Part shown: positions 1-55,741 of the stretch, piece after piece
Numbering within the stretch: position 1 is the first letter of the stretch
Layout: each line of letters opens with the position of its first letter
IMG/VR virus record: IMGVR_UViG_3300038436_000236
Location: 1-55,741 of that record
Origin: a virus
DNA: 55,741 nucleotides
Strand: one strand, 5' to 3'
Position numbers and translations under genes: made by a program
Notes under the pieces: model-generated
What the model saw: only the letters and a program-made list of their open reading frames with translations
What the model was told of the DNA's origin: nothing
Databases searched by the model: none

Positions 1-1428
1 CTGGCGATTGAGTTTCGCGATCTGCTGGTCGGTCCTGATCCGCTGGGTGATGTCGCGCATCACCACCAGGCAGCCGTTTATTTTTTTCTGTTCGTTGAGT
101 TGGGGAATAACGATGGATTCCAGGCAGATGGTTTCGCCATGGTCATCAGCGGGAAGTTCGACGGTCCCCTTGCGGATGGACAGGCTGGTAAAGGATTGCA
201 GGCAGAGACAGTCGGTCCGGGACTGGCCGGTCGTTTTGCGGCAGAAGTTGCATGATTTGCCGATGGCAACCGGGGCGAGTTTCAAGGCCGATTCATTGGC
301 CCAGGTAATGATAAAATGCCGGTCAACGAGAAAGATGTGGTCCGGCAGGCTGTTCAGAATATGGCGGTGCTGGATCTCGTTCTCGGACAGCGCCTTTTCA
401 GCTTCGGTCCGGACCTCGATTTCCTGGTTGAGTTTTTTGATGAGCTGGTCCTGGGTTGCCTTGGCATTTTCCAGGTTGCCGATCAGGTTCTGGAAGCTGA
501 ACGAGAGAAAAAGGATGCAGATGGCGCCAACACCGCCGCTGATCAGCAGCGACTGGATGATGAAATGTTTTTTTTCCGCGATTTCGTCCGAGATGTCCTG
601 GGCGGCGATGATGCCGCCGATGGGTTCCTGGAAACAGTTTTTAAACCCTTCGAGGGTGTGAATGAGATACGTCCGGCCATCTGCTTCCACCTGTTCGGCG
701 GCGTTGGTGAAGTTGAAGCCGGCCGGCAGAATCCCGGCTACCCGGGGTTCATCTTCAACAAGAGTATACCGTCCGTATGTCCTGCGGGTCTGTTTATTGT
801 TCGTAGCCCTGTGCCGGAAGGTATCGGCAAAGAAGGCCGCGGTCTCCTTGCCGGTGGTGCGGCGCAGTTCATCGACAATTTCTTCGGTTTTGATGCCGAT
901 CTCCACGGCCCCCACATATTCGCCCTTGTAGAAAACTGGGTGGATGATGCGGTAAAAGGCCCCTGAAACGCCGATTTCATAGCCGAAAAGGGGATTGAAG
1001 TTTTTATGGACATCCTGCACCGCCAAGCGTATGCCCCGCAGGTCGTCACCGTAAAAATCGGGCTTATGCATGCGCAGAAAGGTTCTGCCGTCCGGCAGGT
1101 GGAAATGCATGACATGAAGGTACGGGTAGGATTTTTTCAAGGCCTCATACATGGGACGGGTCAGCGTATAAAGCTGCTGCCTGTCCCCCTCGGCAAAGGC
1201 CCGGATATGTTCCGGGTTGTTTTCGATGTAATTCTGCAGCCAGTTGTTATAGATGGAAAAATAAAAGTGCTGGGTGGAGGTGAAGATGCGCTGGAAGTCT
1301 TTTTTTTCTTCCTTCAGATGGTAATTGATATGCTCATTGTAACCGGACACCTGATGCAGGGAATAGAAGAGCGCAAGAATGGTGATGAGAGAGGTGACAA
1401 GCAGAATGGCTTTTGTTTTAACTGTCAT
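1..1428 (-). CDS. Membrane sensor protein with double-Cache and PAS domains (partial, C terminus outside window)
   Basis: The frame is open from the left edge to an ATG, giving 476 residues; the output domain (histidine kinase, GGDEF or other) lies outside the window. Residues ~7-23 are a hydrophobic N-terminal helix, ~25-288 resemble a periplasmic double-Cache ligand-binding region (contains HLPDGRTFLRMHKP and GVSGAFYRIIHPVF), ~290-313 are a second membrane helix, ~315-345 a helical linker, and ~350-460 a PAS domain ending in the typical VVMRDITQR exit helix. The PAS region holds a Cys cluster (CNFC, then CLC ten residues on) that could bind metal or sense redox; this is inference. It is host DNA, outside the prophage. 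No strong ribosome-binding site is visible. Confidence 0.8.
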   Translation of the reverse strand, partial: MTVKTKAILLVTSLITILALFYSLHQVSGYNEHINYHLKEEKKDFQRIFTSTQHFYFSIYNNWLQNYIENNPEHIRAFAEGDRQQLYTLTRPMYEALKKSYPYLHVMHFHLPDGRTFLRMHKPDFYGDDLRGIRLAVQDVHKNFNPLFGYEIGVSGAFYRIIHPVFYKGEYVGAVEIGIKTEEIVDELRRTTGKETAAFFADTFRHRATNNKQTRRTYGRYTLVEDEPRVAGILPAGFNFTNAAEQVEADGRTYLIHTLEGFKNCFQEPIGGIIAAQDISDEIAEKKHFIIQSLLISGGVGAICILFLSFSFQNLIGNLENAKATQDQLIKKLNQEIEVRTEAEKALSENEIQHRHILNSLPDHIFLVDRHFIITWANESALKLAPVAIGKSCNFCRKTTGQSRTDCLCLQSFTSLSIRKGTVELPADDHGETICLESIVIPQLNEQKKINGCLVVMRDITQRIRTDQQIAKLNRQ

Positions 1429-1952
1429 TGCCAGTGGTGCTGATGGTGTGCTGCCTGTGCGGTTAGGGTCTTTTTATAAAGAAAAATCCGGGCATGGCGG
1501 CCTTGCAGGGAATAAAAATCTTCCGTGCCCGGTTGGCATGTTTTGCTAAACTAGCAGAAGAAGAATCGGCCTGTCAATAGGTTAAACTACCGAAATTAGA
1601 ACTTTTCCTGCACACTGCGTGGTACTGCCGATCTGTTTTTCCGGCAGAGTCCGCCTGCTATGGTTGCTCAGGCATCAAACACAATGTGACACCAGGCTGT
1701 CAAGGATTAAATGGGGAGGAATATATTTTTTATTCCTCAATATCGATATGTTAATGCAGTAATATGGATATTGGCGCTTCCTGGCAGCCTGTATATGCTG
1801 ATGTGCTGAAAGCCGCCGGCCGGGCGGCAGGCTGCCGTTTCCGGCGCAGGAGCCCGACTATGGGAAAAGTTCTCCCCCGCTTGTGCGGCGGCATGGACAA
1901 AAAACTTTACGGCCTGAGCCATTCATGGTAAATAAAAACCGATGTACGCAGT
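1429..1952. other. Host intergenic region without a recognisable gene
   Basis: About 520 bases between the sensor gene and the tRNA. Short frames on both strands lack ribosome-binding sites and recognisable motifs. The only signal seen is a weak promoter-like pair just before the tRNA. Confidence 0.6.
1906..1934 (+). promoter_or_regulatory. Possible sigma70-type promoter of tRNA-Arg
   Basis: TTTACG and TAAATA are separated by 17 bases, placing a start site a few bases upstream of the mature tRNA 5' end. Both hexamers are imperfect, so the call rests mostly on position. Confidence 0.3.
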
Positions 1953-2029
1953 GGGCGGGTAGCTCAGCTGGATAGAGTGTTGGCCTCCGAAGCCAAAGGC
2001 CGTGAGTTCGAATCTCATCCCGCCCACCA
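1953..2029 (+). tRNA. tRNA-Arg (anticodon CCG)
   Basis: A full 77-nt cloverleaf can be folded: acceptor arms GGGCGGG/CCCGCCC, D arm with AGCTCAGCTGGATAGAGT, anticodon stem TTGGC/GCCAA with loop CTCCGAA (anticodon CCG, reads CGG), T arm GTGAG-TTCGAAT-CTCAT with one G-T pair, discriminator A and an encoded CCA. It is intact. The phage integrase gene begins 140 bases downstream and points at it, so its 3' end is the likely integration site. In such cases the 3' part of the tRNA can be supplied by the phage att core. Confidence 0.97.
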
Positions 2030-2069
2030 CTTACAACAAGGCCGAATCCCTTTAGATTCGGCCTTTTTT
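2005..2069. other. Candidate left attachment site (attL) region
   Basis: The 3' half of the tRNA plus its terminator lies between host DNA and the integrase, the usual place for an attL core. The core cannot be delimited because no second copy of these bases occurs in the window; the right end of the prophage is outside it. Confidence 0.4.
2040..2069 (+). terminator. Rho-independent terminator after tRNA-Arg
   Basis: Perfect 9-bp stem GGCCGAATC/GATTCGGCC with a 6-base loop, followed by six T. It closes the tRNA transcript. Confidence 0.9.
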
Positions 2070-2169
2070 GCGTCTTATGCGCCTTGTTATTGATGGACGC
2101 TGCGGTTATTGGGTTGCGTTGTGTGTGGTTATGTTTTCGGGCCACCATCGGGCCATCGTCATGAATGTG

Positions 2170-3330
2170 CTACTGGACTTTGTCGGGCTTATCTGACATA
2201 AACGGTAGCTTATCTTCCAGGATTTCAAATTCTTCTTCTTTTGCCACCAGGTGGGTGTAGTGCTCAGTCATTTCAAGGTCGGAGTGCCCGAGACGGTCGC
2301 GTGTGTCCTCTTTCGAGGCCCCGGACCCTTGCAGGATGGTGGAAAATGTGTGGCGGGCATCATGTAGGCGGATGTTGTAGCCGTGCTGGACGAAAAACTT
2401 TTTTATCTGGTCGGTGATTGTGCTCGGGTGGTACTGCTGCACTACGGGGCCGGACTTTTTAGAGAGCTTCAGCAGTTCGGTGTATAGTCTATGCCCGATT
2501 CCTACCTTGCGCGGCTTTCTGTTTTTGGTGATTGAACCGGGGAGGTTGATCAGGCGGTGGTCGAGGTCTATCATTGACCATTCGAGTTTTAAGAGTTCTG
2601 ACCGACGCATTCCACATCCGAAATAAAAGAGCAGGAACAGTTCGAGGAAACCACCGAGGCGGATTTTCCCTTTTGCTTTTTTGTCGTTTTCTGCTGCGAA
2701 CTGCAGGAGTATTGAAACATCCTGCGCGGTAATGGCTGTCGGTTTGAATTTTTCGTGATCGTCGATTTTGAGAGAAGGGACCCGCGCCATGGGGTTTACT
2801 GTCACAACGCCATTTGCAAGGGCGAGATCGAAAAGTCGCTTGATTTCCTGCACATGCTTGTTGACTGTCGGCTTTGACAGGCCGCGTTCTTCGGCGAGGA
2901 CGCGCCGGAGCCTGATGCCGTCCTGATGGGTAAGGGATGCGATCCTTGTTTTTTCTCCCCATACTTGCGCGATATTCTTCAGGCGGCTTTTCCGGCTCTT
3001 GATTTCTGCGGCGCTCACGTCCCACGATTCCTGATAGTCTGTTATCGCTTCTTGCAGGTTTTTTTCTTGCGCGTTGCCTGCGCCTAGTCGTGTGGCGTCC
3101 TCTTTCGATATGAGCCCTTCGTTTTGCCAAACGATCAGGTCTTTTGCATCGTATCTGAGGCGCGATGTCGCTGCCTCAATTTCTGTTGCTACTTGCTTCT
3201 TGTGCTGGGAGAGGATTTTTTTTGTGTATGTGCGATAGCGATAAATTATCCCGCCGTCCGGAAAACAAACTTTGAATGTGAGCCGGTAAATTGAGGAGTC
3301 GCGTTTTTTGTAGACTGACAGCTTTACCAT
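2170..3330 (-). CDS. int: Tyrosine recombinase, phage integrase
   Basis: Site-specific recombinase that would integrate and excise the prophage at the tRNA-Arg. The C-terminal catalytic domain shows the expected residues: Arg242 in GCGMRRSE, His323 and Arg326 in LHDARHTF, His349 in LGHSD and nucleophile Tyr358 in EHYTH. Residues ~90-180 form the SAM-like core-binding domain and the first ~60 residues look like an arm-binding region. The 386-residue length is normal for the family. The start codon is 6 bases downstream of the stop of the HTH gene, so the two probably form one leftward operon. The gene reads towards the tRNA. Confidence 0.95.
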   Translation of the reverse strand: MVKLSVYKKRDSSIYRLTFKVCFPDGGIIYRYRTYTKKILSQHKKQVATEIEAATSRLRYDAKDLIVWQNEGLISKEDATRLGAGNAQEKNLQEAITDYQESWDVSAAEIKSRKSRLKNIAQVWGEKTRIASLTHQDGIRLRRVLAEERGLSKPTVNKHVQEIKRLFDLALANGVVTVNPMARVPSLKIDDHEKFKPTAITAQDVSILLQFAAENDKKAKGKIRLGGFLELFLLFYFGCGMRRSELLKLEWSMIDLDHRLINLPGSITKNRKPRKVGIGHRLYTELLKLSKKSGPVVQQYHPSTITDQIKKFFVQHGYNIRLHDARHTFSTILQGSGASKEDTRDRLGHSDLEMTEHYTHLVAKEEEFEILEDKLPFMSDKPDKVQ

Positions 3331-3336
3331 CGCAGC

Positions 3337-3600
3337 TTATTGCAAGTGCTTGTTCAGGTATCGCTTGAGGGTGTGCAGGCTGTCGATTTCTTCCCCGGTG
3401 CAGTATTCTTGCGGGGGAACCTCGTAGTGCTTAAGGATTCGGAGTTTCATTTCAAAAGAAACGCCGCTTGTACCCAACAGCCACCTGTTTAGAGTCGGCT
3501 GGCCGACATTGAACACGCGTGCCGCTTCGGACTGGTTAAATTTGCCATGTGGTGTCTGGAATTTTTTGTCATTTAAAACTAAGTCAATTACTGTTTTCAT
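3337..3600 (-). CDS. Small helix-turn-helix regulator (Cro/repressor-like)
   Basis: 87 residues. A helix-turn-helix is visible at QSEAARVFNVGQPTLNRWL, followed by a short helical tail. The ATG used here has AAAGGTG 6 bases upstream; a GTG 39 bases further upstream is open but has no such site. It is the first gene of the leftward operon with the integrase. Its upstream region carries overlapping palindromes built from GAATAAT half-sites, which argues for autoregulation. It is the best candidate for the protein that binds the dispersed CATG-centred palindromes, but it could equally be Cro-like or an integrase regulator. No peptidase domain is present, so LexA-type self-cleavage is not expected. 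Confidence 0.7.
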   Translation of the reverse strand: MKTVIDLVLNDKKFQTPHGKFNQSEAARVFNVGQPTLNRWLLGTSGVSFEMKLRILKHYEVPPQEYCTGEEIDSLHTLKRYLNKHLQ

Positions 3601-3646
3601 TTTTACACCTTTCGTTGATAATAAATTGCGTTGCTCCACGACGGTT

Positions 3647-3675
3647 ATTATTCCTGAATAATACGTGTATTATTG
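3647..3675. promoter_or_regulatory. Operator array in front of the HTH regulator
   Basis: Two overlapping inverted repeats: ATTATTC-CT-GAATAAT and GAATAATAC-GT-GTATTATTG. They share a half-site, giving three half-sites in a row. The second keeps the 9-2-9 layout of the CATG-centred operators found elsewhere in the prophage. It overlaps the likely leftward promoter of the regulator/integrase operon. Confidence 0.55.
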
Positions 3676-3734
3676 CTATATATGCTTAAAAAATAGCAAA
3701 CGCAATAGGAAAAGTTAAAAAAACAGTTGACCGC

Positions 3735-3754
3735 CTATAATTCATGATGTATAG
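3735..3754 (+). promoter_or_regulatory. CATG-centred palindromic operator with promoter elements (early rightward)
   Basis: CTATAATTCATGATGTATAG, with arms CTATA/TATAG around CATG. A TTGACC lies just upstream and pairs at 17 bases with TATAGA in the right arm, so the operator sits inside a probable rightward promoter for the excisionase-like gene and the replication region. Confidence 0.6.
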
Positions 3755-3807
3755 ATTTATAAAAAGCGGGTAATACGCGCAAACAATAATTGTAACTGGT
3801 GATAATA

Positions 3808-3993
3808 ATGGCAGAATCTAAATTGCTTACTTATGTCGAAATGTCCAATCGCATTAACGTAAAAAAGAATACGCTGGCGCAGTGGGTTATGCAAAAGCGC
3901 ATCCCCCATATAAAAATTGGGCGGCTCGTTCGGTTTGATGAAAATGAAGTAATCAAGTGGTTTGACTCTCATAAAGTCAAACCTGCCGCGTAA
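3808..3993 (+). CDS. Excisionase-like helix-turn-helix protein
   Basis: 61 residues, basic and compact. The whole protein is a winged-helix/HTH_17-type domain (LLTYVEMSNRINVKKNTLAQ, then RIPHIKIGRLVRFDENEV), the pattern of excisionases and MerR-like DNA-binding modules. The ATG is chosen over a GTG three codons upstream because GGTGAT lies at the right distance. It is the first rightward gene, divergent from the integrase operon, which fits a role in excision or early regulation. Direct proof of excisionase function is not visible. Confidence 0.65.
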   Translation: MAESKLLTYVEMSNRINVKKNTLAQWVMQKRIPHIKIGRLVRFDENEVIKWFDSHKVKPAA

Positions 3994-4003
3994 TCGCGGC
4001 TAT

Positions 4004-4023
4004 TTATAACCCATGGATTATAG
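4004..4023 (+). promoter_or_regulatory. CATG-centred palindromic operator before the DUF932 gene
   Basis: TTATAACCCATGGATTATAG, close to the consensus. It lies in the short gap between the excisionase-like gene and the DUF932 gene, 12 bases before the start codon. No clear -35 element is seen. Confidence 0.5.
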
Positions 4024-4035
4024 GAGATCAGAAAA

Positions 4036-5073
4036 ATGACAACCGCGACAAGTATGGTAAACGGAACGAAGGATAGGCATGAAGCTATACCGTATGAGGA
4101 TTTTCTTGATATGGTCGCTGAAAAAAACGTAGCGCGTGCCCCGCAGGACCTTTTCGGGACTCTCCCCAGGTTCCGGTATGTCCCGAGGCACAAAAAGAGC
4201 GACAGCGAAGTTGTAGGCCCGCAGTTGCTCCCCTTCCGCGATGAGGCGGGCGAAATTTCTATGCCCGACCTTGATCTTATGCCTGTCGCTCATAAGCAGA
4301 TGTGTGACCGCTTGAAGGTCAACGAATCGCTTCTTGAGCGGCTCCCGCCGAAACTGTCGCATGATGTCGTCAACGTCCTGGTTCAGAATAATGGATACGA
4401 CAAGGATTTGATGATCAGGACGGTGAACGGAAATAAGGTCCGGGCGCTGATGTCGCGGAGCTATACCCCTTTTGATGATATTGACCTTTTCATGGCACTG
4501 CGGCCTTTCATGGGCGGGGCGCTGGTCCGCTGGAGCGATACGACAGAGACTTTCTCACATCTGCGTATTTCGTGGCCGAATATGCGCACTGAAGTGAAAC
4601 CCGGCGATATCGTCGAATCAGGGCTGCATATCTCTAATTCTGAGGTTGGTTTCAGGTCTGTGACTATTCAGGCTGTCGTTATCCGGCTGGTATGTACGAA
4701 TGGGATGCTGTCCACAAAGGTCGGCGGCGGCTTCCGGCATGTCGGCGACCCTGCGGGCCTCAAGTCAAAAGTGATTTCAACGGTTGAAGAGGCGAAATTT
4801 TCTACTGAGACATTGACGGCTAAATTCAGGGCGTCACTGACTGCGCGGGTTGATCAGCCGATTGACGTGATGGAGTCATTTGCAAAGGACGGCGGGCTGT
4901 CGCAGGACCAATTCAAGCGGACGCTGGAGCGGTTTACGATGGATAGTGAAACTGGCGGGTCAGTGTTTGATATGGTCAATGCTTTTACGCGGGAAGCGCA
5001 GGAAGAGCCCACGGTAGAAAACAGGTATCAATTTGAAGGGGTCGGGGCGCGAATGTTGAACGATCTGGTATAG
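4036..5073 (+). CDS. DUF932 domain phage/plasmid-like protein
   Basis: 345 residues, start preceded by GGAGAT. The middle of the protein (RALMSRSYTPFDD, then LRISWPNM and NSEVGFRSVTIQAVVIRLVC) matches what I know of the DUF932 family, found in phages and plasmids beside replication and recombination genes. The biochemical role is unknown. It opens the rightward early block together with the DUF2303 gene, an arrangement common in temperate phages. Confidence 0.7.
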   Translation: MTTATSMVNGTKDRHEAIPYEDFLDMVAEKNVARAPQDLFGTLPRFRYVPRHKKSDSEVVGPQLLPFRDEAGEISMPDLDLMPVAHKQMCDRLKVNESLLERLPPKLSHDVVNVLVQNNGYDKDLMIRTVNGNKVRALMSRSYTPFDDIDLFMALRPFMGGALVRWSDTTETFSHLRISWPNMRTEVKPGDIVESGLHISNSEVGFRSVTIQAVVIRLVCTNGMLSTKVGGGFRHVGDPAGLKSKVISTVEEAKFSTETLTAKFRASLTARVDQPIDVMESFAKDGGLSQDQFKRTLERFTMDSETGGSVFDMVNAFTREAQEEPTVENRYQFEGVGARMLNDLV

Positions 5074-5136
5074 GTCGTTTCGTGGTGGGGCGGCGGTTGC
5101 CGCCCTTTTTTTATAACTATCTCTGAGGTTTATTTT

Positions 5137-5520
5137 ATGTCGAGTAGCGAAAATTTTATCATGTTCCTGGCTGATTTGCGGCGGGGCGGAGTATTGGCAG
5201 ATTTGGGCGAAAAGCTCGAAGAACTTGCCGAGGCGATCAGGGAAACGGAGCGCGGCGGGAAGATGGTTTTTACCCTCAGCATCAAACCTGACGGCCACGG
5301 GCGTGTTTTCGTCAAGGAAAGCATCAAGATTGAAAAACCGGAGCTTGCCACGGCTGAAACGATTCTTTTTGCCACTGCTGATAATAAGTTTCAGCGGAAT
5401 GACCCTGTCCAGCCTGATTTGCCTTTCAGGGACACGGCTCCGGCTGAAAGAGGCGAGTTGAAGGACGTGGAAGAGGGCAAGCCGGAGCTGCGGTCGATTG
5501 CTGGCGGCGCTGGTCGGTAA
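5137..5520 (+). CDS. Hypothetical phage protein
   Basis: 127 residues, GAGG upstream of the ATG. The N-terminal third is helical (LADLRRGGVLADLGEKLEEL), then a beta-like stretch KMVFTLSIKPDGHGRVFVKE, then an acidic, Pro-rich tail. I do not recognise a domain. It lies between the DUF932 and DUF2303 genes and is probably co-transcribed with them. Confidence 0.6.
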   Translation: MSSSENFIMFLADLRRGGVLADLGEKLEELAEAIRETERGGKMVFTLSIKPDGHGRVFVKESIKIEKPELATAETILFATADNKFQRNDPVQPDLPFRDTAPAERGELKDVEEGKPELRSIAGGAGR

Positions 5521-5563
5521 GACGTTTCAAACAAACTTTTAACAATGCGAGGTATTGAAAAAA

Positions 5564-6388
5564 ATGAATGATGAAAGCGTTGCATCTGGAATTGCTGATT
5601 GCGGGACCGCTGCCGTTGTGCGCGACCTTGCCCGCGAGTCGGTAAAAAAAGAGATCTTGTATGTTGGCGGCGGATCGGTCCCCTTTATGGTGCTGCAGGA
5701 AGGGTATAATGTTCATGATTTGTCAAAATTTCTTGATAAGCCGTTGCGCACCAAGAGGGACGTTACCGTGTTGGACGCGGAGAGTTTTAAGCGGTATTTC
5801 GATATGTTTAATTGTGAAAGCACGATTGTGTTTGCTGGAGAAGAAAGAAAAAAAATCACCGCAATTTTTGATTATCCCACCGCTTTACAGCCTGCATTCT
5901 CTGAGCATTCCCTTACCCTTGGCCTGGCGTCCTCGCCTGAATGGGACGCATGGTCGGGGGCGAGCGGAAAGATGATGACCCAAACGGTTTTTGCAGAGTT
6001 TGTTGAACGGCATATAAAGGATATCGTCGAGCCTGACGGCGCTACGATGCTTGAAATCTCCAGGGGGATCGAGGCCACGAAAACCGCCGAATTCAAGTCT
6101 GGCGTGCGCTTGGATAATGGGCAAATCCAGTTGACTTACAACGAGAATATCCAGGGAAGTGTTCAGAAAAACAACATGCCCATTCCATCCGCGTTCGTCA
6201 TCGGGATAGCCCCGTTCAAGGGTGGTGATCATTATAAAATCGTGGTCAACTTCCGGTACAGGATCAATTCCGGGAATTTGTCGTTGATTTTCGAGCTGCT
6301 TAACCCTGAAAAAATCCTTGAGGACGCTTTCAAGGTCGAGCTGGAGAAGGTCGAGACAGCCATCGGGAAAAAAGCAATTCTTCAGTAA
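5564..6388 (+). CDS. DUF2303 (YfdQ-like) protein
   Basis: 274 residues. The layout (FLDKPLRTKRDVTVLDAESF early, ITAIFDYPTALQPAFSEHSL in the middle, FVIGIAPFKGGDHYKIVVNF late) matches the YfdQ/DUF2303 family of phage and prophage proteins of unknown function. An in-frame TTG three codons upstream is rejected because GAGG is only 2 bases from it; the ATG has 11-base spacing. Confidence 0.75.
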   Translation: MNDESVASGIADCGTAAVVRDLARESVKKEILYVGGGSVPFMVLQEGYNVHDLSKFLDKPLRTKRDVTVLDAESFKRYFDMFNCESTIVFAGEERKKITAIFDYPTALQPAFSEHSLTLGLASSPEWDAWSGASGKMMTQTVFAEFVERHIKDIVEPDGATMLEISRGIEATKTAEFKSGVRLDNGQIQLTYNENIQGSVQKNNMPIPSAFVIGIAPFKGGDHYKIVVNFRYRINSGNLSLIFELLNPEKILEDAFKVELEKVETAIGKKAILQ

Positions 6389-6417
6389 GCTTTTTGTGTT
6401 TGATTCTTAAAAAGAAA

Positions 6418-6443
6418 AAGGGGAGGCCGCGACGCCTCCCCTT
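6418..6443. terminator. Strong hairpin between DUF2303 and Gp3-like genes
   Basis: AAGGGGAGGC/GCCTCCCCTT with a 6-base loop. On the plus strand it is followed only by CTTATG, so it is a weak terminator or attenuator for rightward reading. On the minus strand it is followed by a T-rich run (TTTTTCTTTTT) and would stop leftward transcripts. Confidence 0.55.
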
Positions 6444-6465
6444 CTTATGATGGAGATCAAAAAAA

Positions 6466-7509
6466 ATGATCAAAAATATCGTACCAACTCTTGCAGAGGT
6501 AGGCAAGATAAAAATCGGCAGGAAAGGGGAGGTCAAGCGGTCAAAGACTGGAAAGGATTTTCGCCTGCCGCAGAAAGATGACCATTTTACCATCACCGGG
6601 TTGTCGCGGGATAGAAACGACGACTTTATACCTGACAAGAGGATCATGGCCACTATTGCAGAGCGCACAGGACAAAAGCCTGAACAGTTGACTGAATTGC
6701 CTATCAGGCTCCTTTACGACGACCCTGACCTGAATTTTCTTACACGCCTTGCTTGTTTCAAGGGGGTTAGCTGTTGGTGTTCCGGCGACGGTGAGAATGC
6801 CGATAGACTGGATGAGCGGACGGGCGAAATGAAAAAGGTAAAGTGTCCGTGTGAGCGGCAGAGCCCCGAATATAAGGGGCAGGATAAGTGCAAGGCCACT
6901 GGTGTTCTTTCTGCGGTGCTGGAGGGCGTTTCAGTGGTCGGTGGGGTCTGGAAGTTCAGGACCACATCTTATAATTCTGTGGTGAATATCCTTTCTTCTA
7001 TGAGTTTCATTAAGTCCCTGACTGGTGGTGTTTTGGCTGGCCTGCCCCTTCATCTGGTCGTTTCGCCGAAAACTGTCAATATACCAGGCGGCGGCGGGGT
7101 CACTACCGTCTTTATTGTCCGGGTTGAATATCGCGGGACTGTCGAGGCATTGGTGGAAATCGGATACAAAGAAGCGGAGCGGCGGGTTACTGCTCGCATC
7201 CGTATGGATGATGTGGAAAACAGGGTCCGGCTCATGCTTGACGCCCCGATGGACGCGGAAGAGGAGCGGGATATTGCCGATGAATTTTACCCTGAAACTG
7301 CAAGCGCTGCGGCTGTTGCCGAGACGCCTGCGGGCGGGTCTTTCCTTGATGGCGATCCTGTACAAGCGGATGAACCTGCCGATGCTGACGTTTCGGATAC
7401 ATCTGCTGATTCTGTGCATGATGCGGAGTACCGGGAAGAAGCACCGGCGAATCATGTTGCCGAGGCTCAGGAGGTTGAAAAACCTGCTGTTCCCCAAACA
7501 CTTTTCTAG
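6466..7509 (+). CDS. Gp3-like protein (recombination directionality factor family; also annotated hydrolase/metal-binding)
   Basis: 347 residues. The central part (LPIRLLYDDPDLNFLTRLAC, a Cys cluster with CWCSGDGEN and KVKCPCE, then RTTSYNSVVNILSSMSFIKS and LTGGVLAGLPLHLV) resembles the Gp3-like family named after actinophage recombination directionality factors. Proteobacterial members are often labelled hydrolase or metal-binding protein. The C-terminal ~80 residues are acidic and Ala/Pro-rich, a probable disordered tail. This prophage has a tyrosine integrase, so a directionality role with a serine integrase does not apply; a part in replication or recombination is more likely. Confidence 0.6.
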   Translation: MIKNIVPTLAEVGKIKIGRKGEVKRSKTGKDFRLPQKDDHFTITGLSRDRNDDFIPDKRIMATIAERTGQKPEQLTELPIRLLYDDPDLNFLTRLACFKGVSCWCSGDGENADRLDERTGEMKKVKCPCERQSPEYKGQDKCKATGVLSAVLEGVSVVGGVWKFRTTSYNSVVNILSSMSFIKSLTGGVLAGLPLHLVVSPKTVNIPGGGGVTTVFIVRVEYRGTVEALVEIGYKEAERRVTARIRMDDVENRVRLMLDAPMDAEEERDIADEFYPETASAAAVAETPAGGSFLDGDPVQADEPADADVSDTSADSVHDAEYREEAPANHVAEAQEVEKPAVPQTLF

Positions 7510-7519
7510 GGGGTGCGTT

Positions 7520-7762
7520 GTGGAATCGATTTTGTCTAAATGGGAACAATTTGCAAGCGCGGAGCTTGCGGGCGTGCCGGAAGAAGAACGCGAAAAACTG
7601 AAAGAAGCATTTTATTGCGGCGCTTTAGCTGCTTTGCATATCACTGTAAATATTGCGAGGCTTCCGGTTGCTGATGAGGTTGGCGCAAGAGCGTTCACTC
7701 TCCTTGTTGAAGAAAGCAAAGAATTCAAATCAACATTTTTAAGTAAAGGGAGGAAAATGTGA
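7520..7762 (+). CDS. Hypothetical small helical protein
   Basis: 80 residues starting at GTG with TAGGGGG 6 bases upstream. Starts VESILSKWEQFASAELAGVP and is predicted all-helical. The stop overlaps the start of the nuclease gene (ATGTGA), so the two are translationally coupled. Small proteins of this kind often precede phage Cas4/AddB-like nucleases, but I cannot assign a function. Confidence 0.65.
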   Translation: MESILSKWEQFASAELAGVPEEEREKLKEAFYCGALAALHITVNIARLPVADEVGARAFTLLVEESKEFKSTFLSKGRKM

Positions 7763-8910
7763 GAAAATATTCGCATTCTACAATTCAACTTTTTGACAGG
7801 TGCCCTCTTGCGTATAGAATCAAAAAAATTGACGGCGTGGTTGAGGCGCAGGGGGACGGGGCACGCCTTGGCTCCTATGGCCACAAGGTTGCAGAGGGGT
7901 ATATCAAGTACCTGCTGAGTTCCGGGCAGGTCACTGATTATGGCATGCTGGACGGCATTATTGCCGCGTGTAGAAAGTCAAAAGACGTGGCGGGCGCAAA
8001 GCCTGAAGATCTTGACGAGATCGCCGAAAAAATGCAGTCGTGGGGCCAAAATTTCATCTTGCCGTCCGACATGGACAGGCCAGAAGTTGAGTTGTTGGCT
8101 GCATTTGATGAGCGGTGGAGGCGGGTCGATTGGCGGGATAAAACAGCAAGATTCCGCGCAAAGCTTGATTTCACGTATTATCTGGACCCTACGACGTGCG
8201 TTATTACTGACTGGAAATCAGACAGGCATATTCCGGGGAGTGATATTGTCAACGACAACGAGCAGTTGCTCAGGTATGCCTTTGTCAAGGCGCTACTGGA
8301 CAGCCGGATTACACGGTTTATTCTGCGGCTGCACTACTTGCGATATGGGCGGACATACGAGATCGAAATAACCCCCCGCGATATTGCGCATATCGGGCGA
8401 GCGCTGGCGCAAAAAATGACTGAAATCGATAACTGCACGGCGTTTTTGCCTCGTATGGGGTCACATTGCGATTGGTGCGGCTATCCTGATCTGTGCCCTA
8501 AAATGCAGAATGCATTGGCTGTGCGGGAAAATCCGTATACTATCGTTACGGCTGAAAACGCGGGGCGGGCGGCTGAATTGCTTCTCGCTTTGGATCGCGT
8601 CAAGTCTGAAGTAAATGGACGGCTGAAAGACTATGTCGTGGCGCATGGGCCTGTCGTTGTCGGCGATGAAGTTCTTGCTTTTCATCCCACTGAATCAACA
8701 AGCTTCCCGGATGGCGAAAAATTGGCGGCGGCGCTTCTCGGGGCTGGGCTGGAGAAGCATGAAGTATGGACGGCTTTTTCCGCTACGAAAACGAGTGTCG
8801 AGAAGGCGCTGAAAAAAGCGAGAAAATCCGCTATGCTGCAAGGCGTCAAGGAACTGTCCGGAGCGATAGACAAAACTGGTAAGCGGTTTGAATTCAAGAA
8901 GGTGGCGTAA
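7759..8910 (+). CDS. PD-(D/E)XK nuclease with iron-sulfur cluster (Cas4/AddB-like)
   Basis: 383 residues, GTG start overlapping the previous stop. The nuclease core is visible: His42 in GHKVAEG, Asp137 in FRAKLDF and Asp151-Trp-Lys153 in ITDWKSDRH, then a QLLRYAF helix after the core. Cys15 (DRCPLAYR) with Cys237, Cys240 and Cys246 (CDWCGYPDLC) gives the four ligands of an AddB/Cas4-type 4Fe-4S cluster. Enzymes of this type resect DNA ends. With the adjacent Rad50-like ATPase and the downstream SSB it probably forms the phage's own recombination system. Residues ~270-383 are a helical C-terminal extension. Confidence 0.85.
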   Translation: MRKYSHSTIQLFDRCPLAYRIKKIDGVVEAQGDGARLGSYGHKVAEGYIKYLLSSGQVTDYGMLDGIIAACRKSKDVAGAKPEDLDEIAEKMQSWGQNFILPSDMDRPEVELLAAFDERWRRVDWRDKTARFRAKLDFTYYLDPTTCVITDWKSDRHIPGSDIVNDNEQLLRYAFVKALLDSRITRFILRLHYLRYGRTYEIEITPRDIAHIGRALAQKMTEIDNCTAFLPRMGSHCDWCGYPDLCPKMQNALAVRENPYTIVTAENAGRAAELLLALDRVKSEVNGRLKDYVVAHGPVVVGDEVLAFHPTESTSFPDGEKLAAALLGAGLEKHEVWTAFSATKTSVEKALKKARKSAMLQGVKELSGAIDKTGKRFEFKKVA

Positions 8911-9149
8911 TGAATGGGTGCTGCCACGCTGTTGTTGAAATCGATACTTGCCGCGAGTGCGGGCTTACCAGGCGCGGCGATGAGTTCATCCAGGTATGCA
9001 AGGCGTGCGGGAAAGAGGGCGAGAAATTGTATGGCCTTTTTGTCCCGCATCTTTGCGCGGATTGTTACCGCAATATCCTTGAAGAAGAACGAAAAAACGG
9101 GAGTATTTGCCGATTTTGCAGGCAACCATATTCAAATTGTTGCTGCTGA
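8910..9149 (+). CDS. Cysteine-rich zinc-ribbon protein
   Basis: 79 residues; ATG overlaps the previous stop (TAATG). Many Cys residues occur in paired CxxC-like motifs (CRECG, CKACG, CADCY, CRFC) ending in CCC. It would bind two or more zinc ions. It sits between the nuclease and the Rad50-like ATPase, so a partner or accessory role in end processing is possible; no known family recognised. Confidence 0.75.
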   Translation: MNGCCHAVVEIDTCRECGLTRRGDEFIQVCKACGKEGEKLYGLFVPHLCADCYRNILEEERKNGSICRFCRQPYSNCCC

Positions 9150-9166
9150 TATATAGGGGAAAACGC

Positions 9167-10963
9167 ATGAAAATAGAAAATTTTGTTTGTGCTGATTTTT
9201 TGGGGATTAAGGCTGCAAGGCTTGGTTTGAAAACAGGGGTGCATCTTTTTGCTGGAGAAAACGGGCAGGGGAAAAGCTCTGTCCGTGATTCGATTTCCTG
9301 GGGATTGACCGGCGTGGTCCGGGGGCTCAAAAAAAACAAGGACTATGCATCTGTTGTCAGGAACGGTGCAAAGCGTGCGGAAGTTGCTTTTGACCTTTCT
9401 CATGGCGGTAAGGTTCTGAAAATTGATAAGAAGCGGACAAAAAGCACTTTCGGCGGCAATTCGGAAAAGGAAGTTGCGGACTTCCTGTCGGTGTCGCCTG
9501 GCGCTATTGCTGCGTGCCTTGACGCGTGGGCTTTCGGGCTGATGTCAAAGGCGGAGCGGGAAGCGATTATAAAGGCTGTTTTCGGTGGCGCTGGCGCTGG
9601 CGCTGGCGAAATTGAGGCTGTTCTTGTGGAATATGGGTTTACTGAAAAGTATAATTCATGGATAATTAAAAACATCCAGGGCGGGGCCGATATCTCTGCG
9701 GTCCATGAACTGGCTGTTGCTGAACGGATAGCGGCAAAACGGCTGCTGGCGGGTATCGAGCCCCCGGAGGAGATCCCGGAAACAGTCGAGATAGGCGGGC
9801 AGGCGCAGAAAATAAGTTTGCTCGTTGACAAAGATATTGAAAGCCCTTTTGCTGGGCGTATTCCGGCGTATCAGAAAAAAAGGGATGAGTTGTTGCAGAA
9901 GGCGGGGAGCCTGAAGGCGGGGGCTGATTTGCCCGGTAAACGAAGCGCTCTTGTTGCGAGGATGAACGCTTTCAAGGCTGAACGGTTCACGGATGCGCAT
10001 GAAAAAGAGCTGGCGGAGCTGCGCGGCGAGCTGATTGACAGGGATAAAAAGATTTCTGGGAATAACCGGCTGATCGCGGACACTTCCGCGAAAGCTGCGG
10101 GGCGGGCTAAAAATACTGCGTGCCCTGCGCCCCTGGTGTCCGGGGTTAATATCTGTCCGGGATGTGATGGGTTTTCGGATACGGACAGGGAGCTTGTTGC
10201 CGGAATGCGGCAGGAGAATAGTAAGCTCGTTGAGGAAAAGGAACGGATTGCCTCCCTGGAACGATACGAGCGGGCCTTTAACGAGATCCTCGCGGAGCTT
10301 GATGAAATCGACGCGCTTATAACGGCTGGCGGCAATGTTGACGTTTCGGCGGAGATTGCAGAAGTCGAGCGAGAGATAGCCGAGCTGGCGGTGAGAATAG
10401 ATAATTCACGGGCGGCTGATGAGGCTATAAAGGAATTTTTCCGTGCTCGCGATGCTGGAGTTGCTGCAGAAAACGCAAAGGCAGGACTGAAGGCGGAAGT
10501 TGAGGCGTGGGATAAAGTCGCGGCGTGTCTGTCCGTGGATGGTATCCGGCAAAAACTCAATTCTGGCGGGGTGTCTCTGCTCAACGGGCGGCTTGAAAAA
10601 TCGTTCGTAATGGTTGGCTTTGGCTTCCGGGTTGATGATGATTATGAGCCTGTCATTGCCGATGGTAGGCCATTTCAATTGCTCTCAACATCCGAAAAGT
10701 GGCGGGTCGGGGCGGCGATTGCTGAGGCGATCGCGTACCATTCCGGGCTGCGGTTTTTTTGCCTTGATGAGTGTGACCTGCTGGTGCAGGCAAGCCAGGG
10801 GCGTTTTGTGTCCTGGGTGCTGTCTTTGTCTCCTGACTATGATCAGATTTTCATTTTTGCATCCGCAAAGGAATCGCCGAAGCCGACGCCTATCGAAAAT
10901 CTCTATGTTTGGCACGTTGTTGATGGGCGTGTTGCTCCGGTAATAAACCAAAAAGCTGTTTGA
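9167..10963 (+). CDS. Rad50/SbcC-like AAA ATPase with zinc hook
   Basis: 598 residues. Walker A GENGQGKSS at 30-38; long heptad-rich coiled coil ~230-450 interrupted by CPGC at 330-333, the zinc-hook position; ABC signature region LSTSEKWRVG at ~506-515; Walker B FFCLDECDLL at ~530-539. This is the SMC/Rad50 plan at reduced length, typical of phage recombination ATPases. The start is taken at the ATG with GGGGAAAAC upstream; an earlier in-frame ATG would overlap the zinc-ribbon gene. It likely works with the iron-sulfur nuclease two genes upstream, as SbcC works with SbcD, though no calcineurin-type nuclease is present. Confidence 0.85.
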   Translation: MKIENFVCADFLGIKAARLGLKTGVHLFAGENGQGKSSVRDSISWGLTGVVRGLKKNKDYASVVRNGAKRAEVAFDLSHGGKVLKIDKKRTKSTFGGNSEKEVADFLSVSPGAIAACLDAWAFGLMSKAEREAIIKAVFGGAGAGAGEIEAVLVEYGFTEKYNSWIIKNIQGGADISAVHELAVAERIAAKRLLAGIEPPEEIPETVEIGGQAQKISLLVDKDIESPFAGRIPAYQKKRDELLQKAGSLKAGADLPGKRSALVARMNAFKAERFTDAHEKELAELRGELIDRDKKISGNNRLIADTSAKAAGRAKNTACPAPLVSGVNICPGCDGFSDTDRELVAGMRQENSKLVEEKERIASLERYERAFNEILAELDEIDALITAGGNVDVSAEIAEVEREIAELAVRIDNSRAADEAIKEFFRARDAGVAAENAKAGLKAEVEAWDKVAACLSVDGIRQKLNSGGVSLLNGRLEKSFVMVGFGFRVDDDYEPVIADGRPFQLLSTSEKWRVGAAIAEAIAYHSGLRFFCLDECDLLVQASQGRFVSWVLSLSPDYDQIFIFASAKESPKPTPIENLYVWHVVDGRVAPVINQKAV

Positions 10964-10973
10964 CGGTGCCCTT

Positions 10974-11771
10974 ATGAATTCGGATATTCGCCTTGCTGTT
11001 ACCTTTCGAGATCATCGGAAAATAAAAAAATTGCGGCTGATGATCGGTGATAGGGCTGTTGAGTATTTAACAAATTTCTGGCTGGGGGTGGCTACGGTCG
11101 CCCCTGGGGGGGAATTGATCGGGTGGGACGTTGACGACATCGCGCATGAAGCGCGGTTTGAAGGTAATCCGCAGGACTTTGTTGACGCGCTGCTGCATCC
11201 GCGTGTTCACTTGTTGGATATGCTGGGCGAAAATCATTATTATGTCCACGATTGGGAAGAGAATAACTCTTGGGCGGCTAAAGCACAGCGGCGGTCTGCT
11301 GCGGCTCGGAAGGCGAGCGAAACACGATGGTCTAAACGTGCGGATGCTGATGCTGATGCGGTCGCATTGCCATCGCAGTGCGGCGGCAATGCGCCGGAGC
11401 CTGAGAATGAGCCTGCAGAAAAGAAAGCGAGGAAGACATCAACGCCGAAAGTTTTTTTGATAGATGACGGGATGAGAGCGTATGCCGCGGGCGCTGGATA
11501 TGTCGGGGATCTTGAGTCTGAAACAGAAAGCTTTCTTATCTGGCATCGCGGGAAGGGGAGCAAGTTTGTTGACTGGTATGCCGCTTGGCAGGGCTGGATC
11601 AGGAAGGCGATGGATTTTGATAAATCAAAAAAAGTAGTTGATTTGAAAAATGGCGAAATGCGCAAGTGCGGGTCATGTCATTGGCTTTTTAAGTGTAAGG
11701 AACAGGGGAAAAAATCAAGCGACACGATATGCCAGGCTGGACTTTATGAGCCGATGGGGGATAAAAAATGA
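10974..11771 (+). CDS. Replication protein, DnaT-like helicase loader/replisome organiser
   Basis: 265 residues. The N-terminal ~100 residues resemble winged-helix replisome organisers (VTFRDHRKIKKLRLMIG, then YYVHDWEENNSW), followed by a charged linker. Residues ~170-215 (SETESFLIWHRGKGSKFVDW, then AWQGWIRKA) match the DnaT-like domain of phage helicase loaders. The end has four Cys (CGSCHWLFKC, then TICQ) that could bind zinc. The stop overlaps the DnaB start (ATGA), which supports a helicase-loading role. Confidence 0.7.
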   Translation: MNSDIRLAVTFRDHRKIKKLRLMIGDRAVEYLTNFWLGVATVAPGGELIGWDVDDIAHEARFEGNPQDFVDALLHPRVHLLDMLGENHYYVHDWEENNSWAAKAQRRSAAARKASETRWSKRADADADAVALPSQCGGNAPEPENEPAEKKARKTSTPKVFLIDDGMRAYAAGAGYVGDLESETESFLIWHRGKGSKFVDWYAAWQGWIRKAMDFDKSKKVVDLKNGEMRKCGSCHWLFKCKEQGKKSSDTICQAGLYEPMGDKK

Positions 11772-13087
11772 TGCGAAAAATTGTGCCGCCGCACAGCGTC
11801 GATGCTGAACTTGCGTGTATGGCTGTGGGGCTGCGTTCTGCTGATGCTATGGTTGATTTTGCGGCTGTTATGTCTGCTGATGATTTTTATGACCCACGGC
11901 ACCGCCTGATAGCTGCGGCTATGCTTGACGTTTTCGGCGGAAACCGTCCGGTTGACATGATAACTGTCTCGCAAAAACTCATGTCTGGCGGCGATATTCA
12001 GCGGGCTGGCGGCGCTGAATATGTCGCTGGAATTACCGATTGCCAGGCGTCACCGGGCAATATCATGGCGTATGTCGAGACGGTGAAAGAAAAAGCGAAG
12101 GCGCGGCGGCTGATTTCTGAGTGTGGGTTGATCATTGACAGGGGGTATATCGAGGATGACGTTGACGGCTTGCTGTCGGACGCGGAAATGGTAATCTGCT
12201 CTATCGGCAATGACACGTCAAAAAGCAATTTCGTTGATGTTCGTGCGATGGTTCCGGGGATAATGGACAGGCTCAACAACAGAATAAATAATCCTGGGAA
12301 GGCTATCGGCCTGTCAACCGGGTATGTCGATCTTGATAAAATCACATGCGGGTTGAATCCTGCTGATTTGATCATCCTTGCAGGACGCCCGAGCATGGGA
12401 AAAACTGCATTCGCCTTGAATATTCTCAAAAGTGTGTCTGTTGAAAACCATCTGCCTGCCGCTATGTTTTCGCTGGAAATGTCAAGGGAATTATTAGGGG
12501 ATAGGCTGCTGTGTGCGGTTTCTAAGGTGAATTCACAGAAAATCAGGACGGGGTACTTACAGGACAGCGATTATCCTAAACTTGATGCTGGATTCGAGCG
12601 GCTCAGGGGGGCACCTATCTTCCTTGATGACTCTGGCGACATTTCTGTTTCGCAGATGCGGGCCAAGGCGCGGCGGCTGAAAAATAGGCACCCTGACCTT
12701 GCTCTTGTCGTGGTTGATTATCTTCAGCTTATGCGAGGGAAGGGGGACAACAGGAACCTGGAATTGTCCGATATTTCGCGATCGCTGAAGCTGATGGCGA
12801 AAGACTTAAACGTTCCGGTTATGGCGCTGTCGCAGCTAAACCGGGAACTTGAAAAGCGGAACGATAAACGGCCGATCATGTCAGACCTGCGGGAATCCGG
12901 CGCGATTGAGCAGGATGCTGATTTGATCATGTTTTTGTACCGCGATGAGGTTTACAACAAGTCGCCTGATAATCCGCGCCGGGGGGTAACTGAGGTGATT
13001 ATAGGCAAGCAGCGAAACGGTCCTGTCGGCACGGTTGAGTTGATCTTTCAGGGCGAACATTCATTATTTCTCAATAAGGTGGCGTGA
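11768..13087 (+). CDS. dnaB: Replicative DNA helicase, DnaB family
   Basis: 439 residues. N-terminal DnaB domain (PHSVDAELACMAVGL), linker, then RecA-like ATPase with Walker A GRPSMGKT at 206-213, FSLEMS helix, Walker B VVVDYLQL and the KQRNGPVG loop near the end. It unwinds DNA at the phage replication fork. Length is normal for a phage DnaB. It is coupled to the DnaT-like gene by a 4-base overlap. Confidence 0.95.
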   Translation: MMRKIVPPHSVDAELACMAVGLRSADAMVDFAAVMSADDFYDPRHRLIAAAMLDVFGGNRPVDMITVSQKLMSGGDIQRAGGAEYVAGITDCQASPGNIMAYVETVKEKAKARRLISECGLIIDRGYIEDDVDGLLSDAEMVICSIGNDTSKSNFVDVRAMVPGIMDRLNNRINNPGKAIGLSTGYVDLDKITCGLNPADLIILAGRPSMGKTAFALNILKSVSVENHLPAAMFSLEMSRELLGDRLLCAVSKVNSQKIRTGYLQDSDYPKLDAGFERLRGAPIFLDDSGDISVSQMRAKARRLKNRHPDLALVVVDYLQLMRGKGDNRNLELSDISRSLKLMAKDLNVPVMALSQLNRELEKRNDKRPIMSDLRESGAIEQDADLIMFLYRDEVYNKSPDNPRRGVTEVIIGKQRNGPVGTVELIFQGEHSLFLNKVA

Positions 13088-13434
13088 TGCATATCTGGCG
13101 CAGATCGTTGAATAAAAAACATAAGCTTTGCCCTGCATCGCCTAGCCCTTGTCGGCTTGCTGCTGTTTTTAAAAACAAGAAATGCCGCGATTGCGGGGAA
13201 GAGTTTCACCCTACTGGAACACGGCAGGTCAGGTGTAAAAAATGCGCACTGGAGAGAGTTACTAAAAATCAAATGAAGCGGTTGGCGATGGTTGACCCGG
13301 ATAAGAATATTTTTTGGGACAGGTTCCCGGACGCATACGGCGACCCTTATTGCGATTTTGGGGAATACCATTGCGATATTGTCGAGCGTTTTGCGGTATT
13401 ACAGAAAAAAAGTGTTGACCTTGGCGCCTCATAG
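13087..13434 (+). CDS. Zinc-ribbon hypothetical protein
   Basis: 115 residues; ATG overlaps the helicase stop (TGATG), with an in-frame GTG one codon earlier. One zinc ribbon is visible: CRDCGEEF then RCKKCALE. The rest is charged and unassigned. Last gene of the replication block before a new promoter/operator. Confidence 0.6.
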   Translation: MHIWRRSLNKKHKLCPASPSPCRLAAVFKNKKCRDCGEEFHPTGTRQVRCKKCALERVTKNQMKRLAMVDPDKNIFWDRFPDAYGDPYCDFGEYHCDIVERFAVLQKKSVDLGAS

Positions 13435-13453
13435 TATTATGCATGGATTATAG
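13415..13453 (+). promoter_or_regulatory. Promoter-like region with CATG-centred operator
   Basis: TTGACC followed after 14 bases by TATTAT inside the palindrome GTATTATGCATGGATTATAG. The same TTGACC-14-TATTATGCATGGATTATA arrangement recurs near 18.1 kb. The spacing is short for sigma70, so the exact -10 is uncertain. Confidence 0.55.
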
Positions 13454-13486
13454 GCGAAATGATTTTCAAAACTGAGTTGGCGAGAT

Positions 13487-13852
13487 ATGACGAAGAGAGA
13501 AATTAAAAAAATCCTTTCCGGGGTTGAGAGAGCGAGAGCGAAATCGATAAAGCTGCGCCAGGATGCCGAGTCTCTCAGGGTTGAGGCGCAAAAGGCGCTT
13601 GATCGTCTCGCAAAAGACTCTTGCCCGTTCAAGCGCGGGAAAATGTTCAAAGCTGCTGCGCGAAATGTGTGGATTAAACTATACACGGTAAATGGCACAC
13701 AAATGAAATATGGTGCTGTTGGTAATGAGTATTCATCGGCACCGTATGTCATGGAATGTCACAGGTGTAATGTCAATGGCGTCATTGAGAAGGAAAAGTT
13801 TATTTTCGTATATGGCACTGAAATTTGCACGGAATGGTTGCCGTGCGAATAA
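13487..13852 (+). CDS. Hypothetical protein
   Basis: 121 residues. The N-terminal half is a basic amphipathic helix (KILSGVERARAKSIKLRQDA); the C-terminal half is beta-like with CHRCN and two later Cys. First gene after the palindromic promoter and probably co-transcribed with the ParB fusion gene. No family recognised. Confidence 0.6.
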   Translation: MTKREIKKILSGVERARAKSIKLRQDAESLRVEAQKALDRLAKDSCPFKRGKMFKAAARNVWIKLYTVNGTQMKYGAVGNEYSSAPYVMECHRCNVNGVIEKEKFIFVYGTEICTEWLPCE

Positions 13853-13876
13853 TCAATTAAACAAGGAGATTTTGCA

Positions 13877-14887
13877 ATGAAATTACGTGATTTAGCATCT
13901 AAACGAAACGATCTGTTTATGATTGACCCGAGGTTGCTTAAGATAAAAGAGGGATGGAACGCCCGTGTGCCTGGTGATGAGCTGGCAAGCCATGTTGATA
14001 TGCTCAAAACGTCAATCAAGGAAATCGGCGTTTCGCAGCCTTTGACCATCGTTCTTGAGGGCGATGATGTTTTCGTAACTGACGGGCATTGCAGGCTTGC
14101 GGCTGTTATGCTGGCGATTGCTGAAGGAACGGATATCAAGGCTGTCCCTTGTCGGCCCGAGGAGCGCTATGCCTCTGAGGCTGACAGGGTGTTGTCGATG
14201 ATTACCAGGAACTCCGGGAAGGCGTTGACGATGCTTGAACAGTCAAATGTCGTCAAGCGCCTGGCGGCGTTCGGTTGGGATTCGAAGCAGATTGCCGGGA
14301 AAACTGGATATTCAGGGCAGCATATCGAAAATTTGTTGCGGCTGTCGGGTGCCCCTGAAGAGCTGAAAGGGCAGGTCGCGGCGGGGCATGTGTCGGCGTC
14401 AAGCGCTGTCGCGTTGCTGCGCAAGCATGGCGGCGGTGCTCCTGCTGTCGTCGCTGACGCCGTTAAGAAAACCGGTAAGCGGTACACGAACAAAAGCGGG
14501 AAGAGGGCGGAGCCAAAGCCGCAGGGAAGCGAGGTCAAGGGGGCTATGGCTGCTGCATTCCTGCGACCGAATGTCGTGTGCCTGTGCGGCTCATGCAGGT
14601 TCAGGGAAGAGTACGAGCAGGCGAACAGGGTTGAAACGCTTGCCGGTAATATCGTGCTGTCTGGCGGGGTGTTCATGGGGCCTGAAGAGCAGGCGTTAGA
14701 GCCTGACGTGAAGAAACGGCTTGATGCGCTCCATTTGCGGAAAATCGATATTGCCGATGAGGTGCTTATTTTGAATGTCGGCGGGTATATCGGCGAATCT
14801 ACGCGGGAAGAGATCGAATATGCTAAGAAAAATTTTAAAAGTGTCCGGTATCTTGAACAGGTCCAGGCTGAAGGGGGTGACAAATGA
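13877..14887 (+). CDS. ParB-like protein fused to a nucleoside 2-deoxyribosyltransferase-like domain
   Basis: 336 residues, AAGGAG upstream. Residues ~15-110 are a ParB N-terminal domain with DGHCRLAA in place of the usual GERR-type box; ~110-200 are the ParB helix-turn-helix region (KQIAGKTGYSGQHIENLLRL). After a basic linker, residues ~230-326 form a Rossmann-like domain (VVCLCGSCRFREEYEQAN, GNIVLSGGVFMG, ADEVLILNVGGYIGESTR) of the nucleoside deoxyribosyltransferase/SLOG type. Separately encoded versions of the second domain are common; the fusion with ParB is notable. Substrate and role are unknown; nucleotide handling linked to DNA binding is inference. Confidence 0.75.
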   Translation: MKLRDLASKRNDLFMIDPRLLKIKEGWNARVPGDELASHVDMLKTSIKEIGVSQPLTIVLEGDDVFVTDGHCRLAAVMLAIAEGTDIKAVPCRPEERYASEADRVLSMITRNSGKALTMLEQSNVVKRLAAFGWDSKQIAGKTGYSGQHIENLLRLSGAPEELKGQVAAGHVSASSAVALLRKHGGGAPAVVADAVKKTGKRYTNKSGKRAEPKPQGSEVKGAMAAAFLRPNVVCLCGSCRFREEYEQANRVETLAGNIVLSGGVFMGPEEQALEPDVKKRLDALHLRKIDIADEVLILNVGGYIGESTREEIEYAKKNFKSVRYLEQVQAEGGDK

Positions 14888-15039
14888 GCGTTGGTGCAGA
14901 AAAAAGGCAAGAGGGGTACGAGGCATGCTTTGACGGGAGCGGTGATGACGAAAACCCCTATGTGCCTGGCACAGATGAGCATGCGTCATGGAATGATGGT
15001 TGGTATGAGTGCCAGGAAGAAATGGGAATTGACGACTGA
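14884..15039 (+). CDS. Rmf/CrpP-like small protein
   Basis: 51 residues, starting inside the previous stop (ATGA). The pattern EGYEACFDG, then ENPYVPGTDEHASW and NDGWYEC, matches the ribosome-modulation-factor/CrpP-type fold (G-A-x-x-G, NPY-G, W-x-x-GW). Bacterial Rmf dimerises ribosomes in stationary phase; phage members of this fold have no settled role. This copy is acidic, unlike basic Rmf, so ribosome binding is uncertain. Confidence 0.65.
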   Translation: MSVGAEKRQEGYEACFDGSGDDENPYVPGTDEHASWNDGWYECQEEMGIDD

Positions 15040-15051
15040 ACGGGGTGGGTG

Positions 15052-15417
15052 ATGTGGCTATTTACGAAACAAGGTTTTTTCTCTGTTGTCCATAAGGATT
15101 GTGCGCATGACGAAGTTGTCGTCAGGGCGCGGGTGAGGGCGGACCTTGACGGTTTGCTGCGGGTGGCGAAAGTTAAGGGCCGGATTTTGTCGCATACTGG
15201 CACAGATTACCCGTTTCGCGTGATTATGAAGAGGTCCGATTTTTCTGTATATCTGATTGAGTACTGTATCGACCTTAATTACTCGAATTTCAAGGACACT
15301 ATTTCTGCTGCTGATGATGACAGGCATAGCGTTTATTGCTCTGTCTGGTATTCGCTGCTGCGGCTGTATTCTGTCGCCAAGGGGAAATCAGGGCGGAAAC
15401 CTATAATTCATGTATAA
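15052..15417 (+). CDS. Conserved hypothetical phage protein
   Basis: 121 residues. Starts MWLFTKQGFFSVVHKD and contains VVVRARVRADLD and HSVYCSVWYSLLRL. I recognise this as a small phage/plasmid family (starting MWLFT-x-x-GFFSVV) without known function. An in-frame GTG one codon before the ATG is possible. The stop lies within the next palindromic operator. Confidence 0.65.
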   Translation: MWLFTKQGFFSVVHKDCAHDEVVVRARVRADLDGLLRVAKVKGRILSHTGTDYPFRVIMKRSDFSVYLIEYCIDLNYSNFKDTISAADDDRHSVYCSVWYSLLRLYSVAKGKSGRKPIIHV

Positions 15418-15420
15418 TAT
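15401..15420 (+). promoter_or_regulatory. CATG-centred palindromic operator with -10-like hexamers
   Basis: CTATAATTCATGTATAATAT, holding two TATAAT hexamers, one in each arm. No good -35 is visible upstream. It overlaps the end of the preceding gene and lies about 155 bases before ssb. Confidence 0.5.
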
Positions 15421-15540
15421 GTTTGCAGCCCTAGCGGGAAGTGGGCGATAACCACCGCATCAAGCGACGTATATCTCCTAGATTGTCCTAAAAAAAAGCG
15501 GGCGCTTGGCGTTCCCCCGGTACGAGAACCGGGGTTTATT
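15421..15540 (+). ncRNA. Possible small RNA / structured leader before ssb
   Basis: The ~120 bases between the palindromic promoter-like site and a terminator hairpin lack a gene and can fold: GTGG-GCGATAA-CCAC, AAGC-GGGC-GCTT, and the terminal stem CCCCGGT/ACCGGGG followed by TTTATTTT. It could be a terminated small RNA or an attenuated ssb leader. I do not recognise a known family. Confidence 0.3.
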
Positions 15541-15541
15541 T
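15515..15541 (+). terminator. Terminator/attenuator hairpin before ssb
   Basis: Stem CCCCGGT/ACCGGGG with a 6-base loop and a TTTATTTT tail. It lies 35 bases before the ssb start, so it can end upstream transcripts or attenuate ssb. Confidence 0.7.
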
Positions 15542-15575
15542 TCAAATCAAATATTAATTTCTTTGGGGAGGAATC

Positions 15576-15989
15576 ATGCTGAACAAGATCCAGATAATCG
15601 GTCGGCTCGGGCGCGATCCGGAAGTAAGATATACGCAGAGCGGGACGGCGATTGCCAATTTTTCTGTTGCTACCACTGAAAAATATAAGGGAAGCGACGG
15701 GAACATGGTTGAAAACACCGAATGGCATAAGGTCGTCGCGTTCGGGCGGTTGGGCGAGGTCTGCGGCGAGTATCTCGCAAAGGGCTCTTTGGTATATGCA
15801 GAGGGGAAAGTTCAGACCCGTGAATGGGAAGATAAGGACGGCGGGAAACGGTATACAACTGAAATTGTTATTCGGGAAATGAAAATGCTGTCAGGAAAAG
15901 GCGAATCGTCGGGAGGTGGCCGTGGTGATAATCGAGGCGAGGGCCGAGGCGATTCTGAGCCTCAAAATTACGAAGATGTCCCGTTTTGA
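15576..15989 (+). CDS. ssb: Single-stranded DNA-binding protein
   Basis: 137 residues. N-terminal OB fold with the classic MLNKIQIIGRLGRDPEVRYT, FSVATTE and NTEWHKVVAFGRLGE; Gly-rich linker; acidic tip YEDVPF, the usual partner-binding tail. Coats single-stranded DNA during replication and recombination. GGGGAGGAATC precedes the ATG, a strong ribosome-binding site. Confidence 0.97.
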   Translation: MLNKIQIIGRLGRDPEVRYTQSGTAIANFSVATTEKYKGSDGNMVENTEWHKVVAFGRLGEVCGEYLAKGSLVYAEGKVQTREWEDKDGGKRYTTEIVIREMKMLSGKGESSGGGRGDNRGEGRGDSEPQNYEDVPF

Positions 15990-15990
15990 T

Positions 15991-16437
15991 ATGATGCCTA
16001 ATAATTTTGAGTTACGGTTTGATGTCGTTAATGATGGAGAGCAAGCGGCTGGAATTGCCGCCTATAATGACACCGTGGCGGTAACGGTCGAAAGCGGCGA
16101 TCCTGGCGGAGAGATAGGCGAGTTCGCCGAATATATGCGCGGTTGTCTTGCCGAATGGTTTGACGGCGCAAAAGTCACGTTGGAAAAAGGGAGCACAAAC
16201 GGAGAGCGAGAAGGGCGCGGCGGAAGCAAAGAGGAGTCGCGGTTAGTCGTCGCTGGTTGGCTGGTGACATGGGGGCTCGGCGGATACTCATTTTTCATGC
16301 GCGAAAGCTTTGCTCATCTTAAAAAAGATGAAGTCTTGTGCGCCGGATTCGGTGATTGCGAGATTGCCCAATTGTTCAAGATGAAAGATTCAGGCGCGCC
16401 AAAGGGGAATGAACGTGAAAAAAATATTATGCCTTGA
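15991..16437 (+). CDS. Hypothetical protein
   Basis: 148 residues from the ATG one base after the ssb stop. Earlier in-frame starts inside ssb exist and none has a clear ribosome-binding site. The N-terminal half is acidic (IAAYNDTVAVTVESGDPGGE), followed by an Arg/Gly/Glu-rich linker and a more hydrophobic end (LVVAGWLVTWGLGGYSFFMR). No family recognised. The 3' end overlaps the resolvase gene by 23 bases. Confidence 0.55.
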   Translation: MMPNNFELRFDVVNDGEQAAGIAAYNDTVAVTVESGDPGGEIGEFAEYMRGCLAEWFDGAKVTLEKGSTNGEREGRGGSKEESRLVVAGWLVTWGLGGYSFFMRESFAHLKKDEVLCAGFGDCEIAQLFKMKDSGAPKGNEREKNIMP

Positions 16438-16855
16438 CCTCGGCACAAAAACGGGTTGGGCGTCGAATCGCGGGTCAGGGACTATGACGTTTGCGAATGG
16501 ACGGTTTGAGGGCGGCGGCATGCGCTATCTCAGGTTTGAGAACTGGTTAAACGAAATGCTTGCCATGGAAAAGCCTACGGCGGTTTATTTTGAGGAGGTG
16601 CGTCGTCATATCGGCACTGATGCCGGGCATGTTTACGGCGGGTTCATGTCAATCCTGACTGCGTGGTGTGAAAAGCATAAAATCCCATATGCCGGGGTGC
16701 CTGTCGGGACTATTAAGAAACACGCTACCGGAAAGGGGAACAGCGGGAAGCCTGAAATGATGGCGGCGTATTTAAAAAAATATGGGGTGTCGCCGCAGGA
16801 TGACAACGAATGCGACGCACGGTTTATATTCGACTATGCGTCAAAGAATATGTGA
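16415..16855 (+). CDS. RuvC-like Holliday junction resolvase (RNase H fold)
   Basis: 146 residues from a GTG with AAAGGGG 7 bases upstream; an in-frame ATG two codons earlier is too close to that site. The acidic catalytic residues expected of phage RuvC-like enzymes are visible: Asp in LCLDLGTKTGW, Glu-Glu in VYFEEV, and DDNECDA near the end. It would cleave branched recombination or replication intermediates before packaging. Confidence 0.8.
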   Translation: MKKILCLDLGTKTGWASNRGSGTMTFANGRFEGGGMRYLRFENWLNEMLAMEKPTAVYFEEVRRHIGTDAGHVYGGFMSILTAWCEKHKIPYAGVPVGTIKKHATGKGNSGKPEMMAAYLKKYGVSPQDDNECDARFIFDYASKNM

Positions 16856-16862
16856 GTGCGTT

Positions 16863-17174
16863 ATGGGAAAGGCGAATGCTGAAAATAATCTGAAAATATG
16901 GAAGTGGGCCACGGGCGGACAGCTCTCTGCTGACTCTGCGATCCCTGATTACGGAAACTCGCCCGATGCCGCCTACTCTCTGCTGGATGTGTTGATCAAG
17001 AAAAATTTCAAGGTCGAACTACAGCACGAAGGTGTGGGCGATGGCTGGTGGTGTATAGTTGAGGGAGTTATCGGCGATCAATATCGCAAGCTGTGCGGTT
17101 GCCGCTTGTCTCTCCCTGCCGCAATTGCAGATGTTGCAAAAACAATTGCCGACATTGAGGCATCCGCAGAATAA
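16863..17174 (+). CDS. Hypothetical protein
   Basis: 103 residues starting MGKANAENNLKIWKWAT. Pattern resembles small phage proteins that pair a short N-terminal region with a WWCIVEGVIGDQYRKLCGC-type beta hairpin. No known domain recognised. The stop overlaps the next start (TAATG). Confidence 0.55.
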   Translation: MGKANAENNLKIWKWATGGQLSADSAIPDYGNSPDAAYSLLDVLIKKNFKVELQHEGVGDGWWCIVEGVIGDQYRKLCGCRLSLPAAIADVAKTIADIEASAE

Positions 17175-17644
17175 TGTCATCAAAAAGCGTTAAGCAGGCA
17201 ATGGCGATCCTGGCAGCGTGCCATGGTGCGCTTTTGGGTATAAAGGACGATTGCTCATTAGGGGCTCAGGAAGTGGTCAAGGCGCTTGATAGCGCCCTCG
17301 CCGCTGCTGACTGCGCAATGAGGCTTTATCCTGGCGCTGTGGTCAAGGATGAGCGCGCAGACGGCAAATGGATCATAGAGCGGATGCTGAGGTGGAAAAA
17401 GAGTATAGAGAGCGTTCCACGGGAGTTTGAATATTTTGTGCTGGTGTCAATTGCTCATCAGTGCGTCGTTGATCTGCTCGGGAAGGTGCGGGACAAGAAA
17501 AAGATTTTCCTGCTTGAGCCTCTTCTGCAGGCTTTGCAGCATATGTCTGATTTTTCGGACCCGCTTGGTCGAAATATCGCGGCTTTCGAGTGCGCAGAAT
17601 CTGCGCTTCGGGAGCTGTATACACAGGTTGATTTCCAACCGTAA
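17174..17644 (+). CDS. Hypothetical helical protein
   Basis: 156 residues, coupled to the previous gene by a one-base overlap. Almost entirely alpha-helical by composition (KQAMAILAACHGALLG, ALDSALAAADCAMRLY, EPLLQALQHMS). Six Cys are scattered without a metal-binding pattern. Function unknown. Confidence 0.55.
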   Translation: MSSKSVKQAMAILAACHGALLGIKDDCSLGAQEVVKALDSALAAADCAMRLYPGAVVKDERADGKWIIERMLRWKKSIESVPREFEYFVLVSIAHQCVVDLLGKVRDKKKIFLLEPLLQALQHMSDFSDPLGRNIAAFECAESALRELYTQVDFQP

Positions 17645-17672
17645 ACACTCAAAAAAAAGGAATGGTTTGACA

Positions 17673-18011
17673 ATGTATAAAGTGTTATCAGCCCGGAATC
17701 ATAAGGAACTTGAGACACAGGTGAACTCTGTTTGCGAAAACGGTTTTCAGCCAACTGGCGGGATTGCAATCATTGCGGGGCCGCTCAATTCTGCTTTTTT
17801 CTTTCAGGCTGTCGTGTCGGTGCCGCCTGCTGATCTGCCGGTTGCGGTTGAACTCCCTGCGTGGTCGGCTGAAATCCCCGTTGAAACTGACAGCGAAAAC
17901 ATGCGCGATGCTCTTTCCCCCCATGAGCTTTCCCCCCAGCATGAAGACGCGGCGAGTGCTGACGCGGGGAGTGCTGACGCGGTGAAAACGGAGAAAAAAA
18001 CGAAAAAATAA
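17673..18011 (+). CDS. DUF1737-like protein with low-complexity tail
   Basis: 112 residues. The first ~45 (MYKVLSARNHKELETQVNSV, then GFQPTGGIAII) match the DUF1737 pattern found in phage and bacterial small proteins. The rest is Ala/Pro/Ser-rich with short repeats (ELSPQHED, SADAGSADA) and ends in Lys-rich KTEKKTKK, probably disordered. Followed directly by a terminator. Confidence 0.65.
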   Translation: MYKVLSARNHKELETQVNSVCENGFQPTGGIAIIAGPLNSAFFFQAVVSVPPADLPVAVELPAWSAEIPVETDSENMRDALSPHELSPQHEDAASADAGSADAVKTEKKTKK

Positions 18012-18035
18012 GCAGGTTTTTGGCTTGCAGAAATG

Positions 18036-18067
18036 GGGTTCCCCTTGTCGGGGGAGCCCTTTTTTTG
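18036..18067 (+). terminator. Rho-independent terminator
   Basis: 9-bp stem GGGTTCCCC/GGGGAGCCC with one G-T pair and a 6-base loop, followed by eight T. It ends the ssb-to-DUF1737 block. Confidence 0.85.
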
Positions 18068-18089
18068 TTTGGGCTATAGAAAAAAAGTG

Positions 18090-18128
18090 TTGACCGTTTC
18101 ACCTGATGGTATTATGCATGGATTATAT
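18090..18128 (+). promoter_or_regulatory. Promoter-like region with CATG-centred operator
   Basis: TTGACC, 14 bases, then TATTAT within GTATTATGCATGGATTATAT. Nearly identical to the site near 13.4 kb. It starts the accessory block after the terminator. Confidence 0.6.
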
Positions 18129-18165
18129 GAAGCGCATCTTCAATAAAAAAAACAACGGTGAGATT

Positions 18166-18390
18166 ATGAAAAAAATTACTGCAAAGAAAATAAATGCTTC
18201 TATTGACGAAATAGAAGAGCTGGCCTCTTCCATTGAAGAGGTAATTGCCGAACTGCAAGAATCGCTAGATAATCGCACCGACAAATACCGGGAAAGCGAA
18301 AAGGGAGAATCTGCCCAGGAAGAAATAGATAAGCTCCAGGACCTTATCGACTCTCTCTCTTATGTCGGAGATTATAGAATAGATGACTAA
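18166..18390 (+). CDS. Small coiled-coil protein
   Basis: 74 residues. Highly charged and helical (DEIEELASSIEEVIAELQES, EEIDKLQDLIDSL), a short coiled coil. The ATG with GGTGAG upstream is chosen; an earlier in-frame ATG would lie almost at the predicted transcription start. First gene of the accessory block. Function unknown. Confidence 0.6.
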   Translation: MKKITAKKINASIDEIEELASSIEEVIAELQESLDNRTDKYRESEKGESAQEEIDKLQDLIDSLSYVGDYRIDD

Positions 18391-18670
18391 ATATGATTAT
18401 TACCTGCACAAAAGTCTTGGATTTGCCGGGGATTATTTCGGGGAAATAGGCCCGCCATTCAAGGTTTCTATGCTCCGATTTTATATATTTAAGTTGTTCA
18501 GATATCGAGCAACAAGGGTGCCGACTGGTTCAAAAAAACTGACTCTTACTGTCCAGAGTTTGATCAATGATAATTGCTCCATTGTCTCATACAAAGCGGA
18601 AAGGCTGTTGGCTGAAGCAGGGGTACGAATAGAATTAATCGCAACGGGAGGGAATAATGACAATACCTGA
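18383..18670 (+). CDS. Hypothetical protein
   Basis: 95 residues, starting inside the stop region of the coiled-coil gene. Aromatic and basic N-terminal half (MTKYDYYLHKSLGFAGDYFG), no membrane segment. Overlaps the next gene by 14 bases. No family recognised. Confidence 0.5.
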   Translation: MTKYDYYLHKSLGFAGDYFGEIGPPFKVSMLRFYIFKLFRYRATRVPTGSKKLTLTVQSLINDNCSIVSYKAERLLAEAGVRIELIATGGNNDNT

Positions 18671-19031
18671 GTATGATATATGTGACTGCGGCAAGCGTGG
18701 GGTCCACTCGAAATGCAATGATCCCGAGCCGGGGCGCTTGGCTTTGGAATTGCCCTATACTGCTGATTTTTCTAAATCGGTGAGCGATCATTTTTTGAAA
18801 ATCGCTGAAGATGTGTGGACCGAACGATATGGAGCCCTGGCGAGGGTGAACGGCTGGACGCCTAAAATCAAGTTGGTCCGGCTGAAGGATCGGGAATGCA
18901 CGTCTTTGCTGGGCACGCGTGGAACAGTCGTGGTGATTGAGGCGACTGCCGAAATGGGCGGGATAAAATCGACATTCTCGTTTCATCTGGATGGCGATTA
19001 TTTTGAATATGAAGACGAAAAAGAAGTTTGA
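18657..19031 (+). CDS. Hypothetical protein with N-terminal Cys motif
   Basis: 124 residues, GGGAGGG 5 bases before the ATG. Begins with MTIPEYDICDCGKRGVHSKC, a possible small zinc site, then an alpha/beta region ending in an acidic tail. Function unknown. Confidence 0.6.
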   Translation: MTIPEYDICDCGKRGVHSKCNDPEPGRLALELPYTADFSKSVSDHFLKIAEDVWTERYGALARVNGWTPKIKLVRLKDRECTSLLGTRGTVVVIEATAEMGGIKSTFSFHLDGDYFEYEDEKEV

Positions 19032-19046
19032 CGGGGGGGTGTAGAA

Positions 19047-19277
19047 ATGTCGCAACGTTATTTCTTTTTTTCCTATTCCTGCAGGAACATAATTGTTGGG
19101 AATCTTTGGTTTGCCTGCAACAAGTTCCCGCCAAATAAATTGTTTCGTGATGCTGCTGCAAAGCAATGCGGTGGCAAAGCTGATGAGATACTCATAACAA
19201 GCATTTTTGAGTTTAAGGATAAAGAGGATTACGACTCTTTCTCTATGGGAAATGGGGGTGGCAAAGTTGAAAGCTGA
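19047..19277 (+). CDS. Conserved hypothetical phage protein
   Basis: 76 residues with a seven-G ribosome-binding tract upstream. MSQRYFFFSYSCRNIIVGNL and EILITSIFEFKDKEDYDSF suggest a small conserved phage family of unknown role. Overlaps the Lar-like gene. Confidence 0.6.
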   Translation: MSQRYFFFSYSCRNIIVGNLWFACNKFPPNKLFRDAAAKQCGGKADEILITSIFEFKDKEDYDSFSMGNGGGKVES

Positions 19278-19506
19278 AGAGCAGGGCGCGGTCGAGGAAA
19301 TGCCCGTGTTGCTTTCGTGTCCATTTTGCGGATGCGATGCGATATTGATTTGCAAACAACTCCCAAGCGGACGGGCTGATGTGTTTTTCAGAGCCGAATG
19401 CGTCAATAGTCGGTGCGGCTGTAGGACGCCGGAGCTGCATCCTGCGCGTGCTGCTATTGATGTTTGGAATCAGAGAGCGGCGAAGCGGCTGCGACAAGGA
19501 AACTAA
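19252..19506 (+). CDS. Lar-like restriction alleviation zinc-ribbon protein
   Basis: 84 residues from the chosen ATG; a TTG 15 bases later or an ATG at MPVLL are alternatives. LLSCPFCGCDAIL, ECVNSRCGC and the closing AAIDVWNQRAA are the hallmark of the Lar family, phage proteins that ease type I restriction. The four Cys form a zinc ribbon. It sits directly before the methyltransferase, which fits an anti-restriction pair. A second Lar-like gene is near 23.9 kb. Confidence 0.75.
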   Translation: MGVAKLKAEEQGAVEEMPVLLSCPFCGCDAILICKQLPSGRADVFFRAECVNSRCGCRTPELHPARAAIDVWNQRAAKRLRQGN

Positions 19507-21108
19507 ATGAAAAAAGAAGCTGAGAAGTGTGCGATGTTCGGTGATACTTTCTACCCGTCATCGCCTGCGGTCATTGGGAAAATGATCAAAAAAGTTCATA
19601 AATCTGCAAATAAAATCCTTGACCCTTCTGCGGGGATGGGCGCTTTGATCGAGGGGTATATGGAGCGGTATTCTAGGTATAATATGCCTGACATATCCGC
19701 AATCGAAATTGATAAGGATTTGCGTTCGGTGCTCAGGGGGAAAGGAATCAAGGTTATTGATACTGATTTTCTTGCTTTCTCCGGGCCTGATAAGTTTGAC
19801 CTTATCATCGCAAATCCGCCGTTCAGGGACGGCGACAAGCACTTGCTCAAGGCAATTGAAATAATGTACCGCGGGCAGATTGTTTTTTTGCTCAATGCCG
19901 AGACGATCAGGAACCCATGCACGAATACTCGCAAAGAGCTGGTGCGAAAGCTTGAAGAGCTTGGCGCGGAAGTTGAGTATATTCATGATGCGTTTGCTGA
20001 TGCCGAAAGACCTGCATGCGTTGATGTCGCGCTGATCGACATCCGCATCAACAGGAATGTCGAAGAGGATTTGTTCGCAGGGGCTGACGATGTGGCTGCA
20101 GGGTGTACGGAAACAATCCGGGGAGCCAATGAACTCGCTACCGGGAAGGGCGTTTATGAGCTTGTTGCGGAATATAACCAGGTGGTCAGTATCTGCATGG
20201 AAACAATCGTTTCCTATTTCCGCAATTACCGAAAAGTGTGCAGTTACGTGGCGATCAATCGTGAAGCTGAAAAGTGCAATTACATGAAGGGCGACCTTAC
20301 CGACGAAATGCAGGGAATCGTTAATAAAATGCTTACTTCTGTCCGTAGGGATTTTTGGCGGAAAACGCTTGACCTGCGGGAGGTCGGCAGCAGAATGACT
20401 AAGAAAAAAATTGCAGAGTTTGAGCACGCCATAAATGAACGTTGCAATATGGATTTCACGGAAAATAATATTCGGGCGTTTGTCCTAAATGTTATCAGCG
20501 GATATGAAAAAACGATAACTGACGCGGTTATTGATATTTTTGATATGTTCACGGCGCGGCACGCATACGGGGAGATGGGCGTTTATGAGAAAAATATTCA
20601 CTACTTCAACGGCTGGAAAACAAACAAAGTTTTCAAGGTCTGTCGGCGTGTGGTAATCCCCGTTTATGGTAGTTTTGGCGGGGCGTTTAGATCGTGGGGG
20701 GCGTGGAAGCTAGATTACAGGGCGGCTGAGAAATTGCGCGACATCGATGTGGTCATGAATTATTTCGACGGGATGAGCAGTTATGTCTCTATCAACAAGG
20801 CCCTGGAGGATGCTTTTGCCAGGGGGGAATCGAGCAAGATAAGAAGTACATACTTCACGATAACTGCCCATAAAAAGGGCACGATTCATCTGACCTTCAA
20901 TGATGACGACATCCTGCGGCGGTTCAATGTCGCGGCGTGCTCCGGCAAGGGCTGGTTGCCTGGTGATTACGGGCGGACTGAATATGCGAAACTGTTGCCG
21001 GAAGAGAAGACGGTTATTGATGAGTTCGAGGGGCGGGAAAGCTATGACGAAAATCGCGTGAAACCTGTTTTCCCGCAGTCGGTCAAGGTGCTGAAGATCG
21101 CGGCGTGA
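19507..21108 (+). CDS. DNA adenine methyltransferase-type protein with DUF4942 domain
   Basis: 533 residues. The N-terminal ~190 residues are a class I methyltransferase: SAM-binding DPSAGMGAL at 39-47, EID acidic motif at ~67, and catalytic NPPF at 103-106, the N6-adenine type. Residues ~240-530 match the DUF4942 domain often fused to or beside such enzymes in phages (EFEHAINERCNMDFTENNIR, FNGWKTNKVFKVCRRVVIP). Probably modifies phage DNA against restriction. AAGGAAAC precedes the ATG. Confidence 0.8.
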   Translation: MKKEAEKCAMFGDTFYPSSPAVIGKMIKKVHKSANKILDPSAGMGALIEGYMERYSRYNMPDISAIEIDKDLRSVLRGKGIKVIDTDFLAFSGPDKFDLIIANPPFRDGDKHLLKAIEIMYRGQIVFLLNAETIRNPCTNTRKELVRKLEELGAEVEYIHDAFADAERPACVDVALIDIRINRNVEEDLFAGADDVAAGCTETIRGANELATGKGVYELVAEYNQVVSICMETIVSYFRNYRKVCSYVAINREAEKCNYMKGDLTDEMQGIVNKMLTSVRRDFWRKTLDLREVGSRMTKKKIAEFEHAINERCNMDFTENNIRAFVLNVISGYEKTITDAVIDIFDMFTARHAYGEMGVYEKNIHYFNGWKTNKVFKVCRRVVIPVYGSFGGAFRSWGAWKLDYRAAEKLRDIDVVMNYFDGMSSYVSINKALEDAFARGESSKIRSTYFTITAHKKGTIHLTFNDDDILRRFNVAACSGKGWLPGDYGRTEYAKLLPEEKTVIDEFEGRESYDENRVKPVFPQSVKVLKIAA

Positions 21109-21169
21109 AATAAATTAACTGTAGTGTTAAAATAATGTTGGACATATCGTAACACGGGTGTTAATATAC

Positions 21170-21295
21170 AAATCAAAGGGAAGGGAATTCGGCTAAAAAA
21201 CAAAAAAGAGGAGGCGATTATGATTACCTGGACTGAGACACGAATGAGAGAGATATTTGCAATATCTGATGTTACCGGTAAAGCCTTTCCGGCTG
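21170..21295 (+). repeat. Direct repeat, copy A (degenerate partner at 22075-22197)
   Basis: About 125 bases resembling the end of one gene, the ribosome-binding site and the first ~25 codons of the gene at 22125. Shared blocks include AATCAAAGGGAAGGG, AGGAGGCGATTATGA and CACGAATGAGAGA. Most differences are substitutions, with a 3-base indel. Confidence 0.85.
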
Positions 21296-21372
21296 CGCGG
21301 CGGTTGATGGTCCATATCAACCGATACGGTGGGCCTCGCGGGTTCCATGTGCGCCCTGTTTGCTGGCTGTAA
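21220..21372 (+). pseudogene. Truncated duplicate of the downstream HTH protein gene
   Basis: 50-residue frame. Its first ~24 residues (MITWTETRMREIFAISDVTG) match the start of the 186-residue protein at 22125 (MTTWKDTRMREIFAIDVTG); then the sequence diverges and stops soon after. It keeps a full ribosome-binding site (AGAGGAGG), so a short peptide may be made, but it lacks the rest of the protein. Best read as a remnant of a partial duplication. Confidence 0.65.
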
Positions 21373-21418
21373 CCATTCCCTGGCCCGGCATACCGGGAAA
21401 TATTGAGCGGAGTGTACC

Positions 21419-21619
21419 ATGAGCCTTGAAGATTTAGAAGCGACACTCAAAAAATGGGAGGAGGAAATAAGAGTATTTTCTCCAAAAGAAACTTGCTTAA
21501 GACCCAAACACATAAAAAGGTTGAAAAAGGAAATTGACAAAATCTATCGGATGAACTCGATGGTGCGTATATACGAGGAAAAAATAGAAGCTTGGGCAAG
21601 AGGAGAAATAGAAATATGA
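21419..21619 (+). CDS. Small charged helical protein
   Basis: 66 residues, rich in Glu and Lys (EATLKKWEEEIRVF, RLKKEIDKIYRMN). Stop overlaps the next start (ATGA). Unrecognised; lies between the two copies of the direct repeat. Confidence 0.5.
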   Translation: MSLEDLEATLKKWEEEIRVFSPKETCLRPKHIKRLKKEIDKIYRMNSMVRIYEEKIEAWARGEIEI

Positions 21620-21852
21620 AAGCAGGACAAGTTGTAAAAGATACCCGTAATGCCCTCATCGACCACCCTGGTCAACGTATCAGGATAGTGTGGACGGATA
21701 AAGGCAAGATTTCCGACATAATCGAATTCGACCATGAGCAGCTTATTAAAAGCGGTTGCGGAATCAGCGCAACGCTCAGAAAGTTCATTGAAGGGGGGTG
21801 CAAACGCGCTGATAAAGCTAGTTTTGAATACATCCCACGGATAGATGATTGA
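21616..21852 (+). CDS. Hypothetical protein
   Basis: 78 residues, coupled to the upstream gene. MKAGQVVKDTRNALIDHPGQ and RIRIVWTDKGKISDIIEFD suggest a compact beta-rich fold. No family recognised. Confidence 0.5.
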   Translation: MKAGQVVKDTRNALIDHPGQRIRIVWTDKGKISDIIEFDHEQLIKSGCGISATLRKFIEGGCKRADKASFEYIPRIDD

Positions 21853-21874
21853 AAATTCAATGGAGGCAAGGACT

Positions 21875-22102
21875 ATGGCAAAGCTCGTAAATCAAAGATA
21901 CCAAGAATATTTCATGGGGCCGGTCACAGTTGTCAAGGAAGTTGAGATCATCGAAGAGTACAAGGACTATTCATTTTTGGCAAGGGTGGATGGGGTTGTA
22001 AAAAAAATGCGCCTGAGCCCATGCGGCGGCGAGATTGTTTTGAAACCGAGTTGGTCGGGAATGGAAAAGCTCGTAAATCAAAGGGAAGGGGCATTCGGTT
22101 AA
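21875..22102 (+). CDS. Hypothetical protein with matching ends
   Basis: 75 residues from an ATG with GGAGG 9 bases upstream. A perfect 17-base repeat (AAGCTCGTAAATCAAAG) codes KLVNQR near both ends of the protein (MAKLVNQR and MEKLVNQR), so the gene itself carries a trace of local duplication. Function unknown. Confidence 0.5.
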   Translation: MAKLVNQRYQEYFMGPVTVVKEVEIIEEYKDYSFLARVDGVVKKMRLSPCGGEIVLKPSWSGMEKLVNQREGAFG

Positions 22103-22197
22103 GAAAACAAAATAGGAGGCGATTATGACTACCTGGAAAGATACACGAATGAGAGAAATTTTTGCAATAGATGTGACCGGAAAAGCATTTCCTGCTG
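22075..22197 (+). repeat. Direct repeat, copy B
   Basis: Intact partner of the repeat at 21170-21295; spans the end of the preceding gene and the first codons of the HTH protein gene. Confidence 0.85.
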
Positions 22198-22685
22198 GTC
22201 AGGAATGGGAAAATGTGAGGATTGAAATGGGAGAATTTGAAAACTACATTCTGCGGGCTGATACTCTCCGGGGTATCTCCTTGGGTGATGAGTCAGAATT
22301 TTGGGCCGGGTATATGCGCGGCTTGCGCCGCCTGCACCATGGCGAGGCGTTTGGAACGGATGCCGAGCACGCGTTATGGCACGGTATTCCAGCAGACGAA
22401 CCGGACCTTACCAGGAGGGCCAGGGGCGAGGGGTATCGGTCGGGGTTCGCCGGGAAAAACCCGGTTGAACTGTTCCGCGATATGAATGAAAACTACCTGT
22501 CCGCAAAGCAGCTTGCCGATGCATGCGGGATGGTCGATAGCCGGATCAGGCAGCTTGCGGATGTGATCCCTGGCGGGCGGCTAACTGATGCTGGGTGGCG
22601 GTTCCCGGTGTCGTCGGTTGAGTTCGTAAAGTCCCTTCCTGGCCGCGGTAGGCCGAAGGGCGTAAAGAAAGAGGGGGGGGAATGA
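22125..22685 (+). CDS. Hypothetical protein with C-terminal HTH
   Basis: 186 residues, AGGAGG upstream. Middle part (EFWAGYMRGLRRLHHGEAFG, ARGEGYRSGF) has a repeated G-Y-x-x-G pattern; residues ~125-180 (YLSAKQLADACGMVDSRIRQ, WRFPVSSVEFV) look like an excisionase/MerR-type helix-turn-helix. Probably DNA-binding; no closer family known to me. Its start is partly duplicated upstream. Confidence 0.6.
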   Translation: MTTWKDTRMREIFAIDVTGKAFPAGQEWENVRIEMGEFENYILRADTLRGISLGDESEFWAGYMRGLRRLHHGEAFGTDAEHALWHGIPADEPDLTRRARGEGYRSGFAGKNPVELFRDMNENYLSAKQLADACGMVDSRIRQLADVIPGGRLTDAGWRFPVSSVEFVKSLPGRGRPKGVKKEGGE

Positions 22686-23032
22686 AAATACAAGTTGAAG
22701 TCGATTACAAACTTGTTGAACGCGGAATCATTAATATGCTCGCACAGGCTGTTGCCGTTGAGGTGGGGGTGATAATGGGGCCTGTGGGCGATGGATTGGC
22801 AACTTCATTAACGTGTTTTGATGATGTTGAGGACCCTAACGCGCTGGTTGATTTTGATAAAGCTTGTCGGCAGGTTGATTTTGATAAAGTTTGTCGGCAG
22901 GTCGTTGATGATATCGTCAATAATGGGTTGCCTGAAATAAAAGGAATACGGATAGTCAACAAGAGCATAGCAGAATATTTGGTTGCCGACGCGTTAATGT
23001 GGGGGGGGGGGAATGACAACCAGCGTGATTGA
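22682..23032 (+). CDS. Hypothetical protein with internal tandem repeat
   Basis: 116 residues preceded by eight G then AATG. Contains a duplicated nonapeptide VDFDKACRQ/VDFDKVCRQ. The C-terminal codons include a ten-G run that also forms the ribosome-binding site of the next gene. Function unknown. Confidence 0.5.
   Translation: MKIQVEVDYKLVERGIINMLAQAVAVEVGVIMGPVGDGLATSLTCFDDVEDPNALVDFDKACRQVDFDKVCRQVVDDIVNNGLPEIKGIRIVNKSIAEYLVADALMWGGGNDNQRD
22847..22900 (+). repeat. 27-bp tandem duplication inside a gene
   Basis: Two units of 27 bases differing at one position (GCTTG versus GTTTG), in frame, coding VDFDK-A/V-CRQ. A recent slippage or duplication event. Confidence 0.9.
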
Positions 23033-23615
23033 ACAGAAAGCCTCCCGTCCCATCCTGTTCTCGGGGCCGATGGTTCGCGTTATCCTGGCCGGTGAGAAGA
23101 CCCAGACACGGCGGATTGTAAAATTGAATATGTCTGGTAGGGTGGCTCGGGGCGGTAAAAACTGGCACATTGACGACAAGAATGCGTCGCTTGCATGCCC
23201 ATACGGGCAACCTGGCGACATGCTGTGGGTGCGGGAGACATGGGCCGATGTCCCGCACCCTGGGCAAGGGCCGAAGTGCAAGATGTCGCCTGACGGACGG
23301 GGCGCAACTTTTCGTGCTGACTGGCAGGGGAACCCGAGCGGTTTCAAATGGCGACCTTCAATCCATATGCCCCGGTGGGCGTCTCGGCTCGCGCTGGAGA
23401 TCATCGGCGTAAGGATGGAGCGGCTGCGCGACATAACCCGCGCTGATGCAAAGGCTGAGGGCTTTATGCCGCAGGCGAACGGGCTCGAATCGTGGGCCGG
23501 GAAAAGTTACGGAAATGCGCAGCTTGCATTTGAAGCATGTTGGCGAGAAATCAACGGGATTGATTCGTGGGAAGGCAACCCGCTTGTATGGGTTGTTTCG
23601 TTTCGGGTAGCTTGA
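23013..23615 (+). CDS. Phage ASCH-like / morphogenetic-type protein
   Basis: 200 residues. RPILFSGPMVRVILAGEKTQ, then CPYGQPGDMLWVRETW, RWRPSIHMPRWASRLALEI and NPLVWVVSFRV are the recurring blocks of a widespread phage family with an ASCH-like (PUA-type, RNA-binding-like) fold, sometimes labelled morphogenetic protein. Role unproven. The ribosome-binding site is a ten-G run. Confidence 0.65.
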   Translation: MTTSVIEQKASRPILFSGPMVRVILAGEKTQTRRIVKLNMSGRVARGGKNWHIDDKNASLACPYGQPGDMLWVRETWADVPHPGQGPKCKMSPDGRGATFRADWQGNPSGFKWRPSIHMPRWASRLALEIIGVRMERLRDITRADAKAEGFMPQANGLESWAGKSYGNAQLAFEACWREINGIDSWEGNPLVWVVSFRVA

Positions 23616-23625
23616 GGAGGTGCTT

Positions 23626-23868
23626 ATGAGCGTTTTTGATGAAATGATAGCTTCCCAGCTCAAGGGCTGGCTTGATGCGGAAATTACTGATCTTGAATCA
23701 GAAAATAATGGGTGTGGGTCCTTCTTTGCGCCCGCATCGTGGAATCTTAACCCAAAAGACTTTAAACGGTTGGTATCCGCTGCAAAGAGGGAATCAAAAC
23801 GCCTCGGGAAACGAGCGGGCGGATGCCCGGTTAATCCAAAGTATTGGCAGAAGTTTTATGCCGAGTAA
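23626..23868 (+). CDS. Hypothetical protein
   Basis: 80 residues; GAGGAGG before the ATG. MSVFDEMIASQLKGWLDAEI then a basic C-terminal part. Two Cys only. Not recognised. Confidence 0.55.
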   Translation: MSVFDEMIASQLKGWLDAEITDLESENNGCGSFFAPASWNLNPKDFKRLVSAAKRESKRLGKRAGGCPVNPKYWQKFYAE

Positions 23869-23883
23869 CGCTATAGGTGAACC

Positions 23884-24123
23884 ATGAACAAACTTGACGT
23901 TTGCCCGTGCTGCGGCGGTATTCCGAAGCACCACGACGAGCGCGTGACATATGGTCATGGCGACTGCCCTGTAGAATGGAGTGTGCGCTGCGAGTGCGGC
24001 ATGCGGACTAAGGGCTTCCCAACTGGCTGGGAAGGAACGGAGGAGCAGTGCAAGGACAAGGCAGCAGCCGTCTGGAACAGGCGGGCAATGAAAGACGGGA
24101 AACCTTTACCAAAAGGAGGATGA
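23884..24123 (+). CDS. Second Lar-like zinc-ribbon protein
   Basis: 79 residues. KLDVCPCCGGIPKHHDE, VRCECGM and the closing AAAVWNRRAM follow the Lar pattern. Probably a zinc-binding anti-restriction protein, paralogous in type to the gene near 19.3 kb. TAGGTGAACC precedes the ATG. Confidence 0.7.
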   Translation: MNKLDVCPCCGGIPKHHDERVTYGHGDCPVEWSVRCECGMRTKGFPTGWEGTEEQCKDKAAAVWNRRAMKDGKPLPKGG

Positions 24124-24148
24124 CATAAGCGAATTCCAGGATGCCCAT

Positions 24149-24385
24149 GTGTGCCATGAGAGGTGTTGTCCGCGCAATGATGAATACCTCGGTAAACCGT
24201 GCCAGTGCGCAGAGTGCTGGCATACGGATGGGGTTTGTATAGATCATTCGTCCGGTGGTGGCTGTCATGTCTGCGATGGCCCAGTAACGGGTTGTGATTT
24301 GACTGGTATTGATGATGATGATGATGATGATGATGATTTATGCGGCCAAAGCGTGGAGATCAAAAGGAGAATGATACTAAAATGA
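24149..24385 (+). CDS. Cys-rich protein with poly-aspartate tract
   Basis: 78 residues from a GTG. The frame stays open 24 bases further upstream to an ATA codon placed 7-8 bases after AAAGGAGG, so translation might begin there; neither start is certain. Contains eleven Cys (ERCCPRN, CQCAECWHTDGVC, GGCHVCDG) and nine consecutive Asp encoded by (GAT)9. The stop overlaps the next start (ATGA), which supports its being a real gene. It may bind metals; function unknown. Confidence 0.5.
   Translation: MCHERCCPRNDEYLGKPCQCAECWHTDGVCIDHSSGGGCHVCDGPVTGCDLTGIDDDDDDDDDLCGQSVEIKRRMILK
24311..24337 (+). repeat. (GAT)9 trinucleotide repeat
   Basis: Nine perfect GAT units in frame, giving nine Asp. Length change would alter the tract without shifting the frame. 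Confidence 0.95.
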
Positions 24386-24591
24386 GAGGCGGGAAGCGTA
24401 AAGGCTCAGGGGCGAAACCAGGCTGCAGGAAAAATCCTGAAGACAAGGCGAGGCGGTTCAACACCACAATGGCACCTGATTTGCTCGAATGGCTGAACGT
24501 GATGCGGCGAGACGGGCATTTCAAGGCGGCTATCATCGACAGGGCGTTGCGTGATTATCGCGGGCGGCTGGGTGAAAAAAATGGCAAATGA
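24382..24591 (+). CDS. Small basic protein, possible DNA-binding
   Basis: 69 residues, starts MRGGKRKGSGAKPGCRKNPE and continues FNTTMAPDLLEWLNVMRR, a basic N-terminal arm and a short helical/ribbon-like region reminiscent of small phage Arc-type or copG-like proteins. Assignment weak. Confidence 0.5.
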   Translation: MRGGKRKGSGAKPGCRKNPEDKARRFNTTMAPDLLEWLNVMRRDGHFKAAIIDRALRDYRGRLGEKNGK

Positions 24592-24787
24592 AATAAAGGA
24601 CGGCGATGTTTTCGTTTTCCGGAGCGGTGTTCGATCTGGACGTATTGATATTATTCATGTTTTGTGGCGATATGCGATCATAAATATGAATGGCGTGATC
24701 ATGTGCGTGCGTGCGGCTACGGTGCTTGATATTGTGAAAGCGCGGGGGGCTGTGCTGGTTGACCGTGCGATTGAGGCGGGGAATTAA
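24581..24787 (+). CDS. Hypothetical protein
   Basis: 68 residues, GGTGA upstream. Beta-rich look (DGDVFVFRSGVRSGRIDIIH, RYAIINMNGVIMCVR). Overlaps the previous gene. Unrecognised. Confidence 0.5.
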   Translation: MANEIKDGDVFVFRSGVRSGRIDIIHVLWRYAIINMNGVIMCVRAATVLDIVKARGAVLVDRAIEAGN

Positions 24788-24889
24788 CCTGTTAATCCGA
24801 ATGGTTGAGATGAAGGTGGCGAACTTCTTCCCAACCCTTTTATTTAAAATAAATTTCGATTATGGCACTAAAGTCAAGTTGAGGTAATT

Positions 24890-25096
24890 ATGCCTGATGA
24901 TGTTTTTACCATGCGTGCAGCAGCCCCAGAGATGCGGCAGGTTTTGCTTTTGGTTGAGTCGCTGAAAAAGGCGGGTGTGCTCTTTGTCCCTCTCCCCATT
25001 TTGAGCACTGCTGATAAAGAAGCGTTGCTTGCAGAGCTTTTTCGGCGGATTGAATTAATTGAAGGGAAGCATTTTGTTGTCAGTCCCAAACGATAA
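24890..25096 (+). CDS. DUF1382-like protein
   Basis: 68 residues, GAGGTAATT before the ATG. PEMRQVLLLVESLKKAGVLF followed by VPLPILSTADKEALLAELF matches the DUF1382 pattern of lambdoid phage early proteins. Role unknown. Followed by a strong terminator that closes the accessory block. Confidence 0.65.
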   Translation: MPDDVFTMRAAAPEMRQVLLLVESLKKAGVLFVPLPILSTADKEALLAELFRRIELIEGKHFVVSPKR

Positions 25097-25125
25097 AGAG
25101 CACTTGCACATAAAAAATATACGAA

Positions 25126-25149
25126 AAGCTGCCTTCGGGCGGCTTTTTT
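25126..25149 (+). terminator. Rho-independent terminator
   Basis: AAGCTGCC/GGCGGCTT with a TTCG tetraloop, followed by TTTT. Ends the accessory block. Confidence 0.9.
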
Positions 25150-25170
25150 GTTGCCTTTTCCGTGGCAACA

Positions 25171-25212
25171 TTGACAGATTGCACACGATAATCTATTATC
25201 CATGTTGAATAG
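25171..25212 (+). promoter_or_regulatory. Strong sigma70-type promoter with CATG-centred operator
   Basis: TTGACA, 17 bases, TATTAT; the -10 is the left arm of CTATTATCCATGTTGAATAG. The best promoter in the window by hexamer match. It drives the secreted FnIII gene and possibly the packaging block. Confidence 0.8.
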
Positions 25213-25259
25213 TTTTTTGTTGCATTTTTTAGATTAATTCAAATTGTGGGGGTTCGAAG

Positions 25260-25631
25260 ATGAGGAATTTGCTTGCTGGTCGGTTGCTTAAAAAAGTTGT
25301 TGGTTTGCTCCTGTTGCTCCTGTCGGTTTGCGCATGCACACCTGTGATGGCTGCGGAGCTGTCCTTTTCGTGGTTGCCGAGTGATGAGGAGAGCATGGCA
25401 GGGTATAAGATTCATTACGGACCATCGGAGCGGGTCTATAACTATTCGATTGATGTCGGCAAGGCGGAGATCATCGACGGGCGGGTGGTCGCGAAGGTAA
25501 AGATACCGTCAGGGAAAAAGTTCTTTGCGGCGACGGTGTACGACACTGAAGGCGTGGAAAGCGATTACTCGAATGAGGTTTTTGCGATTGCACGTCCTGG
25601 CCTGCTGGTCGATTTCGCAAAGAAACGCTGA
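25260..25631 (+). CDS. Secreted or lipid-anchored fibronectin type III protein
   Basis: 123 residues. Residues 1-31 are a signal peptide (basic start, long Leu run, PVMA-AEL cleavage site); Cys24/Cys26 could also serve as a poor lipobox. The mature part is a single FnIII fold (LSFSWLPSDEESMAGYKIHY, then FFAATVYDTEGVESDYSNEV). Export to the envelope is inferred. It is the first gene behind the strongest promoter, before the terminase block. Possible lysogenic-conversion or adsorption-modifying factor; function not shown. Confidence 0.7.
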   Translation: MRNLLAGRLLKKVVGLLLLLLSVCACTPVMAAELSFSWLPSDEESMAGYKIHYGPSERVYNYSIDVGKAEIIDGRVVAKVKIPSGKKFFAATVYDTEGVESDYSNEVFAIARPGLLVDFAKKR

Positions 25632-25645
25632 ACGTTTGCCCGTCA

Positions 25646-25665
25646 TTATCATGCATGAGTTATAA
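25646..25665 (+). promoter_or_regulatory. Weak CATG-centred operator-like site
   Basis: TTATCATGCATGAGTTATAA; arms TTAT/ATAA only partly fit the consensus. Placed, like the others, just before a gene (ParB-like). TTGCCC with 17 bases to GTTATA could form a promoter. Confidence 0.3.
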
Positions 25666-25684
25666 GGAATCGGAAGGTGCGCGA

Positions 25685-26374
25685 ATGGAAAAAGCTTGTT
25701 TGAAAATTGAGTATGTCCCTATTTCGCAGTTGATCCCGTATGCGGCGAATGCTCGAACGCATAGCGATCAGCAGGTGGAACAGATCGCGGCGAGTATCGA
25801 CGAATTCGGATTTGTCAATCCTGTCCTTGTTGGGCAGGACGGCGGGATTATCGCGGGGCATGGTCGAGTTCTGGCGGCTGAGAAGAGGAAAATGGCCGAA
25901 GTGCCTACTATTGTGCTCGGGCATTTGTCGGACGCTCAGAAGCGGGCATTCATCATTGCTGACAACAAGTTGCCGGAGAATGCTGGTTGGGATGAAGAGC
26001 TGTTGAAGTCTGAGCTTGAGCGGCTCAACGATGACGGTGTTGACCTGACTGTTCTCGGATTTTCCGATAGCGAGCTTGACGAACTGATGAAAGAGGACTT
26101 GAACGATATCCGAAACGATGGCGGGGCTGGTGGCTCTATCGAGCAGGCCATCCAGCTCAAGCCGCCGCGTGAATATGTCCTTGTCGTCTGTGCGGATGAT
26201 GACGGGCTCGAATTTGAGAAATTGAAAGATATTCTCGGGCTGAAGCCTGTCCGGCGCGGCGGGTATAAAATTGGGTCGCCTTTTGATGATATCGGGACTC
26301 AGCGGGTCGTCAACGCAGCTCAGGTAATCGCTTTGATTGAGGGGAATGAAGATGCTGATAGCGATCCCGAGTAA
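25685..26374 (+). CDS. ParB/sulfiredoxin-fold nuclease-like protein
   Basis: 229 residues from an ATG with GGAAGGTG upstream. Residues ~5-90 are a ParB N-terminal domain (LIPYAANARTHSDQQVEQIA, then GGIIAGHGRVLAAEK); the rest is helical and acidic with a C-terminal alpha/beta part (YVLVVCADDDGLEFEKL). Such ParB-like proteins often lie beside phage terminases and DNA-modification enzymes. Overlaps the glycosyltransferase gene, suggesting joint function. Confidence 0.8.
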   Translation: MEKACLKIEYVPISQLIPYAANARTHSDQQVEQIAASIDEFGFVNPVLVGQDGGIIAGHGRVLAAEKRKMAEVPTIVLGHLSDAQKRAFIIADNKLPENAGWDEELLKSELERLNDDGVDLTVLGFSDSELDELMKEDLNDIRNDGGAGGSIEQAIQLKPPREYVLVVCADDDGLEFEKLKDILGLKPVRRGGYKIGSPFDDIGTQRVVNAAQVIALIEGNEDADSDPE

Positions 26375-27068
26375 GGGTAGGGCCGGAGTGCTGAAGTCTC
26401 AGGCCCTTATCACTTGCGCTTCTGTTTTTGTGCCTGAAAATGAGGTTGAGGCGTACAAGCAGGGGGGCGCTAAGAATGTTGTTGGCGTCCCGTCCGATAT
26501 CCGGGGGATTACGAGAACTCGCAACTGGATTCTGGATTATAGCGACGATCCGTGGGTGGTGATGATCGATGATGACTTGAAAACTGCTGGCTGGTGCGAG
26601 CTGTTGCCGTTTAATGGCAAGCATCGCAAGCTGACTGAAGGCCAGTGGCTGGGCGAATGGGGCAAGTTGTTTGAGGTCACAGAGGGGATGAATTATCGAA
26701 TATGGGGCACATCTACGGACAGCTCCTTGCGGGCGATTTATCCGTATAAGCCTTTCATGTTTCAGTCATATGTCACGGCGTCATGCATGGGGATCATAAA
26801 CAGCTCAGGTATCCGATTTGATGAGAATTTCCCGGTCAAGGAGGATTACGAGATCTGTCTCAGGTGCGTGAAAGAGGATGGCGGCATTGTCGCTGCTCGT
26901 TATTTGTATTGGGAGAACCATCATTGGTCAGGTGACGGTGGGTGTAAGGATTATCGGACCAAGGCGATGGAGAGAAAAGCTATTTTGAATTTGCAGAAGC
27001 TTTATCCAGGTCAGGTTGATTATGCGACTGACAGGAAGGGCGAGTTCTGTATCGGGCTCAACTTTTAG
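26352..27068 (+). CDS. TET-associated-type (GREB1-like) glycosyltransferase
   Basis: 238 residues. GT-A-like start MLIAIPSKGRAGVLKSQALI, R-T-R-N-W helix, DDD metal motif in VVMIDDDL at ~73-75, then FPVKEDYEICLRC. This resembles the TAGT/GREB1-C glycosyltransferases described in phage DNA base-modification systems next to ParB proteins. Possible role: glycosylation of modified bases in phage DNA; no TET/JBP oxygenase is seen in this window. The second ATG is chosen because GAGGGG lies 7 bases upstream of it. Confidence 0.65.
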   Translation: MLIAIPSKGRAGVLKSQALITCASVFVPENEVEAYKQGGAKNVVGVPSDIRGITRTRNWILDYSDDPWVVMIDDDLKTAGWCELLPFNGKHRKLTEGQWLGEWGKLFEVTEGMNYRIWGTSTDSSLRAIYPYKPFMFQSYVTASCMGIINSSGIRFDENFPVKEDYEICLRCVKEDGGIVAARYLYWENHHWSGDGGCKDYRTKAMERKAILNLQKLYPGQVDYATDRKGEFCIGLNF

Positions 27069-27086
27069 AGTTATAGGGTGGTGATT

Positions 27087-27551
27087 ATGTCGGCTCCAAA
27101 AACAAGGAAGAAAAATATACGGGCTGTCGAGTTCAGGAGACAGTGCCTTGACCTGCGGAAACGCGGGTACACGTATCAGAAAATCGCTGAGGCATTGAAC
27201 AGCAGAAGCGGGACGGTAGAGAAGGGGATCAAAAAAGCCCTGGCTGAAATGATAGCGGAACCTGCGGCTGAAGTCCTGCTACTTGAGCTTGCGCGGCTTG
27301 ACTTGCTACTCATCCCGCAGATGTCGGCGGCGATCAGGGGGAATCAGGGGGCCTGTGACAGGGCCATAAAAATCATGGAGCGCCGGGCGAAATATCTCGG
27401 CCTTGATAAGAAGGAAGAGGCGGACGCGAACAAGCTTTCTCCTGACGATATTGTCAAGATGTTCGACGCCTTTAAGAGCTTCTTGCCTATCCCTGGCGAT
27501 GACGGGCAGGAGCTTGAAGAAGCTGACGGCCTGGAACCTGAAGAAGCCTGA
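27087..27551 (+). CDS. Terminase small subunit-like protein
   Basis: 154 residues. N-terminal HTH (LRKRGYTYQKIAEALNSRSG), helical middle with QGACDRAIKIMERRAKYLGL typical of small terminases, acidic tail. It would recognise the packaging site and start DNA cutting with the large subunit, whose start overlaps its stop. Confidence 0.8.
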   Translation: MSAPKTRKKNIRAVEFRRQCLDLRKRGYTYQKIAEALNSRSGTVEKGIKKALAEMIAEPAAEVLLLELARLDLLLIPQMSAAIRGNQGACDRAIKIMERRAKYLGLDKKEEADANKLSPDDIVKMFDAFKSFLPIPGDDGQELEEADGLEPEEA

Positions 27552-28846
27552 TGGCGATCTGTAGGGAAATCCCGTGGGGTGAAAAAATCTTCACGCCCCG
27601 ATGGACCCGCTTGAGGTGGCATCGTCAACAGGTCGCTCTCTGGAATTCGACAAAACGCTTTATCGTGCTGCCTTGCGGTCGGCGGTCCGGTAAAACTGAA
27701 ATAGCTAAACGGCGGCTTGTCCTGTCTCTCATGGTCCCGAAGCCGTGGCCTGACCCTCGTTTTTTCGCTGCTGCCCCTACCCGCGATCAGGCGAAAAAAA
27801 TCTACTGGAATGACCTTAACCGGATGGTGCCGAAAAAGTGGGTCAAGAAGAGCTATGACACCGATCTTTGCATCGTCACAAAGTGGGGCGCGGAGCTGTG
27901 GGTTCTCGGGCTGGATAAGCCACAGCGCATTGAGGGCTCACCGTGGGACGGTGGCGTGTTGGATGAGTATGCCAACATGAAAAAACAGGCGTGGGGCGAA
28001 AACGTCCGGCCTGCGCTGTCTGATCGTACCGGGTGGTGCTGGCTGATCGGGGTGCCTGAGGGTCGGAATCACTATTTCCTGCTGTGGCAGCGTGCGGTAG
28101 CCGGGTTGGACAGGATGTGGGGCGGGTTTTCCTGGAAGTCGAAAGACATCTTGCCTGCGAGCGAAATCGCGGCGGCTCGGCGCGATCTTGACGAGCGGAC
28201 ATTCCAACAGGAATATGAGGCGGATTTCGTCACACGGGCGGGGACTGCCTATTATGCGTTTGATAGGAAAGTTCATGCGTCGAAGCGTATCTATGCGCCA
28301 CCGCCGCCGCTGAAGGAATGGAAAGAGCGAACGCTGATCAATGTCGGGATGGATTTCAACGTCGCGAAAATGTGTTCATGCTTTGCAAACTCGGAATTGC
28401 AGGTTTTCGGCGAGTTGTGCTTGAGGAATTCGAACACACCCGAAATGGCAAAAGCGGTCAATGAAAGATTTCCTTCCGGAGATTACCGGGTTGTGGTCTG
28501 GCCGGATGCGACTGGCAAGAATAGAGATTCAACGAGTTCGACGACTGATCATAAAATCCTGCGCGATATGGGATTTGAGGTCATGGCTAAAAATTCTAAC
28601 CCGCTGGTCAAGGACCGCGTGAATACGACAAACTCTGTTTTCAAAAATGCTGCTGGCGATATCTGGACACACGTAGACCCTTCATGCACTGAGCTGATAG
28701 AGGACCTTGAACTTGTTGTATGGGGAAAAAGCGGCGACCTTGACGAATCCGACAAGGAACGCACGCATATGTCTGATGGGTTTGGCTATATGGCTTGCGG
28801 GGTCAAACCGATGCTCGGCGGCGGAAGTCGCGGGGTGAAATATTAA
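27551..28846 (+). CDS. terL: Terminase large subunit
   Basis: 431 residues. ATPase: Walker A GRRSGKT at 43-49, Walker B GGVLDEYAN with Asp138-Glu139. C-terminal RNase H-like nuclease: GMDFN at ~269, VWPDATG, and HMSDGFGY near the end supply the acidic residues. Powers DNA into the prohead and cuts it. Confidence 0.93.
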   Translation: MAICREIPWGEKIFTPRWTRLRWHRQQVALWNSTKRFIVLPCGRRSGKTEIAKRRLVLSLMVPKPWPDPRFFAAAPTRDQAKKIYWNDLNRMVPKKWVKKSYDTDLCIVTKWGAELWVLGLDKPQRIEGSPWDGGVLDEYANMKKQAWGENVRPALSDRTGWCWLIGVPEGRNHYFLLWQRAVAGLDRMWGGFSWKSKDILPASEIAAARRDLDERTFQQEYEADFVTRAGTAYYAFDRKVHASKRIYAPPPPLKEWKERTLINVGMDFNVAKMCSCFANSELQVFGELCLRNSNTPEMAKAVNERFPSGDYRVVVWPDATGKNRDSTSSTTDHKILRDMGFEVMAKNSNPLVKDRVNTTNSVFKNAAGDIWTHVDPSCTELIEDLELVVWGKSGDLDESDKERTHMSDGFGYMACGVKPMLGGGSRGVKY

Positions 28847-28865
28847 ATTGCTGGGGGGTGTTATT

Positions 28866-30272
28866 ATGGCTCAGATTGAAAACCATCCGGAATATGCGGG
28901 ACGGGCGGCTGATTATATTTATTACCGGGACCACTTCGAGGGCGGGAGGAACTACGCGAATAAATCGGAAAAGTATCTGCCGAAATTTTCGCTGGAGAGC
29001 GACGAAGCTTATAAAAACCGAAAGGACAGGTCGGTTTATATCAACTATTGCGAAACGGTGATTTCTATTTACCAGGGCGCTATCTGGAAAATTGCACCGT
29101 CTCGGGTGCTGCCTGATAGCCTGGCTGGTTTCGGCAATGACGTTGACCTCATGGGCACCTCGGCCAATGATTTCTTTATGGGAGTCACGGAACAGGCCCA
29201 GGCGGTCGGAATGCATTTTGTCATGGTTGACGCTCCGGTGCGTGAGGATGATGGCATGACGGTTGGCGATGCTAAAAAGTCGCGCCTGCGACCGTATGTC
29301 GCTGGGATTCCTGCGGAGAATGTCAAGGCGTGGTCAATCGAGACTGAGGACCCGGCAAGAATCGGACAGTTTAACTTTTTGGTGATTGAGGAGACTTTCT
29401 ATTCAGGCAATGATCCGGCTGTCAAGATGGTGCATGAAACCCATGCTCGCGTCCTCTATCCGGACAAGTGGGAACTGTATAAAAAAGAGGGGACCGGATA
29501 CACGCTACTGAAAAACGGTGTGAATAAAATAGGCGAGGTCGCTGTGGTCCCGTTCTATGGACGGCGGCGCGGGCATTTCGACGGGGAAAGCGATCTGAAA
29601 GAAATTGCATCTCTGGCTCAGAAGATCGCGAATTGGGTGTCTTGGCTTGACGAAGATATGCTTTATCATGCGGTGCGACAGCTGGTCATCAAGACGAATC
29701 AGGACATCACAAAAATGGGCATCGGCTCTAATCGTGCTATTCGGTTAAACCCTGACGATGGCGAGCATGCTTTCATCCTGGAGAGCGCGGGGAGCGCGTC
29801 AAATGAGCTGTGGAGTTCGGTCGTCAAGCTGCAGGATTTGATTTTCCGGCTTGCCACGAATCAGATCGCAAGCGTCAAAGAGACGGCGCAGGTTGAATCT
29901 GCTGAAAAAAAGGAAGCGGACTATAAAGAGCTGGTCAGCCTTTTGAAAAAGAAGGCTGGCTCATTCGAGCGATCGGAGAAAAAGGTATGGGAATTGATGG
30001 CGAAGTTCGCGGGCGTCGAGGGCTCTGAAATTGACGTGTCTTACCATCGGGAATTTGAAATTACGGAGCGCACCGTTGAGGGGTGGCGGGAATTAATCGG
30101 AGCGGGGATTTTGTCCGTCATTGATTGGTATATGGCCGAAAATCCTACTGTCACGGACGCGAAAGAGGCGGAAAAGCTGCTGAAAGAAAACCTCAAGCTC
30201 CGGGCGCTGGTAAATGACAAGGTCGGCATTGGCGATATGCTGGCGGGGGCTGGCGATGGGGGCGCGGAATAA
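28866..30272 (+). CDS. Portal protein, DUF4055 family
   Basis: 468 residues. IENHPEYAGRAADYIYYRDH and SVYINYCETVISIYQGAIW at the start, then the long helical stem and LVIKTNQDITKMGIGSNRAI in the middle, fit the DUF4055 portal family. Forms the dodecameric DNA gate at the head vertex. Directly follows terminase, the normal order. Confidence 0.8.
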   Translation: MAQIENHPEYAGRAADYIYYRDHFEGGRNYANKSEKYLPKFSLESDEAYKNRKDRSVYINYCETVISIYQGAIWKIAPSRVLPDSLAGFGNDVDLMGTSANDFFMGVTEQAQAVGMHFVMVDAPVREDDGMTVGDAKKSRLRPYVAGIPAENVKAWSIETEDPARIGQFNFLVIEETFYSGNDPAVKMVHETHARVLYPDKWELYKKEGTGYTLLKNGVNKIGEVAVVPFYGRRRGHFDGESDLKEIASLAQKIANWVSWLDEDMLYHAVRQLVIKTNQDITKMGIGSNRAIRLNPDDGEHAFILESAGSASNELWSSVVKLQDLIFRLATNQIASVKETAQVESAEKKEADYKELVSLLKKKAGSFERSEKKVWELMAKFAGVEGSEIDVSYHREFEITERTVEGWRELIGAGILSVIDWYMAENPTVTDAKEAEKLLKENLKLRALVNDKVGIGDMLAGAGDGGAE

Positions 30273-30273
30273 A

Positions 30274-30543
30274 ATGTCCGAACAGTTCGAGCTAGATATT
30301 GCAAAGAAGCTGAACAAGCATCTTGATGAGCAAGACGCCCACCAGGACGTGGTTAAAGCGTGGTTCGCTGGATGGTTCGAAAAGAATCTTGATCCTGTCG
30401 CGCTGGCGAATGAGCCGGACAAGTATCTTGACGAAATGGGCGAAAAGGCGATTGCGGCTTTCCGGGTCCGGTTCCTTCCTGCTATCGAAAAGATGGGGAG
30501 TGAATTCGGGAAATCAATCTATGAAAAGGCGGTTGAAAAATGA
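30274..30543 (+). CDS. Hypothetical helical protein
   Basis: 89 residues, all-helical and charged (MSEQFELDIAKKLNKHLDEQ, AWFAGWFEKNLDP). Placed between portal and the DHH enzyme; stop overlaps the next start. Perhaps a small head-assembly factor; not recognised. Confidence 0.6.
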   Translation: MSEQFELDIAKKLNKHLDEQDAHQDVVKAWFAGWFEKNLDPVALANEPDKYLDEMGEKAIAAFRVRFLPAIEKMGSEFGKSIYEKAVEK

Positions 30544-31397
30544 AATGTTTTTACCATTCGAGGGACCTTGACGGGCACTGCGCCGGGGCTATCGTGAAGA
30601 TGTTCAACCCGGAATGCGAGCTGATCGGAATAGACTATGATCAGCCGTTTGACATGAGTTCAATCGGTCTGCTGGAAATCATCTATATGGTCGATTTTTC
30701 TTTGCCTGTTGCGCAAATGCTCGAACTGCAGGACTTTTCAGAATTGATCTGGATTGACCACCACAAGACCGCTATGGAGGCAAAGGAGCTTGCCGGGGTA
30801 CTCGGGAAAAGGGGCGTTGATTTTTCCGGGTGTGAGCTGGCGTGGATGTATTTTGCCCCTGGAACGCCTATGCCGCCTGCCGTGTATCTGCTCGGGCGGT
30901 ATGACGTGTGGGACCATTCGGCTAACCCTGACGTGCTGCCTTTTCAGTACGGCATGAAGAAGTTCAAAAGCACTGCGCCTGAGCGGGCGGGGTGGCTGTG
31001 GCAGATGTTATTCAGCGCCGGGTGGGATGACACGATAATCAAAGAGATCTGCGAGGCTGGCCGGTATATCGAGGATTACGAGCGGTCAAAGTCTGCATTC
31101 GCTGCTGGGATTACGGCGTTCGAAACTTATTTTGCTGGTCATCGGGCTATCGCGATGAATGTGTGGCCTGCAAGCTCTATCATGTTCGCTTCTGTTTTTG
31201 ATCCGGCGCGGCACGATATCATGGTTGCGTTCGGGATCGTCCGGGGCAAGTGGTCAGTGTCGGTTTATGGCGGGAATAATGAGGTTGACGCGGGGGAGAT
31301 CGTCAAGCGATACGGGGGCGGCGGTCATAAAAGCGCTGCTGGTTTCGTCTCTGACGTGTTGCCTTTCAGTTGCGGGGTTGATGAGGTGGCTGCATGA
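30540..31397 (+). CDS. DHH/DHHA1 family phosphoesterase
   Basis: 285 residues. Metal-binding motifs are intact: HSRDLDGH at 6-13, VDFS at ~51-54, DHH at 73-75; C-terminal DHHA1 motif GGGGHKSAAGF at 259-269. Family members degrade short RNAs (NrnA), pAp or cyclic dinucleotides. In a phage head block it has no structural role; it may recycle nucleotides or remove signalling nucleotides. Substrate not deducible. Confidence 0.85.
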   Translation: MKCFYHSRDLDGHCAGAIVKMFNPECELIGIDYDQPFDMSSIGLLEIIYMVDFSLPVAQMLELQDFSELIWIDHHKTAMEAKELAGVLGKRGVDFSGCELAWMYFAPGTPMPPAVYLLGRYDVWDHSANPDVLPFQYGMKKFKSTAPERAGWLWQMLFSAGWDDTIIKEICEAGRYIEDYERSKSAFAAGITAFETYFAGHRAIAMNVWPASSIMFASVFDPARHDIMVAFGIVRGKWSVSVYGGNNEVDAGEIVKRYGGGGHKSAAGFVSDVLPFSCGVDEVAA

Positions 31398-31582
31398 GCG
31401 ATAGCATAAAAGACCTTGGCCCGCGGCTGGATGGTTGCCGCGCTTATCCTGGCGGTAAAGTCCCGGTGACGTGGTGTAAGGAAAATCAAGGAGAATGGTG
31501 CGGGCGGTGTAAAAACAGGAGGGTTAAGAGGGGCGGCGTGCTTCAAGTGCGTGACGGTGTGGTGGGAACGGTGGCGGCATGA
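31394..31582 (+). CDS. Small Cys-containing protein
   Basis: 62 residues with four Cys (GCRAYPG, VTWCKENQGEWCGRCKNR), a possible zinc knuckle. Overlaps both neighbours by 4 bases, which supports translation. Function unknown. Confidence 0.55.
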   Translation: MSDSIKDLGPRLDGCRAYPGGKVPVTWCKENQGEWCGRCKNRRVKRGGVLQVRDGVVGTVAA

Positions 31583-32214
31583 TCCATATGAATTTGAGGA
31601 AAGAAGGTGCTTGGCATATCAGTTTCCCGGCTGGGGGGTTGACGTTGCCTGCTTCGTTTTTCAAGTACGCGGCTGAAGTCCTGGTAAAGGATATTCAGGG
31701 CCGGATGAATCGCGGCGTTGGCGCTGATAATCAGTTGATGGTCGATAATGCGGCGAACACGCGGAGCGCGGCGGGGTATGCTGGGCAACTCGGGAAGCTT
31801 AAAAAGGCGGGGACGTATGGAGGGAAGAGCTTCGGCGAGCGAACGGGGTGGAAGCGTAAGCGGCCTTCGGTGGCTTCCGGCTGGCTGCGCGATCATATCA
31901 AAGTTGCCTCGGTCGGCGTAAATGGCGCTGTTGTCCATGTCGAGGATGCGCCTTACCCTGATAGCGAGTATGGTGCAACAACCCTGATGGCGGCAAACTT
32001 TCTGCAGGTCGGGACCAAGGCGCATGTGATCCGGCCACGCGGGCAATGGCTGCTCAGGTTCCCCACGTCCAGGGGGGTTGCTTTTGCAAAACAGGTGAAT
32101 CATCCGGGTACTGTTCCGCGTGCCTTTTTCGGGATTTCGCCTGCCTATGAGAAGCAGATGATGAAGCGGGTCGAGCAGATCATCAGCAAGATTATCGAGG
32201 ACGGTTTTAAATGA
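31579..32214 (+). CDS. Phage virion morphogenesis-type protein
   Basis: 211 residues. Basic, with HVEDAPYPDSEYG in the middle and NHPGTVPRAFFGISPAYEKQ near the end, the pattern of virion morphogenesis/tail-completion proteins (Mu gpG type). Coupled to the MuF polyprotein by a 4-base overlap. Confidence 0.6.
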   Translation: MIHMNLRKEGAWHISFPAGGLTLPASFFKYAAEVLVKDIQGRMNRGVGADNQLMVDNAANTRSAAGYAGQLGKLKKAGTYGGKSFGERTGWKRKRPSVASGWLRDHIKVASVGVNGAVVHVEDAPYPDSEYGATTLMAANFLQVGTKAHVIRPRGQWLLRFPTSRGVAFAKQVNHPGTVPRAFFGISPAYEKQMMKRVEQIISKIIEDGFK

Positions 32215-35200
32215 GCAATTCGAATGATGGGCTGTCAAAAGATGACCTGTATAAAAAATATAATATCGTCAAGATGGAGCTGGAGATTACCGGCGCGGAG
32301 CTGAAAAACAAAATCGGGAAAACGAAAATTTCCGTTTCCGATTATGTTTCCAGGCTGAAGGCGCAGGGGATGAGTGCGAAAGACATTCAGGCCCTGCTTA
32401 TCTCCGATTTGAAGACTGGTGGCCCGCTGTTCTCTGAGCTGCGGGCCACGTTCGTTTCCCCGTTCTCTTCTTCTGCTTCGAGGATTACCGCGACGGTTGC
32501 CAATTTTGCGGCTGCGGGCGGTGATGCGGCTCAGAAAATGGTTTGGATCGCGTCGTTCAAGAACACATGCACTTCCTGCGTTCCACGGCATGGGGTTGCA
32601 AAGTCCTATGCGGAATGGGTCAAGGTTGGGCTCCCTGGGAATTTCGGCTCGTATTGCAACGGCTATTGTCAGTGCCGGCTGTTCCCGATTGAATACCCTG
32701 GCGTTGCTGACATGAAACTGCCGAATAATCGGAAGCAGTGGAAGGCATTGATGACGGGCGGGGATAAGGGGAAATTGCCGGGTGCCCTGGCCGAGGCTGA
32801 AAGGTTGCTGGCGAAGCAGCAGAAGGTTGTCGCTGTGCGAATAGCGGCGGCGGAAAAGCATGCTGCCGACCTTGAAGAAAAGGCGAAGAAGCTGAAAGAC
32901 GATATCGAGATATCGCAGCAGGCCCTGGCGGCACAAAAAACGCTCCAGGACGCGGCGAATGATCACCTGGCTACGCTCACCTTCATTGCTGACGGAAAAA
33001 CGCCTACGCCTTCCGTGCTGATCCCTGGTAACGGCAATATACTCGGCGGCGGACGGGCTACTGTTCAGAGCTGGAAGAGGTTCAGAAAAACGGTCAAGGA
33101 CGAACCTGATTTTGTCCTGCCTGCCCATCTGGAGGGGAAAAAGGAACTTGCGTCCGGCGTGATCATCAAAGAGGCGGACGGTAGAATATGGCTCGTTGAG
33201 CCTCGGGACAATTTCGGCGGTTATAAAATGACCTATCCGAAAGGTCGGCTTGAGTCTGGCCTTACCCCTGCTCAGAACGCGGTGAAAGAGGCGTATGAAG
33301 AAACGGGGCTCAAGGTCGAGCTGACTGGATTTGTCGGAGATTACGAAAAGACGGAAACTTTCACGCGGTATTATGTCGGGCGGCGGGTCGGCGGAGATCC
33401 GGCTTTCGCCCATTGGGAGAGTAACAGGGTCCGGCTGCTCACACCTGATGAAGCGCGGAAATATCTGAATGTGCCTGTTGACCGGGAAATCCTTGACGAT
33501 TTCCTTGCTGGTGGACAGCGCAAGGAGCTTGCGGATAGGCTGCGGCTGATCCCTGGGAGCCAGAAGGGGACGAACGCGGGCGGCATGTATGTCGATTCGG
33601 TGTCTGGCGAGAAGTACTATGCAAAGTTCTACGGGGACGCGAAACAGGCGCGGTCTGAGTTTGCCGCAAACGAGATAGGCAAGGCGCTTGGCGTACAGAC
33701 CCCTGAAAGTCAGTTGCTTGAAATGGTAGGGCCTGGCGGGGAGGCGCGGCTTGCTATCGTCACGAAGTGGGAAGATGGGCTTGAACGGCTGAACTTGCGG
33801 AATAATACTTTGCTGCTGGAGAACGCGGAAGAGCTTGCAAAGCATCATCTGAATGCTGCGCTGGTGGCAAATTGGGATGTTGTCGGGTTCGAGTTTGACA
33901 ACCTGCTGCGGATGCCAAACGGCAGGATTGTTGTTGTTGATTCTGGCGGCGCATTCAGGTTCCGGGCTCAGGGCGCGGGGAAGGCGTTCGGGCGCGATCC
34001 TGCGGAGTTCGACAGCCTGCTTGATTCTGCGGTCAATCGGCAATCAGGTTCCGTTTTTTCTCCTGTCGTTGAGGGCTACACGTCAAAGCAGCCGGAAAAG
34101 CTCATCGTCTGGCTGCGTGGACTTGATGATGCTGCTATAAGGGACGTATTCGACCGGTCCGGGGTCCGCGACTGGGAGTCGATGGCGGAAATTACTGCTG
34201 CCCGGCGCGACGCTCTGATCAAAAGACTTGAGCGGTATATCGAGCGGCCCAAAGAGACGGATGCACGGGTTATCGTCAGCATCAAGGAGGCTGTTGAAAA
34301 AATCAAGGCGTCGCGGCTCAACGGGTATGCTATCCCCCTTGATGAGGATGATATCGAGGATGTGTATGTTCTCTTTTGGGAGGAGATCGGAGCGGACGGA
34401 AATAAGAAGCTGCGGGCTCGGATGAAATTGACGCCGCGCGGCGGTGAAAAGGTCGATGCTATCTTGCTTGATGAGCTTGGCGCACCGGCTGTGACTTCGG
34501 CGAGGAGGTTTTCGAAAACCGGGCCTCAGCCTTTGAGCGATGATTTCTACTATGACAAGGTCATGGCCGGGGTAAAGAATATTGCTTACCATGTAAAAGA
34601 CGGCGTCTATAACCTTGAGAAAATTGCACTCATGAAGGCGCAGGAGGTGCCGCTTAAAAAATTGATGGCAAGCGGCTCAGTGCAGCAGAAGCAAATGGCG
34701 ATGAAATATTTGTACGCGATAGATGACGCGGAAAAGGCCATGGCTGCGAAAGGGATGCCGGGGAAGCTAGAGCAGTTCCTGTATGAGGCCCCCAAGGGCA
34801 ACGTTGAATCGGTTGCGGAGAAAGTGCGCGGGGCGGCTCGGCCAAAGGTTGAACCGTTTCGGGCTGAGGGTAAAGCTGTTGATAATGGCAAGGCTGCGGT
34901 CCATGGGGACAACACCCCTTCCTACCTGTCTGATCAGCGGCTATACTCTTTCGATTTGTCCGGGGACGTGACGGCCCGCTATGTCCCGTGGGGCTACGGA
35001 GCGAACAAGTATGCCTTGCGCGGGCAGATGGATTTGTTCATTGATGGGGGCGCGACTGAAAAAAATATTCAGGACGCAATTGATGCAATCGCTGATCTTG
35101 GCATCAAGAATAAGATGGCTGATCCTGACTATATCGAGCTGGTCTATCTGCATAAGCACGCTTATCTACGCGGTGACGATCTGAAGGCGGAATACCTGGT

Positions 35201-35906
35201 GATCTGGAATAATACATCCCTGCAGACGAAAGAGAAGGTCGAGAAGATCAAGGACTATTTCGAGGCTGACGGGTTAAAAGTTCGGGGGAATCCTGCTTAT
35301 ATGCCGATGGGGGAGTATAATCATTTTGGCCAGGGGCGTATTGTGTGGCGTCGGTTCGATATCTCTCGGGAAAAAATCAAGGAAGAAATGCCGGATTTCC
35401 GTATTTATCATTCTCTGACTGGTGGCGCGTCTGTGGATAAATTGATTGATAATGTCTTGAATTCTGGTGGCGAGTTTTCCGCGACGAATGAGCGGCTCAG
35501 GCGCGGGATTAACGCTTTAGGTACAAGCTCACAAGAGGCGGATATGAGCACGGGCGGTGCTGGGTATTTTTTCACGCGTATAACAAAAAGCGCAGCCAGA
35601 AAAGGGGCGATTGAATGGGATGTGTCAGAACTTTCCCGAATTGACTCTGTCAGTTACGAAGGAGACTTTTACGGTGAGGTTAAAGACAATTCAGTAATCC
35701 GCCGAAGAAAAATAAATATATCTGGGTGGAAAGCGAATGCTGCATTCGGTTCTAACGAGACAATTTTCAAACATGGTTTGGATATCTGGCACGTTACCGC
35801 GATTAATACAAGCAGCCTTGTTGAGCGGTTGAAGGTTCTTGATGTGTTCAGGAAGCATAAGATTTCCGAAATAAACGGGAAAAAAATTGAGGATATAGTC
35901 AGATGA
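32211..35906 (+). CDS. Giant MuF/SPP1 gp7-like head polyprotein with NUDIX and HipA-like kinase regions
   Basis: 1231 residues. ~80-160: MuF/gp7 head-morphogenesis domain with the Cys motif CTSCVPRHG...CNGYCQC. ~195-260: coiled coil. ~313-430: NUDIX hydrolase-like region with box KGRLESG...KEAYEETGL (Lys replaces the usual Arg). ~447-620: HipA/PI-kinase-like fold with Lys471 in YYAKF, Glu483, NWDVVGFEFDNLL and VVVDSGG as DFG-like motif. ~700-1060: unassigned. ~1063-1231: C-terminal domain starting RIYHSLTGG with GGAGYFFTRI and SNETIFKHG, possibly an effector domain. MuF proteins are known carriers of polymorphic toxins; a small overlapping gene follows, as an immunity gene would. Toxin activity is inference. 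Confidence 0.75.
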   Translation: MSNSNDGLSKDDLYKKYNIVKMELEITGAELKNKIGKTKISVSDYVSRLKAQGMSAKDIQALLISDLKTGGPLFSELRATFVSPFSSSASRITATVANFAAAGGDAAQKMVWIASFKNTCTSCVPRHGVAKSYAEWVKVGLPGNFGSYCNGYCQCRLFPIEYPGVADMKLPNNRKQWKALMTGGDKGKLPGALAEAERLLAKQQKVVAVRIAAAEKHAADLEEKAKKLKDDIEISQQALAAQKTLQDAANDHLATLTFIADGKTPTPSVLIPGNGNILGGGRATVQSWKRFRKTVKDEPDFVLPAHLEGKKELASGVIIKEADGRIWLVEPRDNFGGYKMTYPKGRLESGLTPAQNAVKEAYEETGLKVELTGFVGDYEKTETFTRYYVGRRVGGDPAFAHWESNRVRLLTPDEARKYLNVPVDREILDDFLAGGQRKELADRLRLIPGSQKGTNAGGMYVDSVSGEKYYAKFYGDAKQARSEFAANEIGKALGVQTPESQLLEMVGPGGEARLAIVTKWEDGLERLNLRNNTLLLENAEELAKHHLNAALVANWDVVGFEFDNLLRMPNGRIVVVDSGGAFRFRAQGAGKAFGRDPAEFDSLLDSAVNRQSGSVFSPVVEGYTSKQPEKLIVWLRGLDDAAIRDVFDRSGVRDWESMAEITAARRDALIKRLERYIERPKETDARVIVSIKEAVEKIKASRLNGYAIPLDEDDIEDVYVLFWEEIGADGNKKLRARMKLTPRGGEKVDAILLDELGAPAVTSARRFSKTGPQPLSDDFYYDKVMAGVKNIAYHVKDGVYNLEKIALMKAQEVPLKKLMASGSVQQKQMAMKYLYAIDDAEKAMAAKGMPGKLEQFLYEAPKGNVESVAEKVRGAARPKVEPFRAEGKAVDNGKAAVHGDNTPSYLSDQRLYSFDLSGDVTARYVPWGYGANKYALRGQMDLFIDGGATEKNIQDAIDAIADLGIKNKMADPDYIELVYLHKHAYLRGDDLKAEYLVIWNNTSLQTKEKVEKIKDYFEADGLKVRGNPAYMPMGEYNHFGQGRIVWRRFDISREKIKEEMPDFRIYHSLTGGASVDKLIDNVLNSGGEFSATNERLRRGINALGTSSQEADMSTGGAGYFFTRITKSAARKGAIEWDVSELSRIDSVSYEGDFYGEVKDNSVIRRRKINISGWKANAAFGSNETIFKHGLDIWHVTAINTSSLVERLKVLDVFRKHKISEINGKKIEDIVR

Positions 35907-36247
35907 TATCTGCTGAACTGAAAAATAAAATTGGCGCTCTGGTTGACAGCGGAAGTGTTTTTACGTTCCACGAAATGGATATCGCGCCGGTGGTCGGGCT
36001 CATTGATTTTGGCGATGATACAATTTATTGGTGCGACTGGTTCCCAGAAGATCAGCACCATTTCCATGTTTTGGTTGTCTATGGGGTGAGGATGATCAAC
36101 AAATGGAATTTTGAGTTGCTCACTGACAAGGGGAGGGTTTCGTTGAACGCGCTTGAACCGTATGAGGAGCGGTACAAATTGAATTGGCAACGGTGGGTTG
36201 ATTGTAGGGGCGGCTATAAAGAAGATTTGCGACGGATAACCGAATAA
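35903..36247 (+). CDS. Small acidic protein, candidate immunity partner of the MuF polyprotein
   Basis: 114 residues, overlapping the polyprotein stop by 4 bases. Contains FTFHEMDIAPVVGLIDFGDD and IYWCDWFPEDQHHFHVLVVY, an SMI1-like mixture of acidic and aromatic residues, but I do not recognise the family. Its position directly behind the polyprotein C-terminal domain is the classic place for an immunity gene. Confidence 0.5.
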   Translation: MISAELKNKIGALVDSGSVFTFHEMDIAPVVGLIDFGDDTIYWCDWFPEDQHHFHVLVVYGVRMINKWNFELLTDKGRVSLNALEPYEERYKLNWQRWVDCRGGYKEDLRRITE

Positions 36248-36254
36248 GGCTTGC

Positions 36255-36479
36255 TCACTCTGCCTTTTCGCCGCAGATCGCCCAGGCTATACATGCTGCC
36301 CATGCAACAAATGTCCAGCCTAATGCGATGCTCACTATCGACAGGCTTTTTATTTTTTTAACCTTCCTGGCGCGGGCTATGAATACCGGGATGAGGTATA
36401 TTAAAAGGGCGAATGCTGCTGGTATTCCCATGTGCCATAGGTTGTTTATTGCGCTCAGGAACTTCTCTAATAAAAACAT
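36255..36479 (-). CDS. imm: Superinfection immunity protein (Imm-like membrane protein)
   Basis: 74 residues with two membrane helices (~18-35 and ~48-69). ALLIYLIPVFIARARKVKKI followed by IVSIALGWTFVAWAACIAWA is the Imm/superinfection-immunity pattern, in which the protein blocks DNA entry of related phages. Encoded against the structural genes, with AAGGAAG before its ATG, and so can be expressed in the lysogen on its own. A moron by position. Confidence 0.85.
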   Translation of the reverse strand: MFLLEKFLSAINNLWHMGIPAAFALLIYLIPVFIARARKVKKIKSLSIVSIALGWTFVAWAACIAWAICGEKAE

Positions 36480-36515
36480 ATTTTTTCTTCCTTGTGCGTT
36501 TTGGTGATTAAGGCA

Positions 36516-36532
36516 TTATTATTTCATAATAA
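36516..36532. promoter_or_regulatory. AT-rich palindrome between divergent imm and downstream gene
   Basis: TTATTAT-TTC-ATAATAA, perfect 7-base arms. Lies in the 95-base divergent intergenic region; on the minus strand TTGATA with TATTAT/TTATGA at 15-17 bases could be the imm promoter. Half-sites resemble those at the HTH regulator operator but with 3-base spacing. Confidence 0.45.
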
Positions 36533-36574
36533 CCCGTTTAACATGATATCAAACTTAATGGAATAGGTGATTTT

Positions 36575-36793
36575 ATGAGCAGAAGTATGGCTATACAAAA
36601 TAACGCTTCAACGGACGAAGCGGGAACAGATATTGCTACTCAGGGGCTTCATGCTGCGGCTGGGATAATTTCAATGACTGAGCGGTTCCTTGACGGTTTC
36701 TCCTCAACGCAGCTTGCTCGTGACGACATCGAGATTGTACAGCAGAGCTGTGTCGGAACTCGGATGTTGATTGATGAGGTTCTCAACAGGTAA
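36575..36793 (+). CDS. Small hypothetical protein, paralogue of the gene at 37155
   Basis: 72 residues. The C-terminal third (DDIEIVQQSCVGTRMLIDEV) matches the end of the protein at 37155 (EKEIIQQACGAISSLIDVAL). Transcribed away from imm and followed by a terminator, so it is a single-gene unit. Function unknown. Confidence 0.6.
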   Translation: MSRSMAIQNNASTDEAGTDIATQGLHAAAGIISMTERFLDGFSSTQLARDDIEIVQQSCVGTRMLIDEVLNR

Positions 36794-36819
36794 AAGCATC
36801 AAGTCGGAATTGCCTTTGT

Positions 36820-36856
36820 AAGCCGCTGCCACTGGAAAATGGTAAGCGGCTTTTTT
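36820..36856 (+). terminator. Rho-independent terminator
   Basis: Stem AGCCGCT/AGCGGCT with inner TGCCA/TGGTA pairing, then TTTTTT. Confidence 0.88.
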
Positions 36857-36894
36857 GTTTTTCCCCTTGATTTTGTGCAGGTATCTTTGTAATT

Positions 36895-36989
36895 TGTGGC
36901 TGTCACGGCAAAATCCGTGATCTGGTTTGCAAGCCAGGATTCGAGGTGGGCATGCCGCCGCTTATAACAAGCATCAGGCGGCTTTTTTT
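36895..36989 (+). ncRNA. C4-like antisense RNA
   Basis: A gene-free stretch with hairpin TCACGG/CCGTGA, palindrome CTGGTTTGCAAGCCAG, and a long stem (GTGGGCAT/ATGCCCAC enclosing GCCGCC/GGCGGC) that ends in seven T. The segment TTGCAAGCCAGGATTCGAG is antisense, 17 of 19 positions, to CTCGAATCCGGTCTTGCAA ~115 bases downstream. This layout matches the C4 RNA of P1/P7/N15-type phages, which controls an antirepressor-linked gene. Exact 5' end is estimated; the family call is from memory of the C4 sequence and structure. Confidence 0.65.
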
Positions 36990-37058
36990 ATGCCCACGGC
37001 TAGGCTCTCGCATTTCTTTTTGGGCGGGCCTGGCGGGGAGCTTTCGGGCTCGCCGGTT

Positions 37059-37077
37059 CTCGAATCCGGTCTTGCAA
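37059..37077 (+). promoter_or_regulatory. Target site of the C4-like RNA
   Basis: CTCGAATCCGGTCTTGCAA, complementary to the C4-like RNA. Its first seven bases can also pair in cis with ATTCGAG at 37138-37144, which is the ribosome-binding region (GAGGTG) of the gene at 37155. RNA binding and cis pairing exclude each other, so this could be a translation switch. Confidence 0.55.
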
Positions 37078-37154
37078 CCTGCCAGGTTCCGTCCTTTTCG
37101 TTTGCAAGCGTTGGGGACTGAATTTCCAGCATTCTCTATTCGAGGTGTAGTGTC

Positions 37155-37379
37155 ATGCAATCCAAAAACGTCATAGACTTGAATAATCGTAGTAACCTTG
37201 GGGCGCGCCCTGCAACAAGCGGTCTTCCTTGTGAGAATATGTTACGGCAGGCGTCTGGAGTTGCAAAGTTGGTCGATATGTATCTTGACAACGGGGTCAA
37301 TACTGTTGCCGAAAAAGAGATCATTCAGCAGGCGTGCGGTGCAATTTCAAGCCTGATCGATGTGGCGTTGCATAATTAA
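37155..37379 (+). CDS. Small protein controlled by the C4-like RNA (paralogue of 36575)
   Basis: 74 residues; GAGGTG 8 bases before the ATG. N-terminal part is polar, C-terminal EKEIIQQACGAISSLIDVAL is helical and shared with the 36575 protein. In P1-type immunity regions the gene after C4 is icd/ant; this protein does not resemble Icd, Ant or KilA-N proteins. Followed by a terminator, so only this gene is in the unit. Confidence 0.6.
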   Translation: MQSKNVIDLNNRSNLGARPATSGLPCENMLRQASGVAKLVDMYLDNGVNTVAEKEIIQQACGAISSLIDVALHN

Positions 37380-37440
37380 TTTATAAAAAATCCTGCTTAT
37401 TTTCCCAAAAAATATACTCCTAAAAATAAAAAAGTCATTG

Positions 37441-37474
37441 AGCCCCTGTCTTTTCGGAGATAGGGGCTTTTTTG
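37441..37474 (+). terminator. Rho-independent terminator
   Basis: Stem AGCCCCTGTC/GATAGGGGCT (one G-T pair) with an 8-base loop, then six T. Confidence 0.9.
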
Positions 37475-37606
37475 TTGTTTTTTGTTAAACATCTGTGAAC
37501 ATTCGGAAACATTCGAATGTCATTCGCCGCATCATATGTGCCGTGTAACTGGTTATTAAATCATCTTTTTTAGGAGATATAGCTTTTCGTCAGATCTTGC
37601 GCTTTA

Positions 37607-37889
37607 TGCGACCGCATATGCGACCGCATTGCGACCGGAATGCGGATTTTATGCGTTGAAAATGCGCTTGAATTTTGGCCAAAAAACACCCGAAAAAGTG
37701 AAGGGTAATATTGTTTGCTAGGCGGATAATTTCCGATTTTGAAGGGTAATATTGATTGATAGGTTTGACGAAATTCAAGGAAAAATATTCGTAATGTGTT
37801 GATATTAAAAGATAAAACCATCATGCGGTCGCAATGCGGTCGCAATGCGGTCGCATTACGGGCGGATATGCGGAGTTAAAGCGACCGGA
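37607..37889. repeat. Iteron-rich non-coding island
   Basis: Three copies of TGCGACCGCA (third ends GGA) at 37607, 37619 and 37630, and three of the reverse complement TGCGGTCGCA at 37824, 37835 and 37846, plus a half-degenerate AGCGACCGGA at 37880. Spacing is 11-12 bases, one helical turn, so one protein face would contact each copy. Between the clusters lies an AT-rich segment with two TGAAGGGTAATATTG repeats 41 bases apart. The whole ~600-base gap between 37475 and 38080 has no convincing gene. Could be an origin, a parS-like site, a packaging site or an enhancer. Confidence 0.8.
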
Positions 37890-37995
37890 ATGCCCCTTTC
37901 CTTTCCTTTCCCTTATAAAAAATAATAGCCTCGTTTATTTTTTTTCTCTGGATTTTTCCTAACACATTTCCTGCTGAGAGAAGTTGAAAAAAACC

Positions 37996-38037
37996 TTGAC
38001 GACATAAAAAAGAAAATCTATTATCCATGGTGAATAG
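37996..38037 (+). promoter_or_regulatory. Promoter with CATG-centred operator before the scaffold/capsid genes
   Basis: TTGACG, 17 bases, TATTAT; the -10 is the left arm of CTATTATCCATGGTGAATAG. Likely promoter of the head-tail block. Confidence 0.78.
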
Positions 38038-38080
38038 ATTTTTATCTTAACCGGCGAGAGCCTCATGGAGAAAAAGCGAG

Positions 38081-38854
38081 ATGCCTTTCAAAGCAAAAGT
38101 TGATGAAAACGGGTTTGTGGTGGTCAAAGACGGCAATGCGGTGTTGCTCAACGACGCAGGGGAAGAGGTCATGTTCACGGCACCTGAGAAGGTCAGCGAG
38201 CTTAACCGGGAATCTGCGAGCCGCAGGCATGAAATCAAAGAGCTGAAAGAAAAGCTCTCGCCGTTTGATGGCCTGGATGCTGCCGAAATCAAGGAGCTGA
38301 AGGCGTTCAAGGAGAATAACAAGGACGCAAAAACTCAAATCGAGCAGATCAAGGCTCAGATCGCCAAAACCTACGAGGAACAGATCGCCGGGAAAGATTC
38401 CGTCCTTTCGGAAAAAGATAAGCTGATCCGCAAGTTGTCTGTCTCAAATCAGTTTGTCGGGTCAAAGTTTTTGACGGAGAACACCGTTTTGCCGGCTGAA
38501 ATCGCTGAAGCGTATTTTGGCCAGTATTTCGAGGTGCGGGACGGCGGGTCTGTGGTCGCAAAGTTCGGAGGCAATGATATTTATTCCAAGACCAAGCCGG
38601 GGGAGCTGGCTTCGTTCGAGGAAGCGATTAAGCACATTGTCGAAAATTCCGCGTTCAAGGACGCGATCATGCGTGATCCTGGCCAAAGCGGAACGGGAGC
38701 GCTGGGTGGACAGAGAAAGCCCGCGACGGGCGGCGGGGTGAACCCGTGGATGAAGGAAACAAGAAACCTCACTATGCAAAGTAAAATTGCCTCGGAAAAC
38801 CCGCAACTCGCCAGCAACATGAAGGCGGCGGCGGGAATTCAGACCGGGGCGTAA
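38081..38854 (+). CDS. Scaffold-like protein
   Basis: 257 residues. Long coiled coil ~45-125 (EIKELKEKLSPFDGLDAAEI, KTQIEQIKAQIAKTYEEQIA), helical C terminus with GGQRKPATGGG. Placed directly before the capsid gene, with the length and composition of internal scaffolds that shape the prohead. ATG has GGAG 10 bases upstream. Confidence 0.7.
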   Translation: MPFKAKVDENGFVVVKDGNAVLLNDAGEEVMFTAPEKVSELNRESASRRHEIKELKEKLSPFDGLDAAEIKELKAFKENNKDAKTQIEQIKAQIAKTYEEQIAGKDSVLSEKDKLIRKLSVSNQFVGSKFLTENTVLPAEIAEAYFGQYFEVRDGGSVVAKFGGNDIYSKTKPGELASFEEAIKHIVENSAFKDAIMRDPGQSGTGALGGQRKPATGGGVNPWMKETRNLTMQSKIASENPQLASNMKAAAGIQTGA

Positions 38855-38874
38855 AATAAAAAGGACGGTAAAAA

Positions 38875-39915
38875 ATGCCCCCCACTTTAGGCGCAGATAT
38901 CACAATTGTTCCGGAAGAATTTCTTCCCCATGTAATCGAGTACTCCACGAAGTTGTCGGCGCTTGTTCAGGCTGGCATCGTTATTCCTGACCCTGTTTTC
39001 GACGCGGAAGCGAAGAAGGGCGGGAAGCTGATTGATATGCCATTCTGGAAGGATGTCGATGATGATTCGCAGGTCATTGACGACACTGTTGACACCACTA
39101 TCAACCCCATTGACCAGAGCGGTGATATTGCGGTCAAGCTCATGCGGGAAAATGCGTGGGGTGCGTCTGACCTGTCCGCTGCCCTGGCCGGGTCTGATCC
39201 GGTTGACTCTCTGGCTCAGATGATCGGCGGGTACTGGGCAAGGGAGGAGCAGCGCGTTTTGATGTATGTTCTTAACGGGGTGTTTGCCGACAACCTTGCG
39301 AATTTCACGGGTGATCTGATCTATGACGCGTCGGTCGCTGATATTGCCGACGCGACATATGGCAACTATCTCTCCGGCGAGGTCATCATCGACGCAAAAT
39401 CGCGGCTTGGTGACGCACACGGGAAATTGACGGCGATTGCTATGCATTCCGTGCCGTACCACAACCTGGAGAAGCTCGGCCTGGTCAAGTATATCCAGAC
39501 CATCAGCACTGACGGCACGACCACGACCACGTCCGTGGCGCAGGGCGAGCCGAATCTTGTTGCAACCGGCATTCCTACCGTGTTCGGTCGGCGTGTTGTG
39601 GTTGACGACACGCTGCCCGCTGTCGCCGTGACTGGTGGGTACAAATACACGTCTTATCTGTTCGGGGCTGGCGCGATTGCCCGCGGTGAAGGTACGCCGA
39701 AGCACCCGTTTGAGATGGCGCGTGTCGCAAAGCGCGGAATCACAGAGATCTACCACCGAAGAAACTTCATTCTGCACCCGCGTGGTGTCAAGTTCCTTAA
39801 TGCCAGCGTTGCAAAGCAGTCGCCGACGAATGCGGAACTGGCCCTTGCCGCCAACTGGTCGAGGGTGTGGGAAAAGAAAAATATCCGGATTGTCAAGCTG
39901 GTAACGAACGGATAA
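38875..39915 (+). CDS. Major capsid protein
   Basis: 346 residues. EFLPHVIEYSTKLSALVQAG, LIDMPFWKDVDDDSQVIDD, ENAWGASDLSAALAGSDPVD and a C-terminal THEMARVAKRG-like stretch (PFEMARVAKRGITEIYHRR) match a Gp13-like/HK97-fold capsid family common in temperate siphoviruses. Followed by a strong terminator, as usual for the most expressed gene. Confidence 0.8.
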   Translation: MPPTLGADITIVPEEFLPHVIEYSTKLSALVQAGIVIPDPVFDAEAKKGGKLIDMPFWKDVDDDSQVIDDTVDTTINPIDQSGDIAVKLMRENAWGASDLSAALAGSDPVDSLAQMIGGYWAREEQRVLMYVLNGVFADNLANFTGDLIYDASVADIADATYGNYLSGEVIIDAKSRLGDAHGKLTAIAMHSVPYHNLEKLGLVKYIQTISTDGTTTTTSVAQGEPNLVATGIPTVFGRRVVVDDTLPAVAVTGGYKYTSYLFGAGAIARGEGTPKHPFEMARVAKRGITEIYHRRNFILHPRGVKFLNASVAKQSPTNAELALAANWSRVWEKKNIRIVKLVTNG

Positions 39916-39936
39916 AGGGTTGCCGCAGAAAAAGCG

Positions 39937-39977
39937 AAAAGCCGGGATTTGGGGTTTACCCGAACCCGGCTTTTTTT
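39937..39977 (+). terminator. Terminator after the capsid gene
   Basis: AAAAGCCGGG/CCCGGCTTTT stem with inner TTTGGG/CCCGAA pairing and a seven-T tail. Confidence 0.88.
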
Positions 39978-40008
39978 GTTTAAAGATTTCATGTTTGAGG
40001 TGGTCGAT

Positions 40009-40311
40009 ATGATGCAATGGAATTCGTTGAATATTATGCCTGGCCTGGTATTTGAAGGGGCGCTTCCCGATGGCGCTGAAAAGGTGCACGCCATGCGCGG
40101 GCTCCCGATTCCTTGCCGTGTGTGGGTCGAGCCTGCTGCCGGTGATACTGTGGCGGTCGAGTATAGCTATAACAACGGGAAGACGTGGAAGCCGTGGGCT
40201 AACGGCCCTGTCACCGTAAACGCAGAGGACGGGCTTGACCTTGGGGTCACGCATCTGAAATTCCAGCGAACTGCAGGCGAGGGCGTAACCTCTGCTTATG
40301 GGGTGTGCTGA
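40009..40311 (+). CDS. Hypothetical head/neck protein
   Basis: 100 residues; GAGGTGG 5 bases before the ATG. Beta-rich (VEPAAGDTVAVEYSYNNGKT, WKPWANGPVTVNAEDGLDLG), an Ig-like look, perhaps a capsid decoration protein. Overlaps the next start (TGATG). Confidence 0.6.
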   Translation: MMQWNSLNIMPGLVFEGALPDGAEKVHAMRGLPIPCRVWVEPAAGDTVAVEYSYNNGKTWKPWANGPVTVNAEDGLDLGVTHLKFQRTAGEGVTSAYGVC

Positions 40312-40958
40312 TGATCGGCTGGAGAAATGAAAGCAGGGTTGCGATTGATTTTGCCGCTTTACCGCCTGCTGCACAGAATCCTGGTCGAGCTATCCGCTGC
40401 AATCCTTTGGTTGTCGGACAGCCTTATTTCTGGATGGAATCAGATGGGGAATTCTGGCGTCCGCTTGGTGGTGCGCAGGTGTTGTATTCACTCAATGCGG
40501 ATATCCAGATGCCAGCGTCACCTACGTCTGATTGGGTTGAATGTGTGTCAATACCTATCCCGCCTATGATGTTTCCGGACAGTCGGCTTGCCTTACGCAC
40601 TATTATTGGTATTGATAAGGTTGGTACTGCTGATATTCTTAACGTTTATCAGAAGTTTAGTGCTTCTGAAACTGCACCAAACCTGTTTCAGTCAACACTA
40701 AGTATGACAGCAGTGTCGGGTGGTATGACAAACCAGGCATCGCGAGAAACTTCCACCACGTTCCGCAAACACGGAGCGGCAGGAGCGGCAACAAATGCAG
40801 CATTATCTGTCGTGTCTGTTACAGCTCGCATGGCTGCAGTAACTGTGCAGGATCTTGATACTCAAACTAACTATTTCTCAGTATGGGGGCGGCTGACCAC
40901 GGGCGGATTAGGAGATTACGGGATTCTCCATGAGTTCAACATGGAGATTGTTGGATGA
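40311..40958 (+). CDS. Structural protein, first of a tandem pair
   Basis: 215 residues, beta-rich. RCNPLVVGQPYFWMESDGEF then WRPLGGAQVLYSL is shared with the next protein, as is the C-terminal D-T-x-TNY--VW block (TQTNYFSVWGRLTTGGLGDY). Probably a head decoration or fibre-like surface protein. Confidence 0.65.
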   Translation: MIGWRNESRVAIDFAALPPAAQNPGRAIRCNPLVVGQPYFWMESDGEFWRPLGGAQVLYSLNADIQMPASPTSDWVECVSIPIPPMMFPDSRLALRTIIGIDKVGTADILNVYQKFSASETAPNLFQSTLSMTAVSGGMTNQASRETSTTFRKHGAAGAATNAALSVVSVTARMAAVTVQDLDTQTNYFSVWGRLTTGGLGDYGILHEFNMEIVG

Positions 40959-41581
40959 GAACAGTTAATTTTACAGACCTCCCTCCGGCTGTGTTGAATT
41001 CTGGGCGGAAAATGCGTTGTAATCCGCTGGCCGCCGGACAGTCGTACTTCTGGATGGAATCTGATGGTGTGTTTTGGCGACCATGGTGTGGTGCACAAGT
41101 GCTGTATTCGCTTGCTGCGCCTATAACGTTTTCTGATGTTGCCGGGCTGCAGCTTGGCTTGTCCGTACCTGTTCCACCGAAATTACTACCTGACGGTCGT
41201 GCACGACTGCGCGTTGTCGCGGGGTTTGATCATCTTGGCGGGGTCACTCAGTCACCGGCTATTCAAATAAAAATAGGGCCACTTCAAGAGGATAACGAGC
41301 CGAATCTTATCAGCATTGCATTGGTCACGGCAAATATTTCTTTAGGAATGGTGCAGCAGTTCTATAGGACTGCGCCAACAGTAATGCGCAAACAGGGTTC
41401 TGGTTCTGTAGGTAACGCCGCATCGATGTCTGGGAGTGGCTCTGTCGTGAGACCTGCAGGATGGGATGTCGGGGATATGGACACTGTAACGAATTACCTC
41501 ACAGTTTGGCAATCTCTCGCTACAGGAAACATTGGAGAATATGGCGTACTGCACACTTTCATTCTTGAATTAATCGGATAA
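40955..41581 (+). CDS. Structural protein, second of a tandem pair
   Basis: 208 residues, paralogue of the preceding gene (RCNPLAAGQSYFWMESDGVF, WRPWCGAQVLYSL; TVTNYLTVWQSLATGNIGEY). Start overlaps the previous stop. The central part differs most, consistent with divergence after duplication. Confidence 0.65.
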   Translation: MRTVNFTDLPPAVLNSGRKMRCNPLAAGQSYFWMESDGVFWRPWCGAQVLYSLAAPITFSDVAGLQLGLSVPVPPKLLPDGRARLRVVAGFDHLGGVTQSPAIQIKIGPLQEDNEPNLISIALVTANISLGMVQQFYRTAPTVMRKQGSGSVGNAASMSGSGSVVRPAGWDVGDMDTVTNYLTVWQSLATGNIGEYGVLHTFILELIG

Positions 41582-41588
41582 GGAAAAT

Positions 41589-41948
41589 ATGAAAACAAAT
41601 TTAACAATGGCGGAAAGAGAAGCGCTCCCAAACAAAGCCTTGTGTGTTGCTCAAGGTGATGGCTTGTGGACGGTATACGAAGTTGGCGATACTCTGCCGG
41701 AATTGCCTGTGCCGGTGGTCACGCCCGAGGTTTCACGATTTCAGTTTAAATTGGCTTTGGCGCAAGCTGGGTTATTGAAACTTGTTGAGGACTATGTCGC
41801 AGGATCATCGGATATGCAGTTGAAAGTCTTTTGGGCAGAGGCCCCGCTGTTTGCCCGTAATCATCCGATGGTTGTCGGGACAGGCGCTGTTCTCGGTAAA
41901 ACCGATGCGGAGCTTGACGGCCTTTTCACTTTGGCGATGAGCTTATAA
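41589..41948 (+). CDS. Conserved hypothetical phage protein
   Basis: 119 residues. The C-terminal half (SRFQFKLALAQAGLLKLVED, FARNHPMVVGTGAVLG) follows a recurring phage pattern (F-x-x-AL-AG-L) seen in small structural-region proteins. Role unknown. Confidence 0.6.
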   Translation: MKTNLTMAEREALPNKALCVAQGDGLWTVYEVGDTLPELPVPVVTPEVSRFQFKLALAQAGLLKLVEDYVAGSSDMQLKVFWAEAPLFARNHPMVVGTGAVLGKTDAELDGLFTLAMSL

Positions 41949-41963
41949 AGGGGCTGGTGATTT

Positions 41964-42338
41964 ATGGCATATTCACAAGATACTGATTTTGCGAAATACG
42001 AGAAGCGTGTTCTTGACCTGTCTTCGTCAGGTGAATGGACGGGGAAACACGATCTTGCCGGTGAGGATATCGACTTGAGGCTTACCGCAAAGGGAATTGA
42101 TCCTGCCGAATTGACCGTAGAAGGGAAAGAGCAGCTCAAGAAAGCATCAGTGTTCCGGGCGCTGTATCTCATTTTTGACGAACTCGCATCAATGGGGTCG
42201 GAGCTGCACGCCGCGAGAAGCGAATCATACGGGAAGCGGTTCAAGGAGGAGTTCGACTTGCAACTCAGTATCGGGCTTGACGCTGACGCTGACAACGGGG
42301 CCGAACAGGGGTCTATCTCTATCGAGCTGGTGCGCTGA
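41964..42338 (+). CDS. Head-tail connector-like protein
   Basis: 124 residues, mostly helical (KASVFRALYLIFDELASMGS, YGKRFKEEFDLQLSIGLDAD), with the size and position of a neck/connector protein. Assignment by position. Confidence 0.5.
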   Translation: MAYSQDTDFAKYEKRVLDLSSSGEWTGKHDLAGEDIDLRLTAKGIDPAELTVEGKEQLKKASVFRALYLIFDELASMGSELHAARSESYGKRFKEEFDLQLSIGLDADADNGAEQGSISIELVR

Positions 42339-42339
42339 C

Positions 42340-42816
42340 ATGAGTGACGGGGATAATGTCATTGAGGCGGGGAAAACGCGTCTTGAGTCAATTACGGTGG
42401 TTAACGGGTACACTCTTGATGTCGGGTATGTCGAAAGGCAATTCGCTTGGCCTGATGAAATCGGGCAGCGGTTTCCTGCGCTGCTTATCATCCCTGGCGG
42501 GGTTGTGCCGCTGGAGAAGGGAATGCAGAGCTATAACCAACCAGTGGACAGGCGAATTTCTGTTTTTTGTTATGTTTTTGAACAGCATAACCCGTCTTCT
42601 GCTCTGGAGAATTTGCAGGCTGAGGTATTGAAGGCTTTTTTCTCTGAGCCTGCTTGTCTTGGCGGCGCGGTAAGCGACATTCGGTGGGTTGGCGCTGATT
42701 CGTCGGCGTCGGCGTTTTCGGTTGTCGGGTTCAATGTTGGGTTTCTGCCGCCGATCGGGGTGGCGCGGATGGATTTTATTTTCCGGCATAATCAAAATTT
42801 AGTTGGGGGTGCATGA
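42340..42816 (+). CDS. Tail terminator/minor tail-like protein
   Basis: 158 residues from the ATG after the previous stop. Mixed alpha/beta (YTLDVGYVERQFAWPDEIGQ, RRISVFCYVFEQHNPSSALE), the size and position of a lambda gpU/gpZ-type protein, before the tail tube gene. Its stop overlaps that gene. Confidence 0.55.
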   Translation: MSDGDNVIEAGKTRLESITVVNGYTLDVGYVERQFAWPDEIGQRFPALLIIPGGVVPLEKGMQSYNQPVDRRISVFCYVFEQHNPSSALENLQAEVLKAFFSEPACLGGAVSDIRWVGADSSASAFSVVGFNVGFLPPIGVARMDFIFRHNQNLVGGA

Positions 42817-44162
42817 TGGGAAGAAAATTTACTAATAAAATGGCTTTACTGATCGGTGCGGAGGGCGCGGGAAATTACGGCATTCCGCCCACCCCATACG
42901 ATAACACGAATTATGAGGGGGTTATTGTTTCCTCGCCGAATATCAAGCCGACCGGTGAAAAAATTGTGCGGGATTTCGTCCGTACAACTTTCACCAAGAC
43001 TGCAAACGGCGTCGGCAGAAAGCTGAACGCTATTTCCTTCAATACGGAGTTCAAGGGGACAAATAATGCAGCGAATCCCGAGTCCTCTTTTTATCTGCAT
43101 ACACTGATGAAGGCGTGTGGCCTTATCCCTGTTTCGCTCACCTGGTTGTCTTCTACCGGCACGGGTGCGTCTGTATGCGACAAGGTGTATCTCATCGAGC
43201 TGAAGAACACGGACAATTGTCATGAGCTGACGCTTTATGAAAACCTCTGGATGGTGGACAATGCGGCTACGCCGTTGAACGTCAAGGCTGTAGTGGTCGG
43301 CCTTGGTCGGCGCAAGGATTCCGACGCGGACACCGCCCATAATGACCTGCTCGCCATTGCTATCCCCACGGCATCGACTGTTGATCTTACAAAAACGCAT
43401 GTGTTCCGCAGGGATAATGCCGGGGCTCCTGCCGCATTGACGATTGTTGAAGCGTTGTTCGTTGCCTCCGCTTCGGTGATGTGGCGCGGTGCGGCGTTCA
43501 TGCCCACTTCCGCGTATCAGAGCATCGTTGACCAGGCTTTCACGGCGCATTATCAGCTTGACGATATCAGGCACGAATCGCCCGGCTGTCTCGGGTCTTT
43601 TCAGCTTGTGATTAAAGACGGGTCTGTTCCGAGCCTTGATTTCAATATTACCGGGCTATGGAAAGACCCGATTGACCTTGCTCCGATTGCTGGGATCGTC
43701 TTCCCTGACTGGCAACCGCCTTCCGTCTGTCGAGCCAATTTTATTATTGCGCAAAACGGCGGCGCTGGCGTCGGCCTGACTTCAGTATTCAGGCCGAGCT
43801 TTACACAGTTCAGTTTTGATATTGGAACGGCTGTTACTCTCATTCCGAACTGCAACGCAACGGAATGCGCGGGGGAGGTCGGCATTACAGATCGGAACTC
43901 AAAGGGCAGCGTTGATCCGCTGGTGGATAGTCTTTCTGCATTCAACCCGTGGTCAACCTGGAGCGCCGGGAGCACAAAGTTTATTTCTTTCTGTATCGGA
44001 TATGCGGCGACGGGAGACAAGGGCAAGGTGGTCATGTTCAATGCCCCTGAAGCTGTCTTTGAGGGTAACGGGTATCAGGACAGAAGCGGGATGGCTGCGT
44101 ATGCTATCGAATTGTCGTTTGCGGGTAATGCTGATGATGAATTTGTTTTCATTTTCGGTTAA
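42813..44162 (+). CDS. Major tail tube protein
   Basis: 449 residues. KFTNKMALLIGAEGAGNYGI and VVSSPNIKPTGEKIVRDF-like start (VSSPNIKPTGEKIVRDFVRT), then a beta-rich body and an ELSFAGNADDEFVFIFG end, as in phage tail tube proteins. Immediately precedes the chaperone pair, as in lambda. Two adjacent ATG codons are possible starts. Confidence 0.7.
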   Translation: MMGRKFTNKMALLIGAEGAGNYGIPPTPYDNTNYEGVIVSSPNIKPTGEKIVRDFVRTTFTKTANGVGRKLNAISFNTEFKGTNNAANPESSFYLHTLMKACGLIPVSLTWLSSTGTGASVCDKVYLIELKNTDNCHELTLYENLWMVDNAATPLNVKAVVVGLGRRKDSDADTAHNDLLAIAIPTASTVDLTKTHVFRRDNAGAPAALTIVEALFVASASVMWRGAAFMPTSAYQSIVDQAFTAHYQLDDIRHESPGCLGSFQLVIKDGSVPSLDFNITGLWKDPIDLAPIAGIVFPDWQPPSVCRANFIIAQNGGAGVGLTSVFRPSFTQFSFDIGTAVTLIPNCNATECAGEVGITDRNSKGSVDPLVDSLSAFNPWSTWSAGSTKFISFCIGYAATGDKGKVVMFNAPEAVFEGNGYQDRSGMAAYAIELSFAGNADDEFVFIFG

Positions 44163-44183
44163 TCTATAATCCATGTATAATAG
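44143..44183 (+). promoter_or_regulatory. Promoter-like region with CATG-centred operator before the tail chaperones
   Basis: TTGTTT, 16 bases, TATAAT in CTATAATCCATGTATAATAG, the site closest to perfect symmetry. Placed between the tail tube and tail chaperone genes. Confidence 0.7.
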
Positions 44184-44201
44184 GGAATTGAGGTTTTAAA
44201 T

Positions 44202-44654
44202 ATGCGTGATTTGTCGAAAAAAAAGAACGTGATGGAGATTCAGGACGGTGTGTCCGGAGATATTCATGAGCTGTTTTACCGGCTCCCCACCAACACGGAA
44301 ATTGCCGCCTTTCATGCCTCCTGCTTTGCGCGGGAGGGGAATACCATCAAGGTCAATGTCCATGGTTCCCGCGTGCAATACGGGTTGCTTGTCCTGGAGG
44401 GATTCACGAAAGGGTCTTTCGGTCTTGATGGAAAGCCGTTTGCAAGCGATCCGGCAGACGCGGATTATATGGAGAACTGGAAAGACATTCTGAGGGAAGA
44501 GGCTTCCGATATCCTGGCCGTGTTCGCGGTGCAGGTGTTTGAGGGCACGAAGGTCCGGAAAGGCGGTGGCGTGAAAGTTGATTTCGTGGGCGGAAGCGGC
44601 GGCGATGGGGGAACCGATAAGCTCCCTTTAGCGCCGGGCCTGGCTTCGATTTAA
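44202..44654 (+). CDS. Tail assembly chaperone (gpG-like)
   Basis: 150 residues. MRDLSKKKNVMEIQDGVSGD, with GGGVKVDFVGGSGGDGG near the end, in the place of lambda gpG. A slippery heptamer 24 bases before the stop allows a fraction of ribosomes to enter the -1 frame and add the T-like extension. Guides tape-measure folding and tail assembly. Confidence 0.7.
   Translation: MRDLSKKKNVMEIQDGVSGDIHELFYRLPTNTEIAAFHASCFAREGNTIKVNVHGSRVQYGLLVLEGFTKGSFGLDGKPFASDPADADYMENWKDILREEASDILAVFAVQVFEGTKVRKGGGVKVDFVGGSGGDGGTDKLPLAPGLASI
44624..44630 (+). other. -1 frameshift slippery heptamer CCCTTTA
   Basis: In zero frame the codons are CTC CCT TTA, exactly the X XXY YYZ form (C CCU UUA). The -1 frame is open from here to 44923. 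Textbook geometry for a gpG/gpGT frameshift. Confidence 0.8.
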
Positions 44655-44923
44655 TCGCGGAGCTTGAGGCGTATTTCGATGGGGGGTGTACTGATGCGCG
44701 GCGGAAGAAGTGTACTGCAGACAATGGGGTGTATCTGGATGCCGTCTGCAAGTCGTGCGATAGGCGGGACTGGTCCCCATCGGAATACGTTTCAACCCTG
44801 TGCGATATCGTGTTGTTAATCGAGGCTGGCTTTCATTTTGGGACCGAAGATTTCCCGCTTTCCTATTGGCTGGATATCGGCAGGGCGAGGATGTTTTTCC
44901 GTGCGCGGTTTAATCCGCTTTAG
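44630..44923 (+). CDS. T-like extension of the tail chaperone (read by -1 frameshift)
   Basis: 98 codons (97 residues plus stop) in the -1 frame relative to gpG. AGPGFDLIAELEAYFDGGCT, then YLDAVCKSCDRRDWSPSEYV. No plausible independent ribosome-binding site near its start, so it is expected only as a fusion to the first 143 residues of the G-like protein (about 240 residues in total). Confidence 0.7.
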   Translation, partial: SAGPGFDLIAELEAYFDGGCTDARRKKCTADNGVYLDAVCKSCDRRDWSPSEYVSTLCDIVLLIEAGFHFGTEDFPLSYWLDIGRARMFFRARFNPL

Positions 44924-44932
44924 GGTGCGTTG

Positions 44933-47881
44933 ATGGGCGAAAATAGATTTCGAATAGTGATCGAGGCCGACAACAAGGGGCGTCCTGTCATCAAGCAGGC
45001 GGAGAGCGACCTTGACAGCCTGGGGAATAAGGCGAAAGGGGCGGGGCAGAAGGTCGATAGTGCGTTTAGTGGCATGGGGCGGGCATCGAGCACGTTGCTT
45101 TCTACCTTGTCCGGGCTGGTCGGCGTGTTCGGCGTTGGTTTCGGAGTTGCGCAAGTTGTTGCCATGGCCGACGAATACCAGAACCTGAATGGCAGGCTGA
45201 AACTGGTTGTCGCCACCCAGCAAGAGCAGGCTGCGGTTGAAAAAGAGCTGTATGAATCCTCGCAGGATGCGCGGGTTGGGTATGGGCAGACCATAGACCT
45301 GTACGCGAGGATGGCGCGGGCGACGAAGGAAATGAATGTCGAACGGGCGGACCTCCTGACGGTTACTGACTCCATCAATAAATCGCTGATCATCTCCGGG
45401 GCATCTGCTGAGGCGGCGAATGCGGCTTTGATTCAGCTTGGCCAGGGCCTGGCGTCCGGGACGTTGCGCGGCGAGGAGCTGACCTCTGTGCTTGAGCAGG
45501 CCCCTCGCTTGGCTGAGGCGATCGCGTCCGGCATGGGTGTTGGTATCGGCGAGCTGCGGCGGCTTGGAACTGAAGGCGAGTTGACGGCGGAAAAGATTCT
45601 TGGAGCACTCTTGAATCAGACTGAGAAGATCAACAGCGAATTTGCGCAGATGCCGAAGACCATCGGCCAGGCCATGACGGTTATTAATAACACGCTTGGC
45701 AAGTTCATTTCCGATACTGATCGGGCGGGGAGTCTTACCGCGTCGCTTGCTGGCGGAATAATTGAGGTTGCCGAAGCGACTGATAAGTGGACGGAAGAGA
45801 ATGACGAATTGCTCAAGCAGGACATCCCTGCCATTCTCGGGGCTGCGTGGGATGCTATGCAGTTTTACGATGATGAGGTGGAAGTGCTTGTCGAGGTGTT
45901 GATCGCTGCCAAGCTGGCACAGCTCGCTTTCAACGGCGTGGTTGCTGCGAACCCGTATCTGGTCGCTGCTGCTGCTGTAGTCACGTTGAATGAATCGCTG
46001 AAGGCATACGGCCTTGATCTTATTTCGGTGCGGGATAGTGCGGGGCGCTTTGCTGATGATATCGGCGATATGTACGATGTCGCGGCGGGCGATCGCGATG
46101 CAATGACGGGGAAATGGGTTGCTGAGGGCGAGCAGATCGGCAGACAGATTGCTGCGCTCAAGACGGAGCTTGCGGCGGCGTCGCAGACGGAAAAGCCGTG
46201 GTATCTGTTTTCTGCCTTCCCTGATGCTCAGGCGGGCGCTGAGAATGTGCGACGGCTCACTGCTGAGATCGAGGCGCTGCAACGGCGGTTGTCGGCGGTT
46301 AATGCTGATGAGCTGAAAGACAGCGTCGCGTGGTTTTATGCTGCGCAAACTACGGAAAAGGAACCTGTCAAGAAGAGCGGGCCTTTCGTTCCGATGTCGG
46401 ATGATGAGGAAAAGGAAAGTTCCTTTTTTAGCTCTTTGCGGGCGCAAAAGCCTTCTGCGGCGGCAATCGCCGAGGCAAAAAAACTTGCCGACGAATGGGC
46501 GAAGCTGAAAGAAGAGCTGGAGAAAGACATCAGGATCGGCGGTGTTGATGGCCTGGCCCGCGACCTGATGGAGATCGGCATCAAGGCTGAAGAGCTGCGG
46601 GAAGCGGCGGTAAAGGGCGGCGGCAATAGTGCCCTGGTCGATTCCTGGGAGAAGCAGGCGCGGTCTGTTGCTCTCCTGAATTACAACCTGGATGAGCAGA
46701 AAAAGCTTGTTGACCAGGTGGCGAAAGCACAGGGCGCGTGGGATAGCGCGGCTATTGCGGGGATGACTGGGCAGGAACAGGCCATTGCAAGGGTGCGGGC
46801 GGAGTTCGACAAGAACCGGCAAGAGGTCGCTGAAAGTGCGGGCTTGCTGGATAAGTCGAGCGCGGATGTCATCATTGCAATCCAGGCGATTGACAAGGCC
46901 GAGGAGCGGGCGGTCAACACTATTGTCCGGACAAACGAGCTTGGCGGCAAGAGCTTGGAAGAGCTGGCGGAGAAGTTCAGGGATATCGAGAAGGGCGCGA
47001 TGTCTGAGTTTGACAGGGGCCTTGCTGAGATCAACGAGAAATTCTATGAAATGCGCGACGTTTTGCCCGGCTTGATTGAACTCCCGGGAATGACGTTTGA
47101 AAAACTTGCGGAGCTTGACGAGCGGCTTGCGGCACAGCAAGAGGACGCGATTGATCGATTTACCCGCGATGAGGGGAAGTTAACGAACTACTGGCAGGCG
47201 ATGGCGGCAGGCGCTGGGAGCTACGGCGATACGATCGAGGATGTTTTCCGGGGGATTGCTGAGGCGACGGAAAACGCTTTTGGCAGCATGGATGATATGC
47301 TTGTTGACTTTGTCGTCAAGGGGAAATTCGACTTCTCCGGATTCATTGATTCCGTCCTTGCCGACCTGGCGCGGTTGGCGATTCAGAAGGAGGTCACGGG
47401 GCCGCTGTCAAGCGCCTTGATGTCATTTGCGAGCGGCATGTTCGGCGGCGCGTCGTCTTCGGCGGCTGTTCCGTTTGATACTACCACGGCAGTGTGGGCG
47501 CATTCTGGGGGGACTGTCGGTTTCGGCGGTTTCGGAAATGGCATGCGGCAGGTTCAGAGTGATTTATTTCGCAACGCGCCACGGCTTCACAACGGCCTTG
47601 CTGCTGATGAGTTTCCGGCGATCCTTCAGCGGGGGGAGACGGTTACGCCGAAGGGTCAAGCGGCGGGCGGTGGCGGGATTGTGGTTAATCTTATCGAGTC
47701 GCCGGGCGGTGGCGGAAAGGTTGAACAGCGCGATAGCGGCCAGGGTGGCGAGCAAATGATTAATATTTTTGTTGATCAGATTAAGGGGTCAATCGCACGC
47801 GATGTGACGATGGGGAGCGGGGTTATCCCTGCGGCGATAACGCAGACATACGGGCTGAACAGAGTCCCAGGGGGATATTGA
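44933..47881 (+). CDS. Tail tape measure protein
   Basis: 982 residues. N-terminal tape-measure domain with RFRIVIEADNKGRPVIKQAE, IDLYARMARATKE, GQGLASGTLRGEELTSVLEQ and APRLAEAIASGMGVGIGELR; two hydrophobic stretches (~55-75 and ~325-345); long helical repeats. Sets tail length. A 774-residue frame on the other strand is a shadow. Confidence 0.92.
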   Translation: MGENRFRIVIEADNKGRPVIKQAESDLDSLGNKAKGAGQKVDSAFSGMGRASSTLLSTLSGLVGVFGVGFGVAQVVAMADEYQNLNGRLKLVVATQQEQAAVEKELYESSQDARVGYGQTIDLYARMARATKEMNVERADLLTVTDSINKSLIISGASAEAANAALIQLGQGLASGTLRGEELTSVLEQAPRLAEAIASGMGVGIGELRRLGTEGELTAEKILGALLNQTEKINSEFAQMPKTIGQAMTVINNTLGKFISDTDRAGSLTASLAGGIIEVAEATDKWTEENDELLKQDIPAILGAAWDAMQFYDDEVEVLVEVLIAAKLAQLAFNGVVAANPYLVAAAAVVTLNESLKAYGLDLISVRDSAGRFADDIGDMYDVAAGDRDAMTGKWVAEGEQIGRQIAALKTELAAASQTEKPWYLFSAFPDAQAGAENVRRLTAEIEALQRRLSAVNADELKDSVAWFYAAQTTEKEPVKKSGPFVPMSDDEEKESSFFSSLRAQKPSAAAIAEAKKLADEWAKLKEELEKDIRIGGVDGLARDLMEIGIKAEELREAAVKGGGNSALVDSWEKQARSVALLNYNLDEQKKLVDQVAKAQGAWDSAAIAGMTGQEQAIARVRAEFDKNRQEVAESAGLLDKSSADVIIAIQAIDKAEERAVNTIVRTNELGGKSLEELAEKFRDIEKGAMSEFDRGLAEINEKFYEMRDVLPGLIELPGMTFEKLAELDERLAAQQEDAIDRFTRDEGKLTNYWQAMAAGAGSYGDTIEDVFRGIAEATENAFGSMDDMLVDFVVKGKFDFSGFIDSVLADLARLAIQKEVTGPLSSALMSFASGMFGGASSSAAVPFDTTTAVWAHSGGTVGFGGFGNGMRQVQSDLFRNAPRLHNGLAADEFPAILQRGETVTPKGQAAGGGGIVVNLIESPGGGGKVEQRDSGQGGEQMINIFVDQIKGSIARDVTMGSGVIPAAITQTYGLNRVPGGY

Positions 47882-47882
47882 T

Positions 47883-48260
47883 ATGGCGTTTTGGCCTGGT
47901 TTGCCGTCTCCGAAAATGAGCGGATATAAAATAAACCCTGGATCGCAAACAATCACCAGCGATATGGAGGTGGGGCCTGCTCGGGTAAGGAGGATTACGA
48001 AGGCGAGGGGGGACCGTGTCACATGCAGATGGGTTTTTACGGGGGCGCAGATGGCCGTGTTCAGGGCGTGGTTTGATGACGATATTGCCGGGGTCGCTGG
48101 TGGCTCGTTATGGTTCAACGGCATGGAAATGTCGGTTGGCGACAACGAGATTGTGACGCCGGACTGTCGTTTCGTCGTCGGGTCAAATGGGCCATTCTCG
48201 GCGGAGCCGGTATCGTGCATGGATCAGTTCATTGTGTCCGCTGTCCTTGAGGTGCGTTGA
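47883..48260 (+). CDS. Minor/distal tail protein
   Basis: 125 residues, beta-rich with VTCRWVFTGAQMAVFRAWFD. Size, composition and position between tape measure and DUF1833 protein fit a lambda gpM/gpL-region tail tip component. Confidence 0.65.
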   Translation: MAFWPGLPSPKMSGYKINPGSQTITSDMEVGPARVRRITKARGDRVTCRWVFTGAQMAVFRAWFDDDIAGVAGGSLWFNGMEMSVGDNEIVTPDCRFVVGSNGPFSAEPVSCMDQFIVSAVLEVR

Positions 48261-49741
48261 TGCCTGACCCTACTCTTTCAGCGGCGATCAAGGAAGCGTA
48301 TGCTTCGGACCCGAAAAACGTCGTTTATCCGACACTTGAAATCAATCACGATTCATTTACTCAGCCGATCCGTGTTGTCCGCGACAAGGTAAATCTGGTT
48401 GCTACACTTGAGGACACAGCCCCGCTGAATCCTGGTGAGTCTGTCGAATTTATCGCTTACCAATTCAATTTGGTAAAGCCTGAAATCGGGCCGTCCGGAG
48501 TTCCGCAATGTACGATTGAAATTGATAATATTTCTCGGGAAATCCTGGCGCAAATTGATGCGGCTGTTTCTGGCGGCAGTCAAAACCTTATCACCGTCAC
48601 ATATCGGGAATATCTTGACTCGAACGTTCGAGGCGGGGCGGCTGTGGCCGTCGGCGCGCCTGAAATGGCAGGCGCTTTTTATCAATCCGCTGGGGCTCCG
48701 GCTGGCTCTGCGGTGCCATTCGGCGTGTATTTGACAGACAACGGCAATGGAACTTTCGACATCCTTGTTTCGTGGGAGCGCTATGCCGATATCGCACCGC
48801 TCAAGGCTGACTATGTCTTGCTATTCACGCGGGCAGATGCTGCGCCGCCGTCTATTCAGGACACTGTCCGCGCATTTATGGTCAATCGTAATCGTGCTTA
48901 TTTTTTGGTAAGCGGGGTGCCCGCGGCTGAGGTCCGGTCAATCGGGATCGCTGCTGCAAGATCGACTGAAAACGGGCTGGAGATCGGGGAAATAAAAACG
49001 GGGGAGATGTTGGGCGAAAATTTTATCGACGATATCTCTGTATGGGGTGCAACTGCTGATCGGGTTCTTTCTGGGACGCATTCGCCTGATGGGTCGCCCG
49101 GCTATACGCTTACCGACAACAATGTGTTGACTTATGGGTATACTACTTCTGCGTATCTGCCGTATGTCGGTGGGGATGTTTGCTTGTGCGACATTTTTAT
49201 CGCAAAGGACACAGTTTCTGACAGGGTGGTGCTGCTGCGGTGTTTGAGCTATAACGGCGCGAGTTACCTTGATTTCAGAGTGCGCACTGATACCGGGGAG
49301 TATTTGCGGAATGCGGTCGGTTCCGCTGTCTTCACATCGTGGGGAATATACGATTTTGGGGACTGGTGGCGGGTGCGCGTGGCTGGATCTGTAGGGGTGG
49401 GCGGTGCTACATTCCGGGTCCGGTTTTATCCGGCTATCGGGCCTGACCTTACGTCAAATACAGTAGCCACAACTGGCAGCGCTACGATTGCCGGGGCAAA
49501 TTTGTTTAAAGTGCTCGGGACACCGCCTTTCACTCTGCTGAATATCGGCGCGGGAACGGCGAATTACCCGGACAGTATTCCGGGGCCTGAGAATGATCCA
49601 CCGTTGAAAATGGTACTCTCTGATATCGTCGCTAATCCGTTCCGAATCAAGGCGGTTGCGGGATTCCCTAATATGGCGAATCGGCGTTTTCCTTCTGACG
49701 AATACACGGCTGAAGTGTTTCCGGGGTTGGTTAATCAATGA
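48260..49741 (+). CDS. DUF1833 tail protein with inserted FnIII and lectin-like domains
   Basis: 493 residues from the ATG with GAGGTGCG upstream. Residues ~20-125 (LVATLEDTA, GVPQCTIEIDNISREIL, ITVTYREYLDSN) and ~445-493 (LSDIVANPF, FPSDEYTAEVFPGL) are the two ends of a DUF1833 domain. Between them ~320 residues are inserted in frame: an FnIII-like part (~150-240) and a jelly-roll/concanavalin-like part (~250-440: VVLLRCLSYNGASYLDFRVR, WWRVRVAGS). The insertion suggests receptor- or sugar-binding added to a tail-tip base. Confidence 0.75.
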   Translation: MPDPTLSAAIKEAYASDPKNVVYPTLEINHDSFTQPIRVVRDKVNLVATLEDTAPLNPGESVEFIAYQFNLVKPEIGPSGVPQCTIEIDNISREILAQIDAAVSGGSQNLITVTYREYLDSNVRGGAAVAVGAPEMAGAFYQSAGAPAGSAVPFGVYLTDNGNGTFDILVSWERYADIAPLKADYVLLFTRADAAPPSIQDTVRAFMVNRNRAYFLVSGVPAAEVRSIGIAAARSTENGLEIGEIKTGEMLGENFIDDISVWGATADRVLSGTHSPDGSPGYTLTDNNVLTYGYTTSAYLPYVGGDVCLCDIFIAKDTVSDRVVLLRCLSYNGASYLDFRVRTDTGEYLRNAVGSAVFTSWGIYDFGDWWRVRVAGSVGVGGATFRVRFYPAIGPDLTSNTVATTGSATIAGANLFKVLGTPPFTLLNIGAGTANYPDSIPGPENDPPLKMVLSDIVANPFRIKAVAGFPNMANRRFPSDEYTAEVFPGLVNQ

Positions 49742-50121
49742 AATGGATCGATGATTATGTGGGGAAGCCTTGGGCGGCTATTGATAATAATTGCTGGGAT
49801 TTTGTCCGTCTCATCTGGCGGGAGCATTTCGGGCTGGAGGTGCCCGCGGTCGATGTTGACGCATACAGTCGGCTTGCATGTTGCCGCGCTTTGTCGGCGC
49901 ATGATCATCGGCATGAATGGGTTGAGGTGGAAACGCCTGCTGATGGTGACGCGGTGCTGATGGGGCGGTCAAAGCTCATGGCGCATGTGGGCGTGTTCGT
50001 GGCTGGTCGTGTTTTGCACTGCCTGGAGGGGCATGGCGTTGTCTGGCAGCGGTTATCTGATGTCAAGCTTTCCGGACTCAAGAATATACTTTTTTATCGG
50101 CATAGGGAGTTGATGAAATGA
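49738..50121 (+). CDS. NlpC/P60-like tail peptidase (gpK-like)
   Basis: 127 residues. DNNCWDFVRLIW with nucleophile Cys19 and MAHVGVFV with His83 give an NlpC/P60 cysteine peptidase, the type carried at siphovirus tail tips for cell-wall penetration. Overlaps the preceding stop (ATGA) and the gpJ-like gene. Confidence 0.82.
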   Translation: MKWIDDYVGKPWAAIDNNCWDFVRLIWREHFGLEVPAVDVDAYSRLACCRALSAHDHRHEWVEVETPADGDAVLMGRSKLMAHVGVFVAGRVLHCLEGHGVVWQRLSDVKLSGLKNILFYRHRELMK

Positions 50122-52790
50122 GCGCTGTTGCATTCATTGTGAGTGATCCTTTCCGGCCTCTTGACTCAAGGAAGAGGATCAGTGCCGTGGTTGGTGCGTC
50201 GGTTTCGTCGCTGTCGGTTACTGATCGGCGGCATATCATTATCAGGAATGGCGCGGCTGTGCTGCGGGCTGATTGGGATGAGGAAATTATAGAAGGTGAT
50301 TTTTTTTCTGTGGTTGTTTTGCCCCGTGGCGGGGGCGGTGGGTCGAATCCTCTGCATATTGTGGCTATGCTGGCCGTTGTGGTTCTCGCAGCGTATACAG
50401 GCGGCGCGGCGTTCGGTGCTGTCGGGGCGTTCGGCGCTGGTTCGGCTGGCGGCGCATTCGGGGTTAGTGCGCTGGGGGCTGGTCTTGTTTCTGCTGCTGT
50501 AATGGTTGCGGGCTCGGCGCTGGTGAATGCGGTAATCCCGCCCGCGTCTGTGCCTTCTTCTCAGCAAGCTGCCGCCCTGGCGTCGCCTTCACCTACTTAT
50601 AACTTGCAGGCGCAGGGGAATGCGGCGAGGCTTGAGCAGGCTATTCCTGTGCAGTATGGGAGGCTGAGGTGCTTCCCTGATTTCGCTGCAATGCCGTATC
50701 TCGAATATGCCGGGAATGAGCAATACTTGTATATGCTGCTGTGCATCGGGAAGGGCGAGTATGATATCGAGGGAATTTACATCGAGGATACGGACATTGA
50801 GTCATTTGCCGAGGTGGAAACGGAAATTGTTCCACCTGGTGGGGCACTTAGTTTGTTCCCGGCGAACGTTGCCAGCTCCGGGGAGGTAAGCGGGCAGGAG
50901 TTGTTGAACGGTGCGTTTGTCGGCGGCTTTGTCGCTAATCCTGCGGGTACACTGACAACGAAATTAGGGATTGATGTTGTTATGCCGCGTGGCCTTTATG
51001 TCTTTGATACGGAATCCGGCGCAATCGGGAATGTGAGCCTTACAGTGCAAACCGATGCAAGGCTGGTTGATGATGACGGCGTCGCGATCGGGGCGTGGGT
51101 GACGCTGGGGACAAAAACTTTTACGTTCAAATCAACAACACCACAGCGGGCAAGTATTCGGTATGCTGTCGCGTCCGGTCGGTACGAAGTCCGCATGACG
51201 CGTACTGATACCAAGCAGACCGCGAGCAACTACGGACACGAGGTGGTGTGGGCTGGGCTACGGGCGTACTTGCCAGGGAGTAGGACGTTCGGGAATGTCA
51301 CGTTGCTGGCTATCATCATGCGGGCGTCGAATAACCTGTCACCACGGGCGAGCAGGCGAATCAACGTGGTTTGTACGAGAAAATTGCCGATTTTTAATGG
51401 CGTATCCTGGAGCGCCCCCGTTAAAACCGCGTCCCTGGCGTGGGCTATCGCTGATGTGTGTATGAATGCTGACTATAGCGTCGGGCTCGGCGGTGATGCT
51501 GTCGATTTAGCGGGGCTCCTTGAGCTTGACGCAATATGGAGTGCGCGGGGCGATGAGTTCAACGGGCGATTTGATGCGACCATTTCTTTTTGGGAGGCGA
51601 TAACGAAAATTTGCCGCGCTGGTAGGGCAAAGCCTTTCATGCAGGGCGGGATTATCCGGGTTGCACGGGATAATGAGGACCAGGCCCCTGTTGCTCTGTT
51701 CAATATGCGGAATATTAAGCGCGGCTCTTTCTCAATTCACTATGTCATGCCTACAGAGGACACTGCGGACGCGGTTAATGTGTCGTATTTCGATGAGCAG
51801 ACGTGGACAACAAGGCGAGTTTTGGCGGCGCTTCCTGGGGGAACTACAAATAAGCCTGCGAAAGTTGATTTGTTCGGCGTCACTTCTCGGCGGTTGGCGA
51901 ATATCGACGGAATTTACAGCGCGGCGTGTAATCGGTATCGGCGGACGTTTATCAGCTTTTCGACTGAACTTGAAGGGCTTATTCCTTCCTACGGGGATCT
52001 GATCGCGGTATCACATGATATGCCGATGTGGGGGCAGTCTACGGGCGAAATCGTTGGATATGATGGCTTGGCGCAGACGATTTTATGCTCTGAACCTCTG
52101 GTATACACTGACGGGGCTAACCATTATATCGGGATGAATAGGGCGGATGGGTCGCTTGCAGGGCCTTATCAGGTTATGAGGGGGATAGATGACTGCCAGG
52201 CCATTTTGCTGGATACTCTTGACTTTGTTCCTTACACAGGGATGGAAAGGGAGCGCACGCGGTTTTCTTTCGGTCCTGGCGAGGCGTGGCGTAAACCGGC
52301 GAAAGTGCTGGCTGTCACGCCGCGAGGGATGCATGATATAAGGATTGACTGCGTGAACGATGATCCGGCTGTTTATACGGCTGAGGAGGGGAGCGTTACC
52401 CCGCCCGTGCAGTATAGCAGCCTGCCGACCCTGTTCACTGTTCCGGTCATTTCCTCGCTTTCTATAAAAAGTAGTGTTCCTGACGCGATGAAAATTTTGC
52501 TGGCCTGGACGCCTGCCCCTGGAGCTGATAATTATCACCTGGAAATGGCGGCGGGGGTTGACCCTTATGCTGAAGATTTGGTGTGGACCCGCGTTGCTGA
52601 ATCTACCGCGAATAATGCGGCGGTAACGGCCTTGTACGGGGCGCAGACGCTTATCCGGGTGCGCGGTGTCGGCATGTCGGTTGGGCCTTGGAAAACTGCC
52701 TTCTATGGGGATGAATCTGACTTTATGTGGTCAAACGACACGGCGCTCATGTGGGATGCCGTGGACACAACTTTGATGTGGAGATATTAA
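50118..52790 (+). CDS. Central tail-tip/host specificity protein (gpJ-like)
   Basis: 890 residues. An N-terminal Ala/Gly-rich hydrophobic segment (~80-140), then QGNAARLEQAIPVQYGRLRC, typical of gpJ-like tail hubs, the baseplate-hub body (EFNGRFDATISFWEAITKIC), and a C-terminal FnIII region (~790-870: PDAMKILLAWTPAPGADNYH). Expected to contact the host receptor. Confidence 0.88.
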   Translation: MSAVAFIVSDPFRPLDSRKRISAVVGASVSSLSVTDRRHIIIRNGAAVLRADWDEEIIEGDFFSVVVLPRGGGGGSNPLHIVAMLAVVVLAAYTGGAAFGAVGAFGAGSAGGAFGVSALGAGLVSAAVMVAGSALVNAVIPPASVPSSQQAAALASPSPTYNLQAQGNAARLEQAIPVQYGRLRCFPDFAAMPYLEYAGNEQYLYMLLCIGKGEYDIEGIYIEDTDIESFAEVETEIVPPGGALSLFPANVASSGEVSGQELLNGAFVGGFVANPAGTLTTKLGIDVVMPRGLYVFDTESGAIGNVSLTVQTDARLVDDDGVAIGAWVTLGTKTFTFKSTTPQRASIRYAVASGRYEVRMTRTDTKQTASNYGHEVVWAGLRAYLPGSRTFGNVTLLAIIMRASNNLSPRASRRINVVCTRKLPIFNGVSWSAPVKTASLAWAIADVCMNADYSVGLGGDAVDLAGLLELDAIWSARGDEFNGRFDATISFWEAITKICRAGRAKPFMQGGIIRVARDNEDQAPVALFNMRNIKRGSFSIHYVMPTEDTADAVNVSYFDEQTWTTRRVLAALPGGTTNKPAKVDLFGVTSRRLANIDGIYSAACNRYRRTFISFSTELEGLIPSYGDLIAVSHDMPMWGQSTGEIVGYDGLAQTILCSEPLVYTDGANHYIGMNRADGSLAGPYQVMRGIDDCQAILLDTLDFVPYTGMERERTRFSFGPGEAWRKPAKVLAVTPRGMHDIRIDCVNDDPAVYTAEEGSVTPPVQYSSLPTLFTVPVISSLSIKSSVPDAMKILLAWTPAPGADNYHLEMAAGVDPYAEDLVWTRVAESTANNAAVTALYGAQTLIRVRGVGMSVGPWKTAFYGDESDFMWSNDTALMWDAVDTTLMWRY

Positions 52791-52793
52791 AAA

Positions 52794-53648
52794 ATGGTCG
52801 CATTACCTGATGTTGCTGATTTTACCGGGTCAACCGTTACAGAGGCAGGGTTTAAGACTGCGCAGGCTGACCTTATTGCATTTCTGTCCGGACTGTTTGG
52901 GACGGCTGGAACTCAGGCGGCAGCGCTTGCTGCACTCGGGGCGCTGTGCGGTTCTGTCGCGAGTAAAACAGGCGCTTATACGGTCCTTGTGGCTGACAGG
53001 GGGAAAGTGCTTGTTTGCTCCGGCACATTCACGCTTTCCGTAACGGCTGCTGCGACGTTGGGGAGTGGCTTTGCTTTTATCGTGGTTAATTCCGGGGCCG
53101 GATCAATAACGGTTGATCCGAATAGCGCAGAGTTGATTGATGGCGTGGCTACGAAAAGTGTTCCGGCTGGAACGGGGCTTATTTGTATCTGCGACGGGGT
53201 TGGAATCCGGACTGTCGGGTCGCTGCCTATCGCGTCTGCTTCTGTCCTGGGCGGGGTGAAGGTGGGGAGCGGTCTTTCTATTACGTCTGGTGTTCTTTCT
53301 ACAAGTTTACCGTTACCGCTTACGGTGGCGAATGGCGGGACTGGCGCGAATGTTGCGGCTACGGCTGCGGATAACTTGAGCGTGGTGAAGCGTGACCATG
53401 GTTATAATGTGGTCGGGAGTCTGTGCTTCGCTGTTTGCAGTTCTGATTGCGCGTCTGGTGGGACTATGGCGGGAGCATCGCTAAATTCAGTTGGTATAGG
53501 CTGGTGGGTAGATACCGACTATGACACGCGCGTTGTATGGAGCACCGGAGGTGTATTATCTGGCACATGGCGATGCCTTGGCAGTAGTAACAATTATTCT
53601 TCTGCAACGTCTAATGGGGGCGCGACGCTTTGGCAGCGCATTGCATAA
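52794..53648 (+). CDS. Tail fibre protein
   Basis: 284 residues. VADFTGSTVTEAGFKTAQAD at the N terminus, then SVLGGVKVGSGLSITSGVLS and LTVANGGTGANVAATAADNL, repeats typical of trimeric tail fibres; the Cys-containing C terminus (WVDTDYDTRVVWSTGGVLSG) probably binds the host surface. Starts 4 bases after the gpJ stop. Confidence 0.75.
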   Translation: MVALPDVADFTGSTVTEAGFKTAQADLIAFLSGLFGTAGTQAAALAALGALCGSVASKTGAYTVLVADRGKVLVCSGTFTLSVTAAATLGSGFAFIVVNSGAGSITVDPNSAELIDGVATKSVPAGTGLICICDGVGIRTVGSLPIASASVLGGVKVGSGLSITSGVLSTSLPLPLTVANGGTGANVAATAADNLSVVKRDHGYNVVGSLCFAVCSSDCASGGTMAGASLNSVGIGWWVDTDYDTRVVWSTGGVLSGTWRCLGSSNNYSSATSNGGATLWQRIA

Positions 53649-53687
53649 TTAATTTAGGCGCATACTGCGCAATTGTGAGGACTTGAA

Positions 53688-54245
53688 ATGAATATCTTAT
53701 CAGTAAAAAATCCGCGCTTTAACGCTGGCGGCACCATCGATATGGAAATTGAAATTGCTGTGGGGGAATTTATTCCGTTCACCGCTTCCGCTGATGATGT
53801 CGAGCCGCACGGGGTCGAGCTGTACGGGCTGGCGGTTGCCGGTGAGTTCGGGGTGGTGGCTGCTGCGCCGACGATATCAATTGACCAGTATAAGGCCGAG
53901 GCGTGCGCAAGCATCGACAGGATGAGAGAAACGAAGTTACGGGATGGTTTTCTTTTCAACGGCGGATTGTTTCAGAACGACACGACATCAATGCTGCGGA
54001 TAGCGGGGGCGTTCTCCCTTGCATTGGCTGCGAAAGCTGCTTTGAATTCGTCGTGGTCAAAAAGTTGGATTATCGCGGATAATACGGTTGTCACTTTATC
54101 GGCTGATGACATGATCGCGGTCGGCGAGGCGGCGGCGGCGCATGAGCAGGAAATGATTTATATCGGACACGCCCACAAGCAGGCGGTGTTGGCGCTGACC
54201 GACATTGAAAGCGTTATCGGTTATGATTACTCACTCGGCTGGTGA
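53688..54245 (+). CDS. Tail fibre assembly-type protein, DUF4376
   Basis: 185 residues. The C-terminal part (RMRETKLRDGFLFNGGLFQN, DTTSMLRIAGAFSLALAAK, KSWIIADNTVVTLSADDM) matches DUF4376, usual in fibre assembly chaperones; placed right after the fibre gene. Confidence 0.72.
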   Translation: MNILSVKNPRFNAGGTIDMEIEIAVGEFIPFTASADDVEPHGVELYGLAVAGEFGVVAAAPTISIDQYKAEACASIDRMRETKLRDGFLFNGGLFQNDTTSMLRIAGAFSLALAAKAALNSSWSKSWIIADNTVVTLSADDMIAVGEAAAAHEQEMIYIGHAHKQAVLALTDIESVIGYDYSLGW

Positions 54246-54261
54246 AAAAGCTTGCAGAGAA

Positions 54262-54281
54262 CTATTATCCATGTATTATAA
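54262..54281 (+). promoter_or_regulatory. CATG-centred operator before the lysis region
   Basis: CTATTATCCATGTATTATAA. TATTAT can act as -10; the -35 (TGGTGA at 17 bases) is weak. Lies 33 bases before the TM protein gene. Confidence 0.6.
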
Positions 54282-54314
54282 TTTCCATTATCAATAAATA
54301 ATCGCGAGGGAATT

Positions 54315-54620
54315 ATGGATATACCGACAGGCTACACACTCACAGGTGCACAGGATTGGCCGATGCTCATTACCACCATGAAACTGGCGTCAGGGATCGT
54401 CGGCGGCTTGCTATCGTCTATCATTGGCTTGCTGGGGGCGTTCTGGCTTGATTTCAGGAATAAGTTTGCCACCCACGTTAAAGAGGGGGAAAAGTCGTGC
54501 GGGAAATGCAAGGTCGGCATAGATGAAGAGTTTGACGCGATATGGGACACGATTGATACCTGTTTCCCGCGTGTGGCCGGGGCGGCGTCGAAGCGTAAGA
54601 AAAAAGTGGCGCCTGCATGA
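54315..54620 (+). CDS. Single-membrane-segment protein, holin or spanin candidate
   Basis: 101 residues. One hydrophobic helix ~24-44 (LASGIVGGLLSSIIGLLGAF) with a short N-terminal part outside and a basic, Cys-containing C terminus. CGAGG ribosome-binding site. First gene of the block with the amidase, so a lysis role is likely; which one cannot be told from sequence. Confidence 0.55.
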   Translation: MDIPTGYTLTGAQDWPMLITTMKLASGIVGGLLSSIIGLLGAFWLDFRNKFATHVKEGEKSCGKCKVGIDEEFDAIWDTIDTCFPRVAGAASKRKKKVAPA

Positions 54621-54823
54621 AAATGCGGCTGCATGTCGATACTGAATTGTGCTGCGGCTGCGGTAACTGCTTTTATTTTTTCGCTAAATTGCGGCTGGAC
54701 GCGCCGAAGACTGTGTTATTCGATGACGAAGAGGTCGAGCGTTATCAAAGCGACTTTGACGTGATAGTCCCAGGTTGTTACCTTGAGGCTATAACTATTA
54801 TTGAGGTAAACGATGAAAAATGA
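54617..54823 (+). CDS. Ferredoxin-like iron-sulfur protein
   Basis: 68 residues. Cys12, Cys15 and Cys18 in CCGCGNC plus Cys54 in VPGC give the four ligands of one 4Fe-4S cluster, with the usual VDTELC start and PGCYLEAI end of monocluster ferredoxins. Acidic, as ferredoxins are. Overlaps both neighbours in the lysis block. A redox protein here is unusual. Confidence 0.75.
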   Translation: MKMRLHVDTELCCGCGNCFYFFAKLRLDAPKTVLFDDEEVERYQSDFDVIVPGCYLEAITIIEVNDEK

Positions 54824-55244
54824 TCCGGCTTTTATCATTATCCACCATTCGGCTACGGCGGATTCGGATTCGTCTTCGTGGAATGCGATCAGAGAATACC
54901 ATATTGGCCTCGGGTGGAATGATATAGGGTATCATTTCGGAATTGAAAAAATTGACGGGAAATATAATGTCCTGGTCGGTCGCATGCTGGATGAGGTCGG
55001 GGCGCATTGTAAGCAGGCGAGAATGAATTCGCGGTCAATCGGGATTTGTTGTGTCGGCATGTTCGATGAGGTCGCGCCATCGCATGAACTGCTGGCTGTG
55101 CTGCGGCGCTTGGTCCTGTCGTTGATGAGGGTATTTGATATTTCTGTGGTAAACGTCAGGGGACATAATGATTACGCGCCTAAAAGTTGTCCTGGCAAAA
55201 TGTTCGATATGAATTTGTTCCGCAAGTCTTTGGTGGAATTATGA
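54813..55244 (+). CDS. N-acetylmuramoyl-L-alanine amidase (endolysin)
   Basis: 143 residues, amidase_2/PGRP fold. Zinc ligands His11 or His12 in IIIHHSAT, His118 in GHNDY and Cys126 in KSCPG; GYHFGI at 39-44. Cuts peptidoglycan at the end of infection. No signal peptide, so it needs a holin or similar for export. Confidence 0.92.
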   Translation: MKNDPAFIIIHHSATADSDSSSWNAIREYHIGLGWNDIGYHFGIEKIDGKYNVLVGRMLDEVGAHCKQARMNSRSIGICCVGMFDEVAPSHELLAVLRRLVLSLMRVFDISVVNVRGHNDYAPKSCPGKMFDMNLFRKSLVEL

Positions 55245-55741
55245 TAGAAAAAAAAGCGTCTGCGCAGCTTGTCACATGCCGTAGCGGTTACTGGTCTTTC
55301 CGCCCTGAATACGGTTTTTTCTCCGGCGACATCGAAACGGTATGGTGGGATGACGGCGTGCTGCTCCAATTGACAAAAACGGTGTTTTTCCGTGATCGTC
55401 GCGGGGTAATGTGGCCCGCGTATGCTGGGAATATCGTTAATGGCAGCAATATCCCGTGGCGGGTGTGGTCTGTCATGCAACGCAGCCCGATGAGCGGGCG
55501 GCACAGGGTCGCGTCGGTATTCCATGACGTGGCTTGCGTCGAGCGTAAGGCGGCTTGCGTTGATGTACATATGATGTTTTACGAGGCTTGCCTTGCTGCT
55601 GGGGAAGATGAAGTTTCTGCCAATACAATGGGGGCTGCTGTTGCTCTTGGCGGGCCGAAGTGGGGCGAAGATGAAAAACGCATTGATGCAAGTGACTGTG
55701 ACGACTACATGCGCGGTGTTTTTTGCCTTGGTCGGGCGTGA
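55241..55741 (+). CDS. DUF1353 protein
   Basis: 166 residues. IVNGSNIPWRVWSVMQRSPM, RHRVASVFHDVAC and VDVHMMFYEAC match DUF1353, common in the phage lysis/late region. ATG overlaps the amidase stop. It ends at the last base of the window. Confidence 0.85.
   Translation: MIEKKASAQLVTCRSGYWSFRPEYGFFSGDIETVWWDDGVLLQLTKTVFFRDRRGVMWPAYAGNIVNGSNIPWRVWSVMQRSPMSGRHRVASVFHDVACVERKAACVDVHMMFYEACLAAGEDEVSANTMGAAVALGGPKWGEDEKRIDASDCDDYMRGVFCLGRA

What the first reader, a model, noticed from the sequence alone, without database searches (positions are those of the whole stretch)
32211..35906. 1231-residue MuF polyprotein combining head-morphogenesis, NUDIX and HipA-like kinase regions with a C-terminal effector-like domain
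MuF proteins enter the virion and are known to carry toxin domains. Here several enzyme-like regions are joined, with recognisable kinase residues (Lys471, Glu483, NWDVVGFEFDNLL, VVVDSGG) and a NUDIX box in which Arg is replaced by Lys. If packaged, they could be injected with DNA and act on the host at once.
Basis: partly seen in the sequence, partly recalled or inferred. Interest (0 to 1): 0.75.

Follow-up and report, generated by a model that had tools for sequence, protein, structure and literature searches.

The report
Phage head effector with coupled partner
A prophage gene encodes a probable head protein that joins a NUDIX enzyme, a HipA-like kinase and a C-terminal enzyme-like domain that folds somewhat like the DNA-modifying toxin DarT, followed at once by a small gene that looks like its antidote; the same kit recurs, rearranged, in hundreds of phages.

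Summary
The ORF is real (32211-35906, 1231 aa; 72% identical full-length ortholog; purifying selection on every domain that could be measured). NUDIX is certain. The kinase is confirmed: AF2 pLDDT 93, kinase-fold matches, HipA_C sequence similarity, conserved active site in 147 relatives. The N-terminus is a divergent MuF domain (probable). The 'effector-like' C-terminus is a conserved domain (57 non-redundant relatives) with invariant H1067/Y1119/E1183; its only credible solved-structure matches are DarT ADP-ribosyltransferases (Foldseek prob 0.6-0.8); sequence support is weak. (1) It is a recurrent kit: the kinase accompanies this NUDIX in cis or trans in about 90% of NUDIX loci, and 61 of 75 non-redundant kinases carry or neighbour either an R-S-E ADP-ribosyltransferase or this C-terminal domain. 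In Yersinia phage fHe-Yen8-01 the homologous ART-kinase and NUDIX proteins are annotated 'particle associated'. (2) A small gene (35903-36247) overlaps the stop by 4 nt; its family follows this C-terminal domain (63 of 84 loci) and never the other ART (0 of 108): a candidate immunity protein. Best reading: a MuF polymorphic/polyvalent effector, new variant of a known kind. Catalysis, packaging and immunity are inferred.

The parts
32211..35906 (+). MuF-NUDIX-kinase-CTD effector ORF, 1231 aa
   Evidence: ortholog L168 72% identical over 1231 aa; dN/dS 0.07-0.20 where dS is measurable
32211..32765 (+). N-terminal region (residues 1-185), divergent MuF head-morphogenesis domain; Cys/CRL motif at residues 106-165
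   Evidence: hhalign vs 111 MuF domains P 5e-5, prob 67; four control families P>=0.048; 36 of 57 NR relatives of the CTD have MuF in the same ORF; no direct Pfam hit
33120..33503 (+). NUDIX domain (residues 304-431), box with Glu->Leu and Arg->Lys
   Evidence: Pfam PF00293 9.5e-13; closest solved relative Ap4A hydrolase 3i7u 1.7e-9; metal Glu residues 99/99
33537..34130 (+). HipA-like kinase domain (residues 443-640), K472/E483/D556/N564/D577
   Evidence: AF2 pLDDT 93 pTM 0.87; PDB kinases E about 1e-4, prob 1.00; HipA_C in 54/78 relatives, best 6.8e-6; 491 relatives in IMG/VR
34278..35393 (+). conserved middle block (residues 690-1061) linking kinase and CTD; 'SRxNGY..D..DIED' motif, helical segment, beta domain
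   Evidence: alignments A8/A9 of 32-34 loci; kinase-CTD spacing 398-476 aa in nearly all; AF2 pLDDT 89.7
35394..35903 (+). C-terminal domain (residues 1062-1231), ART-like, H1067/Y1119/E1183
   Evidence: H 66/67, Y 70/71, E 71/71; Foldseek DarT hits prob 0.47-0.84, TM(target) 0.26-0.54; hhalign to DarT best of ten families, P 0.01
35903..36247 (+). translationally coupled small gene, 114 aa, candidate immunity/partner protein
   Evidence: ATGA overlap; L168 homolog 53%; family follows the CTD in 63/84 loci, 0/108 R-S-E ART loci; leave-out subfamily profile finds it at 5e-5
31579..32214 (+). neck/tail-completion-like gene immediately upstream (context)
   Evidence: phrog_5 E 0.009
28848..30272 (+). 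portal protein (context)
   Evidence: phrog_145 1.7e-66
38081..38854 (+). head scaffolding protein (context)
   Evidence: phrog_206 7.6e-22
38875..39915 (+). major head protein (context)
   Evidence: phrog_247 7.6e-91

Best explanation
A late-expressed, probably head-associated multidomain effector of a temperate siphovirus. The divergent MuF N-terminus attaches it to the head (inferred), so that it enters the next host with the DNA (inferred). There the C-terminal ART-fold domain, resembling DarT, would use NAD+ to ADP-ribosylate a host protein or nucleic acid through H1067/Y1119/E1183 (fold and residues: moderate evidence; activity inferred). The HipA-like kinase is a second active enzyme (active site shown; substrate unknown), and the NUDIX domain would hydrolyse an ADP-ribose or dinucleotide product (inferred). 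The small gene coupled to the stop codon makes a cognate neutraliser that protects the producing cell or lysogen from the C-terminal domain (inferred from strict co-occurrence). MuF, NUDIX, kinase and ART are exchangeable modules of one widespread phage kit, fused here but split into neighbouring genes in other phages.
For: Domain evidence. The C-terminal domain's best credible solved-structure matches are five DarT structures (ranks 13-19, prob 0.63-0.84) plus M. tuberculosis DarTG (0.47); DarT was the best of ten families in profile comparison. Kit evidence: kinase fused to NUDIX in 55 of 79 NUDIX loci and in a neighbouring ORF in 15 more. Of 75 NR kinases, 33 have an R-S-E ART in the same protein, 7 in a neighbouring ORF and 21 the CTD, with one protein holding both; 14 have neither. 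48 of 57 NR CTD proteins contain a kinase of one of two related subfamilies, the same superfamily by profile comparison (E 2.8e-45). Particle association annotated for the ART-kinase, small and NUDIX proteins of phage fHe-Yen8-01. Partner gene; the CTD and the partner are the fastest-evolving parts (63% and 52% identity to L168). Temperate lifestyle: integrase and recombination directionality factor, next to tRNA-Arg.
Against: No virion proteomics or activity data for this phage. Foldseek E-values for DarT are 0.24-0.6, behind spurious meganuclease hits (low prob) drawn by the multidomain model; Pfam, including DarT and ART families, does not hit the C-terminal domain, and a whole-genome DarT-model search did not ring on the C-terminal-domain loci. 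The full-family leave-out profile of the partner genes did not recover the window's gene; only the subfamily profile did. The small gene could be a chaperone or packaging adaptor rather than an antidote. Some CTD proteins have no kinase (Pan1, L170, L182).
Confidence: 0.6

Rival explanations
1. Non-toxic host-takeover protein: as T4 Alt does, it modifies host proteins to help infection, and the small downstream protein is a chaperone or packaging adaptor that keeps the C-terminal domain folded or silent in the producing cell.
For: In related phages the kinase is joined to an R-S-E (Alt/VIP2-type) ART and these proteins are annotated as particle-associated; several relatives carry counter-defence-like modules such as the anti-CBASS family Acb1.
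Against: The partner is specific to one ART class (0 of 108 R-S-E loci) and is fast-evolving, which fits immunity better, though it does not exclude a chaperone.
Confidence: 0.25
2. Counter-defence enzyme set: NUDIX, kinase and C-terminal domain degrade or modify NAD-derived immune signals (for example ADPR isomers), rather than macromolecules.
For: Nudix proteins packaged in virions have been proposed to counter NAD+-ADPr immune signals (PMC9503650); Acb1 occurs fused in 4 of 32 relatives.
Against: Does not explain the near-constant HipA-like kinase or the C-terminal-domain-specific coupled partner gene.
Confidence: 0.11
3. Mainly structural MuF protein whose C-terminal modules are decayed remnants.
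For: Many MuF proteins of proteobacterial phages have C-terminal extensions without known domains (PMC5576092); two NUDIX-box positions deviate from the consensus.
Against: Catalytic residues conserved; dN/dS 0.07-0.20 in measured segments; the same combinations recur independently.
Confidence: 0.04

Closest known systems
MuF polymorphic toxins of temperate phages (Jamet et al. 2017, PMC5576092)
   Same: MuF N-terminus, variable C-terminal enzyme, temperate phage; ADP-ribosyltransferases are 14% of the 191 described MuF toxins
   Different: That paper's text mentions neither kinase nor Nudix; here two further enzyme domains lie between MuF and the C-terminal domain, and the C-terminal domain is not in Pfam
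Polyvalent proteins of phages and conjugative elements (Iyer et al. 2017, PMC5512222)
   Same: Many enzymatic domains in one virion-associated polypeptide, including ART, kinase and MuF fusions
   Different: Their kinase family (Kinase-PolyVal, PF18762) is not this one: no Pfam match in 78 members at E<0.5, hhalign P 0.12. Their ARTs are H-Y-D (Tox-ART-HYD2); 'HipA' does not occur in the text
Virion-packaged Nudix and ART fusions (Iyer et al. 2022, PMC9503650)
   Same: Nudix fused to MuF/portal and ARTs fused to MuF, proposed to be injected
   Different: HipA-like kinase linkage and a MuF-linked DarT-like domain with a coupled partner are not mentioned in the text searched
DarT of DarTG toxin-antitoxin systems
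   Same: Fold signal; H...YF...E layout; a candidate neutralising gene next to it
   Different: Partner is not a DarG macrodomain-like protein by Pfam; no DarT Pfam match; fused to MuF, NUDIX and kinase
HipA kinases
   Same: Kinase fold and HipA_C similarity
   Different: Only the HipA_C-like core; no HipB partner seen; longer catalytic loop (Asp to Asn is 8 residues instead of the usual 5); fused in a phage head-cassette protein
Pseudomonas phage Jeremy / Yersinia phage fHe-Yen8-01 ART-kinase plus NUDIX genes
   Same: Homologous kinase (31-38%) and NUDIX (45-49%)
   Different: Split over three genes and joined to an R-S-E ART instead of the DarT-like domain

Membership tests
MuF polymorphic toxins | MuF domain at the N-terminus | tested here: inconclusive
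   No Pfam hit; hhalign P 5e-5 vs controls >=0.048; relatives with the same C-terminus hit Phage_Mu_F in 22/26
MuF polymorphic toxins | C-terminal toxin domain with enzymatic signature | tested here: inconclusive
   Conserved H/Y/E, DarT-like fold signal; toxicity not tested
MuF polymorphic toxins | adjacent immunity gene | tested here: inconclusive
   Strict co-occurrence with the C-terminal domain; neutralisation not tested
MuF polymorphic toxins | temperate phage | tested here: met
   Integrase phrog_1 1.5e-48, recombination directionality factor PF18897 8.7e-39, tRNA-Arg beside the integrase
Polyvalent proteins | several enzymatic domains in one virion-linked polypeptide | tested here: inconclusive
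   NUDIX, kinase and ART-like domain present; virion location not shown for this phage
Polyvalent proteins | Kinase-PolyVal (PF18762) kinase | tested here: not met
HipA kinase superfamily (fold/core) | HipA_C-like kinase core with intact active site | tested here: met
   54/78 relatives match HipA_C, best 6.8e-6, window itself only 0.27; related K2 subfamily vs HipA P 6.9e-6; kinase fold
HipAB toxin-antitoxin system | HipB antitoxin partner and HipA N-terminal domains | tested here: not met
   No Pfam match to such domains in the ORF or the downstream gene
DarT | match to DarT family model | tested here: not met
   No PF14487 match
ART superfamily | ART fold with conserved NAD-binding/catalytic residues | tested here: inconclusive
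   DarT prob up to 0.84, TM(target) about 0.5; H/Y/E conserved; NAD+ use untested
NUDIX hydrolases | NUDIX fold and box GX5EX7REUXEEXGU | tested here: met
   PF00293 9.5e-13; E->L and R->K variants are the rule in this family; metal Glu 99/99

The most novel reading that the evidence does not exclude
An undescribed, widespread phage-virion system in which a HipA-like kinase and a NUDIX enzyme are functionally tied to ADP-ribosylation: the kinase is nearly always coupled to one of two unrelated ART classes, and the DarT-like class carries its own dedicated antidote gene, so kinase, NUDIX and ART act as one injected pathway (for example modify, phosphorylate, trim) on the same host target.
Probability: 0.3. 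Interest if true: 0.85.

Novelty: new variant of a known kind. Interest (0 to 1): 0.62.

Why it matters
If right, phages of many bacterial groups pack a pre-made multi-enzyme kit that combines phosphorylation, ADP-ribosylation and nucleotide hydrolysis, with an antidote for lysogens. It gives a function-testable family for hundreds of unannotated phage head proteins, a possible DNA- or RNA-modifying ART delivered at injection, and a simple pair (C-terminal domain and small protein) for bench work.

Tried and rejected
Single-sequence viral scan with the C-terminal domain found nothing; an alignment was needed. PDB sequence search with the CTD profile: only haemagglutinin chance hits. Foldseek meganuclease hits at the top rejected: probability 0.12 or less, TM about 0.1, spanning several domains. 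Partner-gene PDB hits to designed SAKe proteins rejected as 20-residue composition matches. Kinase-PolyVal membership rejected. Papers on fHe-Yen8-01 proteomics are not in the library. BFVD search gave no confident named match.
Full report
What is there. The window is a temperate siphophage-like genome from IMG/VR: integrase on the minus strand (2170-3330) beside a tRNA-Arg gene (1953-2029), a recombination directionality factor, DnaB-like helicase, terminase, portal, scaffold, major head protein, a 983-aa tape-measure protein and tail tip proteins. The ORF in question, 32211-35906, lies between a neck-type gene and the scaffold/major head genes, where MuF-type minor head proteins sit. It is a genuine gene: phage contig L168 has a co-linear 1231-aa ortholog at 72% identity, with dN/dS of 0.07-0.20 in the five of six segments where dS could be estimated; in the middle block synonymous change was saturated, but amino-acid identity is 71%.

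Domains. NUDIX (304-431) is certain; its closest solved relative by sequence is an Ap4A hydrolase. Its box has Glu->Leu and Arg->Lys, but these are traits of a family of at least 99 phage NUDIX domains that all keep the metal-binding glutamates. The kinase (443-640) was aligned with 75 relatives and folded at pLDDT 93. Foldseek finds protein kinases, including FN3K and CtkA, at probability 1.00, although the best E-values are only about 1e-4 and TM-scores about 0.5. Sequence places it nearest HipA: 54 of 78 members match HipA_C, best 6.8e-6, although the window's own copy reaches only 0.27. K472 and N564 are invariant in the 78-member alignment, and E483, D556 and D577 are conserved in 146 of 147 relatives. 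The N-terminus is a divergent MuF: no family model hits it, but profile comparison with 111 MuF domains gives P 5e-5 with controls at 0.048 or higher.

The C-terminal domain. Residues 1062-1231 match nothing in Pfam. Iterated searches gave 89 ORFs, 57 non-redundant, in viral contigs and in prophage-like loci of Desulfobacterota, Verrucomicrobiota, Armatimonadetes and others. H1067, Y1119 and E1183 are nearly or completely invariant (66/67, 70/71, 71/71), with R1143, D1145 and G1099. An AF2 model of residues 690-1231 has pLDDT 89.7. In the PDB the only hits with probability above 0.6 among the 50 listed are DarT structures (0.63-0.84, TM normalised by target up to 0.54); their E-values, 0.24-0.6, are weak, and the model holds several domains. 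Profile comparison with DarT is the best of ten families tested, P 0.01, which is suggestive only. I rate an ART fold at about 0.7.

A kit, not a one-off. The kinase has at least 491 relatives in IMG/VR. Scanning with the NUDIX alignment instead, 55 of 79 new loci have the kinase in the same ORF and 15 in another ORF of the locus; two of the other nine (L094, L110) have the related second kinase subfamily and several of the rest are cut by contig ends. Order varies (NUDIX before or after the kinase), which argues for a functional tie. Of 75 non-redundant kinase proteins, 33 also carry an R-S-E ART, 7 have one in a neighbouring ORF, 21 carry the C-terminal domain described here, and 14 have neither, five of those being truncated ORFs; only one protein has both. 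Pfam on 32 relatives without this C-terminal domain finds ADPrib_exo_Tox in 17, WGR in 5, Acb1 in 4 and Phage_Mu_F in 4; on 26 with it, Phage_Mu_F in 22. Conversely 48 of 57 C-terminal-domain proteins have the kinase or its second subfamily (E 2.8e-45 between the two) about 400-480 residues before it in nearly all cases. The window and L168 are rare in holding NUDIX, kinase and C-terminal domain in one chain (5 of 57). In Yersinia phage fHe-Yen8-01 the ART-kinase protein, a small protein and the NUDIX protein are annotated as particle associated; I could not find the underlying paper.

The partner gene. The 114-aa gene 35903-36247 overlaps the stop codon (ATGA). Small ORFs follow other C-terminal-domain genes with the same coupling (30 with the same overlap). 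Their profile matches 63 of 84 C-terminal-domain loci and 0 of 108 R-S-E ART loci. This profile was built from downstream genes, so the first figure is partly circular; the second is a fair control. A profile built from 29 partners, nearly all of the second-kinase type and without the window or L168, finds the window's gene at E 5e-5 among 14,349 ORFs; a broader leave-out profile did not. Pan1 and L170, which have MuF and C-terminal domain but no kinase, also have a downstream small gene in the same similarity cluster, so it goes with the C-terminal domain. It and the C-terminal domain are the fastest-changing parts between the two orthologs. Together this is the pattern of an effector and its immunity protein, but a chaperone is not excluded.

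Mechanism. Shown: the gene, the NUDIX and kinase domains, conserved active-site residues, conserved module linkage, temperate lifestyle. Inferred: head attachment by MuF, injection with DNA, ADP-ribosylation by the C-terminal domain, substrates of kinase and NUDIX, neutralisation by the small protein. T4 Alt is the known precedent for an injected ART (PMC5512222).

Known or new. MuF toxins (PMC5576092), polyvalent proteins (PMC5512222) and packaged Nudix/ART fusions (PMC9503650) are known kinds; this belongs with them. What I did not find in the searchable papers is the HipA-like kinase as the common partner of NUDIX and two ART classes, the DarT-like C-terminal family, or its coupled partner gene. 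The library is partial, so I claim a new variant of a known kind, not a new kind.

Limits. Database scans return only the best 80 loci, so counts are samples; non-redundancy was set at 60-70% identity. Structure jobs were capped, so the C-terminal domain was never folded alone.

Noticed in passing
window 37017-37097 (+): C4 antisense RNA (RF01695, 48 bits, just over the gathering score) in a nearly gene-free stretch between the effector/partner pair and the scaffold gene; in phages P1/P4 C4 controls immunity or antirepressor expression.
   Followed up: no
window 36575-36790 and 37155-37376 (+): Two small ORFs (72 and 74 aa) that look like paralogs of each other, flanking the C4 RNA.
   Followed up: no
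window 30540-31397 (+): DHH phosphoesterase gene (phrog_4771 2.4e-34) inserted in the head-gene cassette between portal and neck genes.
   Followed up: no
window 1953-2029 and 1-1428 (-): tRNA-Arg(ccg) beside the integrase and, beyond it, a membrane sensor-like host ORF: the left edge of an integrated prophage; no second copy of the tRNA end was found in the window.
   Followed up: partly
L193-L226 (Desulfobacterota and other genomes): Prophage-like MuF proteins with HeH/SAP-like repeats and a second kinase subfamily (NHDGHxxQF...DKG) before the same C-terminal domain.
   Followed up: partly
L001:7719-8222 and equivalents in L002, L004-L006: Unannotated protein of about 160-170 aa between the R-S-E ART-kinase gene and the NUDIX gene, annotated particle-associated in fHe-Yen8-01; possible packaging or partner protein.
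   Followed up: no
alignment A10 members (e.g. L147): Kinase proteins also fused to WGR, anti-CBASS Acb1, topoisomerase IB, portal and intein domains in some phages.
   Followed up: no
window 19507-21108 (+): Methyltransferase with DUF4942 domain (PF13708 5.5e-33).
   Followed up: no

Follow-up and report, generated by a model that had tools for sequence, protein, structure and literature searches.

The 55,741-base viral sequence analysed here, referred to in its entirety as the window, carries a genuine C4-type antisense-RNA switch of a prophage, of a known kind and with variant traits. A complete predicted C4 module is placed ahead of the gene of a 74-residue protein rather than the usual cell-division-inhibitor or antirepressor gene. 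Comparison of the sequence with RNA models identified the C4 RNA, an a1 b1/isrK-like element upstream, the a2 b2 sites downstream and covariation with other loci (Table 1). We consider it likely that C4 blocks the 74-residue gene at a2 b2 and that a1 b1 acts as a decoy that frees it. The C4 model (RF01695) matched the window with 48 bits, above its gathering score of 45, and did so over its full length (model positions 1-87 of 87). A sequence-only reading of the same DNA had called the locus C4-type and had proposed this covariance-model search as a check, which did not refute the assignment. Its location of the C4 RNA at 36895-36989 was wrong: the model matches 37017-37097, some 120 nt further downstream, whereas the interval given is the c4-a1b1/isrK target side, and antisense and target had been swapped. 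Since the interval matches target-side families, the ~95-nt RNA predicted to end near 36989 would be IsrK-like and not C4.

Table 1. Features of the C4 locus and its neighbourhood (window coordinates).
Feature	Positions	Strand	Evidence or remark
72-residue ORF lacking C4 target sites of its own	36575..36793	+	33%, E 0.004, to the controlled protein
Weak promoter-like site, TTGATT-17-TAATTT	36867..36895	+	Position and P1 annotation (P1c4 promoter)
c4-a1b1 element (RF03163), sub-threshold	36889..36941	+	40.0 bits
isrK-like RNA (RF01394), sub-threshold, ending in terminator-like hairpin	36902..36988	+	46.3 bits
a1, upstream C4 target TTGCAAG	36927..36933	+	
b1, upstream C4 target ATTCGAGG	36939..36946	+	
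Outer stem, GTGGGCAT (36946-36953) / ATGCCCAC (36990-36997)	36946..36997	+	Encloses the terminator hairpin and its T-run
Terminator-like hairpin, GCCGCC..GGCGGC then T7	36954..36989	+	Sequence; 3' part within isrK match
C4 antisense RNA (RF01695)	37017..37097	+	Rfam covariance model; closing stem 37022-37094 by fold
b' antisense segment TCTCGAAT, hairpin loop of C4	37058..37065	+	
a' antisense segment CTTGCAA, junction of C4	37071..37077	+	
T-run directly behind C4 closing stem	37095..37098	+	
a2, downstream C4 target TTGCAAG	37102..37108	+	
b2, downstream C4 target ATTCGAGG	37138..37145	+	Overlaps GAGG Shine-Dalgarno-like sequence
Controlled gene, 74-residue protein, predicted helical hairpin	37155..37379	+	
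Terminator-like hairpin after the 74-residue gene	37440..37469	+	

The complementarity noticed in the sequence-only reading is real: the segment 36927-36945 (TTGCAAGCCAGGATTCGAG) is antisense to 37059-37077 at 17/19 positions, a value not reached in any of 3000 dinucleotide-shuffled versions of the 210 nt downstream. The underlying motif, TTGCAAG-N(3-33)-ATTCGAG, occurs in 3 copies in the 55,741 bases against 0.04 expected from shuffles: two on the + strand (36927-36945 and 37102-37144, the targets) and one in antisense (37059-37077), the roles of target and antisense being assigned by the Rfam covariance models. The antisense segment can also pair with ATTCGAGG at 37138-37145, as had been proposed under the name of an alternative pairing, and with TTGCAAG at 37102-37108; the arrangement is the standard a1b1/C4/a2b2 one known from the P1 annotation, not an extra twist of the locus. 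All four pairings (a' and b' with a1 b1 and with a2 b2) match over 7-8 nt without exception, and b2, ending 10 nt ahead of the 37155 ATG, falls on the ribosome-binding site of the first gene, as in C4-type loci.

Experimental precedents exist for this layout (PMC5320573, PMC4825925). Our reference for phage P1 was the GenBank annotation, which lists a1, b1, c4, a2, b2 and icd. The window shares with the C4 of P1 and P7 (RF01695; immI operon c4-icd-ant) both the C4 structure and the order a1 b1 / C4 / a2 b2, and the distances are similar. The second (-10) hexamer of the promoter-like site ends 32 nt before a1, exactly as in P1; from the start of a1 to that of b1 there are 12 nt in the window and 14 in P1, from the end of b1 to the C4 stem 76 and 67, from the end of C4 to a2 8 and 4, from the start of a2 to that of b2 36 and 29, and from the end of b2 to the ATG 10 and 11. 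The first ORF has 74 codons in the window and 73 in P1. The paired sequences themselves differ: in P1 TTGACAG (a) is the partner of the junction CTGTCAA and GTTAGTG (b) that of the loop CACTAAC, whereas in the window CTTGCAA pairs with TTGCAAG and TCTCGAAT with ATTCGAGG. In contrast to P1 and P7, the window has a target protein of unrelated sequence with no antirepressor gene behind it, and the locus lies among structural genes.

The upstream elements scored below the gathering cut-offs of their families, c4-a1b1 (RF03163) with 40.0 bits against 46.7 (E 2e-8 in a 1-kb search) and isrK (RF01394) with 46.3 bits against 50 (E 1.3e-8 in a 1-kb search), and we therefore class them as c4-a1b1-like and isrK-like rather than as full members. 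Real C4 loci (L023, L028 and L030) likewise score under the c4-a1b1 cut-off. The promoter-like site at 36867-36895 did not pass a consensus scan and is for this reason graded weak. The outer stem of 7-8 bp, which encloses the first terminator with its T-run and is no part of the isrK model, was significant in the window (p 0.006) and also in P1, L023, L026 and L029; in six other loci it was not significant.

We then compared antisense and target sequences over 14 C4 loci: the window, P1, P4, phiKO2, KpLi5, PY54, Kpn74, four E. coli or Salmonella loci (L028, L029, L030, L039) and three loci of uncultured phages (L023, L024, L026). Loops and junctions differ from locus to locus and vary together with their targets, and own targets generally scored higher than foreign ones. 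Mean scores for own and foreign targets were 19.2 vs 13.3 for the loop with the upstream site and 19.3 vs 12.8 with the downstream site; for the junction, own targets reached 15.1 upstream and 14.7 downstream vs 10.8 for foreign ones. No foreign flank equalled the window's own in any of the four comparisons. The exceptions among the 14 loci were the loop of PY54 and the downstream a2 of L024, which are unmatched, and the upstream a target of P4 was not recovered within the stretch used. The rule is well illustrated by L026, in which ACCAAAGGAG, placed at the ribosome-binding site of a P22_AR_N antirepressor, is the pairing partner of the loop TTCCTTTGGT, and by L023, in which the loop TTTCCGTTGGT has its partner ACCAACGGAGA ahead of a 65-codon ORF that precedes a Rha-type gene. 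Such an a/b pairing code makes C4 targets predictable from sequence. The uncultured-phage loci (L023/L022, L024/L014 and L026/L020) resemble the window in the a' segment CTTGCAA, the T-run after C4 and the isrK-like element upstream, and differ from it in their b' loops and downstream genes, which are a 65-codon ORF with the Rha-type gene, a gene for an HTH-like protein and the P22_AR_N antirepressor gene. Pattern searches at the DNA level yielded no further loci: CCGGTYYTGCAACC..CGTCC gave 6 matches in viral contigs, 0 of them with a C4 model match, a generic P1-type C4 pattern gave 0 matches, and of 31 matches to an a1b1-element pattern only already known loci were C4, the others looking like chance in coding DNA.

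From this arrangement the following course of events can be proposed. The transcript would begin near 36902 and would either stop at the first terminator (36989) as an IsrK-like RNA containing a1 b1, or read through across C4 (37022-37094) into the 74-codon gene at 37155. C4 would offer b' in its hairpin loop and a' in its junction as antisense segments; in the lysogen, their pairing with a2 (37102) and b2 (37138, at the ribosome-binding site) would keep the 74-residue protein from being translated. The a1 b1 element would pair with the same C4 segments, more strongly by prediction (duplex energies of -32.6 kcal/mol for C4:a1b1 and -21.0 kcal/mol for C4:a2b2), and may thus free the gene as a decoy, either in trans as the short RNA or in cis within the read-through transcript. 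Against the proposal, no energy was gained when native C4 was cofolded with the mRNA, although nested folding cannot form loop-loop contacts. Translational block and decoy action are the most likely functions by analogy with two studied systems. C4 of P1 occludes the ribosome-binding site of its target (PMC5320573). In the Salmonella prophage Gifsy-1, one leader serves both short IsrK (RF01394) and a longer read-through mRNA; acting in trans, short IsrK switches on translation of the downstream genes, and a stable RNA of ~80 nt is processed from the stretch after IsrK (PMC4825925). Gifsy-1 is like the window in that a leader element with a terminator is followed by complementary C4-like sequence and then by a small ORF, and unlike it in continuing into anrP, whereas the window unit ends after one gene. 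C4 and IsrK RNAs help to decide whether some prophages stay silent.

The site of the downstream pairing bears on whether C4 acts on translation or on transcription. In satellite phage P4 the CI RNA (seqA, CI, seqC; L031; precursor of the ash gene region) is of the C4 type and its loop pairs both upstream and downstream, as in the window, with other loop sequences and other genes; it is described as pairing with seqA and seqC and causing premature transcription termination (PMC4825925). The P4 locus has the same elements as the window, where a terminator-like hairpin directly follows b1 and a T-run directly follows the C4 stem, and C4 might likewise act mainly by terminating transcription in the leader rather than by covering the ribosome-binding site. 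We regard this as possible but not probable: b2 is located at the ribosome-binding site with P1-like spacing, which favours translational control, although both mechanisms could act together.

Another reading, which appears rather unlikely to us, is that C4 is never a free RNA here, the read-through mRNA mainly regulating itself by long-range a1b1:C4 pairing in cis and the short RNA activating translation in trans, as demonstrated for short IsrK in Gifsy-1 (PMC4825925). The predicted fold of the read-through leader with a1b1:C4 paired in cis was indeed 11.5 kcal/mol better than that with native C4 enforced, but folds of 300 nt give unreliable energies, native C4 has a strong local fold (-43.4 kcal/mol) that would form first, and Gifsy-1 too shows the stable ~80-nt RNA from this region (PMC4825925). 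It is very improbable that the locus is a decayed remnant in which C4 and its targets persist and expression is lost. The weak promoter and the a1b1 and isrK scores under cut-off would fit such a remnant, but loci with antirepressor targets have closely comparable scores, and the intactness of all four short pairings over 7-8 nt argues against decay, in the course of which random mutation would have disrupted one or more of them. That the antisense RNA is after all encoded at 36895-36989, where complementarity does exist, is scarcely credible, as the C4 model matches elsewhere, the interval matches target-side families and the P1 annotation has a target copy upstream of C4.

In P1 and P7, RNase P cuts at a GGW start to give a processed C4 RNA of ~77 nt. 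In the window the features of P1-type C4 connected with RNase P (GGT start, ..CCACC end) are altered: the stem begins with GGGCGG at 37022, and the CCACC end is absent, with the T-run in its place. A run of 4-6 T right after the C4 stem was present in 4/4 loci of the CTTGCAA type (the window and the three uncultured phages) and in 0/10 enterobacterial C4 loci, a count that is not an independent test because the four loci may share descent. Judging from the sequence, the T-run would make C4 a second, terminator-like hairpin, and the 3' end of C4 may represent a variant way of ending the RNA; this subgroup suggests another way of making an antisense RNA. A bolder and quite speculative proposal, which we think improbable, is that the subgroup has turned the antisense RNA into an intrinsic terminator, a second gate behind the IsrK-type terminator, with a1b1:C4 pairing governing both read-through and translation, and that the gated product is here a new kind of small helical effector instead of Icd or an antirepressor. 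Compared with classic C4, the locus stands apart by its unrecognised target protein and possibly by a variant RNA end.

The controlled protein had been described as unrelated to the known C4 targets, and this proved right: it does not recognisably resemble Icd or an antirepressor, and Pfam, PHROG, NCBIfam, PADLOC and PDB gave no match of note. It lacks antirepressor domains (P22_AR_N, Rha, ORF6N, BRO), and it has no visible resemblance to P1 Icd that would place it in the Icd/Ash family, with the caveat that Pfam gives no significant match for P1 Icd either. Its only clear relative, 65% over residues 27-72, is encoded by a second uncultured phage (L002) at the corresponding place; no relative was found in GenBank phages. 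No C4 was found at the L002 locus, so that the gene can do without C4 control. A complete module ahead of an unrelated small gene whose nearest relative is without it suggests movement of the RNA cassette from one target to another. The neighbouring 72-residue ORF is probably a distant paralogue, a weak relative of the controlled protein. Two further candidates were rejected: a match in Ignavibacteria genome contigs lies inside a longer unrelated ORF, and homology with the 65-codon ORF of L023 was unsupported (hhalign probability 0.2%). AlphaFold predicted a helical hairpin with low confidence (mean pLDDT 67), for which BFVD contained no match below E 0.001; a row for an Acb2/Tad1 hairpin (E 2.3) was not taken as evidence. 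By analogy with the other C4 targets, our best guess is that this small protein works in induction or on the host; it is a candidate phage effector.

The controlled gene is located between a head-region gene for a large NUDIX-domain protein and the scaffold gene, 33 kb from an HTH gene beside the integrase, and the hairpin at 37440-37469 makes it apparently the sole gene of its unit. The NUDIX-domain protein (32211-35906, +) has 1231 residues with a NUDIX hydrolase domain (PF00293, E 9.5e-13), and L002 has a homologue at the equivalent place. The C4 cassette is adjoined by another gene for a 74-residue protein (36255-36479, -), which contains a superinfection-immunity domain (PF14373, E 1.2e-11). 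At the integrase, a sensor-kinase-like frame (1-1428) and a tRNA-Arg (1953-2029) point only to a prophage junction. In L002, the stretch 3780-3880 before the gene homologous to the controlled one is rich in TAACCG/AACGGTT words and looks operator-like by eye, with no repeat of at least 9 nt reported in it. Between the controlled and scaffold genes of the window (37599-37873) there are iteron-like arrays with an 11-nt period (TGCGACCGCAT), with inverted copies ~190-230 nt further on, and L002 has an equivalent layout at 4258-4540 with the core GCGCCCG vs GCGACCG in the window. Finally, a 533-residue ORF (19507-21108, +) gave a weak partial match to models of the 23S rRNA methyltransferase Erm (30 bits, cut-off 212) and is probably a DNA or RNA methyltransferase of another kind.
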